A program made the translations under genes and the position numbers. From assembly GCF_000504085.1 (NCBI RefSeq), contig NC_022792.1, forward strand, positions 372,001 through 436,000: a DNA stretch of 64,000 nucleotides, given 5' to 3'. This document shows, one piece after another, positions 1-64,000 of this stretch (position 1 is the stretch's first letter; each line of letters begins with the position of its first letter). The notes under the pieces were generated by a model. It saw only the letters and a program-made list of their open reading frames with translations. It was not told where the DNA came from and did no database searches. The DNA comes from Pseudothermotoga elfii DSM 9442 = NBRC 107921 (lineage in GTDB: Bacteria > Thermotogota > Thermotogae > Thermotogales > DSM-5069).

Positions 1-1
1 A

Positions 2-1090
2 CTCAAACTGATACATGACAACCATCCCATTTCGCGCGCTGAGATTTCAGAAATCACCGACCTCACACCCAGCAGTGTCACCAGATTGACAAAAGAATTG
101 ATCGATGAAGGTTATGTGAAAGAAAGAGGTACCATAGGTAAAAATTCTCCAGGCCGAAGAAGAACTTTGCTCGACTTGAACAAAGACGCTTCTATAAGTC
201 TCGTGTTTGATTTAGGGGTGAATGTAACTACCTTTGGTCTGGGCTACTTCAACGGCAAAGTTAGTCTGAGTGGATCTTTCGAGACGCCAAGGCGGCCGGA
301 AGATTTTTTTGCAAAGGTTGAAGAGATATATCTGAGGTTAAAGAAAGAATACAGGATAACAAGGATCTCTTTGTCTATACCTGGCATGGTGAATATGCTT
401 GAAAACAGAATCCTTCTGGCTCCAAATCTCTGCTGGCAGGATGTATTGATAAATGATCTTCTCGATGTAGATGTACCTGTCCTTGCAGACAACGAAGCTA
501 ATTTGTCAATGATGGCGGAAAAATATCATTCAAAAGATTTGAAAGAAGTTAAAGAAGCCGTTTTTATAGTGATTAGAGAGGGTGTTGGAACAGGCGTGCT
601 TTTAGATGGAAAAATCTATCGAGGCTCATCTTTCACAGCCGGCGAAGCAGGGCATATGACTGTTGATATACACTCAGATAAAAAATGCCATTGTTCCAAC
701 AAAGGGTGCTGGGAACTGGTTACATCTATAAACTGGGCGATAGAAAACTACAGAGGAGAATTGCAAGGAAAAAATGCCATAGAAAAATTCGCATCATTGA
801 AGAAAAAAACAGGCAACAAGAAATTTTTTGAAGAATTTGCAAAAAATATAGCTGTTGGAATTGTAAACATAGTGAATGTTTTAAATCCCCAGCTCATAAT
901 TCTTGGCGGCGAAGTTCAGGATTTGGGTGAGTATTTCTTTAACTCTATAGAATCAGAGGTTAAAAGAAGAGCACTTAGAGATGCTGTAAAGCAATTGAAA
1001 ATCAGACCAACGATTTTTGAAACTGTCAGTTCAAACCTTGTTGGTGCAGCAATTCTGGCAATTGAAGACATCATCGAAAAAGTCAAATAG
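2..1090 (+). CDS. ROK-family transcriptional regulator, XylR-like (5' end outside window)
   Basis: The reading frame is already open at base 2, so the true start lies upstream; a TTG at 86 falls inside the DNA-binding domain and is not the start. The first ~40 visible residues form a winged helix-turn-helix (ISRAEISEITDLTPSSVTRL). The rest is a ROK sugar-kinase-like fold, with GEAGHMTVD and the Cys cluster CHCSNKGCWE that binds zinc in ROK proteins. A glycine-rich stretch (LIILGGEV) near the C-terminus fits the same fold. The gene sits just before xylose-type transporter genes and xylulokinase, as xylR does in Thermotoga maritima, so it probably represses that operon in response to a sugar. 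The ligand is inferred from context only. Confidence 0.88.
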   Translation, partial: LKLIHDNHPISRAEISEITDLTPSSVTRLTKELIDEGYVKERGTIGKNSPGRRRTLLDLNKDASISLVFDLGVNVTTFGLGYFNGKVSLSGSFETPRRPEDFFAKVEEIYLRLKKEYRITRISLSIPGMVNMLENRILLAPNLCWQDVLINDLLDVDVPVLADNEANLSMMAEKYHSKDLKEVKEAVFIVIREGVGTGVLLDGKIYRGSSFTAGEAGHMTVDIHSDKKCHCSNKGCWELVTSINWAIENYRGELQGKNAIEKFASLKKKTGNKKFFEEFAKNIAVGIVNIVNVLNPQLIILGGEVQDLGEYFFNSIESEVKRRALRDAVKQLKIRPTIFETVSSNLVGAAILAIEDIIEKVK

Positions 1091-1212
1091 AAACTATAGA
1101 GTTCATTTGAATGTGGTTTTCATAGAGTTTGCGCAAATAAAGCAAAAAGAAAGAGAAACAAAAAGATTACAACTGAACTCGGGCAACCTTATAAGAATAC
1201 AGCCGAAAGTCT

Positions 1213-1260
1213 CGAAAAATTGAATTTGATTTTATGAAAACTTGAGATTACAATTTTTCG
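1213..1260. promoter_or_regulatory. 10-bp perfect inverted repeat upstream of the sugar ABC operon
   Basis: The arms CGAAAAATTG (1213-1222) and CAATTTTTCG (1251-1260) are perfect reverse complements separated by 28 bases. They lie in the 344-base gap 1091-1434 between the ROK regulator and the permease. A weak promoter-like pair overlaps the right arm: TTACAA at 1248-1253, 17 bases, TAATAT at 1271-1276. An operator for the neighbouring ROK regulator is possible but unproven. I see no gene in the rest of this gap. Confidence 0.35.
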
Positions 1261-1434
1261 GGGAAAGAAATAATATCCGATGACTATCGATTTATATTTT
1301 AGTAATGCATTTAACAGAGATTGCTGACATTTGTTCATGCCTGCGGCAGATTTCTTTGAGATCAACGGTATACCTTGCAGATACTTGCTACCCAGGGGCA
1401 TCATAGAGAAAATTCTCAGGTGGGGTCAGAATCA

Positions 1435-2415
1435 ATGGTTGTTCTTGAGGGGGAGAAAACCTTGATAGCAGGAAAAAAACAGAGAAGTTTTAAAGAACTT
1501 GGGCCACTTGTAGCCCTTATGAGCCTTGCTATTTTTACCACTGTACTGAATCCGCGTTTTCTGACAGCTTTTAATCTTCAAGCTTTGGGAAGACAGATTG
1601 CTATATTTGGCCTTTTAGCCATAGGTGAAACATTTGTCATCATTTCCGGTGGAGGTGCTATAGATCTCTCTCCAGGATCTGTGGTGGCTTTAACCGGTGT
1701 CATGGTGGCATGGCTCATGACCCATGGGGTTTCAGTGTGGATTTCCCTGTTCCTGATCCTTCTGTTCTCACTGGGAATAGGTGCATGGCATGGAGTATTT
1801 GTCACAAAACTTAAGGTACCTGCATTTATAATCACCCTCGGCACTCTTACCATTGCACGCGGTATGGCTGCTGTTATCACCAGAGGATGGCCTGTGATAA
1901 ACCTGCCAGGTTCATTTTTGAAAATCGGTCAGGCTGATTTTTTAAAGATTCCAGTGCCAGTTTGGATTTTGATTGGAGTGACTCTGATTGCTGATTTTTT
2001 TCTCAGAAAAACAGTGTATGGAAAGCACTTGAGGGCTTCAGGCGGTAATGAGATTGCCGCAAGATTTTCTGGTGTGAATGTGGATGCGGTTAGAACAATT
2101 GCTTTTATGGTTTCTGGCTTTTTGGCAGGGTTGGTTGGAGTAATAGTTGCTGCAAGGCTTTCTCAAGGGCAGCCCGGTGTTGGTAGCATGTATGAACTTT
2201 ATGCAATTGCATCTACAGTGATTGGCGGGACAAGCCTAACAGGTGGCGAGGGGAGTGTCCTGGGAGCAATTATTGGTGCCAGCATTATCAGTTTGCTCTG
2301 GAACGCGCTGGTCCTTCTTAACGTCTCCACTTACTGGCACAACGTTGTCATAGGAATTGTTATTGTTGTAGCGGTTACTTTGGATATTGTTCGAAGAAGA
2401 TTTGTGAGTAAGTAA
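1435..2415 (+). CDS. Sugar ABC transporter permease (RbsC/XylH family)
   Basis: Membrane subunit of a ribose/xylose-class ABC importer, 326 residues with about eight to ten hydrophobic segments. Family features include GLLAIGETFVIISGGGAIDLS near the N-terminus and the coupling segment EIAARFSGVNVDAVRT, followed by GGTSLTGGEGSVLGAIIGA. ATG at 1435 is chosen because AGGTGGGG lies nine bases upstream; the frame is open to a TTG at 1375, which has no ribosome site. The order permease, binding protein, ATPase matches the Thermotoga xylose transporter. Substrate xylose is inferred from the regulator and the xylulokinase at either end. Confidence 0.88.
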   Translation: MVVLEGEKTLIAGKKQRSFKELGPLVALMSLAIFTTVLNPRFLTAFNLQALGRQIAIFGLLAIGETFVIISGGGAIDLSPGSVVALTGVMVAWLMTHGVSVWISLFLILLFSLGIGAWHGVFVTKLKVPAFIITLGTLTIARGMAAVITRGWPVINLPGSFLKIGQADFLKIPVPVWILIGVTLIADFFLRKTVYGKHLRASGGNEIAARFSGVNVDAVRTIAFMVSGFLAGLVGVIVAARLSQGQPGVGSMYELYAIASTVIGGTSLTGGEGSVLGAIIGASIISLLWNALVLLNVSTYWHNVVIGIVIVVAVTLDIVRRRFVSK

Positions 2416-2439
2416 CTTTTTTAAGGGGGAGGGAATAGT

Positions 2440-3411
2440 ATGAGAAAACTGCTGGCAGTGTTGTTGACGGTTGTTTTGGCGGTCGTGTCCTTAGCCATGA
2501 CAATAGGAGTTATAGGAAAATCTGTTCATCCATACTGGTCTCAAGTAGAACAGGGTGTAAAAGCGGCTGGAAAAGCCCTTGGGGTGGATACCAGGTTTTT
2601 TGTACCGCAAAAAGAAGACATCAACGCACAGCTTCAAATGCTGGAGTCGTTCATTGCTCAGAGATTCGATGGTATCGCCATTGCTCCTTCTGACCCTACA
2701 GCAGTGATGCCAACGATAAAAAAAGCACTTGAAGCAGGTATTCCAGTTATAACTCTTGATACAGACTCTCCAGAGAGCGGAAGGTATGTTTATATAGGAA
2801 CGGATAATTACCAAGCAGGCTATAGCGCCGGGCTCATAATGAGAGAGCTGCTCAATGGCAGGGGGAAAATAGTCATTGGGACGGGATCTCTCACCGCTAT
2901 GAACTCTCTTCAGAGAATTCAGGGTTTCAAAGATGCAATAGCCGGGACAGAGATACAAATATTAGACACATTGAATGACGAAGAAGATGGTGCCAGGGCT
3001 GTCTCGCTCGCAGAATCTGCCTTGAATGCTCATCCCGATCTCGATGCTTTTTTTGGAGTTTATGCCTACAATGGACCCAGCCAGGCTCTTGTTGTGAAGA
3101 ATGCTGGAAAAGCCGGAAAAATAAAAATAGTGTGTTTCGACACTACAACCGATATTCTCCAGTATGTAAAAGAAGGAGTAATTCAAGCAACAATGGGGCA
3201 GAGACCTTACATGATGGGCTATCTCTCTGTAGTAACGCTGTACCTGATGAGCAAGACAGGTGTTCAGAATACTCTCGCCATGTTACCGAAAATTGAGGTA
3301 GAAGGAATAACCGATTACGTAATTGACACAGGTGTTGATATAGTAACGCCGCAAAATCTTAGTGACTATCTGGAAACCATGGAAAAACTGGGAATACCTA
3401 TCAAATTCTAA
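2440..3411 (+). CDS. Sugar ABC transporter substrate-binding protein (ribose/xylose type)
   Basis: Periplasmic sugar-binding protein of the Peripla_BP_4 class, 323 residues. A signal peptide is evident ([20 protein letters not shown]) without a lipobox cysteine, so it is probably soluble in the periplasm. Family motifs include the [17 protein letters not shown] start of the mature domain, [14 protein letters not shown], and the hinge segment [20 protein letters not shown]. The ATG follows a strong AAGGGGGAGGG site. It is the second gene of the operon, and a stable hairpin follows its stop codon. Xylose or a related pentose is the likely ligand, from context. Confidence 0.9.
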
Positions 3412-3415
3412 AAAT

Positions 3416-3441
3416 GGAGGGGAGCTCTCCCTCTCCCCTCC
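3416..3441 (+). other. Intercistronic hairpin after the binding-protein gene
   Basis: GGAGGGGAG (3416-3424) pairs perfectly with CTCCCCTCC (3433-3441) over an 8-base loop. It starts four bases after the stop codon of the binding-protein gene and ends ten bases before the next ribosome site. No T-run follows, so it is more likely an mRNA-stabilising or partial-attenuation element than a full terminator. Confidence 0.6.
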
Positions 3442-3464
3442 ACAGTTTATCAGAGGTGGTAATT

Positions 3465-4988
3465 TTGCAGCTTTTGCAAGCAAGAAACATCATTAAAAGT
3501 TTTCCGGGTGTTCTGGCGGTTGACGATGTTGATTTTGAAGTGGGTGAAAATGAAATAGTATCTATTGTAGGGGAGAATGGTGCGGGTAAATCGACACTTA
3601 TAAAAGTTCTTTCAGGAATCTTGAAACCTGACAGTGGAGAAATTTTTTTTAATGGTGAAAAAGTAGAGTTTCATTCACCTTTTGACGCTTTCATAAAAGG
3701 TATAAGTGCTATCCATCAAGAACTGAACCTTTGTGAAAATTTAACAGTAGCAGAGAACATATTTCTCGCCTTTGAAGCCATAAGGGGAAAAAGGAGGAGC
3801 TTAAGCAGCAGGCTTGATGAAAATTACATGCGAAGAAAATCAGAAGAACTTCTTAATCTCACAGGGGCTCGTTTTTCTTCTAATACTCTTGTAAGAGAAT
3901 TGACCACTGCGCAGAGACAGATGGTCGAGATTTGCAAGGCGCTGATCAAAGAACCCAGGATCATCTTTATGGACGAACCAACTTCTTCATTAACTGTTGA
4001 AGAAACAGAGAGATTGTTCGAAATTATTCATATGTTAAAGGATAGGGGAATATCAGTTGTTTTTGTTTCGCACAGGTTAGATGAAGTTGCGAAAATCAGT
4101 GATAGAGTGATCGTTATGAGAGATGGAAAAAAAGTGGGAGAACTCAAAAGAGCGGAATTTGATATGGATACCGTCATAAAACTCATGGTAGGAAGGGAAG
4201 TTGAATTTTTTCCCCATGGAACGGAAGTTTCACCGGGCGAGGTGGTTCTAAAGGTCAAGAATTTAAGGTGGAAGAACAGGGTGAAAAATGTTTCTTTTCA
4301 GGTTCGAAAAGGAGAAATTCTTGGGTTTGCAGGTCTCGTTGGTGCTGGCAGAACTGAGACAATGCTTCTGATTTTCGGGATAAATAAAAAAGAAGACGGT
4401 GAAATTTTTATCAAGGGAAACAAAGTGAACATAGAAAGACCTCTTGACGCAACCAAACTTGGAATTGGTCTGGTGCCAGAAGATAGAAAGCTTCAGGGGC
4501 TTGTTTTAAAATTGACAGTGAAAGACAACATGGTCCTTCCTTCTTTATCTGCTATTAGCAACCACGGTTGGATTTTGAATGAAAGAAAAGAAAAAATGAT
4601 AGCGGAAAATTTTGTAAAAAAACTTTCAATAAAGACTCCATCTGTATATCAGATTACTGAGAATCTTTCCGGTGGAAATCAGCAAAAGATAGTCCTTGCA
4701 AAATGGCTTGCAACGAATGCCGACATATTGATATTTGATGAACCAACAAGGGGAATAGATGTAGCAACCAAAGCTGAGATACATAGAATGATAAGAGAAT
4801 TAGCTGCACAGGGGAAAACCATACTAATGATTTCCTCCGAACTTCCGGAGATACTAAACTTGAGCGATAGAATTGTTGTGATGTGGGAAGGTGAAATTAC
4901 AGCTATTCTGGACAACAAAAGTAAAAAAGTCTCACAGGAAGAAATCATGTATTACGCTTCTGGAAAGCTGAAGCAAAGCGGGAGGTAA
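3465..4988 (+). CDS. Sugar ABC transporter ATP-binding protein (double ATPase, RbsA/XylG type)
   Basis: Energy-coupling subunit with two fused ABC domains, 507 residues. Domain 1 has Walker [10 protein letters not shown] and Walker [12 protein letters not shown], with the signature replaced by TTAQRQMVE. Domain 2 has the degenerate Walker [10 protein letters not shown] usual for this family, the signature LSGGNQQK and Walker [16 protein letters not shown] at 3465 is preferred because AGAGGTGG precedes it by about five bases. The frame is open to an ATG at 3414, but that would read through the intercistronic hairpin. It works with the permease and binding protein upstream. Confidence 0.9.
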
Positions 4989-4996
4989 ACAGGCAG

Positions 4997-6487
4997 ATGA
5001 ATTTATATGTTGGGCTTGATGTAGGAACAACAGGTGTGAAAGGAGTTCTTGTCGATGAAAATGGAAAAATCATAGATATTCAAAGCGGACATTTAACCAT
5101 ACAAACGCCAAAGCCAGGTTGGTCAGAACAGGATCCTTTAAACTGGTGGAAAGCAGTTTTGAAAGTTTTGAAAAATTTATCGGAAAGATCGAAAGAAGCC
5201 GGCGGAAGGATAAGAGCAATTTCTACCAGTGGGCAGATGCACAGTCTGGTTGCTATAGGAAAAAACGGCGAGGTGTTGAGAAACGCCATACTCTGGTGTG
5301 ACCAGAGAACTTATGAAGAGTGTAAAGAAGCCGAGAGTTTGCTTGGAGGAGAAGAAAAAACACTAAAGATAGTCGGAAATTCAATCCTTCCGGGATTTAC
5401 TTTGCCAAAGATCCTGTGGTTGAGAAAAAATGAGCCGGATGTGTATGGAAAGATATATAAAGTGCTCTTGCCAAAAGATTTCATAAATTATATGCTCACC
5501 GGGATCATTGCAACAGAACATTCAGACGCTTCAGGAACAATGTTGTACAGCGTTTCTGAAGGACGATGGAGCGATCAGATTCTGGATGCTTTCGGTATTT
5601 CAAAGAAATTTCTCCCGGATATTCTTGAGTCGAATGAAATGATCGGAAAGGTAAGAGAAAATCTGGTGAAAATGCTTAATCTCGATGAAGAAGTAGCAGT
5701 GGTTGCTGGTGGAGCAGATAACGCCTGTGCTGCTCTGGGGGTTTCGGTGATAGATCCTGGAGATGTAATGATAAGTCTTGGAACTTCAGGTACTGTAGTT
5801 GCGCCCACCGGGAGCAAAGTACCTGACCCTTATGGAAGAGTGCATTTCTTCGCGCATGTTGTGCCTCGTACCATGTATCATATGGGTGTGATGCTATCAG
5901 CTGCCTATTCTCTTGAGTGGTTTAAGCATCGATTTTTGAAAGAGGATTATGAGGTAATAAATCGTCAAGTTATGAAGGTTCCTATAGGATCTAACGGCGT
6001 TATATTTCTGCCATACCTGAATGGCGAAAGGAGCCCGCATAAAGACCCTTATGCAAAAGGTGTTTTTTTTGGCATTTCTTCTTACAACAGTAAATGGGAT
6101 TTTGTAAGAGCTATATTTGAAGGAGTGGCTTTTGGTATCAGGGATTGCTTCGAAGTCATTGAAGAACTGAATACCAGTGTGAAAAATATCAGGACAACAG
6201 GGGGAGGAGCAAGGAGTGATGTCTGGAATATTATGATAGCAGATTTGCTGTCGCGCGAAATCCAAAAACCCTTGATTAATGAAGGTGCATCTTATGGAGC
6301 AGCTATGCTTGCATGCTCTGGTTTTTCTTCATCAAGCCCAGATCAAATTGCGAGACGCTGGTTCAAATTGAAAACTTCTGTAAAACCGTCGCTTGAAAAC
6401 AAAAAAGAGTATGATAAGTTTTATTACAGGTTCAGAGACTTGTATAAAGGTTTGAAAAGCTTTTTTCGTAACTGGAAAGATGAATAA
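4997..6487 (+). CDS. xylB: Xylulokinase (FGGY carbohydrate kinase)
   Basis: Phosphorylates D-xylulose with ATP to xylulose 5-phosphate, feeding the pentose phosphate pathway. The 496 residues are full length for the family. The phosphate-binding GLDVGTTGVKGVLVD is at the N-terminus, with SGQMHSLV and WCDQRT in the first lobe. GGADNACAALG, GTSGTVVAP and TTGGGARSDVWNIMIADLL are in the second. It starts eight bases after the ATPase stop with GGGAGGT upstream, so it is co-transcribed with the transporter. Other FGGY sugars cannot be excluded by eye, but motifs and context both point to xylulose. Confidence 0.9.
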   Translation: MNLYVGLDVGTTGVKGVLVDENGKIIDIQSGHLTIQTPKPGWSEQDPLNWWKAVLKVLKNLSERSKEAGGRIRAISTSGQMHSLVAIGKNGEVLRNAILWCDQRTYEECKEAESLLGGEEKTLKIVGNSILPGFTLPKILWLRKNEPDVYGKIYKVLLPKDFINYMLTGIIATEHSDASGTMLYSVSEGRWSDQILDAFGISKKFLPDILESNEMIGKVRENLVKMLNLDEEVAVVAGGADNACAALGVSVIDPGDVMISLGTSGTVVAPTGSKVPDPYGRVHFFAHVVPRTMYHMGVMLSAAYSLEWFKHRFLKEDYEVINRQVMKVPIGSNGVIFLPYLNGERSPHKDPYAKGVFFGISSYNSKWDFVRAIFEGVAFGIRDCFEVIEELNTSVKNIRTTGGGARSDVWNIMIADLLSREIQKPLINEGASYGAAMLACSGFSSSSPDQIARRWFKLKTSVKPSLENKKEYDKFYYRFRDLYKGLKSFFRNWKDE

Positions 6488-6523
6488 TTTGTATGCATAA
6501 ACGAAAAATGCCTTTATAAGATC

Positions 6524-6552
6524 TTGACAATTTTTCGCAAAGCTGGCATAAT
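6524..6552 (+). promoter_or_regulatory. Sigma-70 type promoter of the arginine operon
   Basis: TTGACA (6524-6529), a 17-base spacer, and CATAAT (6547-6552) give a near-consensus promoter. Predicted transcription start is about 6559, leaving a leader of about 190 bases before argG. A weak ARG-box-like stretch (ATAATTTGTATGCA, 6484-6497, 11 of 14 matches to TGAATWWWWATKCA) lies upstream at the end of xylB. Confidence 0.75.
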
Positions 6553-6582
6553 TTGAAAAATATCTGAAAATTGTGGGGGAAC

Positions 6583-6669
6583 ATGAAAATGAACGCAATA
6601 ATTACAGTAATATTGAATAAAATTCAGCGGAAGCGGACTATATGCCGCGGTGTGTTTGCGCGCACTTAG
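6583..6669 (+). CDS. Predicted 28-residue arginine leader peptide of the argG operon
   Basis: A short ORF begins with ATG at 6583 (a second in-frame ATG at 6589) after the ribosome site GTGGGGGA and ends at TAG 6667-6669. Its second half reads [14 protein letters not shown], with arginine codons CGG (6628), CGG (6634), CGC (6646) and CGC (6661). Neighbouring genes overwhelmingly use AGA/AGG, so four CGN codons among the last thirteen stand out. It lies between the promoter and a terminator upstream of argG. Ile is also frequent in its first half. The role, ribosome stalling on arginyl-tRNA shortage, is inferred from architecture alone. Confidence 0.6.
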
Positions 6670-6697
6670 TTCATTCGTGCTTTCTGCACAACGCGGC
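6644..6697 (+). promoter_or_regulatory. Candidate antiterminator hairpin in the arg leader
   Basis: GCCGCGGTGTG (6644-6654) pairs with CACAACGCGGC (6687-6697) with one mismatch out of eleven; GCAC/GTGC (6662-6665/6677-6680) can pair inside the loop. The 3' arm shares bases 6694-6697 with the 5' arm of the terminator, so the two compete. The 5' arm lies within the leader ORF, just after the two CGG codons. An alternative GCGG/CCGC hairpin (6633-6636/6645-6648) could sequester the 5' arm. Confidence 0.55.
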
Positions 6698-6728
6698 CAT
6701 ATCAAAATTGATATGGCCGTTTTTTTTT
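6694..6728 (+). terminator. Intrinsic terminator (attenuator) before argG
   Basis: CGGCCATATCA (6694-6704) and TGATATGGCCG (6709-6719) form a perfect 11-bp stem with loop AAAT, directly followed by nine T (6720-6728). It is downstream of the operon promoter and only 24 bases before argG, so it must be overridden for the operon to be expressed. Confidence 0.88.
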
Positions 6729-6752
6729 ACAGATCTTTTGAGGAGGGGAGTT

Positions 6753-8030
6753 ATGAAAAAAGTGATTCTTGCCTACAGTGGAGGATTGGACACATCGGTT
6801 ATTTTAAAGTGGCTTTCGGAGAAAGGGTTTGAAGTAATAGCGTTTGTTGCAAATCTTGGGCAGAAAGAAGATTTTAAAGCGATTGAGTGCAAGGCACTAT
6901 CAACAGGCGCTTCTAAGGTGTATGTAGAGGATCTGAGGCGAGAGTTTGTCACGGAATTTGTTTTTCCTGCGCTTATGGGGAATGCTCTGTATGAAGGCAG
7001 ATATCTTCTTGGCACTGCTCTTTCCAGACCGCTTATAGCAAAAAAACAAGTCGAAATAGCTGAAAAAGAAAATGCAGCTTTTGTTGCGCATGGTGCAACC
7101 GGAAAAGGTAATGATCAGGTGAGATTTGAGCTTACTTATGCAGCATTGAATCCATTTTTGAAGGTACTTTCTCCATGGAAAGATATTGAGTTTCTGAAAT
7201 TATTCAAGGGAAGAACAGACTTACTCGCCTATGCAAAACAGAAATGTATACTGACCAGAGCAACTATTGAAAAGCCTTACAGTGAAGACGAAAATTTAAT
7301 GCATATATCTCACGAAGGGGGAAAGCTTGAAGATCCTCTCTATATTGCCGGGGAAGATGTTTTCAGCTGGACAAATTCTCCCAAAAATGCCCCGGATGAG
7401 GAGGTTTTTCTGGAACTTCATTTTCGCAGTGGACTTCCAGTAAAAGTAGTTAATCTGAATGACGGGAGTACAAAAGAAGATCCTCTTGAACTCTTTGAGT
7501 ATCTAAATCGCATTGGATCGAAATATGGAGTAGGAAGAGTTGATATGGTTGAAAACAGGTTCATAGGAATAAAATCAAGGGGAATTTATGAAACACCCGG
7601 AGCAACGATACTCTGGATTGCCCACAGAGATCTGGAAGGTATTGCTATGGACAAGGAAGTAATGCATTTACGAGACATGCTGTCTGTTAAATTTTCGGAG
7701 TTGATATACAACGGTTTCTGGTTTTCTCCTGAAATGGATTTCTTACTATCAGCTTTCAGAAAATCTCAGGAAGGAATTGAAGGAAAAGTTAATTTAATCA
7801 TTTATAAGGGCAATGTCGTACCTGTCTCTCGCTTTTCCCCGACATCACTTTATGATCAATCACTTTCAAGTATGGATGTTGACGGCGGTTTTGATGCTAC
7901 AGACTCAAAGGGATTCATAAACATTCATGCTTTGAGATTGAGAGCCCACAATCTTGTGCTCAGGAGCAGAGATCCATTTGGGTGGAGAAGGGGGATAATC
8001 GATGCCGAAATTATGGGAAAAGGGGTATGA
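6753..8030 (+). CDS. argG: Argininosuccinate synthase
   Basis: Condenses citrulline and aspartate using ATP to give argininosuccinate. The N-terminal PP-loop motif [12 protein letters not shown] is present, as are [14 protein letters not shown] and the conserved [17 protein letters not shown]. The length of 425 residues is slightly above the usual 400-410. ATG at 6753 follows GAGGAGGGGAG; the reading frame extends upstream to 6642 but through the terminator, so the later start is right. It is the first gene of the eight-gene operon and the one most directly controlled by the leader. Its 3' end overlaps argH by 29 bases. Confidence 0.95.
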
Positions 8031-9198
8031 CCTTGATTCATTAATAGAAGAGTTCACAGTTGGTGAAGATTATCTGGTTGATATGAAATTGATTAAATAT
8101 GATGTGAAAGCCTCTATTGTTCACGCAGAGATGCTCGAGAAAATGGGGTATTTGGAAAGGCATGAGTTCATAAAAATAAAAGAGGCACTTGAGGAACTTC
8201 TGACTCTTGTGGAATCAGGAAAATTTTGTATCGACCCGGAAGAAGAGGACAGCCATACCGCCATAGAAAACTTTCTCGTTCAAAAACTTGGAGAAGCTGG
8301 GAAAAAAATACACACGGCTCGATCGAGAAACGATCAGGTTTTGACTGCCCTCAGGCTCCTGTATAAAGATGAATTAAAAGATGTATGCCGGCATTTAAAA
8401 GGCTTGAGGTCTGTTTTGAGAAATTTTGCAAAAAAGTATGGACATATAAAATTTGCCGGTTTCACGCATACAAGAAAAGCTATGCCAGCCAATTTCAGAA
8501 TGTGGGGCATGGCACTTTGTGATGCTTTGAAAGACGATGAGATCATGATAAATCTTACAATCAGACTGATAGATCAATCTCCACTTGGTACAGGTGCCGG
8601 TTATGGAGTTCCTATCAAAATAGACAGAAATTATATAGCTAATAGGCTCGGTTTTTCAAAAGTGCAGCGAAATCCCATTTATTCTCAAAACAGCAGAGCA
8701 AAATTTGATTATCTTATATTGCACTGTTTGTCGCAGGTCAGTTACGATTTGAATAGGTTTGCCAGCGATATTATTTTCTTCTCTCTACCAGATATCGGAT
8801 ATCTGATTATTCCAGAAAACCTGTGTACAGGAAGTTCAATAATGCCCCAGAAGATGAATCCAGATCCTGTAGAACTTGTAAGGGCGTATCATAGCAGGAT
8901 AATATCGAAAGCTCTGGAATCTGCGTTGATTTCAATGAATTTGATAAGCGGTTATCATCGAGATATGCAACTGTTGAAAATAACCGTGCTGGAGACTTTC
9001 AAAGATATTAAAGATATGCTGCGGGTCACGTGCAGGATTTTTGAAAAAATTCAGGTAAATGGCAATAAATGTAAAGAAAGTCTCACCGAAGAAGTTATGG
9101 CCACTCAGGAAGTGTATCGCTTATTGATGGAAAAAGGAATGTCTTTCAGAGATGCTTACAGAGTTGTTGCTGAAAAGTACGGAAGTGACAGGAAATGA
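8002..9198 (+). CDS. argH: Argininosuccinate lyase
   Basis: Cleaves argininosuccinate to arginine and fumarate. SRNDQV near residue 110 and the fumarase/aspartase signature [16 protein letters not shown] near residue 280 carry the active-site Ser loop. At 398 residues it is about 60 shorter than the 455-465 of common bacterial ArgH; the missing part is the C-terminal domain, while the catalytic core is intact. The start lies inside argG (29-base overlap), preceded by AGAAGGGGGA, and the stop overlaps argC, so the genes are translationally coupled. Confidence 0.93.
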
Positions 9199-10220
9199 AA
9201 ATAAGAGTAGGAATTCTTGGTGCAACAGGTTATACAGGGTTAGAGTTATTGAGAATGCTCAAAAATCACCCACAGGTGAAAATAACCTATCTCTCGTCAA
9301 ACAATTTTTCAGGACAGTCCATGAAAGATATATACCCGTTCGCAGAGATCGACATTTTGCTTAGCAAGATTGATGTGAAAGAAATAAAAGCAAATTGCGA
9401 TGTAGTTTTTACAGCCCTACCGGCAGGTATCAGTTATGACATAGTGAAGAGTTTGAGAGATGAGAACCTGAAAATAATAGATCTGGGAGCAGATTTGAGA
9501 TTTGATGATCCATCGCTGTATGAAAAGTGGTATGGCAGAACATTGCAAGATTATGGGTTGATAAAAAGAGTTTACGGCCTGCCTGAACTTTACAGATCAG
9601 AAATAAAAGAATCGCGTTTTATAGGAAATCCGGGATGCTATCCAACGAGTATACTTCTCGCAACTGCCCCAATTTTGAAAAGAAAACTGCTGGTGAACGG
9701 TGAAATAATTGTGGATTCTAAATCAGGCGTATCTGGTGCTGGTAAAAAAGAGGAGCTCGCATATTCTTTTTGTGAAATCGATGGTAGCTTAAAACCTTAC
9801 AGTGTCATAAACCACAAGCATGTTCCTGAGATACAGGAGCAGATGAAAAAAATCTATCACAGCGAAGTTACTGTCATATTTGCTCCACATCTTGTTCCAA
9901 TGGTCAGGGGTATATTGAGCACAATTTATCTAAAAACAAGATTGAGTGCTGACGAACTTTATGGACTATACAGTGAATTTTACAGAGATGAGTACTTTGT
10001 TCATGTACTAAAGCCAGCCATTTACCCGTCAACAAAATGGTCATATGGTTCAAACCACGTTTTTATATCAATGAAAAAGGACGAAAGAACAGATACAGCT
10101 GTATTGATATCTGTACTGGATAATCTTGTCAAAGGGGCATCCGGTCAGGCTATTCAGAATATGAACATACTTTTTTCTTTGAGAGAAGACACAGGATTGA
10201 CCTTTACGGTTTATCCATAA
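9195..10220 (+). CDS. argC: N-acetyl-gamma-glutamyl-phosphate reductase
   Basis: NADPH-dependent reduction of N-acetylglutamyl phosphate to the semialdehyde, third step of ornithine synthesis. The Rossmann motif GATGYTGLELLRML is at the N-terminus. The catalytic cysteine is in GNPGCYPTS at about residue 149, and SGVSGAGKK and PHLVPMVRGI follow. The length of 341 residues is standard. The ATG overlaps the argH stop (ATGA). It sits between the lyase and argJ as in other Thermotoga arginine operons. Confidence 0.95.
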   Translation: MKIRVGILGATGYTGLELLRMLKNHPQVKITYLSSNNFSGQSMKDIYPFAEIDILLSKIDVKEIKANCDVVFTALPAGISYDIVKSLRDENLKIIDLGADLRFDDPSLYEKWYGRTLQDYGLIKRVYGLPELYRSEIKESRFIGNPGCYPTSILLATAPILKRKLLVNGEIIVDSKSGVSGAGKKEELAYSFCEIDGSLKPYSVINHKHVPEIQEQMKKIYHSEVTVIFAPHLVPMVRGILSTIYLKTRLSADELYGLYSEFYRDEYFVHVLKPAIYPSTKWSYGSNHVFISMKKDERTDTAVLISVLDNLVKGASGQAIQNMNILFSLREDTGLTFTVYP

Positions 10221-10237
10221 CAAGGAGGTTACAACAA

Positions 10238-11421
10238 ATGAATATTCCTAAGGGATTCAAATTCTCCGGGTTGCATTGTGGGATAAAAAGGTACAGAAAA
10301 GATATCGCCTTGGCATATTCAGAAAAAGAGTGTGTGACATCGGGATTTTTCACTACAAATGCAATTAAAGCTGCTCCAGTTTTGCATAATATTCAGGTTC
10401 TTAAAGAAAATTCTGAAAACATAAGAGCGCTGATTGTCAACAGCAAAATTGCCAATTCGTGTACTGGTGAGGAAGGTTTGCAAAATGCGTTCAAAATGGC
10501 TAAAATAACAGCACAAAAGCTGCATATTGACTCCAGGAGTGTTCTTGTTGCTTCTACAGGGATAATAGGAATCCAGTTACCTATGGAGAAAGTAGAATAC
10601 GGCATAGATGCAGCTGTGAAAAAACTTGACAGTGATGTTATATCTTTTGCGGAAGCTATCATGACAACTGATACAACAGTGAAGATCAGTTTCAGAAAGA
10701 TTAATGTCCCGCAGGAAGTAATCTTACTTGGGATTGCAAAAGGGTCAGGAATGATTCATCCTAACTTATCTACAATGCTCGCGTTTATATTCACTGATGC
10801 AAAAATACCATTTTATACCCTGAAAGAATTACTAAAAAAATCCATTGATAAAACATATAACATGATCGATGTCGATGGAGATATGAGCACAAATGATATG
10901 GTTTTAATGTTCTGTAATGGAGCTGCGAATGTAGAAATAAAAGAGAAAACCGCCGCTTATGACAAATTTTCACGTGCCCTTGACGAGATTAATACTGAAC
11001 TTGCCAAGAAAATAGTTTCAGACGGAGAAGGGGCTTCGAAAGTTATCGAAGTCAGAGTTGCCAATGCTCCAGATGAAGCTACAGCGAAAAAAGTTGCAAG
11101 ATCAATTTGCTCATCCAATCTTGTGAAAACGGCTATACACGGTGCAGATACAAATTGGGGCAGAATCATCGCGGCCGCCGGCAGTTCTCAAACATTTTTT
11201 AGCCTGGAAATGGTGGACCTTCACATTTCTGATGGGAAAGAAGAAATATGTGTTTTCGAAAAAGGCAAGTCGCAGGCGTTTAATGAGGAGAATCTCAGAA
11301 GGGTTTTAAGTTCAAGAGAAATTTTTTTGCTTCTAAACATGAATACCAGTAATTCTTCCGCTACAGCCTGGGGGTGCGATCTGACAGAAAAATACATACA
11401 GATAAACGGGAGGTATAAAAC

Positions 11422-11425
<4 letters not shown>
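10238..11425 (+). CDS. argJ: Ornithine acetyltransferase / N-acetylglutamate synthase
   Basis: Transfers acetyl from N-acetylornithine to glutamate, closing the acetyl cycle; family members may also make acetylglutamate from acetyl-CoA. The autoprocessing site is visible as KGSGMIHPNLSTMLAF, whose Thr becomes the N-terminal nucleophile of the beta chain. DGDMSTNDMV and the C-terminal HGADTNWGRI are conserved. Length is 395 residues, with AAGGAGG upstream of the ATG. Its presence explains the lack of argE and argA in this operon. Whether it is mono- or bifunctional cannot be decided from sequence alone. Confidence 0.94.
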
Positions 11426-14587
<3,162 letters not shown>

Positions 14588-14591
14588 TTTT

Positions 14592-17500
14592 GTGCCGAAG
14601 AGAGACGACATAGAAAAAGTACTTGTGATTGGCTCCGGACCTATAACTATAGGTCAGGCGGCTGAGTTTGATTACTCAGGGGCGCAGGCTATCAAAGCTT
14701 TGAAGTCTTTGGGGTATAGAGTTGTGGTGATTAATTCAAATTCTGCAACAATAATGACAGATCCCGAATTTTCTGATGCTGTCTACATAGAACCATTGAC
14801 TATAGATTTTCTGGAAGCTGTTATAGAAAAAGAACGTCCAGATGCTTTATTGCCAACTCTTGGTGGGCAGACAGCCTTGAATTTAGCTGTTGAGCTTTTT
14901 AAAAAAGGTGTTTTGTGCAAATATGATGTTGAGCTTATAGGCGTTAAGCCAGATACTATAGAAAAAGCCGAAGATAGAGAACAATTTAAAACGGCAATGA
15001 AAAACTGTGGTCTGGAAGTTCTTGAAAGCAGGCTTGTTTCAAGTGTAACAGAGGCCATGGATGTTGTAAGAGAATTCGGTTATCCTGTGGTGATAAGACC
15101 GAGTTTTACGCTTGGAGGCAGCGGAGGGGGAATAGCGTATAATTTGCAGGAATTGAAGGCAATTGTTGAAAATGGATTAATAGAAAGCCCAGCACATACC
15201 GTGCTGATAGAAAAATCCGTGATTGGCTGGAAAGAGTATGAGCTTGAAGTCATGAAAGATCATGAAGATAATTTCATAGTAGTCTGTTCTATTGAAAATT
15301 TTGACCCCATGGGCATACATACTGGAGACTCGGTAACTGTAGCACCTGCTCAAACGCTTACCGATGTTGAGTACCAGTGCATGAGAAATGCTGCTCGTAA
15401 AGCGTTAAGTGCAATAGGGTTTGATGCTGGTGGGTGCAATATACAGTTTGCTGTTGATACGTACACAGGGAAATTGGTCATTATTGAAATGAATCCAAGA
15501 GTTTCAAGATCATCTGCCCTTGCTTCAAAAGCCACAGGATATCCGATTGCAAAGATATCGGCTTTACTTGCGGTTGGGTTGAGGCTCGATGAGATTCCTA
15601 ATTCTATAACGGAGCAAACAACGGCGGCTTTTGAACCGTCTATTGATTATGTGGTTGTAAAGATGCCGAGATTCCAGATGGAAAAATTTCCAGGTGCCGA
15701 ACAGAAGCTGGGTACCCAGATGAAGTCAGTTGGGGAGGTAATGTCCATAGGCAGAACATTTAAAGAAGCACTTGGAAAGGCTGTGAGATCACTGGAGCTG
15801 GATATAGCCCCGAAACTTGATTTACGTAATATGAGAGAACATCTTGCCAATCCAACTTCGGAGAGAATGTCTTACATATTTGCTGCGTTCAGAAACTCCT
15901 TGTCTGTGGATGAAGTACACGAATTGACATTTATAAATAAATGGTTTTTGACGGAGATAGAAGAAATAATGAATTTTGAAAAGGTTCTTCGCAAGAAAAA
16001 ACCTAAAGACTTCGGCTCGTTAAAAAAAGCAAAAGAGTTTGGATTTTCTGACAGAGAGCTGGCAGAGATCTACAAAGTTCAGGAAGAAGAGATAAGAAAG
16101 ATCAGACACAAACTTGGCGTCACACCAGTCTACAAGATGGTAGATACTTGCTCTGCTGAATTTGAAGCTAAAACACCTTATTTTTATTCAACATACAATG
16201 GAATGGAAAATGAGACGATCCCATCAAAACGAAGAAAGATCATGGTTTTGGGATCAGGACCAAATAGAATTGGCCAGGGTATTGAATTTGATTATGCAAA
16301 TGTGCATGCCGTATGGGCTTTTCAGGAAGAAGGTTATGAAGTTATCATGGTAAATTCCAATCCTGAAACTGTGTCAACAGATTACGATATATCGGATAAA
16401 TTATATTTTGAGCCGCTGACAACTGAGGATATCCTTGAGATAGCAAAAATAGAAAACCCGGATGGAATTGTGGTCTCGTTTGGTGGGCAAACTCCTTTAA
16501 GGATAGCGAGAGCTCTGGAAAAAGAAGGTTTGAAAATCCTGGCTGCCAATTATGAGCTTATAGATCTTACAGAAAGCAGAGATAGATTTGCGAAATTTCT
16601 TAAACAATCAGGCTTAAGTGTTCCTCCTTTTTCAGTTGCGAGGTCAATCAAAGAAGCTTTGAGAGCTGCAGAATTAATAGGTTTTCCAGTACTCATCAGA
16701 CCAAGTTATGTTCTTGGGGGAAGAGCGATGGCCATCGTTGATCATAAAAAAGATCTCTTAAGTTATATTTCAAATGCATCTCTAATTTCACCTGATCACC
16801 CCCTGATAATAGATAAATTTCTTGAAAATGCTGTGGAATTAGATGTCGATGTAATCTCTGATGGTGAAAATGTCTGGATAGCGGGCTTAATGGAACAAAT
16901 TGAGAAAGCGGGAATACATTCAGGCGATTCTGCATGTGTCCTGCCACCAGTAAGTTTATCTGATGATTTGATAGAAAAGATAGAGCACCTGATTTATAGA
17001 TTGATAAAAAGCCTTAAAATCATTGGACCAGCAAATATTCAATTGGCCGTGAAAGATGATAAAGTTTATGTTATTGAACTAAATTTGAGAGCTTCAAGGA
17101 CTATTCCATTTGTAAGCAAAGCAATTGGCATACCTGTCGCGAAAATTGCAGCAAAAACTATTATCGGTAAAAAATTGTCACAACTTTTGTTGCGATACTG
17201 GCCTTATTCAACAAAAGAGAGATTGGTGAAATATGAACCTGCTCGCTCAGGTGTGCTACCGACACCGTGGCCGGAGTATTATTCTGTAAAGGAAGCAATC
17301 ATCCCATTTAACAAATTCTCTGGCGTGGATATACTTCTTGGGCCAGAAATGCGTTCTACAGGTGAAGTCATGGGAATCGGCGATGATTTTGCTGAAGCTT
17401 TTGCAAAGGCACAGTTATCTGCGGATGGCATATCTACGAAATCTTTGCTTGTTACTGTTAACGACAGGGACAAACGAGAAATTGTTCCTTTAGTCTCGTA

Positions 17501-17909
17501 TTTGTATGATCTTGGATTTGAGGTATTCGCAACTGCTGGAACCGGGAAGATCTTGAGATCAATGGGGATAGCAGTTAAAAATGTCTTCAAAGTTGGAGAA
17601 GGGAAACCAGATGTTGTTGATCTTATACGGCAGGGGAAGATAGGATTTATTGTTATAACCCAGTCTCCGAACCGTAAGACGAGTGCTGAAATCAACAGAG
17701 AAGCAGAAAACTCTTTTGCAGATGATGAAAGAACTGCTGGATATAAAATCAGAACAGCTGCTATACAATGCAAAGTGCCCTGTATAACCACAATAGAAGC
17801 TTTCAGAGCCGAGGTATCTGCTATCAGAAGACTCAAAAAGTCCACCCTGTCTGTTAGAAGTTTGCAAGATATTTTCTATGCACAGCAAAATACTCTTCTA
17901 AAAAAGTAG
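14592..17909 (+). CDS. carB: Carbamoyl-phosphate synthase large subunit
   Basis: Makes carbamoyl phosphate from bicarbonate, ammonia and two ATP. It contains two ATP-grasp halves, each introduced by a GSGP motif ([20 protein letters not shown] and [19 protein letters not shown]), with an oligomerisation region between. The C-terminal MGS-like allosteric domain begins at about residue 955 ([16 protein letters not shown]). The 1105 residues slightly exceed the usual 1060-1075. The start is GTG with GGGAGGT upstream, four bases after carA. No ornithine carbamoyltransferase (argF) gene is in the window. Confidence 0.95.
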
Positions 17910-17949
17910 ATTTTTATGGTTTAATATAAGTAATACTATAAAAAGGCAG

Positions 17950-20898
17950 TTGGAGATTGTGAGGTGGATAATTAAGCAGGTTGACCAGCAGAAGGTTGAG
18001 TTTCTAAGCCAGGAAGCTGGTATAAGTTTGTTTCTTGCGAAAATACTTGTGAACAGGGGTATTGAAGATCCCAAGATTGCGAATAGATTTCTGAAACCTT
18101 CAATTCTTGATCTACACGATCCATTTTTGTTGAGGGATATGGATCGTGTCGTTGAGTTGCTCTTAAAAGCCAGAGAAGAGAACATACCTGTTCTGATCTA
18201 CGGTGATTACGATGCTGATGGTATAACTGGTATAGCTGTTTACAAGGAATTTTTAGACAGGTATGGCTGGGTTACAGATTACTATATTCCAAAGAGAATG
18301 GATGAAGGTTATGGGATCCAGCCTGCAGTTATTGAGCAATTTTTTAAAAAATTCAACAAAGGAATAGTGCTGACAGTAGATTGTGGCATAACTGCAATTG
18401 AAGCAGTGGAGTTTGCAAAGAAATTCAACTGCCTGGTGTTGATAACCGATCATCATGAAGTTGGAGAGCAGTTACCAGACGCCGCTGCAGTAGTTGACCC
18501 AAAGCGTCCAGATGATGATTATCCATTTAAAGATCTTGCGGGTGTTGGTGTCGCTTTCAAGGTGGTCAGTGCTATTTCCCAGAAACTCAATATCCAGATC
18601 GAAGAAATTTTCGATTTACTTGAATTTGTGGCGATTGGCACAATCGCCGATATGGTGAAATTGGTTGATGAAAACCGTTTTATGGTTAAAACGGGACTGG
18701 AAAAACTTAAGAGAACTGGAAAGCCCGGTCTTTCAATCCTGTTTAAGAGGCTCGGTATAAACGAACCGGATTCAAGGGACATTGGTTATAGAGTTGCACC
18801 AAAACTAAATGCTGCCGGTAGACTTGATTCAGCAGATGATGCATTTGAACTTTTGATCTCGCGAGATGAAACATCTGCTGAGAAGCTTGTAAATTTGCTT
18901 TTCGAGTATAATTCAACCCGCCAGGAAATAGAATCTGAGATATTCATGCGTGCAGTAGAGCAAATTGAGGAGCGTGGCCTGCATAAAGATCCGATAATTG
19001 TGGTTAAGGGAGATAACTGGCACGTTGGGGTTATAGGGATTGTTGCCACAAGACTGGTTCACAGGTATGGAAAGCCAGTTATGGTGATATCGAATTCTGA
19101 CGGTATAGCAAGAGGGTCGGCAAGAAGCATACCGAATCTAAACCTCATTGAATTGCTTCAGCCACTATCGAGTTATTTTTATGAATTTGGAGGGCATCCC
19201 CTCGCTGTTGGTTTCAGCCTGGATTCAAACAACGTTGATGATTTCGCTGAACTTTTAAGAAATTTTGAAATACCAATTGAAGATGTACCTGACGTGTTAG
19301 AAATCGATGAGGATCTCCAGCTTGAGCAAATTAATGAAGAAACATTGAAAGATATAGGAAAACTGGAGCCCTTTGGCCATGGTAACAATGAGCCGATTTT
19401 TGTTGCAAGAAACGTGATAGCTGAGTCCATCAAATTTTTTGGTCAAAATCACGCAAATGTTAAGATGAATTTCACAGTTAACGGTGCTAAAATTGAGGCA
19501 ATAGGCTTTGGTTTAGGTCATGCCTTCGACAAGTCAATTTATGAATGCAACAAAGTAGACATTGTTTTCAGTATCAGGAATCATCGTCATCCTTTCAGCA
19601 TAAATATTATTGATTTTTCCATAATAAAAGATTACCAGGATACACACCAGGCAACTGAAAATATCGAAATACTTCAAAAAAACTTACATCTTAACCATAT
19701 ACTTGAACAACTTAAAGGTGGAAAACTGTTCATTCTTGATTTAAGGACAAGAAATGCTCTTTATTACTGGTTGAAAGAAAAGAGTAAAATCAGATGTGCG
19801 GTGATTTCACTGAATAATATAATCTCTTCCCAGGTTCACCAGAGTCTTTTGAGACATATTCAAAAGCCAATAGAATACCTGAACTCTCTATGCAAAAGTG
19901 GTTCAGAAGATTTCGCGTTCATGACTATGTCGTATTTTATGGCTGAAAAAGAAGAGGTTATGAAACGATTTGACCTGTTTTTCATAAATGAACTGTCTGT
20001 TTTTACTCTGTTTCAAAATAACAGCCAGGTAGCAGAATTTTTGGATTTTGTTTCATCAAATTGTGATAAATTTGTCGCTGTGACTGTTAAAAATCCGGAA
20101 AAATTGCTTAGTTTTGCAAATGAACTTGGTTTTGAAGTAACCTATGAGAGGTCATTGAAACCAAGTTACGGTTTGACTGATGCTTCAAATGAAATTGATT
20201 TGATAATAAATGATGCATCCTGTTTTCTATTCTCAGACCAGAGAAAACTCTCGTCATTTTATAAAAAACTTAAGACGACCATAAAAAATAAAGAGATATT
20301 GATGTATTCCCATTCACTCAAACCTTCTTATCGTGCTGGTGTCGTGAATTATATAAAGAGAAAAAAACCTGTTAAACTTGTCAGCTCCACAAATACTGAT
20401 GGTTTACCCACGCTACTTGGCCAGGAAACAGAAATAGCTATTCTTGACGCTCCTTTGACACTTTTTGAAATTCTGGATGCCATCTCCTACAATTGCAATG
20501 ACCAGTTACTTGATTTGTGTTTTACAGAAGAAAATGTAGTTGAAAGAGAAAATGAATTGAACGAGCTATTTCCCTCCAGAAGCGTTCTGAGGGAAATTAT
20601 TCTGCAAATAGGTGAGCGAAAAGTTAGTCAGGACGAGCTTATGGAATATGTTGTTCGGCAGGGATATTTTGGGAGTTTCTCGTATGCCAGGATCATTAAA
20701 AATATCTTTGATGATCTTGGGGCTGCCATATCGGATGGAATGATAGATCTCACAAAAATTGACTTTTCGAAAAAATCTTTACGAGAGATGGAAAGAGAAT
20801 TGGAAATAGAGTATTTTGCGAAGATTACCAGACCACTGCTGACACAAAAAGTCAAAGGGATATACAGAGCTCTGGCAAATGTCCATGTGGTGATTTAA
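17950..20898 (+). CDS. recJ: Single-stranded-DNA-specific exonuclease RecJ, long form
   Basis: 5'-3' single-strand exonuclease of recombination and repair. DHH-family motifs in order: YGDYDADGITG (~residue 84), TDHHE (~170), DPKRPDDDYPF, AGRLDSADDAFELL (~295) and the DHHA1 motif GGHPLAVGFS (~415). The protein is 982 residues, well above the ~550-790 of most RecJ. Residues beyond ~560 are a long extension without motifs I recognise, apart from the final region rich in Glu/Lys. Start is uncertain: TTG 17950 or GTG 17959, both poorly spaced from GGAG. It begins a new run about 40 bases after carB. Confidence 0.9.
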   Translation: MEIVRWIIKQVDQQKVEFLSQEAGISLFLAKILVNRGIEDPKIANRFLKPSILDLHDPFLLRDMDRVVELLLKAREENIPVLIYGDYDADGITGIAVYKEFLDRYGWVTDYYIPKRMDEGYGIQPAVIEQFFKKFNKGIVLTVDCGITAIEAVEFAKKFNCLVLITDHHEVGEQLPDAAAVVDPKRPDDDYPFKDLAGVGVAFKVVSAISQKLNIQIEEIFDLLEFVAIGTIADMVKLVDENRFMVKTGLEKLKRTGKPGLSILFKRLGINEPDSRDIGYRVAPKLNAAGRLDSADDAFELLISRDETSAEKLVNLLFEYNSTRQEIESEIFMRAVEQIEERGLHKDPIIVVKGDNWHVGVIGIVATRLVHRYGKPVMVISNSDGIARGSARSIPNLNLIELLQPLSSYFYEFGGHPLAVGFSLDSNNVDDFAELLRNFEIPIEDVPDVLEIDEDLQLEQINEETLKDIGKLEPFGHGNNEPIFVARNVIAESIKFFGQNHANVKMNFTVNGAKIEAIGFGLGHAFDKSIYECNKVDIVFSIRNHRHPFSINIIDFSIIKDYQDTHQATENIEILQKNLHLNHILEQLKGGKLFILDLRTRNALYYWLKEKSKIRCAVISLNNIISSQVHQSLLRHIQKPIEYLNSLCKSGSEDFAFMTMSYFMAEKEEVMKRFDLFFINELSVFTLFQNNSQVAEFLDFVSSNCDKFVAVTVKNPEKLLSFANELGFEVTYERSLKPSYGLTDASNEIDLIINDASCFLFSDQRKLSSFYKKLKTTIKNKEILMYSHSLKPSYRAGVVNYIKRKKPVKLVSSTNTDGLPTLLGQETEIAILDAPLTLFEILDAISYNCNDQLLDLCFTEENVVERENELNELFPSRSVLREIILQIGERKVSQDELMEYVVRQGYFGSFSYARIIKNIFDDLGAAISDGMIDLTKIDFSKKSLREMERELEIEYFAKITRPLLTQKVKGIYRALANVHVVI

Positions 20899-21542
20899 TG
20901 ATTGTTGCCGTTGATTATGGAGATGCAAGATGTGGTCTCGCGATAGGCGAGAAATTAGCCAGAAAAATTATGACCGTTGAAAAAAAGAAAGTAATTTCTG
21001 AGATTTCCAGAATCCCCTTTATTAATTGTTTCGTAGTGGGGTTACCCTTGTCTATGAGTGGAAGGTATTCCCAGCAGACATTTAAAGCAATCGAATTTGC
21101 CGAGAAATTGAACAGAAGGTTTAAAAAACGGGTTTATCTTATCGATGAAAGACTGACAAGCAGCATTTTCAAAAATCGTGAAAACATTGATGGATTATGC
21201 GCAGCGGAAATATTCGAAAAGTTTGTGTTCTCAAAAATGAAGTTTCATGAGATAATTCCACCGATCAAGGTCAGCGATAATCTGGTTAATGAATTAAATA
21301 ACATGGCAGGTAACATTTTGATTGTAGGGCTGTCCGATACAAGACTTGTCTGCAAGAGACGGTGCATAGTGCTCCAGGAAGAGCCATATTATGCATATCT
21401 TTTCTACAAGCTTGGTTGTCATGTTGAGAGGTACGCAGACCAGTTGGAAAACTTTGCACCTTTTGATATTATCGTTGCAGGAAAGATGTGCGACAAATTG
21501 AAGGCTTACCTAAAACCAGAAGGGAAATTACTGTGCCTGTAG
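20898..21542 (+). CDS. YqgF/RuvX family RNase H-like protein with C-terminal extension
   Basis: The N-terminal ~140 residues match the YqgF/RuvX fold (16S rRNA 5'-end processing or Holliday junction nuclease). Motifs are VDYGDARCGLAIG, VVGLPLSMSGRYSQQ and LIDERLTSS. The protein is 214 residues; the last ~75 (NMAGNILIVGLSDTRL onward) are an extra domain of unknown role. The ATG overlaps the recJ stop (TAATG). The stop codon TAG (21540-21542) lies inside the following tRNA gene. RuvX is usual next to general housekeeping genes; the exact biochemical role here is not decided by sequence. Confidence 0.8.
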   Translation: MIVAVDYGDARCGLAIGEKLARKIMTVEKKKVISEISRIPFINCFVVGLPLSMSGRYSQQTFKAIEFAEKLNRRFKKRVYLIDERLTSSIFKNRENIDGLCAAEIFEKFVFSKMKFHEIIPPIKVSDNLVNELNNMAGNILIVGLSDTRLVCKRRCIVLQEEPYYAYLFYKLGCHVERYADQLENFAPFDIIVAGKMCDKLKAYLKPEGKLLCL

Positions 21543-21609
21543 CTCAAACGGATAGAGCGCTGGACTCCGGATCCAGAGGTTGCGGGTTCGACTCCCGCCA
21601 GGCACGCCA
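21533..21609 (+). tRNA. tRNA-Arg, anticodon CCG
   Basis: A complete cloverleaf is visible: acceptor GTGCCTG/CAGGCAC, D-arm GCTC/GAGC, and anticodon stem CTGGA/TCCAG with loop CTCCGGA. The T-arm is GCGGG/CCCGC with loop TTCGACT, and the discriminator G and CCA are encoded. Anticodon CCG reads the codon CGG, rare in this genome segment. Its first ten bases overlap the end of the upstream CDS. Confidence 0.96.
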
Positions 21610-21635
21610 ATGTGATAATCGGGGAGGTATTAAAA

Positions 21636-22646
21636 ATGCCGAAAGGTGATCTTGGAATAGACCTTGGTACAGCAAGCTTTATAGTTTATCAGAGAGGAAA
21701 AGGTATTGTCATTTTTGAACCATCTGTCGTTGCGATTTCTGAAAAAACAGGGGAGATAGTGGCAATAGGCGAAGAGGCCAAGAAAATGCTTGGCAAAACT
21801 CCAGAGTATTTCAAAGCCATTAAGCCAATGAAAGATGGTGTGATAGCAGACTACAAAACTATTGAGGCGGTAATCAAAGAATTCATAAACCGCACCGTGA
21901 GAAGATCTTTCTTTTTCAAACCGGATCTTGTTATAGGCATTCCAACGAAAGCCACGAGTGTTGAAAAAAGAGCAGTTTTTGAAGCAGCGCTTAACGCAGG
22001 AGCACGTCAGGTTCATGTGATTTCTGAACCCCTCGCAGCGGCAATAGGTTCAGGTATAGATGTGACAAAATCTGAAGGGAGTATGGTCGTAGATATAGGC
22101 GGAGGTACAACCGACATAGCCGTGATAAGTCTTGGAGGGGTTGTGGTTGGAGACTCTATCAAAATTGCAGGAGATGCAATGGATGAGGCTATTGTCAGAT
22201 TTGCAAGAAGGAAGTACGGGCTGGTCATAGGAGAGCCTACCGCAGAACAGGTAAAAATAAGGATAGGAAAAATCCACTCTTCCATGGAATCATATGAAAT
22301 AGAGATTAAAGGCAGAGACGCTGTTACTGGACTGCCAAGAACAGATCAGATAAACTCTGATGATGTTATGGAGACGTTGCGTCCTTTAGTTGAAACAATA
22401 GTAAGCAGGATCAAGATGGTTCTCGAAAAGACTCCGCCAGAACTGGCGGCGGATATAATAAACCAAGGTATTGTGCTTACGGGTGGTGGAGCTTTGTTAA
22501 GAGGCCTTGATTTGCTCATATCTGAAGAGCTTGGAGTGAAGACGATAATAGCTGAAGATCCCATAACTTCTGTAGCGAGAGGTACAGGTATTCTGTTAGA
22601 GAATCCAGATTTGCTCAAGGTTGTTGCTACTTCATACTCGAGGTGA
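21636..22646 (+). CDS. MreB/Mbl-like actin homologue, rod-shape determination
   Basis: Cytoskeletal ATPase that guides cell-wall synthesis along the cylinder. Actin-fold motifs are DLGTASFIVYQRGKGIV (phosphate 1), DIGGGTTDIAVISLGGVV (phosphate 2) and TGGGALLRGLD (adenosine). The 336 residues are normal for MreB. ATG 21636 follows GGGGAGGTA; the frame is open to a GTG at 21612, which lacks a ribosome site. It precedes two flagellar rod genes, an order resembling mbl-flhO-flhP of Bacillus subtilis. Confidence 0.92.
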   Translation: MPKGDLGIDLGTASFIVYQRGKGIVIFEPSVVAISEKTGEIVAIGEEAKKMLGKTPEYFKAIKPMKDGVIADYKTIEAVIKEFINRTVRRSFFFKPDLVIGIPTKATSVEKRAVFEAALNAGARQVHVISEPLAAAIGSGIDVTKSEGSMVVDIGGGTTDIAVISLGGVVVGDSIKIAGDAMDEAIVRFARRKYGLVIGEPTAEQVKIRIGKIHSSMESYEIEIKGRDAVTGLPRTDQINSDDVMETLRPLVETIVSRIKMVLEKTPPELAADIINQGIVLTGGGALLRGLDLLISEELGVKTIIAEDPITSVARGTGILLENPDLLKVVATSYSR

Positions 22647-22650
22647 TAGC

Positions 22651-23400
22651 GTGTTAAGGGGTATTTATACTGCTGCAATGGGTATGCTTCTGGATATGAG
22701 TAAACTCGATGTAACTGCAAATAACCTTGCGAACGTCGAGACGGTTGCGTATAAAAGGGATAAACTTGCCTTTAGAGCATACCAGGACAGGGCAATATAT
22801 GCCCTACCAGATCGAAGGCAGCCAATTGGAAATTTGACATACAGTGCGGTCCTGGACGACGTGTTCTTAGATTCATCTATGGGAACTTTCATGAAAACTG
22901 ATAATCCAATGGACTTTGCCATTGATGGAGAAGGATTTTTCAGTTTACTCGGAGAAGATGGGGTATATTACAGCCGTGCTGGCAATTTCAAATTAAATGA
23001 GGAAGGGTATCTGGTAAATACTGATGGGCTTATGGTGCTTGATGAGAACAATCAGCCGATAAGATTTGAATCCAGTTATGTTGTTGATGCCGATGGATAT
23101 ATCAGAGACCCTGTGGGTAACGTGATAACCAGGTTGGGTATCTACAATTTCGATGATCCGGGCGAATTGAGAAAGATTGGTTATACGTTATTTCAACCAA
23201 CGGAAGAAAGTGGCCAGCCTGTTGTTGCAGATGAATTTAGGATTTTATCTGGATACGTTGAATTATCAAATGTCAATGCAATAGATGAAATGGTAAACCT
23301 AATCGAGGCACAGAGGCATTTTGAAATTTCTCAAAAAGCTCTCACAGTATCAGATGAAACTCTGGCAAAACTAATATCTCAGGTTGGTTCTCTCAAATAA
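22651..23400 (+). CDS. flgF: Flagellar basal-body rod protein, FlgF/FlhO type
   Basis: Rod/hook-family protein of 249 residues. The N-terminal rod signature is LDVTANNLANVETVAYKRD. The C-terminal flg_bbr_C domain has LELSN-type sequence (YVELSNVNAIDEMVNLIEAQRHFEIS). GTG 22651 is chosen because GAGGTGA lies just upstream; an upstream TTG at 22621 is inside mreB. A FlgG homologue follows directly, so this copy is most likely the proximal FlgF. FlgF and FlgG cannot be told apart with certainty by eye. Confidence 0.85.
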   Translation: MLRGIYTAAMGMLLDMSKLDVTANNLANVETVAYKRDKLAFRAYQDRAIYALPDRRQPIGNLTYSAVLDDVFLDSSMGTFMKTDNPMDFAIDGEGFFSLLGEDGVYYSRAGNFKLNEEGYLVNTDGLMVLDENNQPIRFESSYVVDADGYIRDPVGNVITRLGIYNFDDPGELRKIGYTLFQPTEESGQPVVADEFRILSGYVELSNVNAIDEMVNLIEAQRHFEISQKALTVSDETLAKLISQVGSLK

Positions 23401-23418
23401 TGGGAGGTGCTATTGAAA

Positions 23419-24204
23419 ATGATGGTTTCACTTTATTCTGCAGCAACAGGAATGTGGGCACAACAGTACAAACTTGACACAATTTCAAATAACCTTGCCA
23501 ATGTTGATACGACTGGTTACAAAAAAGTTAGAGCTGAATTTCAAGACCTCGTCTACCAGTATTACAAAAACGCAGGTACTCCCACCGCGGTGAATTCTAC
23601 TATACCAACAGGAATATATTTTGGGCATGGCACAAGACTCAGTGCCACCACCAAGATATTTTCACTTGGCAATATGGAATATACAGGTAACGCACTGGAT
23701 GTGGCGATTACTGGAGATGGTTTTTTTCAAGTGCAGTTGCAGGATGGTAGAACTGCTTATACAAGGGATGGTACATTCAAAGTCGACAGCGAAGGAAGAG
23801 TAGTTACATCGAACGGTCTGGCTCTGATACCGAATATTGTTGTACCGGCTGATGCCGTTGCCATTAACATATCTCCAGATGGTATTTTTTCGGCAGAAAT
23901 GCAAGATGGTACAGTTCAGAATCTTGGAACCATCACGCTTGTCAGGTTTGTAAACCCATCTGGCTTGAAAGCAGTGGGAGATAACTTATACCTGGAGACC
24001 ACGGCGTCGGGCGAACCCATCGAAGGGACACCAAATCAAGATGGTTTTGGCGCGTTGCAGCAAGGATATCTTGAAAAAGCTAACGTTGATGTTGTGAAGG
24101 AAATGGTGGATATGATAACTGCCCAGAGAGCTTATGAACTTAATGCCCGGGCAATTCAAACAGCTGACAATATGCTGCAAACGGTATCCACGTTGAAACG
24201 ATGA
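23419..24204 (+). CDS. flgG: Flagellar distal rod protein FlgG
   Basis: Distal rod subunit linking to the hook, 261 residues. N-terminal SLYSAATGMWAQQYKLDTIS then NNLANVDTTGYKK is the typical FlgG start. The C-terminal EKANVDVVKEMVDMITAQRA then YELNARAIQTADNMLQ is the conserved rod-type coiled end. The start is ambiguous: ATG 23419 or 23422, or TTG 23413, all after GGGAGG. Its neighbours are the other rod and ring genes. Confidence 0.9.
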   Translation: MMVSLYSAATGMWAQQYKLDTISNNLANVDTTGYKKVRAEFQDLVYQYYKNAGTPTAVNSTIPTGIYFGHGTRLSATTKIFSLGNMEYTGNALDVAITGDGFFQVQLQDGRTAYTRDGTFKVDSEGRVVTSNGLALIPNIVVPADAVAINISPDGIFSAEMQDGTVQNLGTITLVRFVNPSGLKAVGDNLYLETTASGEPIEGTPNQDGFGALQQGYLEKANVDVVKEMVDMITAQRAYELNARAIQTADNMLQTVSTLKR

Positions 24205-24238
24205 TCCATCCTTTCTTTGAATTTTGAGTGAGGATGGA
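24205..24238 (+). promoter_or_regulatory. Inverted repeat that can mask the flgA ribosome site
   Basis: TCCATCCT (24205-24212) pairs perfectly with AGGATGGA (24231-24238) over an 18-base loop. The left arm starts right after the flgG stop codon and the right arm covers the GAGGATGG ribosome-binding region of flgA. Folding in the mRNA would limit free initiation at flgA and tie it to translation of flgG. Confidence 0.4.
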
Positions 24239-24241
24239 AAA

Positions 24242-24901
24242 ATGTGGAGAATTTTTGCTTTTTGCCTGATTTCCGTAAGCGCTTTTGCCGTTTTTGAAAC
24301 AGATGTGCAAAGTGCCATAATTGATTTTGTACTTTCTCAGATCAGCGAAACTGCAACCGTAACAGACCTTCAATTCAAACAATCGATTCCCTCAGCTGAC
24401 AGATTCGAGATTCTTTCGTGCAACTTCAATGGCAATAAAACAAATATTCTGATCAAGTTCTACAATAATCGATCTTTTGCCGGTTATGTTCAGGCGTCGG
24501 CACTTATTTCACAGCCAAGGAAGATTTTAATTGCACGCAGAACTATTAAAAGTGGAGAGATTATTAAAAGAGAAGATGTGGAGCTGGTCGAGTTTGATGT
24601 ATTTGGAAAGAAGGGAAATTTTACGAACAATCTTGAGGTTGTCGCGGGAAAAGTGAGCAGGAAAATGTTCCGTGAAGGAGAGCCAATAGACCTATTCTAC
24701 CTTGTCAAGGCGCCAGATGTGAGGGCCGGGCAGGTTCTCTTAGCAGTTTTCGAAACAGGTTCGGTTCTGGCTACAGCACTTGTGAGAGTTTTGCATGATG
24801 GAAATTTTGGAGAGATCGTTAAAGCGAGAAATGTTGATACTGGATTTCTGATTCAAGGAATTTTGAGATCAGATTATACAATTCTCATTTCTGGAGGCTG
24901 A
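24242..24901 (+). CDS. flgA: Flagellar P-ring assembly chaperone FlgA (SAF domain)
   Basis: Periplasmic chaperone for FlgI ring assembly, 219 residues. An N-terminal signal peptide (MWRIFAFCLISVSAFA) is followed by a SAF domain (ARRTIKSGEIIKREDVELVE) and a C-terminal FlgA domain (AGKVSRKMFREGEPID, VKAPDVRAGQVLL). ATG 24242 is chosen after GAGGATGG; TTG 24224 would put the start upstream of the ribosome site. It is followed directly by flgH and flgI, its expected partners. Confidence 0.85.
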   Translation: MWRIFAFCLISVSAFAVFETDVQSAIIDFVLSQISETATVTDLQFKQSIPSADRFEILSCNFNGNKTNILIKFYNNRSFAGYVQASALISQPRKILIARRTIKSGEIIKREDVELVEFDVFGKKGNFTNNLEVVAGKVSRKMFREGEPIDLFYLVKAPDVRAGQVLLAVFETGSVLATALVRVLHDGNFGEIVKARNVDTGFLIQGILRSDYTILISGG

Positions 24902-24905
24902 GAGT

Positions 24906-25505
24906 GTGAAAAAATCCTTAATAATTGTGATTGTCTTCGCTTTATATACAACTTTTGTTTTTCCTACGTCGTTGTGGAACAACTCTTCATCCGCGCAGTT
25001 TAAAAACATAATAGCTGATAGAAAAGCGAGCAAAGTTGGTGACATAGTAACAATCGTGGTCAAAGAAACACCTCAAATAAATTCTTCCAGCTCAAATGAC
25101 GCTTTTGAAAATGCTCTTGTGAATCTGTTTACAGGTGCTGTAAAAAACATCACGCAATTTGATCTCTCTCAGTTCATACCTATAAACAACAACTCTCAGC
25201 AGCAGAGATCCGCTCAACTGAGCTCAACAGTTGTTTTAACTATATCGGCAGTGGTGGTAGATATCCAAAATGGTAATCTGGTTGTTGAGGGGAACAAAAA
25301 ATTGAAAGTGGGTGAACAGCTGAGCGAGATAATCATACGGGGCACTGTTAGACCTGATGATATTTCACACAACAATACAGTTGATTCTTCAAATATTGCA
25401 AACTGTCAAATATGGGTTAATGGAGAACTGGTTTTTCGGCAGAACCCGGATCAGCAATCGTGGCTTGATTATTTGTTATCAGCAATTGCAAAATGGTTTT
25501 TGTGA
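24906..25505 (+). CDS. flgH: Flagellar L-ring protein FlgH
   Basis: Outer ring subunit of the basal body, 199 residues. The family region ASKVGDIVTIVVKET and the C-terminal GTVRPDDISHNNTVDSSNIA are typical. The N-terminus looks like a signal peptide (KKSLIIVIVFALYTTFVFPT) but contains no lipobox cysteine; the only Cys is near the C-terminus. Most FlgH are lipoproteins, so membrane attachment may differ under the toga. The start is GTG. Operon position between flgA and flgI supports the call. Confidence 0.87.
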   Translation: MKKSLIIVIVFALYTTFVFPTSLWNNSSSAQFKNIIADRKASKVGDIVTIVVKETPQINSSSSNDAFENALVNLFTGAVKNITQFDLSQFIPINNNSQQQRSAQLSSTVVLTISAVVVDIQNGNLVVEGNKKLKVGEQLSEIIIRGTVRPDDISHNNTVDSSNIANCQIWVNGELVFRQNPDQQSWLDYLLSAIAKWFL

Positions 25506-25514
25506 GGTGAGACA

Positions 25515-26510
25515 GTGCGAAAGGTCACCATATTTATAATCATTATTGTGGCTCTAACTGGCTTTGGCTCTGTAAGAATAAAAGATATTGCTGATTTCAG
25601 AGGAGCCCGCGACAATCAGCTTTTTGGAATAGGAGTAGTTGTTGGCTTAAATGGAACAGGTGATTCTGGTCAGGTAAACTCTACACTGCTCGCCAATATG
25701 GCAAAAGCCTTTAATGTCAGCATAGATTCGGACAGCTTGAAAACGAAAAATAGCGCTCTTGTTATGGTTTTCGCAGATATTCCACCGTTTTACAAAGAAG
25801 GAATGAGACTTGATGTGTCTGTTGCCTCTATAGGTGATGCCAAGTCTCTTGAAGGAGGTTTTCTGGTTCAGACACCGCTTTATGGTGCAGATGGAAATGT
25901 ATACGCCGTGGCGCAGGGAAATGTAAGTGTAGGGGGCTTTGATGTTAAAGTGTCGGCTAATCTGCAGAACAAATACAGAATAGTTGGGTATATACCCAAC
26001 GGTGCCATTGTGGAAAAAGAAATCCCATTTGAATTTGTTCAGTCGAACAGTGTAACAATACTTTTGAAAAAGCCGGATTTCACAACGTCGGCCCGCGTTG
26101 CCCAGGCTATCAATACAACTTTCGAAAGAAAAATTGCGAAAGCCGTGGATGCCTCTTCTATAAAAATAGAAGTTCCTTCTGCTTTTGAAGATGATATAGT
26201 TACCTTTTTATCTCTTGTGGAAGAAGTAGAAGTTTCTGTTGATCAACCAGCAAGAGTGGTGGTGAATGAAAAAACGGGCACAGTTGTTTTCGGTGGAAAT
26301 GTTAAAATTCTTGACTTTACTCTATCTTATGGTGTTTTTAATATTACAGTGAAAAACGGCAAAGTGGAATCCTCCGAGGAAGTTGACGCAACTGTTTCAT
26401 CACTTGTCTCAGCTTTGAAAAATCTTGGAGCAACCCCGCAAGACATAATAGCTATACTTCAAACAATGCACAGTGCAGGCGTATTACTCGCAGACCTGGT
26501 GGTGATGTGA
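25515..26510 (+). CDS. flgI: Flagellar P-ring protein FlgI
   Basis: Peptidoglycan-layer ring subunit, 331 residues. After a short signal sequence it has RIKDIADFRGARDNQLFGIG then VVVGLNGTGD, the FlgI hallmark. ALVMVFADIPPF and LVSALKNLGATPQDIIAILQ at the C-terminus are also conserved. Start GTG 25515 follows TGAGGTGA. It overlaps the next gene by one base (TGATG). Confidence 0.92.
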   Translation: MRKVTIFIIIIVALTGFGSVRIKDIADFRGARDNQLFGIGVVVGLNGTGDSGQVNSTLLANMAKAFNVSIDSDSLKTKNSALVMVFADIPPFYKEGMRLDVSVASIGDAKSLEGGFLVQTPLYGADGNVYAVAQGNVSVGGFDVKVSANLQNKYRIVGYIPNGAIVEKEIPFEFVQSNSVTILLKKPDFTTSARVAQAINTTFERKIAKAVDASSIKIEVPSAFEDDIVTFLSLVEEVEVSVDQPARVVVNEKTGTVVFGGNVKILDFTLSYGVFNITVKNGKVESSEEVDATVSSLVSALKNLGATPQDIIAILQTMHSAGVLLADLVVM

Positions 26511-26770
26511 TGCTTGTTCAAAGCGTTGATAGTGTCAGAACGGACAAACTCTACAATGCCTGTTCAGAATTCGCTGGTAGCCTTTTTTACGAAATATTCA
26601 AAAAAATGTACGATTCTATCCCAAAATCCGATCTTATACCAAGAACCCCTGCACAGGAATGGTTCACAAATATGCTTTTTTACGAATATTCAAAGCAGGT
26701 GGCAAAAGATAATCTGAAGTCACTTGTCAGAACAATTTATGAGCAGCTTGCTCAGAACGCTTATCAGTAA
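26510..26770 (+). CDS. Rod-binding protein (FlgJ N-terminal domain type)
   Basis: Small 86-residue protein with the rod-binding pattern of FlgJ N-terminal domains (FAGSLFYEIFKKMYDSIPKS, QEWFTNMLFYEYSKQVAK). It lacks the muramidase domain of proteobacterial FlgJ. It is last in the flagellar run, after flgI, where FlgJ normally sits. The start ATG overlaps the flgI stop. Its stop is separated by a single base from the end of convergent prfA. Confidence 0.78.
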   Translation: MLVQSVDSVRTDKLYNACSEFAGSLFYEIFKKMYDSIPKSDLIPRTPAQEWFTNMLFYEYSKQVAKDNLKSLVRTIYEQLAQNAYQ

Positions 26771-26771
26771 A

Positions 26772-27815
26772 TCAGTTCCTGGTCAGCTTTATTAATTCAC
26801 TTTCAAAAAGTTTCATTATTAGTTCATCAAGATCCCCATCAAGTATTTCCTGCAATCTGTATGTTGTGTAGTTTATTCTATGGTCTGTTACTCTGTTTTG
26901 AGGAAAATTGTATGTTCTGATTTTCTCGCTTCTCTCTGCTGAGCCGATCTGGTTTTTTCTCTGATTAGAGAGTTGTGAGTTGATCTTTTCTTGCTCGATT
27001 TCATAAAGTTTTGCTCGCAAAATGACAAGTGCACGCTCACGGTTCTGATGCTGTGATCTTTCACTTTGGCAGGAGACAATTATGCCTGTTGGGAGATGTG
27101 TTATCCTCACAGCCGATTCTGTTTTGTTGACATACTGTCCGCCATGTCCTGAAGCCTTGAAAGTATCTATTTTTAAGTCTTTCGGGTCAATATGAATTTC
27201 AACATCTGACACCTCTGGTAACACAGCAACAGTGGCTGTTGATGTATGTATTCTGCCTGAAGATTCGGTAACAGGCACCCTCTGGACTCTGTGAACACCA
27301 CTTTCATATTTCAAATATTTGTAAGCAGATTTTCCTTTAACAAAGAAAACGATTTCTTTGAAACCGCCAAGCCCTGTATCGTGAAAATCTGACAGTTCTA
27401 CCTGCCAGCCTTTCCGCTCTGCGTAACGAATATACATTCGATAAAGGTCAGCAGCAAAAAGGGCAGCTTCTTCTCCTCCTGTGCCGGCTCTGATCTCAAA
27501 TATGACATTGTTATGTTCTTCAAAAGGTAGAAGGTGAGAAATTAGTTGAGAAATTATATCTTCGTATTGCTTTCTGGCTTTCAGAAAATCTTCCTCAAGC
27601 GAGGGATCTTCTTTCATTGCTTCTTGCCAGAAATTCATCTCTTCTTCCATTTGTTTGAGTTGCTGGTATATTTCGAGGGCCTCTTTCAACCTTGAATATT
27701 CAACAGAAAATTCCCGCAACTGCTCGATATCCAGATTGGAGCTGGATAATTTTTGTTCAAGCTCGATGGTTTTCTTATTAACATCTTTGATTATTGATTC
27801 AATTATGTCTTTCAT
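26772..27815 (-). CDS. prfA: Peptide chain release factor 1
   Basis: Recognises UAA and UAG and triggers peptide release. The catalytic GGQ is in [17 protein letters not shown]; the stop-codon tripeptide is PVT in [14 protein letters not shown], of the RF1 PxT type. Length is 347 residues. The ATG overlaps the pilT stop (ATGA), so it is co-translated as the last gene of the minus-strand run ileS-pilT-prfA. Confidence 0.95.
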
Positions 27816-28870
27816 CCTAATTTCTTCCCCATTTCCTGCTGGTTCCGGGCATACTCATAAACCTGTTTTTTATCGATTAATCCGCTCATATAAGCTCTAA
27901 ACAGAGCATCATCAAAGAGCACCATACCCTGCCTGGAACTTGTCTGCATAATTGATTCTATCTGGTGTAATTTATTTTCGCGTATCAAGTTTTTAACAGC
28001 AGGTGTACCAACCAGTATCTCAAGCACAGGCACCATACCTTTTCCATCAATTCTTGGTAGCAATCTTTGATAAATTATCGCAATAAGTGTATTGGCAAGT
28101 TGTAGGGCTATTTGTTTTTGCTGATGGGCTGGAAAAACATCTATAACTCTTTCCGGTGCACTTGCTGCGCTGTTTGTGTGGATAGTACTGAATACTAAAT
28201 GGCCTGTTTCTGCTGCCGTGAGTGCAAGAGACATTGTTTCAAGGTCTCTCATTTCACCAACAAGTATGACATCTGGATCTTGTCTGAGAGCATATTTCAA
28301 CCCATCGTAAAAGCTGTTTGTGTCCTGACCGAGTTCTCTTTGATGAATGACGGACTTTTTGTTTGTGAAAATGTACTCTATAGGGTCTTCGATAGTTATT
28401 ATATGGTAAGGGTGATTTTCGTTTATATAATCTATCATTGCAGCAAGAGTGGTAGATTTCCCACTGCCTGTTGGACCGGCTACCAGGATCAAACCTGAAT
28501 CTCGTTCGGTAAATTCTTTCAATATATCTGGCAAACCGAGTTCATCGAAAGTTCTTATTTTTCTGGTAATCAGTCTTAAAGCCAGAGCAGGTTTTCTGCG
28601 TTCGTAATACAGATTTCCTCTCACCCTTACTTGTTCACCAACACTGAACGCAAAATCTATTTCTTTTTTCTCCAGATTGTTCGTCATTCCTATCTGGTCG
28701 AACAATTTTTTAAGCGACATAACCAGATCACTTTCACCCATGATGCCAAAATTTTTTTGCTCAACAAGAAGACCGTTTATTCTATAAATAGGCGGCATAT
28801 CCACCGAAAGGTGGATATCCGACGCCTTTTTGCTGAATGCATCTGCCACGAGAGCCGATATCTCTATCAT
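27812..28870 (-). CDS. pilT: Twitching-motility ATPase PilT family
   Basis: Hexameric retraction ATPase of type IV pili, 352 residues. The N-terminal PAS-like domain ([20 protein letters not shown]) is followed by Walker [12 protein letters not shown], the Asp box [11 protein letters not shown], Walker [14 protein letters not shown] and the His box [14 protein letters not shown]. No other pilus gene is in the window. Location between ileS and prfA suggests constitutive expression. A PilT-like function in other secretion machinery cannot be excluded. Confidence 0.88.
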
Positions 28871-28874
28871 ACAA

Positions 28875-31610
28875 TCACCTTTTTTCTTTAAGAACAGCCA
28901 TGCATCTTGGGCAGATATTGGGAAACTCCGAATCTGAATTGGTCAGCGGATCATATTTCCAGCAACGCTCACATTTCTCACCTTCGGCATGTTCAACTTC
29001 AATGTGTAGATTTTCGTCAGAGTTGCAAATTTCTACTTTGGAGACTATGAAGAATTCTTCCAGGTATGCCGAATATTTTTTGAGTAACTCAAGGGTTTTC
29101 TTAGAGCCGGTTTTGATAGCAACCTTTGCATCAAGTGAATGACCTATCAAACCATTCTGCCTGGATTCTTCAAGTGCTTTCAAAACGAGATCCCTCAATT
29201 GGAGAAGTTCTTCAAAATCATTCATCAGATTGGTGTCTATGTATTCCTCTTTATATTCAGGCCAACTTTCAGCCATTACAGTTTGATATTTTTTCTCACC
29301 AAAGTTTAGAAACTCGTAAGCCTCTTCGCACGTGAAGGCAAGAATTGGCGAGAACATGACAAGCAGGGATTTTAGAATATTATATAAAACTGTTTGAGCC
29401 GATCTTCTTTTTAAAGAGTGCTTTCCTTCGACATATAGTCTATCTTTCACGATATCCAGATAGATAGCGCTTAGTTCTACAGAGCAATACTTTACCAGTA
29501 TGTTATATGCTTTGGAAAACTCATAACTTTCGTATGCCTCTGTTACAGATTTTATTATTTGCTGAAGTCTTCCAAGCGCCCATCTATCTACCGGAAGCAT
29601 CTTTTGGAATCCGATAGAATCTGTTACTGAAAAATCCTGAAGGTTTCCCAGAAGGTATCTTATAGTGTTTCTTATTTTTTTATAAACCTCGACTTGCTGG
29701 GAAATTATATTTTTGGATATTCTGATATCGTTGAAATAGTCACTGCTTGCAAGCCACAATCTGAGTACATCTGCACCGTATTTAGAACATACTTCAAGAG
29801 GATCGACAACATTTCCGAGAGATTTACTCATCTTCTTTCCTTCTGCATCTTTTATGAATCCATGCGTTAGAACAGTTTTATACGGAGGTTTATCGTGTGT
29901 TATGACAGAAAGGACCAGTGACGAATTAAACCAGCCTCTGTGCTGGTCGCTTCCCTCAAGATACATGTCTGCGGGAAATGTTAATTCCGGTCTTGTGGTT
30001 AAAACTGCCTCGAAAGAAGAACCGGAATCAATCCATACGTCAAGAGTATCGTTCATTTTAACAAGATCCTCCGAACCGCAATGTGGGCACACATATCCAT
30101 CGGGCAGGAGTTGTTTTTCACTGAGTTCAAACCAGGCATTTGTTCCCATTTTTTTAACTATTTCGGCAAAATGCCTGATCAATCTTGCATCAAGAACAAC
30201 CTCGCTACACTTGCTGCACCTGAAAGCCGGAATAGGTGTCCCCCAGGCGCGTTGCCTCGAAATGCACCAATCTGGTCTTTCTTCCACCATAGCACTTATT
30301 CTATTTTTTCCCCAGGCTGGTATCCATGCCACATTCTGTATATTTTCAAGGACCCTTTGCCTCAGGTTGTTTTTTTCAACAGATATAAACCATTGCTCTG
30401 TTGCCCTGAATATAACAGGTTTCTTGCATCTCCAGCAGTGCGGGTAAGAATGCTTGATGGTTGATTCCTTAAGAAGAGAGCCATTGTTTTTTAAATCTTC
30501 TATTATCTGTTTGTTTGCTTTTTCAATATGCATGCCAGAATATTTTCCGGCTTCCTCTGTGAAATAGCCTTTTTCATCAACTGGGGAAATAACGGCTAAA
30601 CCATTCACGAGATGGCCGAATTCGTAATCTTCCTCACCATGTCCCGGTGCAATGTGCACGCAACCAGTGCCTGTTTCCATGTCTACGAAATCGGCTGTGA
30701 TTATGCGAGATTTTCTATCAAATATTGGATGAACAGCCTGTTTTCCTTCAAGGAAATGCCCTTTGAATTTTTCAAGAATCCTGTACTCATCTATACCAAT
30801 TTCCTGCATGGCCATTTTCAATAATTTCTCAGCAAGGATCCAGATTTCGCTTCCTACTTCTATTTTCACATATTGTTGATCTGGATGGACGGCTATTCCG
30901 GTATTTCCCGGCAGGGTCCATGGGGTAGTTGTCCAGATGATTATGTATTCATTTTCTGAGTTCTCCATTTTAAATTTGACATAAATAGATGGTGAATCGT
31001 GGTCGTGATATTCTATTTCCGCCTGTGCAAGGGCTGTACCGCAATTATTACACCAGAGAACCGGTTTAAGCGCTCTGTAAACATAGCCATCCTCCACCAG
31101 CTTTGCAAAAATTTCATAGATTTTATACTCATATTCAGGGTTCAAAGTCGCATAATAATTTTCCCAGTCACCTATAACGCCAAGTCTTTGAAACTGTTTC
31201 TTTTGCATTTCTATCTGTTGTTTTGCAAATTCTTCACAAGCTTTTCTCAATTCTGTTTGAGACATAGATCTCGCCTTTTCTCCAAGCATTGTCGTAACTT
31301 TGTGCTCTATTGGTAAACCGTGCGTATCCCATCCGGGTACATAAGGCGATTTAAATCCGCGAAGTGTTTTGTATCTCACAACTATATCTTTCAGTATCTT
31401 GTTCATAGCAGTGCCTATGTGAATATCGCCATTTGCATAAGGTGGACCATCGTGAAGGACGAAGGTTGGGTTATTCTCTCTGTGTTTTAGCAGATAATCA
31501 TAAATATTCATTTTTTGCCATTTTTCAAGTATACGCGGTTCTTTTTCCACCAAATTAGCGCGCATTGAGAACTCAGTACCGGGAAGATTGAGAGTGGATC
31601 TGTAATCCAA
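28875..31610 (-). CDS. ileS: Isoleucyl-tRNA synthetase
   Basis: Charges tRNA-Ile, class I synthetase, 911 residues. HIGH-type motif [15 protein letters not shown] near residue 65, KMSKS motif [10 protein letters not shown] near residue 600, an editing domain between, and a C-terminal zinc finger CERCWKY...CPRC. TTG 31610 (protein [20 protein letters not shown]) is chosen with GGAGG eight bases upstream. A GTG at 31619 overlaps that site and gives three extra residues. The N-terminal sequence fits the family well with this start. Confidence 0.93.
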
Positions 31611-31623
31611 AACAAGCACCTCC

Positions 31624-31986
31624 TCACATTTGCAGAAGTTTCTTGACTGTTTCTTTCAATTCAGTCAGATCAGTTGATTTGACCACGTATGCATCCGCAG
31701 CCCACGAAGCAAGGTCATATTTATAATGCGAATAAGCAGTCAAAAGAATTATTCTTAGTGCAGGATATTTTTGTCTCAGAATGCCAGCGAGTTCTATGCC
31801 ATTCATTCCTGGCATTTCGATATCAATTGTGGCGAGATCAAAATCATCTGATTCGATCCTTTTCAGCGCTTCTTCTGCATTTGAAACAGTTTCCACTTTG
31901 TAACCAAGTTCCTCAAGTTCTTCACTTATGAGCAATCTCAAATTTTGCTCATCATCAACGACAAGGATTTTAGCTTCTTTCATCAT
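31624..31986 (-). CDS. Single-domain response regulator
   Basis: A receiver domain alone, 120 residues: acidic pair VVDDEQN, phosphorylation site in [11 protein letters not shown], Thr in ILLTAYSH, and Lys in YVVKSTDL. No output domain, so it works as a phosphate relay or protein-interaction switch. Its ATG overlaps the stop of the kinase gene upstream, making the pair cognate partners. It lies directly before ileS in the same run. Downstream target is unknown. Confidence 0.88.
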
Positions 31987-34634
31987 TCGCCCTCCCTTTT
32001 TATTGGGATTTCAAATTTAAACTCAGTTCCCTCTGGCTTCGATTCCGCCCATATGCGCCCCCCGTGCTCATCTTCTATTATTTTCTTGCATATGGGGAGG
32101 CCGAGGCCTGTTCCGTAAGTTTTCGTTGTGTAGAAAGGCACAAAGATTTTTCTCAGATTTTCTTCAGATATAGGCTCTCCTGTGTTAAAAACGGAAACCA
32201 GTACTCTATCCTGGTCCTGTTGACTTTTTAAGATAATCCTACCACCTTGCGGTGTCGCTTCTATGGCATTTTGAACAAGATTTATCAAAACTCTCTTTAT
32301 TCTGTTTCTATCAGCCACTACTTCTTGCAAAGGCGAGAGCATAAATTCAAGGTTGATTTTATTTCTGGCAGCTTTTTCTTGCATAAAAAATGCTACTTCC
32401 TCTATCAATTCATTTATTTGAAATTTGCTTTCATCTATATTTCTTGCGCTTCTGCTGAATTCAAGTATTTCTGAAACTATATTCTGCAAATTGTCCACTT
32501 CGTTACTCAGTATGTTGAGGTATCGTTCTCTTGCCTGTGGATCTGAAATGTTTTTCTTCAATCTGTTAAGGAAACCTCCTATAACGGTTATTGGATTTCG
32601 TAATTCATGCGCAACTCTTGCTGACATTTCTCCCAACAGTGCTAATTTTTCTTTGTCTTTTCTTTCCTGTTCGAGCAAGTACTGGTCGGTAACATCTTCA
32701 AGCGTTACAATAACACCGTTCATTGATGAACCTGCTATATCCCATAAGGGAGAATATTTTGTATCGAAAAACCTCTCCCCATTTGCAGTTTCTATTCTAT
32801 ATCTGGAAAGAGTAATTGTTTCACCACGCTCAAAAACTTTCATTGCAACACCAAATACATCCTGAAATGCCTCACCAAAATCTGTGTATGCGCTTCCAAT
32901 AACTCTTTCCTTTGGCAATCCAAGCAATTGCTCTACTCTTTTGTTGCATTCTAAAACCTTTCCTTGCCTATCAATTACTATGACGGCAGTTGTAAGGTTT
33001 TGAAGAATGCTCTCGCTAAACTTTCTTAGATAATCTATCATATTTTTTTGTTGTTCAAGGCTTTCTGTTTTTTTCCTCAGCTCTTCGTAATTTGTCGCAT
33101 TTTCTATCGTTAATCCTGCACTATCTGCTATAATTTTCAGAACTTCTGTGTCGATTTCGGAAATTGGATTTCCTGTGAATTTGTTGTCCAGTATGAGTAC
33201 ACCTATGGTATCCCACTTTCCTATCAATGGGACAACAGCGAATTCCTCTGTCTCCAGGAGATTGGTTAGATCTTTAACGGCTTCTCCCATACTTTTTGCA
33301 AGTGGCGGGGTTATATGGATCAGTTTTCTTCTCAGAACCACTCTTTCAAACACCGGGTGATCTTTGTAATGAAACATTTTTCCCTCTATTTTTTTCGTAA
33401 GTCCATTAGAAATATCAAGCATAAGCGCCTCTTCTCGCAGGTATTGAGAAAAATCGCCGTAACTCATCGCTCTTCTTTCAGCTTCTCTCCATATTTTTGT
33501 TATATCTTCCTCACTGGATGGGCCTAACCAGATTTTTCCGAACAGGGTTTCTGTCTTTCTATCACGTAAAAGTAATAAAGCTCTGTTGAAACCAAGACCC
33601 CTTCCCGAAGTCAATCCCAGAAGAAGGATTTTGTATACATTATTGGGATCGTAACTTGCCCTCATAGCATTGCTTATATTGTGAACCAGATCCATTTTTT
33701 TCAGATAAAGTTGCTGTTGTTTGATCAAATCCTCGTAACGCTTTGTATAGCTTTTGAGCTTCTCAATTTCTTTCTTGAGATTATTTTGATACTCGAGCCT
33801 TGTATAAGCGAGTGAAATACGCCTCGCTACTTCATGCAACGTTGAGAGGTCAAATTCGTCAAAACTGTATCTGGTTCTGTAGCCTTCTTCTGATATTTTG
33901 TTAATAGCGATCAGAACTCCCAGAATTCTGTCTTGCAACCTGAGAGGCACAGCTATCAATGATTTCACAGGAATGCTTGCAAAATCTATCTGTGTTTTTA
34001 TGTTTAATATTCCACTGTCTGATTTTTCTATCTTTGATATGAACGGATGAGATTGTGGAATACTTTCTATCAAAAGTTGATTTCTATCGATGCCAAATCC
34101 AGCTGTAAAAACATAATTTTCAGAGATCTTCTCGAGGAAGAGTACCATATCAGCTCTCAGAATTTTTGCCACTACCTTGACCATTTCTTTTTTCAACTCA
34201 TCCTGATCATCATAGCTATAAAAAGCATCTGTCAGCTGACTCATGTTGTGGTATCTTTCTGCGGTATTTTCAAGCTCTGTGAATCTATCAAGCCACCACA
34301 GGGAAAAAGCAAGCTCCTCAAGAAGATTGTCAATTGCTGGTAAATTTTTTGGATTTCTCAGCGCTATAGCCCCTGTAAGCTTACCGTTGTATTCGAGTTT
34401 TATTGCATGCGAATCATTCATCAAGGTGTTTGAATTTATTTTCAATACTCCGATTTTTTCATGCTGATGGGTTGTCCCGACCAATCTGAAATGATCTTTT
34501 TGGCTTTCGTAAATAAACAAATCGCAATGCTCGGCATTAGCCTGAGAACAGATTATCTGGGCTATTTGAGACATAGCACCTGTCTTATGTCCTTTCTGAA
34601 AAAAATCAGCAACCAGGCCAAATACTTTCAGAAT
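31983..34634 (-). CDS. Hybrid-sensing histidine kinase with two GAF and one PAS domain, probable ATT start
   Basis: Soluble-looking sensor kinase with no clear membrane segment. GAF-like domains are near residues 120-290 and 330-510; a PAS domain (VIVIDRQGKVLECNKRVEQL) is near 545-650. HisKA has the phospho-His in ARVAHELRNPITVIGG (about residue 676), and the HATPase has NLVQNAIEATP and YGTGLGLPICKK. The first ATG is at 34574, but the frame is open 20 codons further, reading VFGLVADFFQKGHKTGA in natural continuity with the first GAF helix. AGGAGG (34645-34640) lies five bases before ATT 34634, with CTG at 34631. Without an ATG, GTG or TTG there, ATT is my best start; 34574 is the conservative alternative. 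Confidence 0.82.
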   Translation of the reverse strand: MLKVFGLVADFFQKGHKTGAMSQIAQIICSQANAEHCDLFIYESQKDHFRLVGTTHQHEKIGVLKINSNTLMNDSHAIKLEYNGKLTGAIALRNPKNLPAIDNLLEELAFSLWWLDRFTELENTAERYHNMSQLTDAFYSYDDQDELKKEMVKVVAKILRADMVLFLEKISENYVFTAGFGIDRNQLLIESIPQSHPFISKIEKSDSGILNIKTQIDFASIPVKSLIAVPLRLQDRILGVLIAINKISEEGYRTRYSFDEFDLSTLHEVARRISLAYTRLEYQNNLKKEIEKLKSYTKRYEDLIKQQQLYLKKMDLVHNISNAMRASYDPNNVYKILLLGLTSGRGLGFNRALLLLRDRKTETLFGKIWLGPSSEEDITKIWREAERRAMSYGDFSQYLREEALMLDISNGLTKKIEGKMFHYKDHPVFERVVLRRKLIHITPPLAKSMGEAVKDLTNLLETEEFAVVPLIGKWDTIGVLILDNKFTGNPISEIDTEVLKIIADSAGLTIENATNYEELRKKTESLEQQKNMIDYLRKFSESILQNLTTAVIVIDRQGKVLECNKRVEQLLGLPKERVIGSAYTDFGEAFQDVFGVAMKVFERGETITLSRYRIETANGERFFDTKYSPLWDIAGSSMNGVIVTLEDVTDQYLLEQERKDKEKLALLGEMSARVAHELRNPITVIGGFLNRLKKNISDPQARERYLNILSNEVDNLQNIVSEILEFSRSARNIDESKFQINELIEEVAFFMQEKAARNKINLEFMLSPLQEVVADRNRIKRVLINLVQNAIEATPQGGRIILKSQQDQDRVLVSVFNTGEPISEENLRKIFVPFYTTKTYGTGLGLPICKKIIEDEHGGRIWAESKPEGTEFKFEIPIKREGE

Positions 34635-35083
34635 CCCAACCTCCTGAATTCTTCAAAAATATGCTGCACGTGTGTTCCTTCCCAGTAAACTCTCCCGCAA
34701 ATTGGACAGGTATAAAAAACATCTTGTGTCTCCTGGACATAAAGCGGAACCTTTTTTCTTATCTGCTCGTTGCTTGATATGACAAGATCAACATTGCATA
34801 AACTGCATCTCATCATTATTTTATCTTTTTTTCTCAAATCAAAAACTTTTGATAATTCCACTAACTGATCTCGCCACATTTCAGAGTTAATCAGGAAACT
34901 TTTCAAACCTTTTTTGATTGCTTTTCTGTGTAAAGTTTTATCCCTCGTGATCAAAATTCTTCCCGTTTGCTGACATAGCTGAAGAATGGCTTCTTCTTTT
35001 ATGTTGTTTATATACATGGTGTCAAAGCCAAGCAGTCTTAACTTTTTAGCCAGCTTTCCCAGCATTCTGTCAACAAAAAACAT
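34628..35083 (-). CDS. Mut7-C RNase-domain protein with zinc ribbon
   Basis: 151 residues. The N-terminal half is a Mut7-C type PIN-like domain (FFVDRMLGKLAKKLRLLGFD, GRILITRDKTLHRKA). The C-terminal half has two Cys pairs, RCSLCN and TCPICGRVYW, forming a zinc ribbon. ATG 35083 is chosen over an upstream ATG at 35176 because the latter runs through a terminator and a TATAAT box, and GGGGAGATCGGT precedes the later one. The family is a putative ribonuclease. It is the first gene of the minus-strand run and overlaps the kinase start. The target RNA is unknown. Confidence 0.72.
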   Translation of the reverse strand: MFFVDRMLGKLAKKLRLLGFDTMYINNIKEEAILQLCQQTGRILITRDKTLHRKAIKKGLKSFLINSEMWRDQLVELSKVFDLRKKDKIMMRCSLCNVDLVISSNEQIRKKVPLYVQETQDVFYTCPICGRVYWEGTHVQHIFEEFRRLGF

Positions 35084-35110
35084 ACCGATCTCCCCATTCG
35101 GTTTAAAACA

Positions 35111-35116
35111 ATTATA
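35111..35116 (-). promoter_or_regulatory. -10 box TATAAT before the Mut7-C gene
   Basis: A perfect TATAAT on the minus strand, 28 bases before the chosen ATG. The -35 region (TTCCGG at 35139-35134) is poor. Its position supports the later start codon and an independent transcript after the terminator upstream. Confidence 0.45.
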
Positions 35117-35141
35117 CTCAAAAAATCCGGAATCCGGAAAG

Positions 35142-35165
35142 AAAAAAGCGGGCTGAAGCCCGCTT
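35142..35165 (-). terminator. Intrinsic terminator after the DUF5320-like gene
   Basis: On the minus strand AAGCGGGC, loop TTCA, GCCCGCTT is followed by a T-run (TTTTTTC). The perfect 8-bp stem lies about 25 bases after the stop of the DUF5320-like gene and ends the NifX-PadR-DUF5320 transcript. Confidence 0.88.
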
Positions 35166-35189
35166 GAGGATTCCATATTTGAAAATTAT

Positions 35190-35414
35190 TCATTTTGTTT
35201 GCAATTCGTTGATTCTTGATTCAATCTGACTCAACTGATCTTTCAGAAGCTCTGCCTGAGTTTTTAAAAAATTCAGTTCTTGATCTCTTGTCAATGATAA
35301 AGACGGTGAGAAACCTGGATACCAGCACCTGGGAAGTCCTCCTCGACCTCTTCCCACATAAGGCCAAGCTGGAGAAAATCCTCTGAAGCCACATCCTCTT
35401 ATATATCCATACAT
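35190..35414 (-). CDS. DUF5320-like small protein
   Basis: 74 residues in two parts. The N-terminal half is rich in Gly, Arg, Tyr and Pro (MYGYIRGCGFRGFSPAWPYV), with two cysteines. The C-terminal half is an amphipathic, probable coiled-coil helix (RDQELNFLKTQAELLKDQLS). This composition matches DUF5320 proteins, which often sit beside NifX-like genes as here. ATG 35414 follows AGGAGGTGA, and a GTG at 35423 overlaps that site. Function is unknown. Confidence 0.65.
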   Translation of the reverse strand: MYGYIRGCGFRGFSPAWPYVGRGRGGLPRCWYPGFSPSLSLTRDQELNFLKTQAELLKDQLSQIESRINELQTK

Positions 35415-35415
35415 T

Positions 35416-35781
35416 TCACTCACCTCCTTCTGCTTCTTTTATTAATTTTTCCATCATTTCTATATCTCGCTTAGCTTTCAGACACCATTCTCTTAAAAAA
35501 CCTTTGCCTGTATCAGTAATGGTATAAATTCTTCGAGCCGGTCCGGTTCCTTCAGTATTCCAGTCAGAGTCTACCAGCCCGTGCATTTCCATCATTCTTA
35601 AAGTCCTGTATACGATGCTGGGGTGTAATAAGCTCGTATCTATGCCTATAGACTCTAAATCTTCAATCAATGAATAGCCGTGAATTGATTTCTTTTTAAG
35701 GATTATTAATATTGAAGGAATCAGCATCTCTCCTGAAAATAGAAACTGTCCACCGCACCCTCTACCTCTTCTACCTCTCAT
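35416..35781 (-). CDS. PadR-family transcriptional regulator
   Basis: 121 residues with a PadR winged helix (LIPSILIILKKKSIHGYSLI, VYRTLRMMEMHGLVDSDW, ARRIYTITDTGKGFL) followed by a short dimerisation helix. A Gly/Arg-rich stretch (MRGRRGRGCGG) precedes the domain. ATG 35781 follows GAAAGGAG; an ATG at 35805 lies before that site. It is the second gene of a three-gene run and probably autoregulates it through palindromes at the promoter. The signal is unknown; the cysteine-rich neighbour and NifX-like partner hint at a metal or redox signal. Confidence 0.82.
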   Translation of the reverse strand: MRGRRGRGCGGQFLFSGEMLIPSILIILKKKSIHGYSLIEDLESIGIDTSLLHPSIVYRTLRMMEMHGLVDSDWNTEGTGPARRIYTITDTGKGFLREWCLKAKRDIEMMEKLIKEAEGGE

Positions 35782-35794
35782 CAATTTTCTCCTT

Positions 35795-36145
35795 TCAATG
35801 AACATGACCTTCTGTCATCTCTGGAAGTTTACCTTGCTTATATTCAAAAACAGCTTCTTCAACAGTTTTTGCAATAGTTTTCAGAACCGTGATTCCTGCC
35901 TGGTGCAAATTATCAAGTGCCTTCTGCCCCATACTGTGAGCGATAACAACAGATGCGTTATGATTTATCACGACATCTATAGCTCTTGAACCACCATGGA
36001 AATGTTCCCCTGTGTTTGCAATGTGCTTCACATCAATTTTTTCGTCAGTAAGCTCAACAATTGCAAAATAAGGCGCTCTTCCAAAATGTTCGGAGATTCT
36101 TGATTTCAGACCATTGTTATCCAGTGCTGGAATTGCTATAACCAT
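35795..36145 (-). CDS. NifX/NafY-like (dinitrogenase Fe-Mo cofactor biosynthesis family) protein
   Basis: 116 residues, a single RNase H-like Fe-Mo-Co domain. Family features are IAIPALDNNGLKSRISEHFG then RAPYFAIVE and a flexible His-rich loop (TGEHFHGG). The C-terminus also ends in a His pair (GHVH), so metal binding is plausible. ATG 36145 follows AACAGGAGGAG. No nif genes are present, so this belongs to the stand-alone members found in many anaerobes, whose role is not established. Confidence 0.8.
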   Translation of the reverse strand: MVIAIPALDNNGLKSRISEHFGRAPYFAIVELTDEKIDVKHIANTGEHFHGGSRAIDVVINHNASVVIAHSMGQKALDNLHQAGITVLKTIAKTVEEAVFEYKQGKLPEMTEGHVH

Positions 36146-36177
36146 GCTATCTCCTCCTGTTATTTTTTTCATATATA

Positions 36178-36205
36178 ATTTTAGCATCTATGTGCATATT
36201 GTCAA
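36178..36205 (-). promoter_or_regulatory. Promoter of the NifX-PadR-DUF5320 run
   Basis: On the minus strand TTGACA (36205-36200), 16 bases, TAAAAT (36183-36178). It is overlapped by an imperfect inverted repeat (TGTGCATATTG / CAATATATACACA, about 36191-36215), and the perfect palindrome ATGTATACAT (36215-36224) lies just upstream. These resemble PadR-type dyad operators. Confidence 0.6.
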
Positions 36206-36224
36206 TATATACACATGTATACAT

Positions 36225-36518
36225 TGGTAATTGTCAGAATTGTAGAAAAACGCGAAGTTTCTGTGGAATTAGACCTATCCCAATTTACGAGGGGATAATT
36301 TCAGACAGATCTGCCGTGCAAGCTTGCCCAATATATAATATACGATTTGCAAAAAACTAACTTCCAGCAAAAAGCAGCTCCTTAAGGCAAAATAGGTCAA
36401 TTTTCATTTTCTTTATGGCTTAAAGAGCTGTTAACGGAACTTAGCCCAGGCTAACATTGTAACAATAAGATTTCTTTTGATTTAAATTGTTAGTATCTAC
36501 AAATCTTTCTTTTATGGT
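36225..36518. other. Intergenic region with no recognised gene
   Basis: About 290 bases of AT-rich sequence. No ORF with a ribosome site is visible. It contains the small palindrome TTAGCC-CA-GGCTAA (36443-36456), whose loop is too small for a good hairpin and which has no T-run. It separates two minus-strand units. Confidence 0.5.
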
Positions 36519-37436
36519 CTAAAATAATTTTCTGAGGAATTCATGACCCATCCTTAGTCCTATTTTTGATCTCTCAGTTTCGCCAGCCCAAACAGGGTCT
36601 TCATGTTCAATGCTTACGACAAAATCGTATCCTGCTTTTCTCAATGTTTTTGAGAGAGCTTCCCAATTTATTTCTCCTAAACCTGGTAATCTGTAAATCC
36701 ACCAGCTTTTTCCGTGAAGGTTTGTTCCATAGTAACCAAAGATGCCCTGTTCATATAAAGTCTGCCTATTTATTTCAACATCTTTTGCGTGCACATGAAA
36801 GATTCTTTCACTGAATTCCTCAATTACTTTGATATAATCGATACCAAGCCAGAATAGATGGGACGGATCGTAATTCAATCCAAAGGAAGCTGGTGTTATT
36901 CTGAAAATCTCTCTCCATAGCTGTGGTGAATAAAATATATTACCTACTTTTTCGTGTTCTTGCCAACCTACCATAGGACAGTTTTCTATCATAAGTTTCA
37001 CATTTTTGCTCTCAGCGTAAGCTATCAGTGGTTTGAAAACTTTCTCAAATTCTTCGAAGTTCTGCTCAACAGATTTGGTTATATCTCTTCCAATAAATGT
37101 ACCGACTAACTCTACTCCGAGCAAACTGGCAGCATCGATAACTTTTCTCAGATGTTCATTTATTTTTTTTCGTTTTTCCAGATTTGCATCTAAATTGTTA
37201 TCATAGTACGCTAAGGATGATATGATCATGCTGTTTTTTTCAAAAAGAGCTTTTATGCGATCTATTTTTGATTTATCGAGCTGGTCGACATCAATAGTTG
37301 TTGAAGAAAAATCCCTTTCATTTACCAAAGGCCAGGTGGCTACCTCAAGTGCCTCAAAGCCTTCTTTTGAAGCCCATTTGACAATCTCTTCAATGCTGGT
37401 ATTTCCAAGAGCAACTGTTAAAAAACCTATTTTCAT
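36519..37436 (-). CDS. Sugar phosphate isomerase/epimerase (xylose isomerase-like TIM barrel)
   Basis: 305 residues. TIM-barrel features are KIGFLTVALGNTSIEEIVKW at the N-terminus, VELVGTFIGRD, KLMIENCPMV, GLNYDPSHLFW (metal ligands) and IFHVHAKDVE, then VVSIEHEDPVWAG. These are AP-endonuclease-2 fold enzymes that isomerise or epimerise sugars with a divalent metal. ATG 37436 follows AAGGAGGTC. It is the last gene of the LacI-controlled run. The sugar is unknown; together with the Gfo/Idh oxidoreductase it suggests a keto-inositol or oxidised-sugar route. Confidence 0.82.
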   Translation of the reverse strand: MKIGFLTVALGNTSIEEIVKWASKEGFEALEVATWPLVNERDFSSTTIDVDQLDKSKIDRIKALFEKNSMIISSLAYYDNNLDANLEKRKKINEHLRKVIDAASLLGVELVGTFIGRDITKSVEQNFEEFEKVFKPLIAYAESKNVKLMIENCPMVGWQEHEKVGNIFYSPQLWREIFRITPASFGLNYDPSHLFWLGIDYIKVIEEFSERIFHVHAKDVEINRQTLYEQGIFGYYGTNLHGKSWWIYRLPGLGEINWEALSKTLRKAGYDFVVSIEHEDPVWAGETERSKIGLRMGHEFLRKLF

Positions 37437-37457
37437 AATTTGACCTCCTTGAAACAT

Positions 37458-37481
37458 AGGGTCAGGCATTTGCCCGACCCT
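37458..37481 (-). other. Intercistronic hairpin after the binding-protein gene
   Basis: In the minus-strand RNA AGGGTCGGGC (37481-37472) pairs with GCCTGACCCT (37467-37458) with a single U-G wobble and a 4-base loop. It lies 15 bases after the binding-protein stop and before the ribosome site of the isomerase gene. No T-run follows, so a stability or partial-attenuation role is likely. Confidence 0.6.
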
Positions 37482-37495
37482 TTCTGAAAATTTGT

Positions 37496-38440
37496 TTAGA
37501 AAACAGATTCTGGGAAGTAGTAATCTTTGGCATTTTCTTTTGTGACAGTTTCGGTTGAGAGGATGATTTTTCTTGGAATGCCTCTCTGGTAGAATCCGTT
37601 CAGATGTTCCCCTTTGAGGGCCATAACGGCAAGATTAATTGCCGTAGATATCATATTGGGTGGATAAGTAAAATCTACTCCGATTAACGGATGACCATCC
37701 ATGATCATCTTAACAATGTTCTTCTCACATGCTCCGCCAACAAGGACGATATTTTTGTCTCTTCCTGCTTGCTTTAAGGCGAGTAAGACACCGTGAAGCA
37801 TATCGTCATCTCCAGTCCAGACTGCGTCTATATTCGGAAATTTTGTGAGCAAAGTTTGCATGATTTCAAACGCTTTTTCTCTGCTCCAGTATCCTGGTTG
37901 TTGAGCTATAATTTTAACATTTGGATATGGTTCAAGTGCTTTCTTGAAAGCTTCGACTCTCTCCGTGTTTATCGTTGATGGGATACCTTCGATAACCACT
38001 ACATTACCTTTTCCTCCAAGTTTTTCAGCAATGTATTTGCCGGCTAAATATCCATACATATAGTTATCTCCAGCAATATAGACGTTATACTCTTCAGAGT
38101 TAATTCCCCTATCAACAATTATTGTGAAGATACCATCTCTGAACGCCTGAACGCATATGGGAGTTAACGGAGCTGATTCGTATGGGTTAATCACAAGAGC
38201 GTCTATTCCTTTTGCTAAAAGGGCCTGTACCTGAGCAATTTGCTCACTTGGTTCTTTCGCGGTTACAAGGTAGAATTCAACGTCTGGGTCGTTTGCATAC
38301 TGTTTGATTGCATATTGAGCCCACCAGACCATGCCGCCTGTCCAACCGTGGTCCGCTGCTGGAATTGCAACCCCTACTCTGAATTTCGCAAAACTGAGAA
38401 TTGTGACAATCAAAAGCACGAAAATCAGAACTTTTTTCAT
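37496..38440 (-). CDS. Sugar ABC transporter substrate-binding protein
   Basis: 314 residues with a signal peptide (MKKVLIFVLLIVTILSFA) and no lipobox. Peripla_BP_4 features are RVGVAIPAADHGWTGGMVWW, AKGIDALVINPYESAPL, IFTIIVDRG and DAVWTGDDDMLHGVLLAL. The GWTGGM segment with aromatic residues resembles binders of aldoses such as xylose, allose or myo-inositol, but the ligand cannot be named. It is flanked on both sides by small hairpins in the mRNA (38462-38473 and 37458-37481). Confidence 0.87.
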   Translation of the reverse strand: MKKVLIFVLLIVTILSFAKFRVGVAIPAADHGWTGGMVWWAQYAIKQYANDPDVEFYLVTAKEPSEQIAQVQALLAKGIDALVINPYESAPLTPICVQAFRDGIFTIIVDRGINSEEYNVYIAGDNYMYGYLAGKYIAEKLGGKGNVVVIEGIPSTINTERVEAFKKALEPYPNVKIIAQQPGYWSREKAFEIMQTLLTKFPNIDAVWTGDDDMLHGVLLALKQAGRDKNIVLVGGACEKNIVKMIMDGHPLIGVDFTYPPNMISTAINLAVMALKGEHLNGFYQRGIPRKIILSTETVTKENAKDYYFPESVF

Positions 38441-38475
38441 GAAAACACCTCCCTCTAAATTGCCCTATCGGGCTT

Positions 38476-39432
38476 TTATTGTTCTTTGAGATTTTGAAGA
38501 AGTACTGCACCTATGATTATCAATCCTTTAACCATACCCTGAAGGTAAACAGCTACGTTTAACATAACAAGCATGTTGTTTATAACGCCAAGAATAAGTG
38601 CGCCAAAAAATGTACCGATAACATTTCCCTTTCCTCCGCTAAGGCTTGTTCCTCCTATAACAGCAGCGGCTATTGCATCAAGCTCAAAGTTATTGCCGGT
38701 TGACGATGAACTGACAGAACCCATCATGGAAGACAGCAAAACAGCCGAAGTCACCACTGATATACCACTAATCACATATGTCATGGTTCTCACCCAATCT
38801 ACTTTTATGGCTGAATAAATGGCTGCTGTTTCATTTGCCCCTACTGCATAGACATATCTTCCAAATCTGGTTTTATCAAGCAGAATGTATGCAAATATTG
38901 TATAAGCTATAAAAACAATCATTGGGAGGGGCAATCCAAGTATGTGTTTCATACCGATGCTTGAGTACTTCTGCGACATGCTCATATAAACTCCGCCATT
39001 TGCAAAATTCAACACTAAGGATCTGTATATTGCCATGCCGCCAAGAGTTGTGACAAAAGCAGGAATTTTGCCTTTTGTAGTGAGCAAACCTACTCCAAAA
39101 CCCATGACTGCACCAAGTACGTAAGTCAAAAATATTGAGAAAACGACAGACAAATTGCTATCTCCAAATTTGTTGACCATGGTGATTGCAAAAGCCCCCA
39201 TGAGTGCTACCATAGAACCAACCGACAGATCAATACCACCGGCTATCATCACAAAAGTTATTCCGACTGCTATAATCCCAACGTAAGATGTTTGCCAGAA
39301 TATGTTCAGTATATTTCTCCTGCTCAAAAAGGCAGGACTCAATATTCCAGAAAATATCATCAATGCGATGAGTACGAAAATAATTCCATATTTTGAAAAG
39401 CTGAATTTTGGCAAGGTCTTTATGAAAATCAC
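38476..39432 (-). CDS. Sugar ABC transporter permease
   Basis: 318 residues, RbsC/XylH-type permease with ~8-10 membrane segments. Family signatures are GIIAVGITFVMIAGGIDLSVG then SMVALMGA, VGLLTTKGKIPAFVTTLGGM, ETAAIYSAIKVDWVRTMTYV and GGTSLSGGKGNVIGTFFGAL. The GTG start overlaps the ATPase stop (GTGA), so reinitiation is likely. AGGAGG lies too close to that GTG, and an ATA or ATT slightly downstream has better spacing, so the exact start is uncertain. Confidence 0.86.
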   Translation of the reverse strand: MIFIKTLPKFSFSKYGIIFVLIALMIFSGILSPAFLSRRNILNIFWQTSYVGIIAVGITFVMIAGGIDLSVGSMVALMGAFAITMVNKFGDSNLSVVFSIFLTYVLGAVMGFGVGLLTTKGKIPAFVTTLGGMAIYRSLVLNFANGGVYMSMSQKYSSIGMKHILGLPLPMIVFIAYTIFAYILLDKTRFGRYVYAVGANETAAIYSAIKVDWVRTMTYVISGISVVTSAVLLSSMMGSVSSSSTGNNFELDAIAAAVIGGTSLSGGKGNVIGTFFGALILGVINNMLVMLNVAVYLQGMVKGLIIIGAVLLQNLKEQ

Positions 39433-40919
39433 CCTCCTTTAAGGCCTGTTGCATAGTAAATCAGGTTTTTTTCATTTATTTCATCTCCGGAAATTGTGGC
39501 CGCAACGGTCCCGTTTCGCATAACAATGACTCGATTGCAAAGTCCTATTATTTCAGGTAATTCAGAGGAAACAACAATAAATGTAATCTTAAGCTCTCGA
39601 ATCATATTGCTCATTATTTCGTAAATCTGATGTTTTGCATTTACATCCACACCGCGTGTTGGCTCGTCAAAAATGAGAATATTTGCCCCGGTTTCAACCA
39701 ATCTGGATATGACAACTTTTTGCTGGTTTCCGCCGCTCAATGTACCCACTGGTTGCCATGGACTTCGAGCCTTTATATCGAAATTCGCCTGGTATTTTTT
39801 GAAAGCTTCGACTTCTTTGTGATTGTTCAGCAGAATTTTTGAAAATTTCTTCAAAGACATCAAAGTTGTGTTTTTAAATATTTCCATTATCGATATAATT
39901 CCTGATTGCTTCCTGTCTTCCGGCAAATAGGCTATACCAAGTTTTTTTGCTTCTTCAGGATTCTCTATTTTTACTTCTTTACCGAAAACTGATATCTTGC
40001 CATTATGTTTTCTCAGGCCTATAATTGCTTCCATCAGTTCTGTTCTTCCGGATCCAACAAGGCCGTAGAAACCGAGTATTTCGCCTCTGAAAACTTTAAA
40101 ACTCACATTTTTGACACATTCATCTTTTGTTGTAATGTTTTTCACCTCAAGCGCAATTTGTTCAGATGGTGCAGGTTTTTCTGGGTACATCTTTCCCAGA
40201 TCTCTGCCAACCATAAGCTCTGCTATCTGTTTTTCAGTAAGCTCTTTTGTTTCGCATTGATGTACTTTTCTACCATCTCTTAAAATAATCAGCTCATCTG
40301 ATATACTTTTTACTTCCTTCAATTTGTGTGAAATAAAGACAACTGTAATTCCAGATTTTTTCATATCAAGTGCAACCTCGAATAATTTTGAAATCTCTTC
40401 GTCAGTTAGCGATGAAGTTGGTTCGTCCATAATCAAAACTTTAACTTTCTTCGAGATGGCTTTCATTATTTCAACCATCTGTTTTTGAGCTGGTGAAAGT
40501 CTTGAAACATAGGAAGCAGGATCAATATTAAGTCCCAGTTTTTTTATATACTGCTCTGTCTTTTCGATCATTTTTCTTTTGTCTATTAGAAAGCCGCGTT
40601 CTATCTCATTTCCCAAAAATACGTTTTCATAAACCCTCAAACTTTCAACAAGATTGAGCTCCTGAGGTATCAATATAATTCCTAATTCTTTTGCCTTGAG
40701 TGGATCTAAAGATACTTTCTTTCCCTCGAGAAAGATATCTCCTTCAACTGGCTTAAGAAATCCGGATAATATTCGCATCAGCGTGGATTTTCCGGCCCCA
40801 TTTTCCCCTACCACACCGTATATCTTCGATTTTTGAAAATCTACATCTATATTGTGCAAAACTCTGACTGATGAAAAATCCATGCATATATTTCTTGCGG
40901 ATAAAACCGCTTCAGACAT
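39429..40919 (-). CDS. Sugar ABC transporter ATP-binding protein (double ATPase)
   Basis: 496 residues with two fused ABC domains, RbsA-like. Domain 1 has Walker [24 protein letters not shown] in place of LSGGQ, and Walker [12 protein letters not shown]. Domain 2 has [24 protein letters not shown] and [12 protein letters not shown]. It starts with ATG 40919, overlapping the oxidoreductase gene upstream, and its stop overlaps the permease start. It powers the transporter of the LacI-controlled run. Confidence 0.9.
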   Translation of the reverse strand: MSEAVLSARNICMDFSSVRVLHNIDVDFQKSKIYGVVGENGAGKSTLMRILSGFLKPVEGDIFLEGKKVSLDPLKAKELGIILIPQELNLVESLRVYENVFLGNEIERGFLIDKRKMIEKTEQYIKKLGLNIDPASYVSRLSPAQKQMVEIMKAISKKVKVLIMDEPTSSLTDEEISKLFEVALDMKKSGITVVFISHKLKEVKSISDELIILRDGRKVHQCETKELTEKQIAELMVGRDLGKMYPEKPAPSEQIALEVKNITTKDECVKNVSFKVFRGEILGFYGLVGSGRTELMEAIIGLRKHNGKISVFGKEVKIENPEEAKKLGIAYLPEDRKQSGIISIMEIFKNTTLMSLKKFSKILLNNHKEVEAFKKYQANFDIKARSPWQPVGTLSGGNQQKVVISRLVETGANILIFDEPTRGVDVNAKHQIYEIMSNMIRELKITFIVVSSELPEIIGLCNRVIVMRNGTVAATISGDEINEKNLIYYATGLKGG

Positions 40920-41949
40920 CTATGATTACTTCTCCTTTCTTCTGGAATGATTCTGCTATTTTTTCAATTATTTTTATGGCTATGTATCCATCTTCCGGTT
41001 TCACTATGGCTTTTTCCATGCCAAGGCATACTTTTGTGAAATGATCGACCACCGGTAATTTCCAGTACGGATCTTCATTGGTAAAAAGTGGTTTCATATT
41101 TATTTCTCCGTGAAACTTCACAGGTTTTTCCAGATATATTTCAATTTTTGAAGGATCTGTCTGCCCCACTTTCATCGTTCCTTTTTCACCGTAAATAACT
41201 ATGTAGTTTTCCTCAAGACCTTTAGTGATCCAGTTTGCGTCGAGGGTTGCCAGTGCTCCGTTTGAAAGTTTCAAGATGGCGCATGCTATATCCTCGACAT
41301 TTGCCTTTTTCTCCAGAGTATCTGTAACAGAAACGCATCTTATGATATCTAAATCTGTTATGTATCTTATTAGGTCTATTTTGTGAACCCCGAGATCCCC
41401 AAGTGCACCAAAAATAGCCGAATCTTTTCTAAAAAACCATCCAGCAGTGGGCGACCAATTTTCGGGCCCTGAATGGGAAAACATGGTTTTAACTAAGCGT
41501 ATCTCACCGAGTATTCCAGACTGTACTATCTCTTTTGCTTTCTGATGGTGCGGAAAAAATCTTTGCGAATGATTGGTCATAAGCACTTTTTTATTTTCTC
41601 CAGCGAGCTTAACCATTTTCAAAGCTTCCTCGGAATTGGCTGCCATTGGTTTTTCTACGAGTACGTGCTTGCCTTTTTCCAGAGCCTGAAGAGCAACTTC
41701 AGCATGCAGAGAGTTAGGAACTGCTACAACCACGGCATCTATATTTTCTTTGTCAAGTAATTCCATGTAATCGGTGTAAAAATGAACACGATGGTCGTTC
41801 AACTTTCTTTTAAAAAAATCAAGTCTTGCGGCATTTGGATCAGAAATAGCGATTAGTTCAGCATATTCACAGTTATATATATTTGGAACATGAAGTACCT
41901 CTGATATCTTTCCGGCTCCAATGACGCCAAATCTTATTTTTTCAGCCAC
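40912..41949 (-). CDS. Gfo/Idh/MocA-family oxidoreductase
   Basis: 345 residues, NAD(P)-dependent sugar or inositol dehydrogenase family. The Rossmann motif FGVIGAGKISEVLHVPN opens the protein, followed by VAVPNSLHAEVALQALEKGK then HVLVEKPMAANSEEA with the EKP lysine; GALGDLGVHKIDLIRY carries the catalytic His region. GTG 41949 is chosen, with GGGAGG eight bases upstream; a GTG at 41958 overlaps that site. Substrate is unknown. Confidence 0.85.
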   Translation of the reverse strand: MAEKIRFGVIGAGKISEVLHVPNIYNCEYAELIAISDPNAARLDFFKRKLNDHRVHFYTDYMELLDKENIDAVVVAVPNSLHAEVALQALEKGKHVLVEKPMAANSEEALKMVKLAGENKKVLMTNHSQRFFPHHQKAKEIVQSGILGEIRLVKTMFSHSGPENWSPTAGWFFRKDSAIFGALGDLGVHKIDLIRYITDLDIIRCVSVTDTLEKKANVEDIACAILKLSNGALATLDANWITKGLEENYIVIYGEKGTMKVGQTDPSKIEIYLEKPVKFHGEINMKPLFTNEDPYWKLPVVDHFTKVCLGMEKAIVKPEDGYIAIKIIEKIAESFQKKGEVIIDV

Positions 41950-41964
41950 TGAAAACACCTCCCG

Positions 41965-42594
41965 TTAAATTCTGGCGATATCCAAGAGCTTTTTTCTAAA
42001 TGGAGCAAGTGGAAATCTCGAACCACAATGTTTAAAAACTTCAGCAAAGTCACATCCTACCTGAATTCCTCTGAACCCGGGAGTATAGACTACAGATGGC
42101 ATTATCTCTTTTAAAAACACTTTTTCATCAAAAGCATCTTTCATCATTTCTATGGCCTGTTTTTTGTGATCAAAGAAATCTGTTATATCGATAGCTATAT
42201 CAAAATCAAAATTCAAACTCGATGCGGGGATTTCAAAAAGATACACCTCTTTTTCCTCTTTTCTTGCTATCTTTAAAGTAATTCGACCGACCAGCTCGTG
42301 ATCATAAAGTATCTCATTCTGCCAGTGTGTGAAGACAATATCTGGTTTGAGTTTTTTGAAGAGCTCCTCAATTTTTCTGGAAAACTCTTCTTCGTCAATT
42401 TCTCCATATCTGTAAGGAAAGCTCAAAGCTTCTACACCAAGGTGGTGCATTGCATCTTCAAAACCTGATATCCTATCTCCACATGCAGATACAACCCAGA
42501 TTTTGTGCCCCAATGTACTCAAATTTTTTAATGTTCCCCCCATACCTATAACTAAATCATCGCTGTGTGCCGCTGTTACAAGAATTTTCTTCAT
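41965..42594 (-). CDS. PIG-L (LmbE-like) family zinc deacetylase
   Basis: 209 residues. The zinc motif appears as AHSDDLVIGMGG near the N-terminus (canonical AHPDDE with Pro replaced by Ser), the third ligand region as YDHELVG, and VFTHWQNE between. Such enzymes remove N-acetyl groups from sugars such as GlcNAc conjugates. Located between the LacI regulator and the oxidoreductase, it suggests the imported substrate carries an N-acyl group. Its ATG overlaps the lacI-type gene stop (ATGA-like). Confidence 0.8.
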   Translation of the reverse strand: MKKILVTAAHSDDLVIGMGGTLKNLSTLGHKIWVVSACGDRISGFEDAMHHLGVEALSFPYRYGEIDEEEFSRKIEELFKKLKPDIVFTHWQNEILYDHELVGRITLKIARKEEKEVYLFEIPASSLNFDFDIAIDITDFFDHKKQAIEMMKDAFDEKVFLKEIMPSVVYTPGFRGIQVGCDFAEVFKHCGSRFPLAPFRKKLLDIARI

Positions 42595-43589
42595 TGGCTT
42601 TCTCTGCCTTTCAGACTTGATTGTCTGATAACCAGGTGTGGAGAGAAGACATAGCGTTTTATTTTAAGATCTTTCTTTATAAGTTCAAAAAGAAGTTTTG
42701 CAGATATCTGCCCCATTTCCTCTACTGGCTGATGAACAGAGCTAAGAGATGGTGATATTATCTCGCATAAATTTTCATCATCATCGAATCCAACAATTGC
42801 AATATCTTTTGGAATGTTCAGGCCAAACTCTTTAACGGCTTTCATGGCGCCCACTGCGACTAAGTCGTTCATACAAAAAATGCCATCCACTGTTTCTCCT
42901 TGTTTGAGGATTTTTTTCATATTTTCATAGCCCTTATTTTCATCGTAACCTGTTGCAAATATTCTTGGTTGAAAGCCACTTTCTCGCATGGCTGCCTCAT
43001 AACCATTTGCCCTTTGCAGAGATACAAACAACTCATGTGTGCCACCGAGATGAACAACATGTGTACAACCATTTTCGATCAAATGTTTTGTTGCACTGTA
43101 TGCACCATGATAGTTATCCAGAACGATTGAGACAACGTTTTCGCATTCGTAATCCTTGTCAAAAACAACAACAGGTATGTATTTAGAAACTTCCAAAACC
43201 AGTTCATCATTAACACGAGAATTTCCAATAATTATTCCATCAATGCCAAAAAATCGTGCATTCTTGATCAATTTTTCCTCCCGTTCGAGGTTCCTGAACG
43301 AATCCATAAGTATAATCAAAGCATCCTCACCGCATGTTTTCTCCACACCTTTGGTAAGTTTTGCAAAAAAAGGGTTAGTTATATCTGGTACAATTAGCCC
43401 TATTGTGAGAATTCTTGATCTGCGAGCCATCGTGCGTGCGTGGTAATTTGGAGTGTATCCAAGTTGCCTTGCCACCTTCAATATCTCCCGGCGTTTCTTC
43501 TCGCTAACTCTCCCTTTACCATTCAGCACTTTTGACACGGTGGAGATGGAAACATTGGTCAAATTTGCCACGTCTTTTAACTTAAACAA
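42591..43589 (-). CDS. LacI-family transcriptional regulator
   Basis: 332 residues. The N-terminal HTH is KLKDVANLTNVSISTVSKVL with hinge GYTPNYHARTMARRS. The ligand domain reads TIGLIVPDITNPFFAKLTKG and later PKDIAIVGFDDDENLCEIIS and SLSSVHQPVEEMGQ. TTG start with AGAGGTG seven bases upstream. It heads the operon (deacetylase, oxidoreductase, ABC transporter, isomerase) and should control it through CG-centred palindromes just upstream. The effector is presumably the imported sugar or a derivative. Confidence 0.92.
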   Translation of the reverse strand: MFKLKDVANLTNVSISTVSKVLNGKGRVSEKKRREILKVARQLGYTPNYHARTMARRSRILTIGLIVPDITNPFFAKLTKGVEKTCGEDALIILMDSFRNLEREEKLIKNARFFGIDGIIIGNSRVNDELVLEVSKYIPVVVFDKDYECENVVSIVLDNYHGAYSATKHLIENGCTHVVHLGGTHELFVSLQRANGYEAAMRESGFQPRIFATGYDENKGYENMKKILKQGETVDGIFCMNDLVAVGAMKAVKEFGLNIPKDIAIVGFDDDENLCEIISPSLSSVHQPVEEMGQISAKLLFELIKKDLKIKRYVFSPHLVIRQSSLKGRESQ

Positions 43590-43616
43590 ACTAAAACACC
43601 TCTTTTAATAAGATGA

Positions 43617-43670
43617 GCAAACGTTTAACCACTTATGTCACATAAACGATACCAGAAATCAAACGTTGAT
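43617..43670. promoter_or_regulatory. Candidate LacI-type operators upstream of the LacI operon
   Basis: Two CG-centred dyads lie in the 281-base gap between the LacI gene and obgE. The first is AAACGTTT (43619-43626) within GCAAACGTTTAAC. The second is ATCAA-ACG-TTGAT (43658-43670), a 5-bp perfect repeat with a 3-base centre. Their centres are about 41 bases apart. This is typical of LacI-family sites, so autoregulation is likely. The gap otherwise holds the obgE promoter. Confidence 0.45.
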
Positions 43671-43814
43671 CAAAATATCGATATAGATATTTATTTGCTT
43701 TTTTAATCTATTTGGGGAAAATAATTTCTTTGAGGGTAATGAATCGAATTATTTCTCCGATTTTCTTCTTTTTTCTTTTGTTAGCCTTATTTTCTGGTTT
43801 AAGATAGAATAATT

Positions 43815-43843
43815 TTCACCATTTTATGTTACTGTAGTAAAAT
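43815..43843 (+). promoter_or_regulatory. Candidate promoter of obgE
   Basis: TTCACC (43815-43820), 17 bases, TAAAAT (43838-43843), ending 27 bases before the GTG start. The -35 has four of six and the -10 five of six consensus positions. Confidence 0.5.
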
Positions 43844-43858
43844 TTAATGACACAGTGA

Positions 43859-45735
<1,877 letters not shown>

Positions 45736-45749
<14 letters not shown>

Positions 45750-46695
45750 ATATCCAGGTTTTGCCGGGCTTGCTCCCATGGCAGGTATCACAAACAGAGC
45801 CTTTAGAAAGATCTGCACCTTTTGGGGTGCACAATTTTCATTTACGGAGATGATAAGTGCAGAGAGCGTTGTTAGAAATTTCAAAACAGTCCAGAGAATG
45901 CTTCCAAAAGACGAGCCAAATGTTGCAGTTCAACTCTTTGGAAACGATCCAAAAACATTGGCACAAGCTGCAAAGATCGTTGAACCTTATGCGGCATGGA
46001 TTGACATAAACGCCGCGTGTCCTGTGAAGAAGGTGATAAAGAAAAATTCTGGTGGAGCTTTGCTCAATGATCTTGAAAGACTTGAAAAGATCATAGGATC
46101 TGTCAAATCATCTGTTCAAAAACCCGTGACTGTGAAGATAAGAATCGGCTTTGAGAAAAATATTCTGGATCAGATCGTACACAGCTGCATAAAAGCAGGC
46201 GCCGATGGGATAGAGGTTCATGGAAGAACCGTTGTCCAAAAGTACAGTGGCAAGGCTTTTTGGGATTTAAAACTCTCACAGTATGGCATTTCCACTGCTG
46301 TGAGTGGAGATATTTTCGAAGCCGAAGATTTTCATAAAGCACTTGAAATGTCTGGTGCAAATTCAGCCCTTATAGCCCGCGGAGCTTTGAGAAAGCCATG
46401 GATCTTTGCACAGATCACTCAGAAAAGAACTCCAAAAATCACAGAAATCAAAGAGACATTCACAAAACATCTGAAGATGCAAATCGAGGATGAAGGAGAA
46501 AGGTCCATTTATAAAATGCGACAGTTTGTAGCAGGCTACACACATGGCATGAGGGGTGCAAGGGAATTCAGAGAAAAATTTATGAAACTGAACAAACCAG
46601 AAGATATGGAAAAAGCCATAGAGGAATTTTTTAATAGTTTTCTAATGAACGAATGTAACAATAAAATAGTCGAATGGATTGAAGAACAGTCTTGA
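45736..46695 (+). CDS. dus: tRNA-dihydrouridine synthase, probable ATT start
   Basis: FMN-dependent reduction of uridine in tRNA D-loops, about 319 residues. The N-terminal hallmark LAPMAGITNRAFRK spans the first in-frame ATG (45778), which therefore cannot be the true start. The frame upstream is open to a TAG at 45730 and offers only ATT 45736. AGGTGAT (45724-45730), a perfect anti-SD complement, precedes it by five bases. Catalytic Cys is in NAACPVKKVIKKNSGGALL, and further motifs are KIRIGF and EVHGRTVVQKYSG. It overlaps the end of nadD. Confidence 0.88.
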
Positions 46696-46710
46696 TAGGA
46701 GGTGTTGCAC

Positions 46711-48081
46711 ATGAAAAAGCTCTTCTTGGTTGTGTTGATGTTAGTTGCCAGCATGGTCAGCTTTGGCTATGTGAATCCAGATTACCAGAGCCCTGTAGTG
46801 GCTGTCGTTGAGCAGTGTGCACCTGCTGTAGTGAAGGTAGAAGCAGTCAAGTACACCACATCGCCTTACTTCGATCCATTCATGGAAGAGTTTTTCAAAC
46901 GTTGGTTTGGTTACAATCCATTTGGTGGCACTCAGGAAAGTACAAGTCTTGGATCTGGTTTCATCTTTGACAAAGAAGGCTTGATACTCACAAATGAGCA
47001 TGTTGTGGATGGCTCAAAGGATATAACGATTACACTGCTCGACGGCACAACTTACAAAGCAGAGTACGTAGGTGGTGATGAAGAGCTTGACATCGCTGTT
47101 CTGAAAATCAAACCCGATAGAGACCTGCCGGTTTTGGAATTTGGAGACTCGGACAGTTTGAAAATAGGTGAGTGGACAATAGCAATAGGAAATCCGCTTG
47201 GTTTTCAGCACACTGTTACTATAGGTGTTGTGAGTGCAACAGGGCGGCGCATTCCAAAACCAGATGGCTCGGGCTATTACACAAATTTAATACAGACAGA
47301 TGCGGCCATTAATCCGGGCAACAGCGGCGGACCACTTTTGAACATCCATGGCCAAGTGATAGGAATAAACACCGCGATTATCAACCCGACAGAAGCAGTT
47401 AACCTTGGCTTTGCCATACCTATCAACACAGTTAAGAGATTTATAAGCCAGCTTGTCGAAACCGGCAAAACTCAAAAAGCATACCTTGGTGTGAGAGTCA
47501 TGACCGTTACAGAAAACCTTGCAAAGGCGATGGGCTTGAAGGTCAATCAAGGTGTGCTGGTTGTCCAAGTGCTTGAAAATTCTCCCGCCGAAAGGTCTGG
47601 TTTGAAAGAAAACGACGTGATTGTGAAATTCGACAACGTTTCTGTTTCAACAGATGCAGAACTCGTTTCTTTGATCCACAGCCACATACCGGGTGATACT
47701 GTGAAACTGTTAGTAAACAGATCTGGAAAAGAAATCAACCTGACAGTTACCCTTGGCTCCTCAGCCGAAGAAGGAGTTGAAACAGCGCAAGCCGCTCAGG
47801 AATTTCTGGGTATAGTTGTAGATGAAATCACAGACTCAGACAGGGAAAGTTATTCACTTCCAGCTTCACTCGATGGTGTGATAGTAAGACAGGTGAAAAA
47901 TTCAGCACAAATTCAAAAAGGAGATGTGATATACCAGATTGCAGTGAATGGAAAAAACAACACCATCAAATCTGTTAATGACTGGAATAACATCGTATCA
48001 AAGATTAAGCAGGGAGATTTTGTAGCAATCTTTGTCTATCGAAAAGGCGCAAAGATGATCTACAGCTTTACATACCGCTGA
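46711..48081 (+). CDS. HtrA/DegP-family serine protease with PDZ domains
   Basis: Periplasmic protease/chaperone for envelope quality control, 456 residues. Signal peptide (MKKLFLVVLMLVASMVSFG); catalytic His in LTNEHVV, Asp in ELDIAVLK, Ser in NPGNSGGPLL. Two PDZ domains follow, one from about residue 265 (YLGVRVMTV) and one in the C-terminal ~90 residues. ATG 46711 follows AGGAGGTG. It precedes two secreted proteins (lipoprotein and PEGA protein), so it may serve the same envelope function. Confidence 0.92.
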   Translation: MKKLFLVVLMLVASMVSFGYVNPDYQSPVVAVVEQCAPAVVKVEAVKYTTSPYFDPFMEEFFKRWFGYNPFGGTQESTSLGSGFIFDKEGLILTNEHVVDGSKDITITLLDGTTYKAEYVGGDEELDIAVLKIKPDRDLPVLEFGDSDSLKIGEWTIAIGNPLGFQHTVTIGVVSATGRRIPKPDGSGYYTNLIQTDAAINPGNSGGPLLNIHGQVIGINTAIINPTEAVNLGFAIPINTVKRFISQLVETGKTQKAYLGVRVMTVTENLAKAMGLKVNQGVLVVQVLENSPAERSGLKENDVIVKFDNVSVSTDAELVSLIHSHIPGDTVKLLVNRSGKEINLTVTLGSSAEEGVETAQAAQEFLGIVVDEITDSDRESYSLPASLDGVIVRQVKNSAQIQKGDVIYQIAVNGKNNTIKSVNDWNNIVSKIKQGDFVAIFVYRKGAKMIYSFTYR

Positions 48082-48112
48082 TGTTTTTTAAAAAACTCGA
48101 GGGGGTGGTTGA

Positions 48113-48772
48113 ATGAAAGGCGTGAAATGGTGGATTCTGCTTTTGGGAGCACTATTTCTCTTAGTCTTGATCTCCTGTGGACCGACATATTCTACGATAT
48201 CAAGCCTTGCACACCACGTGGTTGAAGTGACTGCAAATGACAATGACAGCGATCTGAAAGATCTCGCTTCATGGTGCGACACAAAGAACATACTAATGCT
48301 CTGGTATGAACTTGATAATCAACCACAGGGATTCAATGACAGAAATGCTGTTTTTTCTGGTGCTGCAGCAGATAAGAATGTATATACAGACAATCAATTC
48401 ATTGCCAACTACGGTACCACAAGTCTTAATGGTGTCGAGACAGCCATAAACAATTACGTGAGCAACAATAATCTCAGTGGTTCTTTGATTTTATTGTTAA
48501 GGGCGCAGGATCTTCTTGGAACTGTGTATGATCTCATAATTGGTGAAGATGGTCAGACGAAGGCAGCGATAACAAACTATGTTCTTGTAGAGTTTGAAGA
48601 AATCGATAGCACAAACCATCTTTACAAAGTGAGCAAGGTTCGGGTTGATCAAGATTGGAAAAACTTTACAGTTCCGAAGAATATTTCTGTAACTGATCTT
48701 GCAAACAAAGGATTTGCGTTCTTTAGAATTGATGATGATAAGGTTGTAGATGCGCGGGTTATATATCCATGA
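48113..48772 (+). CDS. Predicted lipoprotein of unknown function
   Basis: 219 residues. The signal peptide ends in a lipobox (LVLISCG), so the mature protein should be attached to a membrane. The mature region is acidic and Asn-rich (TANDNDSDLKDLASW, YVSNNNLSGSLI) with no motif I recognise. The ATG has GAGGGGGTGG upstream. It lies between htrA and the PEGA-repeat protein with short gaps, so the three are probably co-expressed. I cannot assign a function. Confidence 0.75.
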   Translation: MKGVKWWILLLGALFLLVLISCGPTYSTISSLAHHVVEVTANDNDSDLKDLASWCDTKNILMLWYELDNQPQGFNDRNAVFSGAAADKNVYTDNQFIANYGTTSLNGVETAINNYVSNNNLSGSLILLLRAQDLLGTVYDLIIGEDGQTKAAITNYVLVEFEEIDSTNHLYKVSKVRVDQDWKNFTVPKNISVTDLANKGFAFFRIDDDKVVDARVIYP

Positions 48773-48785
48773 AGGGGGGATATGA

Positions 48786-50387
48786 ATGAGGAAGACGTTA
48801 CTGGTGGTTTTAGCCCTTATAGTTGCAGCAATGAGTTTTGCAGATATGCAGCTTAAGAATATAATCATTGTTCCTAAGCCAAGCGAGCTTGAAGTAAAGG
48901 TCTGGCTCAACAAGCCTGAAGGTTCTGTCTATCAAGTGAATGAGTCTTTGAACATTTTTTTCAAAGCAAACAAGAGCTGTTATATTTTGATCTACGATAT
49001 CAGAACTGATGGGAAGATAACGCTTTTGTTCCCAAACAAATATGATTCAAACAACTATATTGCACCGAATGTGACCTATAAACTTCCCATATCAAACCTG
49101 TATTCGTTCAAGATAACTCCGCCGGAAGGCAAAGAGTACATTCAGATAATAGCTTCTACAACCTTTCTGCCGATCATTCAACAGCTCAAAAATCTTGGTA
49201 CAACTCAATCTTTCCCGCTTTTGTCTGAAGATGCGGAAAACTATGTGCAAAAACAGATCATGCCATATCTTACAGGTGAATGGGCGAGCGATATCACCTA
49301 CTTTTATGTTGGAAAAGCTGCAAGAACGGGTATAGCGCAGCTTGAATCTAACCCGTCCGGTGCCTATGTGTACGTAGACGGAAAATACATTGGAAGAACT
49401 CCTGCACGAGTTGAGCTCGATGAAGGCCAGCATTTTGCTACTTTCTACTATGAGAACGATGCTGTTACTGAAACATTCTTTGTTACAGCAAACAGGACTG
49501 TTGTTGTAACAGGTAACTTTGTTAGAAAAACGATGCTCAATATAACAACCACACCGCCGCGCGCCCAAATTTTCTTAGATGGAAATTACGTTGGTTTGAG
49601 CCCATTGGAGATAGAGATTCAGCCAGGTCAGCATACGGTGCTTGCCACGAAAGATGGTTACAAACCTTTCCAGCAAAGTTTTTCTGTTTCAACAGGAGAA
49701 ACGAAAAATATAAACCTGACACTTTCACCAATTTCCGCCCAACTGAATGTTTTCACAACACCTTCCGGTGCATCGATATATGTAGATGGAAAATATGTTG
49801 GAATAACCAGGCCAAGTGGCTTGAATGTCGATGTTGAGCCGGGTACTCATACCATCACGGCGAGGCTTTCAAATTATGAAGATGCAACACTGACAATTAA
49901 TGTTCAACCTGATGAAGTCAGGACGGTGAATATAACACTGAGTCCCGTTGTTAGGACTGGAACATTGAATATTTTTACAACCCCAGTAAATGCTTCAATT
50001 TATGTAGATGGAAAATATGTGGGAGTAGCAAGCTCGAATGGCTTGACGATTGATGTTGAAGCTGGAACCCATAGAATTGTTGCAAGTTATCCTGATTATG
50101 AAGATGCATCTATAAATGTACGTGTGAATGCAAACGAAGTAAGGACCGTCAATCTTACTCTTGAACCTGTTGTCAAGGTAGGGACTGTTAATATAAACAC
50201 CACACCAAGCAATGCCATGGTTTACATCAATGGTTATTTGAAGGGTGTCACGCCACTGAAAATAGAGCTTGATTACGGTACCTACCAGCTTGTCTTGCTT
50301 AAAGGTGGATATTATGTAGAAGTGATGGACCTGAAAGTCAACAAGCAAAATGTAACTGTCAGCACGACATTAAGAATTATCCAGTAG
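48786..50387 (+). CDS. Secreted protein with DUF4384-like and PEGA repeats
   Basis: 533 residues with a signal peptide (MRKTLLVVLALIVAAMSFA). Residues ~25-165 resemble DUF4384 (VNESLNIFFKANKSCYILIY). At least five PEGA-type beta repeats follow from about residue 190, each carrying a motif like GAYVYVDGKYIGRTP or ASIYVDGKYVGV. The repeated DNA around YVDGKYVG is nearly identical at 49773, 50000 and 49367, so repeats arose by recent duplication. PEGA proteins of this kind are envelope or S-layer associated. It ends the plus-strand run before a bidirectional hairpin. Confidence 0.82.
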   Translation: MRKTLLVVLALIVAAMSFADMQLKNIIIVPKPSELEVKVWLNKPEGSVYQVNESLNIFFKANKSCYILIYDIRTDGKITLLFPNKYDSNNYIAPNVTYKLPISNLYSFKITPPEGKEYIQIIASTTFLPIIQQLKNLGTTQSFPLLSEDAENYVQKQIMPYLTGEWASDITYFYVGKAARTGIAQLESNPSGAYVYVDGKYIGRTPARVELDEGQHFATFYYENDAVTETFFVTANRTVVVTGNFVRKTMLNITTTPPRAQIFLDGNYVGLSPLEIEIQPGQHTVLATKDGYKPFQQSFSVSTGETKNINLTLSPISAQLNVFTTPSGASIYVDGKYVGITRPSGLNVDVEPGTHTITARLSNYEDATLTINVQPDEVRTVNITLSPVVRTGTLNIFTTPVNASIYVDGKYVGVASSNGLTIDVEAGTHRIVASYPDYEDASINVRVNANEVRTVNLTLEPVVKVGTVNINTTPSNAMVYINGYLKGVTPLKIELDYGTYQLVLLKGGYYVEVMDLKVNKQNVTVSTTLRIIQ

Positions 50388-50414
50388 AATGAGAGGGGAC
50401 TTCCCCTCTCATTC
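50387..50414. terminator. Hairpin terminator between convergent genes
   Basis: GAATGAGAGGGG and CCCCTCTCATTC form a perfect 12-bp stem with a 4-base loop. It begins at the stop of the PEGA gene and overlaps the stop of the convergent CBS-ACT gene. T-rich tails are short, so it may act as a weak bidirectional terminator. Confidence 0.65.
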
Positions 50415-51050
50415 TCTTACATCTATTATTGAAGCAAACGGCATGCCTTCAAGAAATTTTCGCTCAAATTCCTGCTTGTACAGATCCCTGACTTTGACAA
50501 CCACGTTATACTCATCTCTGGATTTTTCATAAGTTGTAACTGCTATTAGGTTTCCACCACACTGGTACATTAAATAAAGTATTTTTGACAAAATGCCTGG
50601 TACATTTTGAACTCGGAAAACATATCTTATACCATTTTCCCGGGCTCCAAGCATATTTATGAAAACTTTGAATATGTCAGTTTCTGTGACTATTCCGACC
50701 ATTCTTTCGTTCTCAAGCACAATGAGTGAACCAATCTTTTTATCTGTCATGATTCGTGCAGCTTCTTCTATAGGTGTGTTTGGGTGAACATGGATAACAT
50801 CTTTTTTCATTATCTGCTTGATTTTGAGTTTACCGAGCAAACTCGTTAATTCCCACACATCAAGTGTTGTTGCCTGCGATGGAGAGGCTGACAGTAAATC
50901 TTTTTCAGTAATTATTCCAACAACTTTATCATTTTTCACAACAGGAAGTCTTCTCACGCCACGTTTTCTTATCAATTCCATAGCTTCGGAAAAACTCGCA
51001 TCTGGAGAAATTGTCACAACATCTGTCGTCATCACGTCTCTGACAAACAC
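50409..51050 (-). CDS. CBS-domain pair protein with C-terminal ACT domain
   Basis: 213 residues. Two CBS domains (VRDVMTTDVVTISPDASFSE, GVRRLPVVKNDKVVGIITEK and KIGSLIVLENERMVGIVTET) are followed by an ACT domain (RVQNVPGILSKILYLMYQCG). This layout (AcuB-like) binds adenine nucleotides and amino acids as an allosteric sensor. GTG 51050 with GGGGGTGA upstream is chosen; longer starts would include the TATAAT at 51072-51077. The partner protein is unknown. Confidence 0.82.
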   Translation of the reverse strand: MFVRDVMTTDVVTISPDASFSEAMELIRKRGVRRLPVVKNDKVVGIITEKDLLSASPSQATTLDVWELTSLLGKLKIKQIMKKDVIHVHPNTPIEEAARIMTDKKIGSLIVLENERMVGIVTETDIFKVFINMLGARENGIRYVFRVQNVPGILSKILYLMYQCGGNLIAVTTYEKSRDEYNVVVKVRDLYKQEFERKFLEGMPFASIIDVRE

Positions 51051-51071
51051 TATTTCACCCCCGGCACGAAA

Positions 51072-51077
51072 ATTATA
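51072..51077 (-). promoter_or_regulatory. -10 box for the CBS-ACT gene
   Basis: TATAAT on the minus strand, 21 bases before the chosen GTG. The -35 region is weak. It lies inside a possible upstream extension of the gene, so it also argues for the later start. Confidence 0.4.
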
Positions 51078-51094
51078 CCCCATACGAAGACATG

Positions 51095-52102
51095 CTATTC
51101 TTCCTTTTTCCATCGGGAGAAAATATCTTTTTCGATGTCTTCTTCGTCTTTAAAAATATTGTTAAATGGGTCATAATCAGGTGCAAGCTCAACTGCATAT
51201 GGCAGAGTTTTCGAAAGATCAATAAATAAATCATTATTAAATTTGTAATTATCGGGATAACTTATTCTTATGAGCTGAATGATTGTTCTCTTGTCTTTAA
51301 AGAAATTTTCTGCGTTTGGATAAATTTTGTTTATATCGTAGATAGCTATATTTGCCGACGTAGTTGCCCTTGTTGATGCTGGATATTCTGGAAAACCTTC
51401 ATATTCTTCGAATGGTGTTTGAGATGGAAAACAAACAGTCCATGGGGTGATAAGTATCAGATCTACTTCGCCCTGATTTTTGAATGTATTTGTAGTCTTG
51501 AGAGGATAGTAAATTTTTCTATTTTTAAACCTGTACATGATAGGTTCTATTAAATGAATATTTTCTGAAACTTTAACTAAATCAAAGACAAAATAAGTTA
51601 TATTTCTTTCTACGTAATCTTCGATTATTTTCTCAATCTCAGGATACTCTTTTTTGTAAGACATGCCATTCTTTTGGAAAAAATCATTTACCCACTCTCG
51701 AAATTGAAACCGGTCATTAATTTTAATAATCGTTATGTCATGGGCTCCGAGTCTTTCATGAAAACGCATCTCAACTCCTTGAGATGATAAACCACCCTTG
51801 CTCATCTCAAGGAGTTGCAATTTGTACTTTTTAATCAATTCCGAAGCAGTTTCAAATACCTTTGGAAAAGCCAGGTCTACCTGTGGTTGAGATGGAAAGG
51901 GAATAAAACGCACGATAATTGTTTCTTTATCTGCCACGAGATCTGTGCTTAATATGAGGATTTCTTCATCGCCATTGTGAAAAATAATGGCTTTTTGGGA
52001 ATTTTCATTGATTACTGCATCTGTTGCATGGATTGCTCCCATATCTGCATAAATTTTCAGAGCAATGGTTGAAAACAACAAAATGAGAAATTTTTTCAGC
52101 AT
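51095..52102 (-). CDS. Secreted DUF2330-like protein
   Basis: 335 residues. Signal peptide (MLKKFLILLFSTIALKIYA) followed by ADMGAIHATDAVINENSQKA and FHNGDEEILILSTDLV, resembling the DUF2330 family of secreted proteins. The middle is conserved-looking (VFDLVKVSENIHLIEPIMYR, LILITPWTVCFPSQTP). ATG 52102 follows AAGGGGGGAT. A perfect 16-bp inverted repeat lies within the coding sequence. Function is unknown; family assignment is tentative. Confidence 0.6.
   Translation of the reverse strand: MLKKFLILLFSTIALKIYADMGAIHATDAVINENSQKAIIFHNGDEEILILSTDLVADKETIIVRFIPFPSQPQVDLAFPKVFETASELIKKYKLQLLEMSKGGLSSQGVEMRFHERLGAHDITIIKINDRFQFREWVNDFFQKNGMSYKKEYPEIEKIIEDYVERNITYFVFDLVKVSENIHLIEPIMYRFKNRKIYYPLKTTNTFKNQGEVDLILITPWTVCFPSQTPFEEYEGFPEYPASTRATTSANIAIYDINKIYPNAENFFKDKRTIIQLIRISYPDNYKFNNDLFIDLSKTLPYAVELAPDYDPFNNIFKDEEDIEKDIFSRWKKEE
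51767..51817. repeat. Long perfect palindrome inside a coding sequence
   Basis: CAACTCCTTGAGATGA (51772-51787) and TCATCTCAAGGAGTTG (51802-51817) are exact reverse complements around a 14-base loop. The octamer CATCTCAA also occurs directly at 51767-51774 and 51803-51810 and inverted at 51779-51786. All of it is translated within the DUF2330-like gene. Confidence 0.85.
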
Positions 52103-52159
52103 AAATATCCCCCCTTGTGTCATGCTCTTGCTTTGAGATTTCTAATATCTATTGCTGAA

Positions 52160-52188
52160 ATTATAGCACTGAAAAACAATTGCTGCAA
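52160..52188 (-). promoter_or_regulatory. Promoter of the DUF2330-like gene
   Basis: On the minus strand TTGCAG (52188-52183), 17 bases, TATAAT (52165-52160), 58 bases before the ATG. Strong -10, moderate -35. Confidence 0.6.
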
Positions 52189-52210
52189 AAATAAAGGGGC
52201 TTGCCGCCCC
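52186..52210 (-). terminator. Intrinsic terminator after the PHP-family gene
   Basis: On the minus strand GGGGC, loop GGCAA, GCCCC is followed by TTTATTTTT. It lies about 125 bases after the stop of the PHP gene and slightly overlaps the next promoter. The sequence between (52212-52336) shows nothing I recognise. Confidence 0.75.
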
Positions 52211-52336
52211 CAAAATAAACTTTATTTTCATCTTATACAGTGGCGAATTGTTCAGATGCATCAACATCAGCGAGAATCACCATTCACCGCGTGGAAAGGC
52301 GTAATCGCTCTTTGAGTTTGGCCAAAACTTTACAAT

Positions 52337-53716
52337 TCATCGTGTGGTTTGATACGAATTTGAAAGATAAATAGGGTTACTGATTGCATAAACTGGGTAA
52401 GGTCCGTAAGCTTCGACGACAATCCATGAACCGTTATCGGGATTAATCTCCTTGGATAAAATACATTCTCTCTGACCATTTACATCGATTTCTTGGACAA
52501 TCTCTCCGCCCTGGATAACTGTTATTTTTTCCAGGGGAGTATTGGAAAAAACTTTGATGTCAAGGTTTAGCGATTCTTTATTCAAAGCGCTTACCATCTC
52601 TCCTGGCCCTTTACCATCTATCTCTATGAGTAGCAACGGACCATTTGTCATGAAACTATTTCCCCTCGCAAGTGCCTTTAAAACGGCAAAAGGCGTAAGT
52701 TTTGTCGCTTTGACGTAAGTGCGTGGTGTACCTGGATAAAGTCCGTATTTAACCCAGTTTCTCATAGCACTTTCATTTTCCATGACGTAATTTTTCATTG
52801 TGGGCTCGGAAAATTCTTTTTCAATTGCCGAGAGAACCTTATCCACCGGTAAAAAAGCAAGCATAGAGTAATTGCTGTATACATCGTGGCAGTCACTGTT
52901 AGCTGTCGCGTGAATCTGCGTGCCAGTATTGAGGATTTTGAACCAGTACATTTTTGCTTCGTAGTTCCCCATCCCATTGAGATTTGGTGCTGAGCCACCA
53001 TTCCAGATTTCTATAACGTCATATCCTTTTATATCCCAATCGACGAAATAATCTTTCATGTCGAATGGATGATTTATCTGAGCAATAGCTGATTGTTTGG
53101 ATATATCTGCAAATATTCTTCCTATGTCCTGTTTTTCATTGACTTTCCAGTTAACGATCTCGCTTATTCCAAGTGCGTTGAAGTGACCAAGAGGGGTTGT
53201 TACTTCTTCGCCGAGTATGGGTAACAATCCATATTTTGAGGCAGCTGTCCATTCTATTCCACCTTTGATAGTGTTGTGGTCTGTCAAAATGGCCCAGGAC
53301 AAACCGCAAGCCACACATGCTTTCGCAACTGTTTCGACATCCTGTTTTCCATCGCTGTAAATGGTGTGAAGGTGTGCATCTCCTGAGAACCAGCCCATGC
53401 TTTCAAGATTGTAAAGTCTTTTGAGATTGATATGGATTTCTTCTGTATCATGTGAAAGTTCAATTGAAATTCTCTTGATTTCGTATTCGGGACCTTTGCA
53501 AACCTCGATAGTGTATTTTCCAGCAGGCAATTCTTGCTGAAACCTTCCAAACCAGTTTGTGTAATCTGTCAGAAGTATGCCATTTTCAGGATTCAAAAAT
53601 CTGACCTGTGCAACAATGGGATGATTTTCACCGTCAGTCACTATCCCGGCAATTTTGACAGCGAAAACTGTGAAAAAGCACGTTAACAAAATTAATAAAC
53701 TCAACACTCTGTTCAT
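52337..53716 (-). CDS. Secreted PHP-domain (CehA/McbA-like) metallohydrolase
   Basis: 459 residues. Signal peptide (MNRVLSLLILLTCFFTVFA), then a carboxypeptidase-regulatory-like beta domain (VKIAGIVTDGENHPIVAQVR) of ~85 residues. A PHP-type domain follows with metal motifs HLHTIYSDG and LTDHNT, IAQINHPFDM and ANSDCHD. CehA/McbA proteins of this type hydrolyse phosphate esters or act on carbohydrate linkages; the substrate is not evident. ATG 53716 follows GGAGGGAGG. It is divergent from the MalE-type transporter operon. Confidence 0.8.
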   Translation of the reverse strand: MNRVLSLLILLTCFFTVFAVKIAGIVTDGENHPIVAQVRFLNPENGILLTDYTNWFGRFQQELPAGKYTIEVCKGPEYEIKRISIELSHDTEEIHINLKRLYNLESMGWFSGDAHLHTIYSDGKQDVETVAKACVACGLSWAILTDHNTIKGGIEWTAASKYGLLPILGEEVTTPLGHFNALGISEIVNWKVNEKQDIGRIFADISKQSAIAQINHPFDMKDYFVDWDIKGYDVIEIWNGGSAPNLNGMGNYEAKMYWFKILNTGTQIHATANSDCHDVYSNYSMLAFLPVDKVLSAIEKEFSEPTMKNYVMENESAMRNWVKYGLYPGTPRTYVKATKLTPFAVLKALARGNSFMTNGPLLLIEIDGKGPGEMVSALNKESLNLDIKVFSNTPLEKITVIQGGEIVQEIDVNGQRECILSKEINPDNGSWIVVEAYGPYPVYAISNPIYLSNSYQTTR

Positions 53717-53896
53717 GCAATACCTCCCTCCTTTCATTCTTGATGTTATTATTGAGTTTTTAAAAATTTTTCAGTGAATGTGAAAACCGATAAAAGTTTC
53801 AAGTGGTATATCTGGCAATGGATATTTGTATGCTCATTTTAAAAGTTCTTTTCTGAAGTGCATTAAGAAAATATGTCAAAAAATTGAGATATATTG

Positions 53897-53902
53897 TATA
53901 AT
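53897..53902 (+). promoter_or_regulatory. -10 box of the MalEFG-NamZ operon
   Basis: A perfect TATAAT 32 bases before the ATG of the binding-protein gene. No good -35 is 17 bases upstream (TGTCAA). The 53738-53933 gap shared with the divergent PHP gene shows no further structure that I recognise. Confidence 0.5.
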
Positions 53903-53933
53903 CATTTAGACACCTTTAAAGGGAGGGGTTCGC

Positions 53934-55172
53934 ATGAAAAGTAAGTTGTTTATGATTTTCCTGTTGATAGTAGCTGTTTTGGCTACGGCAGGAGAAGTAA
54001 CTATCTGGAGCTGGAGAAGTCAGGATGCAGAGGTCTGGAAACAAGTCGAAGCAGAACTCAGAAAAGCCGGATATGATATCAAGATCAACTTCACAGCGTA
54101 TGCCCCAACTGAGTACGATGCCAAAATTGCTCTGGCACTTCAGACTGGAACTGGTCCGGATATTGTTTATTCCAGGAGACTTCCAGGTGGTAGAACTCAG
54201 ACTATGATTGAGAACAAACTTTATTTGCCACTCAATGATTACGTAGATTTTTCCAATTTCTCGTCTACGATTTTGAAATCTGTTACACACGAAGGGAAAA
54301 TCTATGGTGTCCCATTTGCGGTTCAGGTTGTAGGAATTTTCTATAACAAAGAATATTATGAAAAATACGGGTTGAAAGAACCTGAAACATGGGACGAACT
54401 GGTTGAAAACGCCAAGGTTCTGAAAAAGAACGGTATAACTCCATTTTTCATTCCCGGAAAAGAAGCCTGGGCTTTGACCATGCAACACGCCATGTGCGGT
54501 GTGAGTGTGTTGGGACCAGAATGGATTAAAAAGCTCACGGATGGAGAAACAAATTTTCTTGATCCTAAATTCACCGATTTGAACAAAAAACTGAACGATC
54601 TGAAAGTGTATTATCAGGATGGATTTCTTGCAAATTCCACAACAGATCAGGATGCTGCGTTTGCTTTTGGACAGGCGGCAATGGTATTTTATGGCATCTG
54701 GGGTTATCAAAACTGGAAAAATTTAAATCCTGACATTCAAGTTGGATATTTCATGGTCCCACCAGCCACAAAAGATCAAAAGCCATATGCCTATGTTTAT
54801 ATGGATGGTGCCATCACGCTTACTTCAAATGTCAAAAACAAAAAGGATGCCATAGAAGTTCTCAAATTCTGTGCCACGCCACAATTTGGTACAATTTTTG
54901 CTAACATTACGAAGAACATACCCGGTGTATCTGGTGCTACACTGCCAAAGGAGCCTTTATTTGAAGAAATAATGGATGTCTATGTCAACCACGCATCTCC
55001 ATACGTTTACTGGGTAGGATCTGTTTTTGTGACGCAAAAACCATCTCTGTACGATGATGTTTTGAGTCCGGGAATGCAGGAACTTTACGCCGGTAAGATC
55101 ACACCGGAGGAACTTTCAAAAAGAGCTCAGGACGCAATATCTCAATGGTATCCACCTTTGATGAAAAAGTAG
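53934..55172 (+). CDS. Extracellular sugar-binding protein (MalE-type, solute-binding family 1)
   Basis: 412 residues with signal peptide (MKSKLFMIFLLIVAVLATA) and no lipobox. Family features are EVTIWSWRSQDAEVWKQVEA, TGTGPDIVYSRR, KIYGVPFAVQVVGIFYNKEY, PETWDELVENAKVLKKNG, and the C-terminal YAYVYMDGAITLTSNVKNKK. It is first of a five-gene run with two permeases and a NamZ-like enzyme, but no ATPase, so an ATPase encoded elsewhere must be shared. Substrate probably a sugar or amino-sugar, from the adjacent muramidase. Confidence 0.88.
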   Translation: MKSKLFMIFLLIVAVLATAGEVTIWSWRSQDAEVWKQVEAELRKAGYDIKINFTAYAPTEYDAKIALALQTGTGPDIVYSRRLPGGRTQTMIENKLYLPLNDYVDFSNFSSTILKSVTHEGKIYGVPFAVQVVGIFYNKEYYEKYGLKEPETWDELVENAKVLKKNGITPFFIPGKEAWALTMQHAMCGVSVLGPEWIKKLTDGETNFLDPKFTDLNKKLNDLKVYYQDGFLANSTTDQDAAFAFGQAAMVFYGIWGYQNWKNLNPDIQVGYFMVPPATKDQKPYAYVYMDGAITLTSNVKNKKDAIEVLKFCATPQFGTIFANITKNIPGVSGATLPKEPLFEEIMDVYVNHASPYVYWVGSVFVTQKPSLYDDVLSPGMQELYAGKITPEELSKRAQDAISQWYPPLMKK

Positions 55173-55177
55173 TTTAT

Positions 55178-55197
55178 GCCCCAGCAAAAGCTGGGGC
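55178..55197 (+). other. Intercistronic hairpin after the binding-protein gene
   Basis: GCCCCAGC, loop AAAA, GCTGGGGC is a perfect 8-bp stem, followed by TTTCT. It starts five bases after the binding-protein stop and ends before the next ribosome site. It may be a partial terminator giving more binding protein than permease mRNA. Confidence 0.7.
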
Positions 55198-55216
55198 TTT
55201 CTGAGAGGTGCTGAAA

Positions 55217-56116
55217 ATGAAGGTAAAACTCAGATATATATTGATATTCGTTATACCCGCCATGTTGTTGTATACCATGTTTGTTACTTATCCGCTGTTT
55301 GACAGTTTAAGGCTCAGTTTTTATAGCTGGCGAGGTGTAGGCGAGAAAACCTTTGTAGGTCTTAAAAATTTCAAAGAACTTTTTACCGGAGGATTTTCGA
55401 AAGAGGTTTTCAACGCTCTTTCTCACAATATTTACTTTTTTATACTTGTTTCTGCTCTTGAGCTTGGTTTGGGATTTCTTATAGCGTTGTTAATAGCAAG
55501 CAAAATAAAAGGGGCGAAGTTTTACAGGACAGTTGTTTATATACCAAATATGATTCCTCTTGTAATGGTTGGTTTTATGTGGAATTTGTTTTTGCACCCC
55601 CAAATAGGGCTTGTGAATCAATTTCTTAAGGCGATAGGTCTTGGTGCATTTGCAAGACCCTGGCTTGGTGATCCAAACCTTGCTCTAACTACAATTATAC
55701 TTGTTAATGTGTGGAGAAATCTGGGATTTTATGTACTGGTTATTCTTGCGTCAATTTTAAATATTTCCCCAGAATTGATAGAAGCAGCGTATATAGATGG
55801 TGCAAGCAACTGGAGGGTCACCTGGAAAATAATTTTTCCGCTCACTGTACCAACATTTAGGACACTATTAATACTTCTTTTTATAGGCAGTTTCAATGTT
55901 TTTGATATGATCTATGCCCTTGAAGGGGTACAGGCAGGGCCATTCAGGTCGACGGATGTCCTCGGCACAGTTTTCTACAGAACTGCTTTTGGCGGACTTG
56001 GAAGTGCATACACAGATATGGGACTTGGGGCAGCTGTAACGGTGTTTATTTTTATGATTGTCATGCCCATGTCTATACTTTATGTGTATCTGGTTGAAAG
56101 AAGGGAGAAGAGATGA
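55217..56116 (+). CDS. Sugar ABC transporter permease (MalF-type)
   Basis: 299 residues with six membrane segments. The permease coupling motif is seen as ELIEAAYIDGASNWRVTWKI, matching the EAA loop. N-terminal LRYILIFVIPAMLLYTMFVT then YPLFDSLRLSFYSWR is typical. ATG 55217 is chosen after GAGAGGTG; a GTG at 55208 overlaps that site. It overlaps the MalG gene by four bases. Confidence 0.88.
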   Translation: MKVKLRYILIFVIPAMLLYTMFVTYPLFDSLRLSFYSWRGVGEKTFVGLKNFKELFTGGFSKEVFNALSHNIYFFILVSALELGLGFLIALLIASKIKGAKFYRTVVYIPNMIPLVMVGFMWNLFLHPQIGLVNQFLKAIGLGAFARPWLGDPNLALTTIILVNVWRNLGFYVLVILASILNISPELIEAAYIDGASNWRVTWKIIFPLTVPTFRTLLILLFIGSFNVFDMIYALEGVQAGPFRSTDVLGTVFYRTAFGGLGSAYTDMGLGAAVTVFIFMIVMPMSILYVYLVERREKR

Positions 56117-56940
56117 TAAAGTTTTCAAAACTCAACCGGTTGATTGTTTATATAGTTCTTTCGATTTACGCCTTTATCATTGCTGGACCTTTTTTTGTTA
56201 TGGTTATGAATTCATTCAAATCGATGAGAGATATCTTCTTAAGGCCGTTTTCTCTCCCTTCGAAATTCATGTACGAAAATTATTTGCAGGCATGGAGACA
56301 GGCTGGTATAGGAAAAGGCTACATCAATAGCACGATTATTGCGGTTTCTTCTGTTGTTGCTGTAGTGTTTCTTGCATCTATGTTTGCTTATATGATATCG
56401 AAATATGATTTCAAGGGGAGAAGGTTCCTTTTTGTGTATTCAATGTTAGGTCTTGCTCTCCCTGCAAGGCTCGCGGTGATACCAATATTTCTTTTGCTTA
56501 GAAGTATTAATCTTACTAACTCCCTGCTTGGGTTGATAATTGTTTATTCATCAGTGAATATACCATTTTCTGCCTTCATACTGAAAAACTTTATGGATTC
56601 TGTTCCCAATGAGCTTTGTGAGGCTGCAAGGATAGATGGAGCCTCGGTTGGCAATATATATTACAAGATAATACTTCCACTTATTAAACCTGCTCTTTCG
56701 ATTGTGGCTATTGTTACTTTCGTGAACGTATGGAACGATTTTTTCTTTCCGCTGATCCTTATAAATGATAAATCGAAGGCTACCATTACACTCGCAGTAT
56801 CAATATTTTTTGGGGAATATTCAACTCAGTGGCACCTTTTATTTAGCGGCCTGACTCTATCTATAGCACCAACTGTGATTTTGTTTTTAATATTCTCAAG
56901 ATATTTCATTGCAGGAATGACTCAAGGGGCAATAAAGTGA
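56113..56940 (+). CDS. Sugar ABC transporter permease (MalG-type)
   Basis: 275 residues, six membrane segments. The EAA loop is seen as ELCEAARIDGASVGNIYYKI. N-terminal SIYAFIIAGPFFVMVMNSFK and C-terminal FSRYFIAGMTQGAIK are typical. The ATG overlaps the MalF stop (ATGA). Forms the translocation pore with the upstream permease. Confidence 0.88.
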   Translation: MIKFSKLNRLIVYIVLSIYAFIIAGPFFVMVMNSFKSMRDIFLRPFSLPSKFMYENYLQAWRQAGIGKGYINSTIIAVSSVVAVVFLASMFAYMISKYDFKGRRFLFVYSMLGLALPARLAVIPIFLLLRSINLTNSLLGLIIVYSSVNIPFSAFILKNFMDSVPNELCEAARIDGASVGNIYYKIILPLIKPALSIVAIVTFVNVWNDFFFPLILINDKSKATITLAVSIFFGEYSTQWHLLFSGLTLSIAPTVILFLIFSRYFIAGMTQGAIK

Positions 56941-56949
56941 GGTGGAAAA

Positions 56950-58101
56950 ATGGAACTTGGAATAGATGTTTTTGTCAAAAAATATCTCCCTGAATTCAGA
57001 GGTTTGCAAATAGGTCTTGTTACCAATGCTACAGGTGTGAATAGCGATCTGAGAAGGAATATAGATCTTTTTCTTGAAAATGGATTAAAGGTTGTCAAAT
57101 TGTTTGGCCCAGAACATGGAGTTTTTGGCACAGCCCCGGACGGGGAAAAATTATCGGATTTTATCGATCCGAAATATGGAATACCTGTTTATTCTCTGTA
57201 TGGAGAAAAACTTCGGCCTACTGAGGATATGCTAAAAGGCATAGATGTTCTGGTGTATGATATTCAGGACGTCGGTTTGAGGTTTTATACCTATATCTAC
57301 ACAATGATTTATTGCATGGAAGAATGTGCCAAATACGGCGTGAGATTCGTTGTACTCGACAGACCGGATCCGCTTTCTTGCAAAATAGAAGGGCCTGTTG
57401 TTAAGAAGGAGTTTGAAAGTTTTGTTGGTGGATACGGACTTGCTCTGAGATATGGAATGACTCCAGGAGAGCTTGCAAAATATGTCAATGCCGCGTTCAG
57501 GATAGGGGCAGATCTGTGTGTTATAGAAATGGAGGATTATGAACCATCGCTTTTTTATGATGAAGCTGGCTTGCTCTGGAACACGCCATCTCCAAACTTG
57601 CCATCGTTAGAGCACACTATTTTGTACGAAGGATTTTGCCTTTTGGAAGGAGTCAATGTATCTGTCGGTAGAGGAACTGTTCATCCGTTCAAGTATATTG
57701 GTGCCCCCTGGATAGATTCCGAGCGTTTTTACAGGGAAATCAAAAAACTCTCGCCTGCTGGAGTCGTTTTCAGAGAAAGGGTATTTTTGCCAGCGGCTTT
57801 CAAGTTACAGAATAAGCCATGCTATGGGCTTGAATTTTTCGTGACAGACAGAAGAGAGATCAAGCCTCTCCATCTTGCTGTAGACGTCATATCCACGCTC
57901 CGGCGGATTCATCCTGATGATTTTAGATGGGATAGTTATTTTCACGGAGACAATGAAAGATATCATTTTGATCTTTTAATTGGGGACGATTTTTACAGAA
58001 AAGCCATTGAAGATGGGGCGCTTTCTAAGGATTTTGAACAGATATGGGAATCTGAATCAGAACAATTTGAAAATATAATTGGCAAATTCAGGATATATTG
58101 A
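56950..58101 (+). CDS. NamZ-like exo-beta-N-acetylmuramidase (DUF1343)
   Basis: 383 residues, matching DUF1343, whose characterised members (NamZ; YbbC of Bacillus subtilis) cut MurNAc from the non-reducing end of peptidoglycan fragments. Conserved blocks are GLVTNATGVNSDLR, KLFGPEHGVFGTAPDGE, VYDIQDVGLRFYTYI, VVLDRPDPLS and WNTPSPNLPSLEH. No signal peptide is evident, so it should act in the cytoplasm on imported muropeptide sugars. It follows the MalEFG-type genes with a nine-base gap, so the transporter probably imports amino-sugar disaccharides. Confidence 0.85.
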   Translation: MELGIDVFVKKYLPEFRGLQIGLVTNATGVNSDLRRNIDLFLENGLKVVKLFGPEHGVFGTAPDGEKLSDFIDPKYGIPVYSLYGEKLRPTEDMLKGIDVLVYDIQDVGLRFYTYIYTMIYCMEECAKYGVRFVVLDRPDPLSCKIEGPVVKKEFESFVGGYGLALRYGMTPGELAKYVNAAFRIGADLCVIEMEDYEPSLFYDEAGLLWNTPSPNLPSLEHTILYEGFCLLEGVNVSVGRGTVHPFKYIGAPWIDSERFYREIKKLSPAGVVFRERVFLPAAFKLQNKPCYGLEFFVTDRREIKPLHLAVDVISTLRRIHPDDFRWDSYFHGDNERYHFDLLIGDDFYRKAIEDGALSKDFEQIWESESEQFENIIGKFRIY

Positions 58102-58102
58102 T

Positions 58103-58158
58103 CCCCTGTTTTTGTTTGCTAAGGTAACAAATTGTTGCTATAATGATTGAAACAGGGG
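58103..58158. repeat. Inverted repeat flanking a promoter
   Basis: CCCCTGTTT (58103-58111) and AAACAGGGG (58150-58158) are perfect 9-bp reverse complements flanking 38 bases that hold the DUF362-gene promoter. The right arm covers the AGGGGG ribosome site of the DUF362 gene. It could be an operator or, in read-through transcripts, a hairpin masking translation. Confidence 0.5.
58116..58144 (+). promoter_or_regulatory. Promoter of the DUF362 gene run
   Basis: TTGCTA (58116-58121), 17 bases, perfect TATAAT (58139-58144). Predicted start about 58151, very close to the TTG start at 58168. Confidence 0.65.
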
Positions 58159-58167
58159 GTGTTTGTT

Positions 58168-59238
58168 TTGGCTATTGTTTACTTTACAGACATGTCCACG
58201 AATGGGAATGTCAATTTACTGAAAAAAGTGGAGTTATTGCTTGAGAAAATAGGGCTTGAAAAAATTATAATCAGGGATAAATTTGTCGCTGTTAAACTCC
58301 ATTTTGGTGAATATGGAAACCTTGCTTTCATTCGTCCTCAGTATATCAAAGTTATAGTGGATCAGGTGAAGAAATTTGGTGGGAAGCCTTTTTTGACTGA
58401 CTCGAATACGCTTTACAGAGGGCATCGTTCCAATGCAGTTGATCATTTGCTGAACGCCTACCTTAATGGTTTTTCCTATGAAGTTGTTGGGGCGCCGATT
58501 GTGATTGCCGATGGCTTGAGGGGCTCAGATGAAATGAGGATTAGGATAGATAAGACTTACGTTAAAGAAGCCAAAATTGGTTCAGCTATTGCACTTGCCG
58601 ATGTCTTAATTGCTGTAACTCATTTTAAAGGACATGAACAGACAGGATTTGGTGGTGTGTTGAAAAATGTTGGTATGGGAAGTGCCTCGAGGGCGGGAAA
58701 ACTTGAGCAACATTCTGAATCAAAACCAGTAGTTGCTTCCGAAAAATGTGTGGCATGCAGAATGTGTGAAAGAAATTGTCCTGTTAATGCAATAACTGTT
58801 TCGAAATTTGCTGCTATAAATTATGATGTATGCATCGGTTGCGGGCAGTGTATAGCGATGTGCAATTACGGAGCCATGGTTCCAAAATGGGATAGTTCTT
58901 CTGAAATTCTGAGCAAAAAAATGGCTGAATATACTTATGCTGTTTTGAAAGATAAAAAATCAGTTTTCATCTCTTTTATCATGGATATTTCTCCGGATTG
59001 TGATTGCTGGCATACGAACAGGCCCCCGATTGCACCGGATATTGGTATAGCAGCGAGCACAGATCCTGTTGCTCTCGATCAGGCCTGCATAGATCTCGTC
59101 GTTCAATCTACCGGAGGAGATCCCTTTTTAAAGGTTCATCCAAAAGTTACTTGGAAAACTCAGCTGGAATATGCAGAAAATCTGGGCCTTGGTTCGCGAC
59201 AATACGAATTAGTTAAAGTTGCATGCAATCTTAAATAG
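58168..59238 (+). CDS. DUF362 protein with two [4Fe-4S] clusters
   Basis: 356 residues. The N-terminal DUF362 domain (KFVAVKLHFGEYGNLAFIRP, FKGHEQTGFGGVLKNVGMG) is followed by two ferredoxin-like cluster motifs, CVACRMCERNCP and CIGCGQCIAMCN. A redox or electron-transfer role is likely, but no substrate is known for this family. TTG 58168 is chosen because AGGGGGTG lies six bases upstream; an earlier TTG at 58147 has no such site. It opens a new transcript before the transglutaminase-like gene. Confidence 0.8.
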   Translation: MAIVYFTDMSTNGNVNLLKKVELLLEKIGLEKIIIRDKFVAVKLHFGEYGNLAFIRPQYIKVIVDQVKKFGGKPFLTDSNTLYRGHRSNAVDHLLNAYLNGFSYEVVGAPIVIADGLRGSDEMRIRIDKTYVKEAKIGSAIALADVLIAVTHFKGHEQTGFGGVLKNVGMGSASRAGKLEQHSESKPVVASEKCVACRMCERNCPVNAITVSKFAAINYDVCIGCGQCIAMCNYGAMVPKWDSSSEILSKKMAEYTYAVLKDKKSVFISFIMDISPDCDCWHTNRPPIAPDIGIAASTDPVALDQACIDLVVQSTGGDPFLKVHPKVTWKTQLEYAENLGLGSRQYELVKVACNLK

Positions 59239-59248
59239 AGGTGATAAT

Positions 59249-60565
59249 ATGCATTTTATGATGTGCTCATTACCACAGGATATTCAGAGAGAAGAAGGTC
59301 TGGGAAATTTCAGAAAAGCTCTGAAACTGATTGAAAGATGGTTAAAAGATGAAAGAATATCGCCAATTCAAAAAGAGAGGCTTTTGTATGAAAAGGAGAG
59401 AATAAATAGACTGCTTGAAACATATCCATTCAGCGAAAAACAGGCAATAGTCAAAGCAAAAGAGATAATACAGGATTTTTCTACTGAAGAATTCCACAGT
59501 TTACTTGAAGAGGGATATATAGATTATATTGTTGTAGAAGGTGAGAAGAAATTTGAGGAAAGATTTATACCAAATATAGGTTTTGCCCTGAATGAGTACA
59601 GAGAGAGAATCAAAAAAGATCCTGATTCCGAAAAAGCGAGATCATCGTTGAATGATAGATTAGTAGAATTGACCAGCGGAGCAAAACCAAAAAAATACAG
59701 AGTGCACGCGAGAATTGAAGCAAAAATCGAGGATGGCGCCGGTTTTTTCAGAGTATGGCTTCCTTTTCCAAAAGAAGAGTTTCAGATCAGTGATGTTAAA
59801 TTTTTGAGAGCGAGTCAAAAAGATTGCTTCATTTCTCCAAATTCATCTGAACAGAGGATCGTGTACTTTGAAGGGAAAGAAAAAGAATATTTTGTAGAAT
59901 TTGAATATACCGTGAGAGAATGGGTTCACAATTCAGGCTACAACATTGATTCAAATTTAGATCAGTACCTTTGCGAAGAACCGCCACATATCGTTTTTAC
60001 ACCTTACATTAGAAAATTGACAGATACAGTTACGGGTGAGGAGAAAGATCCATATTTGCGAGCGAGAAAAATATATGATTGGATTACAAAACATGTAAGA
60101 TACTCTTATGTTAGGCCTTATGCAACTTATGAGAACATAGCTCAGTACGTCGCCGAAAATCTCAAAGGTGATTGCGGTTTTCAGGCGATTTTGTTCATAA
60201 CGATGTGCCGCATAGCCGGTATAGCCGCAAGGTGGCAATCTGGATGGTATGCAAATCCTTATTTTGCTTCTCCACATGATTGGGCGTTGTTTTACGTGCA
60301 GCCTTATGGCTGGCTTCCCGCAGATCTTTCTTTTGGTGGTGCGAGACGGGATAATGAGCAATTCCGTCAGTTTTATTTTGGGAATCTGGATGGTTTTAGA
60401 ATGGTTGCTAATTCAGGTTTTGCCAGAGATTTCGTTCCAAAAACGAATTTCTACAGAGATGATCCCACAGACAATCAGGTTGGAGAAGCGGAGGCAGAAG
60501 ATAGGAAAGTCAGGCTTAAAAGTAAGATACAGATAGTAAAATTTGAGGAAATTCAGGAGGGGTAA
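59249..60565 (+). CDS. Transglutaminase-like protein
   Basis: 438 residues, no signal peptide. The catalytic triad is visible as GDCGFQAILF (Cys), SPHDWALFYV (His) and WLPADLSFG (Asp), in the core at about residues 280-370. An N-terminal region (residues 1-130) is helical and rich in Lys/Glu. Such proteins are peptidases or amidohydrolases of peptides. With the dipeptide epimerase next to it, muropeptide-peptide cleavage is a plausible role. ATG 59249 follows AGAGGTGA. Confidence 0.75.
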   Translation: MHFMMCSLPQDIQREEGLGNFRKALKLIERWLKDERISPIQKERLLYEKERINRLLETYPFSEKQAIVKAKEIIQDFSTEEFHSLLEEGYIDYIVVEGEKKFEERFIPNIGFALNEYRERIKKDPDSEKARSSLNDRLVELTSGAKPKKYRVHARIEAKIEDGAGFFRVWLPFPKEEFQISDVKFLRASQKDCFISPNSSEQRIVYFEGKEKEYFVEFEYTVREWVHNSGYNIDSNLDQYLCEEPPHIVFTPYIRKLTDTVTGEEKDPYLRARKIYDWITKHVRYSYVRPYATYENIAQYVAENLKGDCGFQAILFITMCRIAGIAARWQSGWYANPYFASPHDWALFYVQPYGWLPADLSFGGARRDNEQFRQFYFGNLDGFRMVANSGFARDFVPKTNFYRDDPTDNQVGEAEAEDRKVRLKSKIQIVKFEEIQEG

Positions 60566-60568
60566 AAA

Positions 60569-61600
60569 ATGAGCAAAATAATTGATGTGAAATTTAATTT
60601 GAAGTATTTTCAATATGAAAAACCATTTCATATAACCGGGAGTGTCTCTTCGGAGACAAAAAATGTTGAAGTTGAAATTGTCACAGACAGTGGGATCAAA
60701 GGAATTGGTGAGGCATCACCTTCATTCAGGGTGAACGGGGAAAAAGTTGAGATGCTCATGTCTCTTGAGAATATTGTCAAGGATATGTTTGTTGGTTTAG
60801 ACGTGAAAGAATATCGCAAAATTTTTGAACTTACATCCAAATTTTTCGCAACTCCGAGTTTAAAAGCCGCTGTTGAATATGCTGTACTCGACGCCTTTGC
60901 TGAAAGCGCAGGCGTAGAAGTTTACCAGCTTCTCGGAGGGGCATTAAAGAAAATAGAAACAGACAGGACGGTGGGTATCGATACAGTTGAAAATCGAGTT
61001 AGAGAAGCAAAAAGTATATTTGATGATGGTTTCAAGGTTATAAAGATTAAAGTTGGAGAAAATCTTAAGGAAGATATTGATGCGATGCTTGAAATACATG
61101 AAGTTACAAGAGGGGCAAAGTATATTGTGGATGCGAATATGGGGTATTCACCGAAGCAAGCTGTAGAATTCGCTCAGCAACTTTACAGTGCGGGTATCGA
61201 TGTTGCGGTGTACGAACAACCTGTGACAGCAACAGATATTGATGGATTAAGATTTGTGAGATTTAATAACCCATTTCCAGTTGCGGCAGATGAGTCTGCA
61301 AGAACGAGATTTGATGTAATCAGATTGATAAAAGAGGAAGCGGTGGATTATGTGAATATTAAGCTTATGAAATCTGGCATAAGTGATGCTCTTTCAATTG
61401 TTGAGCTTGCGAGAAGTGCCAATCTGAGATTGATGATAGGATGCATGTCTGAATCAAGCGTTGGCATAAATCAAAGTGTACATTTTGCGCTTGGGACGGG
61501 TGTGTTTGATTTTCATGATCTTGATAGTCATCTAATGATGAAGGAGCATGAATTCAGAGGTAAATTTGTTCAAAATGGCCCAGAGATAAAAGCAAGGTAG
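60569..61600 (+). CDS. Dipeptide (L-Ala-D/L-Glu) epimerase
   Basis: 343 residues, enolase superfamily, muconate-lactonising subgroup. Metal and Lys residues are in VIKIKVGENLKEDIDAM (KxK), IVDANMG (Asp), YEQPVTATD (Glu), VAADESART (Asp), YVNIKLMKSGI (Lys). The sequence closely follows the characterised L-Ala-D/L-Glu epimerase family of Thermotoga maritima as I recall it. It interconverts dipeptides from peptidoglycan stem peptides. SD AGGAGGGG precedes the ATG. Substrate by homology, not direct proof. Confidence 0.87.
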   Translation: MSKIIDVKFNLKYFQYEKPFHITGSVSSETKNVEVEIVTDSGIKGIGEASPSFRVNGEKVEMLMSLENIVKDMFVGLDVKEYRKIFELTSKFFATPSLKAAVEYAVLDAFAESAGVEVYQLLGGALKKIETDRTVGIDTVENRVREAKSIFDDGFKVIKIKVGENLKEDIDAMLEIHEVTRGAKYIVDANMGYSPKQAVEFAQQLYSAGIDVAVYEQPVTATDIDGLRFVRFNNPFPVAADESARTRFDVIRLIKEEAVDYVNIKLMKSGISDALSIVELARSANLRLMIGCMSESSVGINQSVHFALGTGVFDFHDLDSHLMMKEHEFRGKFVQNGPEIKAR

Positions 61601-61609
61601 GCGGGATCT

Positions 61610-62953
61610 ATGTTTATATATGAAATTCAGAAACTTATCAGAAAGAAAAAAATCAAACCTTCAGAAGTACTCGAGGAGTGCATAAAAAATATAGAAGCGA
61701 ACGCAAAATTGGGGGCTTTCATTACTCTTACTCTGGACTCGGCGGTGAAGCAAGCAAAAAAACAAGATGAAATGCTCCAAACAGCAGATCCGGAAAAGTT
61801 ACCTCCGTTGTTTGGCATTCCTATCGCCCTGAAAGATCTTATTTTTACCAAAGGAATACGAACAACTGGGGGAAGTTTATTCTGGAAAGATTTCATACCG
61901 CATGAAGATGCATTTATAGTGAAAAAACTCAGGAAAGCGGGGGCTATTTTTATTGGAAAAACTAATATGCATGAGATCGCACTTGGCGTTACTAATAATA
62001 ATCCACATTTTGGACCGTGTTTGAATCCGCACGATTCTTCAAGAATCTCTGGAGGTTCATCTGGCGGCTCAGCTGTTGCTGTCGCTTCAGGAATGTGTCT
62101 TGCAGCCATTGGGACAGATACAGGAGGTTCTATCAGGATTCCCTCTGCGCTTTGCGGGGTAGTTGGCTTCAAGCCAACTTATGGAAGAGTTAGTCTAAGG
62201 GGGATAATGCCTCTTGCATGGCATCTGGATCATGCTGGACCAATAACAAAATGTGTTGAAGATGCTCGAATAGTTTTGAAAGTGATAGAAGGCTATGATT
62301 CAAAAGATCCATTTTCGATCAGAATGAGAAATTCAAAAATAGATGGTAAAAAAACTACAAAGATAAAAGTAGCTAAAGGAGTTGGGGATTTTGTTGGCAA
62401 AGCTGATGAAAGAATCTTGAAACTTGTTGATGAGTTTTCAAAAGAACTCGAGAAGCTTGACATGAAAATTGAAATGGAAAATACTGACTGGTTAAAGGAT
62501 GTAGCAGCTGCAAATGGTTTAATGACACAGGTTGAAGCAGCTGCATTTCACAGGAATCGACTCGAGGAAAAACCAGAGTGGTTTTCAGAAGATGTGAGAG
62601 AAAGGTTGATTCAGGGTAAATCAGCCAGCGGTGTAGAATATGCACTTGCAAGGCATACTCAGAGTATAGCAAAGCATCGTTTCAATGAATTTTTTAAGGC
62701 TTATGACCTGCTTTTGCTGCCAACAGTTCCTGTGATTGCTCCTCTGCTTCATGGTGAAGGGGCTGTTGAGTTGTCGAGAAAATTAACAAGATTCACAGCT
62801 TCATTTGACATAACAGGTCTTCCGGCGATAACCATACCATACGGCAAAATCGAAGGGCTACCGGTAGGAGTTCAGCTTGTTGCTGCAAGTGGCAGGGACG
62901 CTTTTTTATTGAAAATTTCGCGCGTAATTGAACAAGTTCTGGCAAATCAATAA
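61610..62953 (+). CDS. Amidase-signature family enzyme
   Basis: 447 residues. The Ser-cisSer-Lys triad is visible: Lys in GIPIALKDLIF, cis-Ser and nucleophile in ISGGSSGGSAVAVASG and GTDTGGSIRIPSALCG. GatA-like in length, but no gatB/gatC are next to it, so it is likely a stand-alone amidase. With the epimerase upstream it could hydrolyse an amide of a cell-wall peptide or derivative. GatA function cannot be excluded by sequence. Confidence 0.83.
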   Translation: MFIYEIQKLIRKKKIKPSEVLEECIKNIEANAKLGAFITLTLDSAVKQAKKQDEMLQTADPEKLPPLFGIPIALKDLIFTKGIRTTGGSLFWKDFIPHEDAFIVKKLRKAGAIFIGKTNMHEIALGVTNNNPHFGPCLNPHDSSRISGGSSGGSAVAVASGMCLAAIGTDTGGSIRIPSALCGVVGFKPTYGRVSLRGIMPLAWHLDHAGPITKCVEDARIVLKVIEGYDSKDPFSIRMRNSKIDGKKTTKIKVAKGVGDFVGKADERILKLVDEFSKELEKLDMKIEMENTDWLKDVAAANGLMTQVEAAAFHRNRLEEKPEWFSEDVRERLIQGKSASGVEYALARHTQSIAKHRFNEFFKAYDLLLLPTVPVIAPLLHGEGAVELSRKLTRFTASFDITGLPAITIPYGKIEGLPVGVQLVAASGRDAFLLKISRVIEQVLANQ

Positions 62954-63579
62954 ACAAATTGCCTCACTTTTTCTACGAGCTCTGGTTCGTTTAATTTCGT
63001 AAATTTGTCCCATAATGCAGGATTTTTCATCGTTATCATGGAGATTGCCTTTATGATATCCTGCCTGATCTCTGTTGAAAATGATTTGTTTTTGTAAGCA
63101 TCAACAAGGCAATTGAGTGATTTTTCTGATGGAATATGTGCTAAAGCCATGATTGCCTGTTCTGCCAACTGGTCTTTGTATTCATCCTCAAGTACAAAGT
63201 AACATAGTATATCTATCACCGTATCTCCATCTCCAAGTTTTGCAAGGGCTTCATAAATTACAAGCTGTGCACTTTCATTATCGTACCTGCTCAACAGCTG
63301 ATACAGGTCCTGTTTTATGCACTTTTCTTCCATGTCAGCCAGTACATCGATCAAATAAAGCAAAACAATATCATTTTGCTGCGCTCTGTGAACTCTGTCT
63401 TTGAATATTTTCAAAAGGATGGGCTTTGCATTATCACCAAATCTCTGTATTGTTTCAAAAGCTATTTCTCTAACTTCGTCGTTTTCATCAGTGAGAAGCT
63501 CGACAAGTTTTGGAATAGCATCAACACCTTTTTCTGTTACAATACGTTCTATGAGTGATTTGTAATTGTCTAAATCCAT
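62947..63579 (-). CDS. HEAT-repeat protein
   Basis: 210 residues made of helical repeats of about 30 residues (VDAIPKLVELLTDENDEVRE, AFETIQRFGDNAKPILLKIF, QLVIYEALAKLGDGDTVIDI). No catalytic motif. It probably acts as a scaffold. The ATG overlaps the SbcC stop, so it is co-translated with sbcC. Its 3' end overlaps the convergent amidase gene by seven bases. Confidence 0.72.
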   Translation of the reverse strand: MDLDNYKSLIERIVTEKGVDAIPKLVELLTDENDEVREIAFETIQRFGDNAKPILLKIFKDRVHRAQQNDIVLLYLIDVLADMEEKCIKQDLYQLLSRYDNESAQLVIYEALAKLGDGDTVIDILCYFVLEDEYKDQLAEQAIMALAHIPSEKSLNCLVDAYKNKSFSTEIRQDIIKAISMITMKNPALWDKFTKLNEPELVEKVRQFVY

Positions 63580-64000
63580 TTCACCACACCACCTTTTTCG
63601 ACAACAAGTTTTTTATCAAAAAATTCAGCAAACTGTGGGTCGTGCGTGACAAATCCAATTACCCTGTTTAATTTTTCCATTTGTTTTAGTGTTTGTGCTA
63701 CTTTCGCTTTATTATCTTCGTCAAGGGCTGAAAAGCCTTCATCTATAAAAAAGGCTTCCATTTGACCTGCGGCGATTTCGGCGATTGACATCGCCAGAGA
63801 TAGTGATACTAAGGTTTTTTCCCCGCCGGAGAGGCCGTCTGCATTTCTTTTTATACCGTCATCAATCACGGCAAACCCATTTTCATCTATAGATAATCTG
63901 AACCTGCCATCTGTCAGGATATCGAGAATATCATTAACCTTGATGAGGATATTTTCAAGTACAATTTTTGCTATATAAGACTGAAATTCTCTCGCCGAAA
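63570..64000 (-). CDS. sbcC: SbcC/Rad50-type nuclease ATPase, C-terminal part
   Basis: The frame is open to the window edge, so the N-terminal ATPase half and coiled coil lie outside. Seen here: ABC signature ADGLSGGEKTLVSLSLAMS, Walker B AFFIDEGFSALDED and the His switch GFVTHDPQF. With SbcD (not visible) this forms a nuclease complex on DNA ends and hairpins. It precedes the HEAT-repeat gene. Confidence 0.88.
   Translation of the reverse strand, partial: SAREFQSYIAKIVLENILIKVNDILDILTDGRFRLSIDENGFAVIDDGIKRNADGLSGGEKTLVSLSLAMSIAEIAAGQMEAFFIDEGFSALDEDNKAKVAQTLKQMEKLNRVIGFVTHDPQFAEFFDKKLVVEKGGVVKWI

Follow-up and report, generated by a model that had tools for sequence, protein, structure and literature searches.

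The classical ribosome-mediated attenuators are those of the trp, his, leu, thr, ilv and phe operons of Proteobacteria. In Actinobacteria, ribosome-mediated attenuators are found at trp, ilvB and leuS (PMC1262725). Before 2010, leader-peptide systems had been shown only in these two phyla, and Firmicutes were then added (PMC2965389). The His leader found before hisZ/hisS* in bacilli resembles the leader described below in carrying codon-run leader peptides beyond Proteobacteria and Actinobacteria, but it concerns histidine and Firmicutes, and neither an arginine case nor a Thermotogota case was found in the same study (PMC2965389). A 2013 study of 11 Thermotogales genomes covers attenuators for His, Leu, Thr, Trp, Ile/Val and Phe (PMC3766115). 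As surveyed, this textbook amino acid switch extends over Proteobacteria, Actinobacteria and some Firmicutes, with the same set of amino acids.

For arginine, the nearest case is orf34 of Salmonella speF (SpeFL; PMC6386406), where two consecutive Arg codons of a leader ORF sense arginine via the progress of the ribosome. That system has ornithine decarboxylase as its target and acts by way of Rho, mRNA folding and RNase G (PMC6386406), whereas the leader considered here has an intrinsic terminator and an arginine biosynthesis target, and no homology between the two is claimed. The Pseudomonas aeruginosa carAB operon also has a leader peptide before an arginine/pyrimidine gene and a proposed attenuation, but there attenuation is attributed to pyrimidines, arginine acts at the transcriptional level, and both sequence and phylum are different (PMC4997734). 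The ArgR regulon of Thermotoga covers the same pathway and is expected to act in the same direction; however, it depends on a protein repressor that is confined to one clade and is absent here. Our literature search returned no ribosome-mediated attenuator for the synthesis of arginine, nor any leader-peptide attenuation in Thermotogota. The 2010 attenuator survey across bacteria by Lopatovskaya, Seliverstov and Lyubetsky (Mol Biol 44:128), which reportedly touches on Thermotogae, lay outside that search, and priority is not claimed.

The window analysed here is a stretch of 64,000 nucleotides from Pseudothermotoga elfii DSM 9442 = NBRC 107921. In it the argGHCJBD-carAB genes are preceded by a leader that, judged from its sequence and from folding models, very probably controls this operon as a ribosome-mediated transcription attenuator responsive to the supply of arginyl-tRNA. 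Like the classical attenuators, it has control codons for the amino acid of the pathway, an antiterminator that excludes the terminator, a comparable spacing from codons to arm and a biosynthetic target. Unlike them, it is concerned with arginine, resides in a Thermotogota host and has no sequence match to the Rfam leaders. The arginine leader is a new specificity and a new lineage of a known mechanism; the mechanism itself is not new. A conserved arginine version in Thermotogota that lack ArgR widens both the chemical and the phylogenetic range of ribosome-mediated attenuation.

Elements of the argG leader

An earlier note on this DNA had described a promoter, a ribosome site, a 28-codon ORF, an antiterminator and a terminator before argG, and all of these can be read there (Table 1). 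The leader ORF starts at ATG 6583 or at the in-frame ATG 6589, which has the better Shine-Dalgarno spacing. Its four Arg codons are all CGN, again as described (CGG 6628, CGG 6634, CGC 6646 and CGC 6661), while AGA or AGG make up 153 of the 195 Arg codons in nine genes (the operon and the upstream kinase). The contrast that the earlier note drew between CGN in the leader and AGA/AGG in the neighbouring genes therefore stands for this operon, but not as a trait of the family, because the clusters of relatives use CGT-AGA-CGT or AGG-CGG.

Table 1. Features of the argG leader and operon (positions within the window)
Feature	Position	Strand	Basis
Operon promoter, TTGACA-17-CATAAT	6524-6552	+	11/12 consensus match
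Ribosome-binding site of leader ORF, GGGGGA	6575-6580	+	sequence
Leader ORF, 28 codons	6583-6669	+	sequence; homologous peptides in 8 other argG leaders
Control codons CGG-AAG-CGG (Arg-Lys-Arg)	6628-6636	+	aligned with RRR/VRR/IRR cluster of relatives
Small hairpin: second CGG region (6633-6636) with CCGC (6645-6648) of antiterminator 5' arm	6633-6648	+	minimum-energy fold
Antiterminator 5' arm, GCCGCGGTGTG	6644-6654	+	pairs with 6687-6697; arms co-vary among species
ORF-internal hairpin (6649-6655/6660-6666), competitor of antiterminator	6649-6666	+	minimum-energy fold
Antiterminator 3' arm, CACAACGCGGC	6687-6697	+	overlaps terminator stem by 5 nt
Intrinsic terminator: stem 6693-6720, T run to 6728	6693-6728	+	terminator prediction; conservation
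argG, first operon gene	6753-8030	+	NCBIfam TIGR00032/NF001770
argH, argC, argJ, argB, argD, carA, carB	8002-17909	+	NCBIfam for argH-carA; carB by sequence/ORF table

The arrangement is that of a classical attenuator. A predicted short ORF rich in Arg codons lies between promoter and structural genes, an intrinsic terminator separates it from the first gene, and an antiterminator that excludes this terminator has its 5' arm within the ORF; in silico, this arm is free with the ribosome at the control codons and covered with the ribosome at the stop. The antiterminator contains a single mismatch (G-A at 6650/6691). The terminator stem is the sole terminator-like site there (0.1 +/- 0.3 in shuffled sequences), and the folding of the leader beats that of 200 of 200 shuffles (z -5.2). 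In the predicted fold of the ribosome-free window RNA, a long-range helix (6571-6594/6669-6691) covers the start of the leader ORF. The hairpin internal to the ORF is a candidate pause hairpin.

In the mechanism that we infer, which supposes translation of the leader ORF, stalling, termination in vivo and a response to arginine, RNA polymerase would start near 6559 and a ribosome would translate the ORF behind it. With charged Arg-tRNA scarce, the ribosome would stall on the Arg cluster at its two CGG codons, remove the local pairing of the Arg-codon region and leave the 5' arm free. This arm could then pair with the emerging 3' arm, so that no terminator stem would form and transcription would continue into argG. 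With arginine plentiful, the ribosome would reach the stop codon at 6667 and cover the 5' arm, whereupon the terminator would form and transcription would end. The argGHCJBD-carAB genes overlap or almost abut up to the end of carB, so a single switch would govern most of arginine synthesis.

An in-frame extension of argG from ATG 6642 was considered and rejected as mechanical; it crosses the terminator, and the conserved ORF lies in another frame. Elsewhere in the window, 15 kb downstream of the leader, there is a tRNA-Arg gene (21533-21609) whose anticodon, CCG, is cognate to both CGG control codons.

Conservation of the leader and distribution of ArgR

A search for argG in 61 genomes found the gene in 24, and comparison of the upstream sequences revealed the same leader in 8 of these, the window included. 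A covariance model built from these eight argG leaders (hereafter R1) was run over 103 Thermotogota genomes. It returned a ninth argG leader from outside the training set (L034 in G069, 83 bits) and 9 leaders before argJ in a fourth family, with peptides such as ...NDRRRPCSRWIISTG.... The argG leader is thus present in 9 Thermotogota genomes of three families. The earlier note had proposed looking for the ORF, its Arg codons and the hairpins in relatives, and this comparison answered in its favour: the ORF, the Arg cluster, the antiterminator, the terminator and the spacing between them are kept in other genera and families, and the arms co-vary.

The peptides of the other argG leaders end in FSIRRRAGCRRVQVVGT (L002), SNIRRRLKGRWVPIGT (L003), LNIRRRAGCRRVQVVGT (L004), LNIRRRTRCRWVMNGA (L005), LSIVRRTRCRWVLRGT (L007), LSIVRRTKCRWVLNGA (L009), KNIRRTKGRWVQEGT (L010) and LNIRRRPKRRWVISSA (L034). 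The last residue of the cluster is Arg in 9/9 argG leaders, encoded by the synonymous codons CGG, CGT and CGA, and the first base of its codon is exactly 10 nt 5' of the GCCG core of the antiterminator in every one of them. This distance is constant despite peptide lengths that range from 22 to 34; as the sequences are related, counts of this kind are not independent trials. The preceding residue is Arg in 8/9 (AGA or AGG) and Lys in the window. The cluster therefore reads R-K-R in the window as against R-R-R in most relatives, and the window copy is thus the furthest diverged of the argG leaders. The ORF varies in its N-terminal half, while towards the C-terminus a motif, (R)RR...[C/G]RWV...G(T/A)*, is conserved to the stop.

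The terminator (GGCCATATC...GATATGGCC) is invariant in the 8 aligned argG leaders and present in L034 too. An 11/12 promoter lies 171-194 nt 5' of the terminator in 8/9 argG leaders, and the three elements (promoter, ORF, terminator) remain linked in front of argG while the genes further upstream are unrelated among relatives. Might the terminator only insulate the operon from upstream transcription, or lower its level constitutively, with the ORF there by chance? Its position between a sugar kinase (xylulokinase) gene and argG would suit such a role, but conservation of the ORF and antiterminator makes this extremely improbable, and an insulating terminator for the upstream xylulokinase gene is rejected on two grounds: the terminator lies downstream of the promoter of the operon itself, and relatives have other genes upstream. 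A scan of all prokaryote genomes with the terminator sequence gave 41 stretches, of which only 3 score as full leaders, all in Thermotogota. The others look like chance stem matches, occurrence beyond Thermotogota being judged from this terminator scan only.

Strong conservation of the RNA, of the terminator most of all, would also be expected if a metabolite riboswitch, a T-box or an RNA-binding protein acted on the leader RNA and the ORF were incidental. This is very unlikely. A search of the window with Rfam matched tRNA only, with no His, Trp, Leu or Thr leader at gathering score and no T-box model. Moreover, synonymous codons preserve Arg at a fixed spacing in an ORF whose N-terminal half is variable, and in other members of the wider family (see below) the control codons fit the apparent downstream pathway.

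Repression by ArgR, which the earlier note gave as the known control of arginine genes in Thermotogota, proved to be of narrow distribution. ArgR (PF02863) is present in 8/103 Thermotogota genomes, all from two genera of one family. A PF02863 profile search found no ArgR in the genome of the window, and a control search detected the domain in T. maritima. ArgR is absent from all 18 leader genomes, and the leader is absent from all 8 ArgR genomes. With ArgJ as the marker (30 genomes), 18 have the leader without ArgR, 8 have ArgR without the leader and 4, from arginine prototrophs, have neither (Fisher p 8e-5), an exclusion that is weak as independent evidence since all ArgR fall in a single clade.

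That ArgR might nevertheless repress the promoter, as in Thermotoga, was suggested by the palindrome TTGAATAAAATTCAG at 6612-6626, inside the leader ORF. This sequence resembles an ARG box but lacks one base of the spacing known for such boxes. With no ArgR in the window genome or in any other leader-bearing genome, and with the palindrome not seen in the other leaders, such repression can be given almost no credence, unless an unrelated protein stands in for ArgR. In the absence of ArgR from the genome the resemblance is treated as fortuitous, and the palindrome as chance or relic.

Antiterminator pairing and ribosome position

If both the ORF and the RNA are conserved, which of them accounts for the C-terminus of the peptide? 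After GCCG, the arm carries GU in leaders whose peptide has RW, CC in those with RR, and CG in the window, whose peptide has RG; the 3' arms of the antiterminator show the corresponding changes in the CC and CG forms. RNAalifold gave only a weak covariation signal on eight sequences because its consensus picks the nearly invariant terminator, and an arm-swap test was used in its place. Cognate arms paired with a mean of -23.6 kcal/mol, as against -19.3 kcal/mol for swapped arms, and among the permutations of arms from seven distinct leaders only 2 of 5040 paired as well as the native set. The C-terminal residues follow the pairing of the arm, so the RNA explains part of the conservation of the peptide.

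This bears on a further possibility, namely that free arginine, or a metabolite related to it, is detected by the conserved peptide inside the ribosome tunnel; translation would then arrest, and the RNA switch would follow. SpeFL, TnaC and the fungal arginine attenuator peptide arrest translation through the nascent peptide, and peptide-sensing leaders for basic amino acids have known precedents; the motif conserved to the stop would fit with these. However, its C-terminal residues (RW, RR, RG) change with the antiterminator pairing, Lys is tolerated inside the cluster of the window, and the equivalent position in related leaders is taken by Lys, His or Trp codons, a pattern that fits codon sensing. 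Arrest 5' of the arm by excess arginine would also turn biosynthesis on when it is not needed. Nascent-peptide arrest is consequently unlikely.

For attenuation by arginyl-tRNA supply, the position of the ribosome was modelled by masking the RNA up to a point 13 nt past the first base of the A-site codon; the unmasked RNA was folded as it would be before the 3' arm of the terminator exists. In this footprint model, for 9/9 argG leaders, the antiterminator core forms with a probability of about 1 while the ribosome occupies the first cluster residues, and of 0 one codon past the cluster. For the window, the values by A-site residue are 1.0 (R16), 1.0 (K17), 0.84 (R18) and 0.0 (T19). A looser measure, any pairing between the 3' arm and the ORF at 37 and 65 C, drops over the few codons that follow the cluster and has reached zero at the stop. 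The model thus agrees with the earlier proposal that a ribosome stalled at 6628 or 6634 would favour the antiterminator and one at the stop position would not. At equilibrium the full-length RNA favours the terminator, which means that the outcome has to be decided kinetically, as it is in classical attenuators. For three relatives the antiterminator is predicted without any ribosome. The arginine leader makes coupling of transcription and translation testable as a sensor at high temperature.

A wider family with other control codons

A second covariance model (hereafter R2) was built from eleven leaders that do not precede arginine synthesis genes (Lys, His, cationic and Val types, some with Arg among the cationic codons). 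Arg-operon and Trp leaders were kept out because the argJ leader was misaligned when all types were aligned together. Weak or misplaced matches (L044, L055 and L066) were not used. R2 recovers both the argG and the argJ leaders, that of the window included (G000:C1:378606-378727, E 8.7e-4), which places the arginine leader among attenuators that form one family across the phylum and whose control codons are exchangeable. R1 had already picked up leaders with NKKYVK, KKQVK, RKHHVK, WWW, WW, HHH and VVYIVLIL, and R2 added those with HHHH, RHHSRCG and PEPKVWP. Names of downstream genes in this wider family are readings of the translations, made without family searches.

Lys-type leaders (L041, L042, L067, L048 and L063; family f5) have NKKYVK before dapF/dapA and KKQVK before aspartokinase; the lysine riboswitch is otherwise held responsible for lysine control in Thermotogales (PMC3766115). 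The Trp leaders L056, L051 and L059 carry WWW before trpB-like genes and WW before an anthranilate-synthase-like gene. HHHH or HHH precedes a hisZ-like gene in L126, L129 and L132 of the Thermotoga clade and in L125, L131 and L135 of family f1, with the same kind of terminator, so the clade that uses ArgR has an attenuator of this type for histidine. Mixed basic codons (RKHHVK, RKHVK, KKHHVK, RHHSRCG) are found before amino acid ABC transporter genes in L052, L054, L062, L064, L119, L121, L133 and L136; RKHHVK is seen before the gene of a basic-amino-acid binding protein. These leaders are possible sensors of several cationic amino acids. Branched-chain codons (VVYIVLIL) occur in L046 and L049 before an amidohydrolase-like gene, without an explained link to branched-chain amino acids. 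In L128, an R2 match, PEPKVWP precedes a citrate-synthase-like gene, and this leader may possibly be a glutamate/proline attenuator. By the looser footprint measure, the permissive zone also reaches the control codons in the Lys, His, Trp and branched-chain leaders.

The whole set may have a common origin, to which its shared CCGGTGG arm and the cross-recovery between the models both point. We lean, with some reserve, towards a homologous and modular phylum-wide attenuator that has been recoded for Arg, Lys, His, Trp, branched-chain and mixed cationic amino acids and was an old main form of amino acid control, with ArgR a later replacement in Thermotoga. The recoded leaders are a natural experiment in the exchange of control codons on one RNA frame, and offer a practical means to assign amino acid specificity to operons and transporters of Thermotogota. 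Finally, one genome that carries the argG leader has a further leader of the arginine type, VNRRIKEPVGVFGE, whose arms are the same and which precedes an oligopeptide ABC permease gene (L057, G047:C5:1861-1970).
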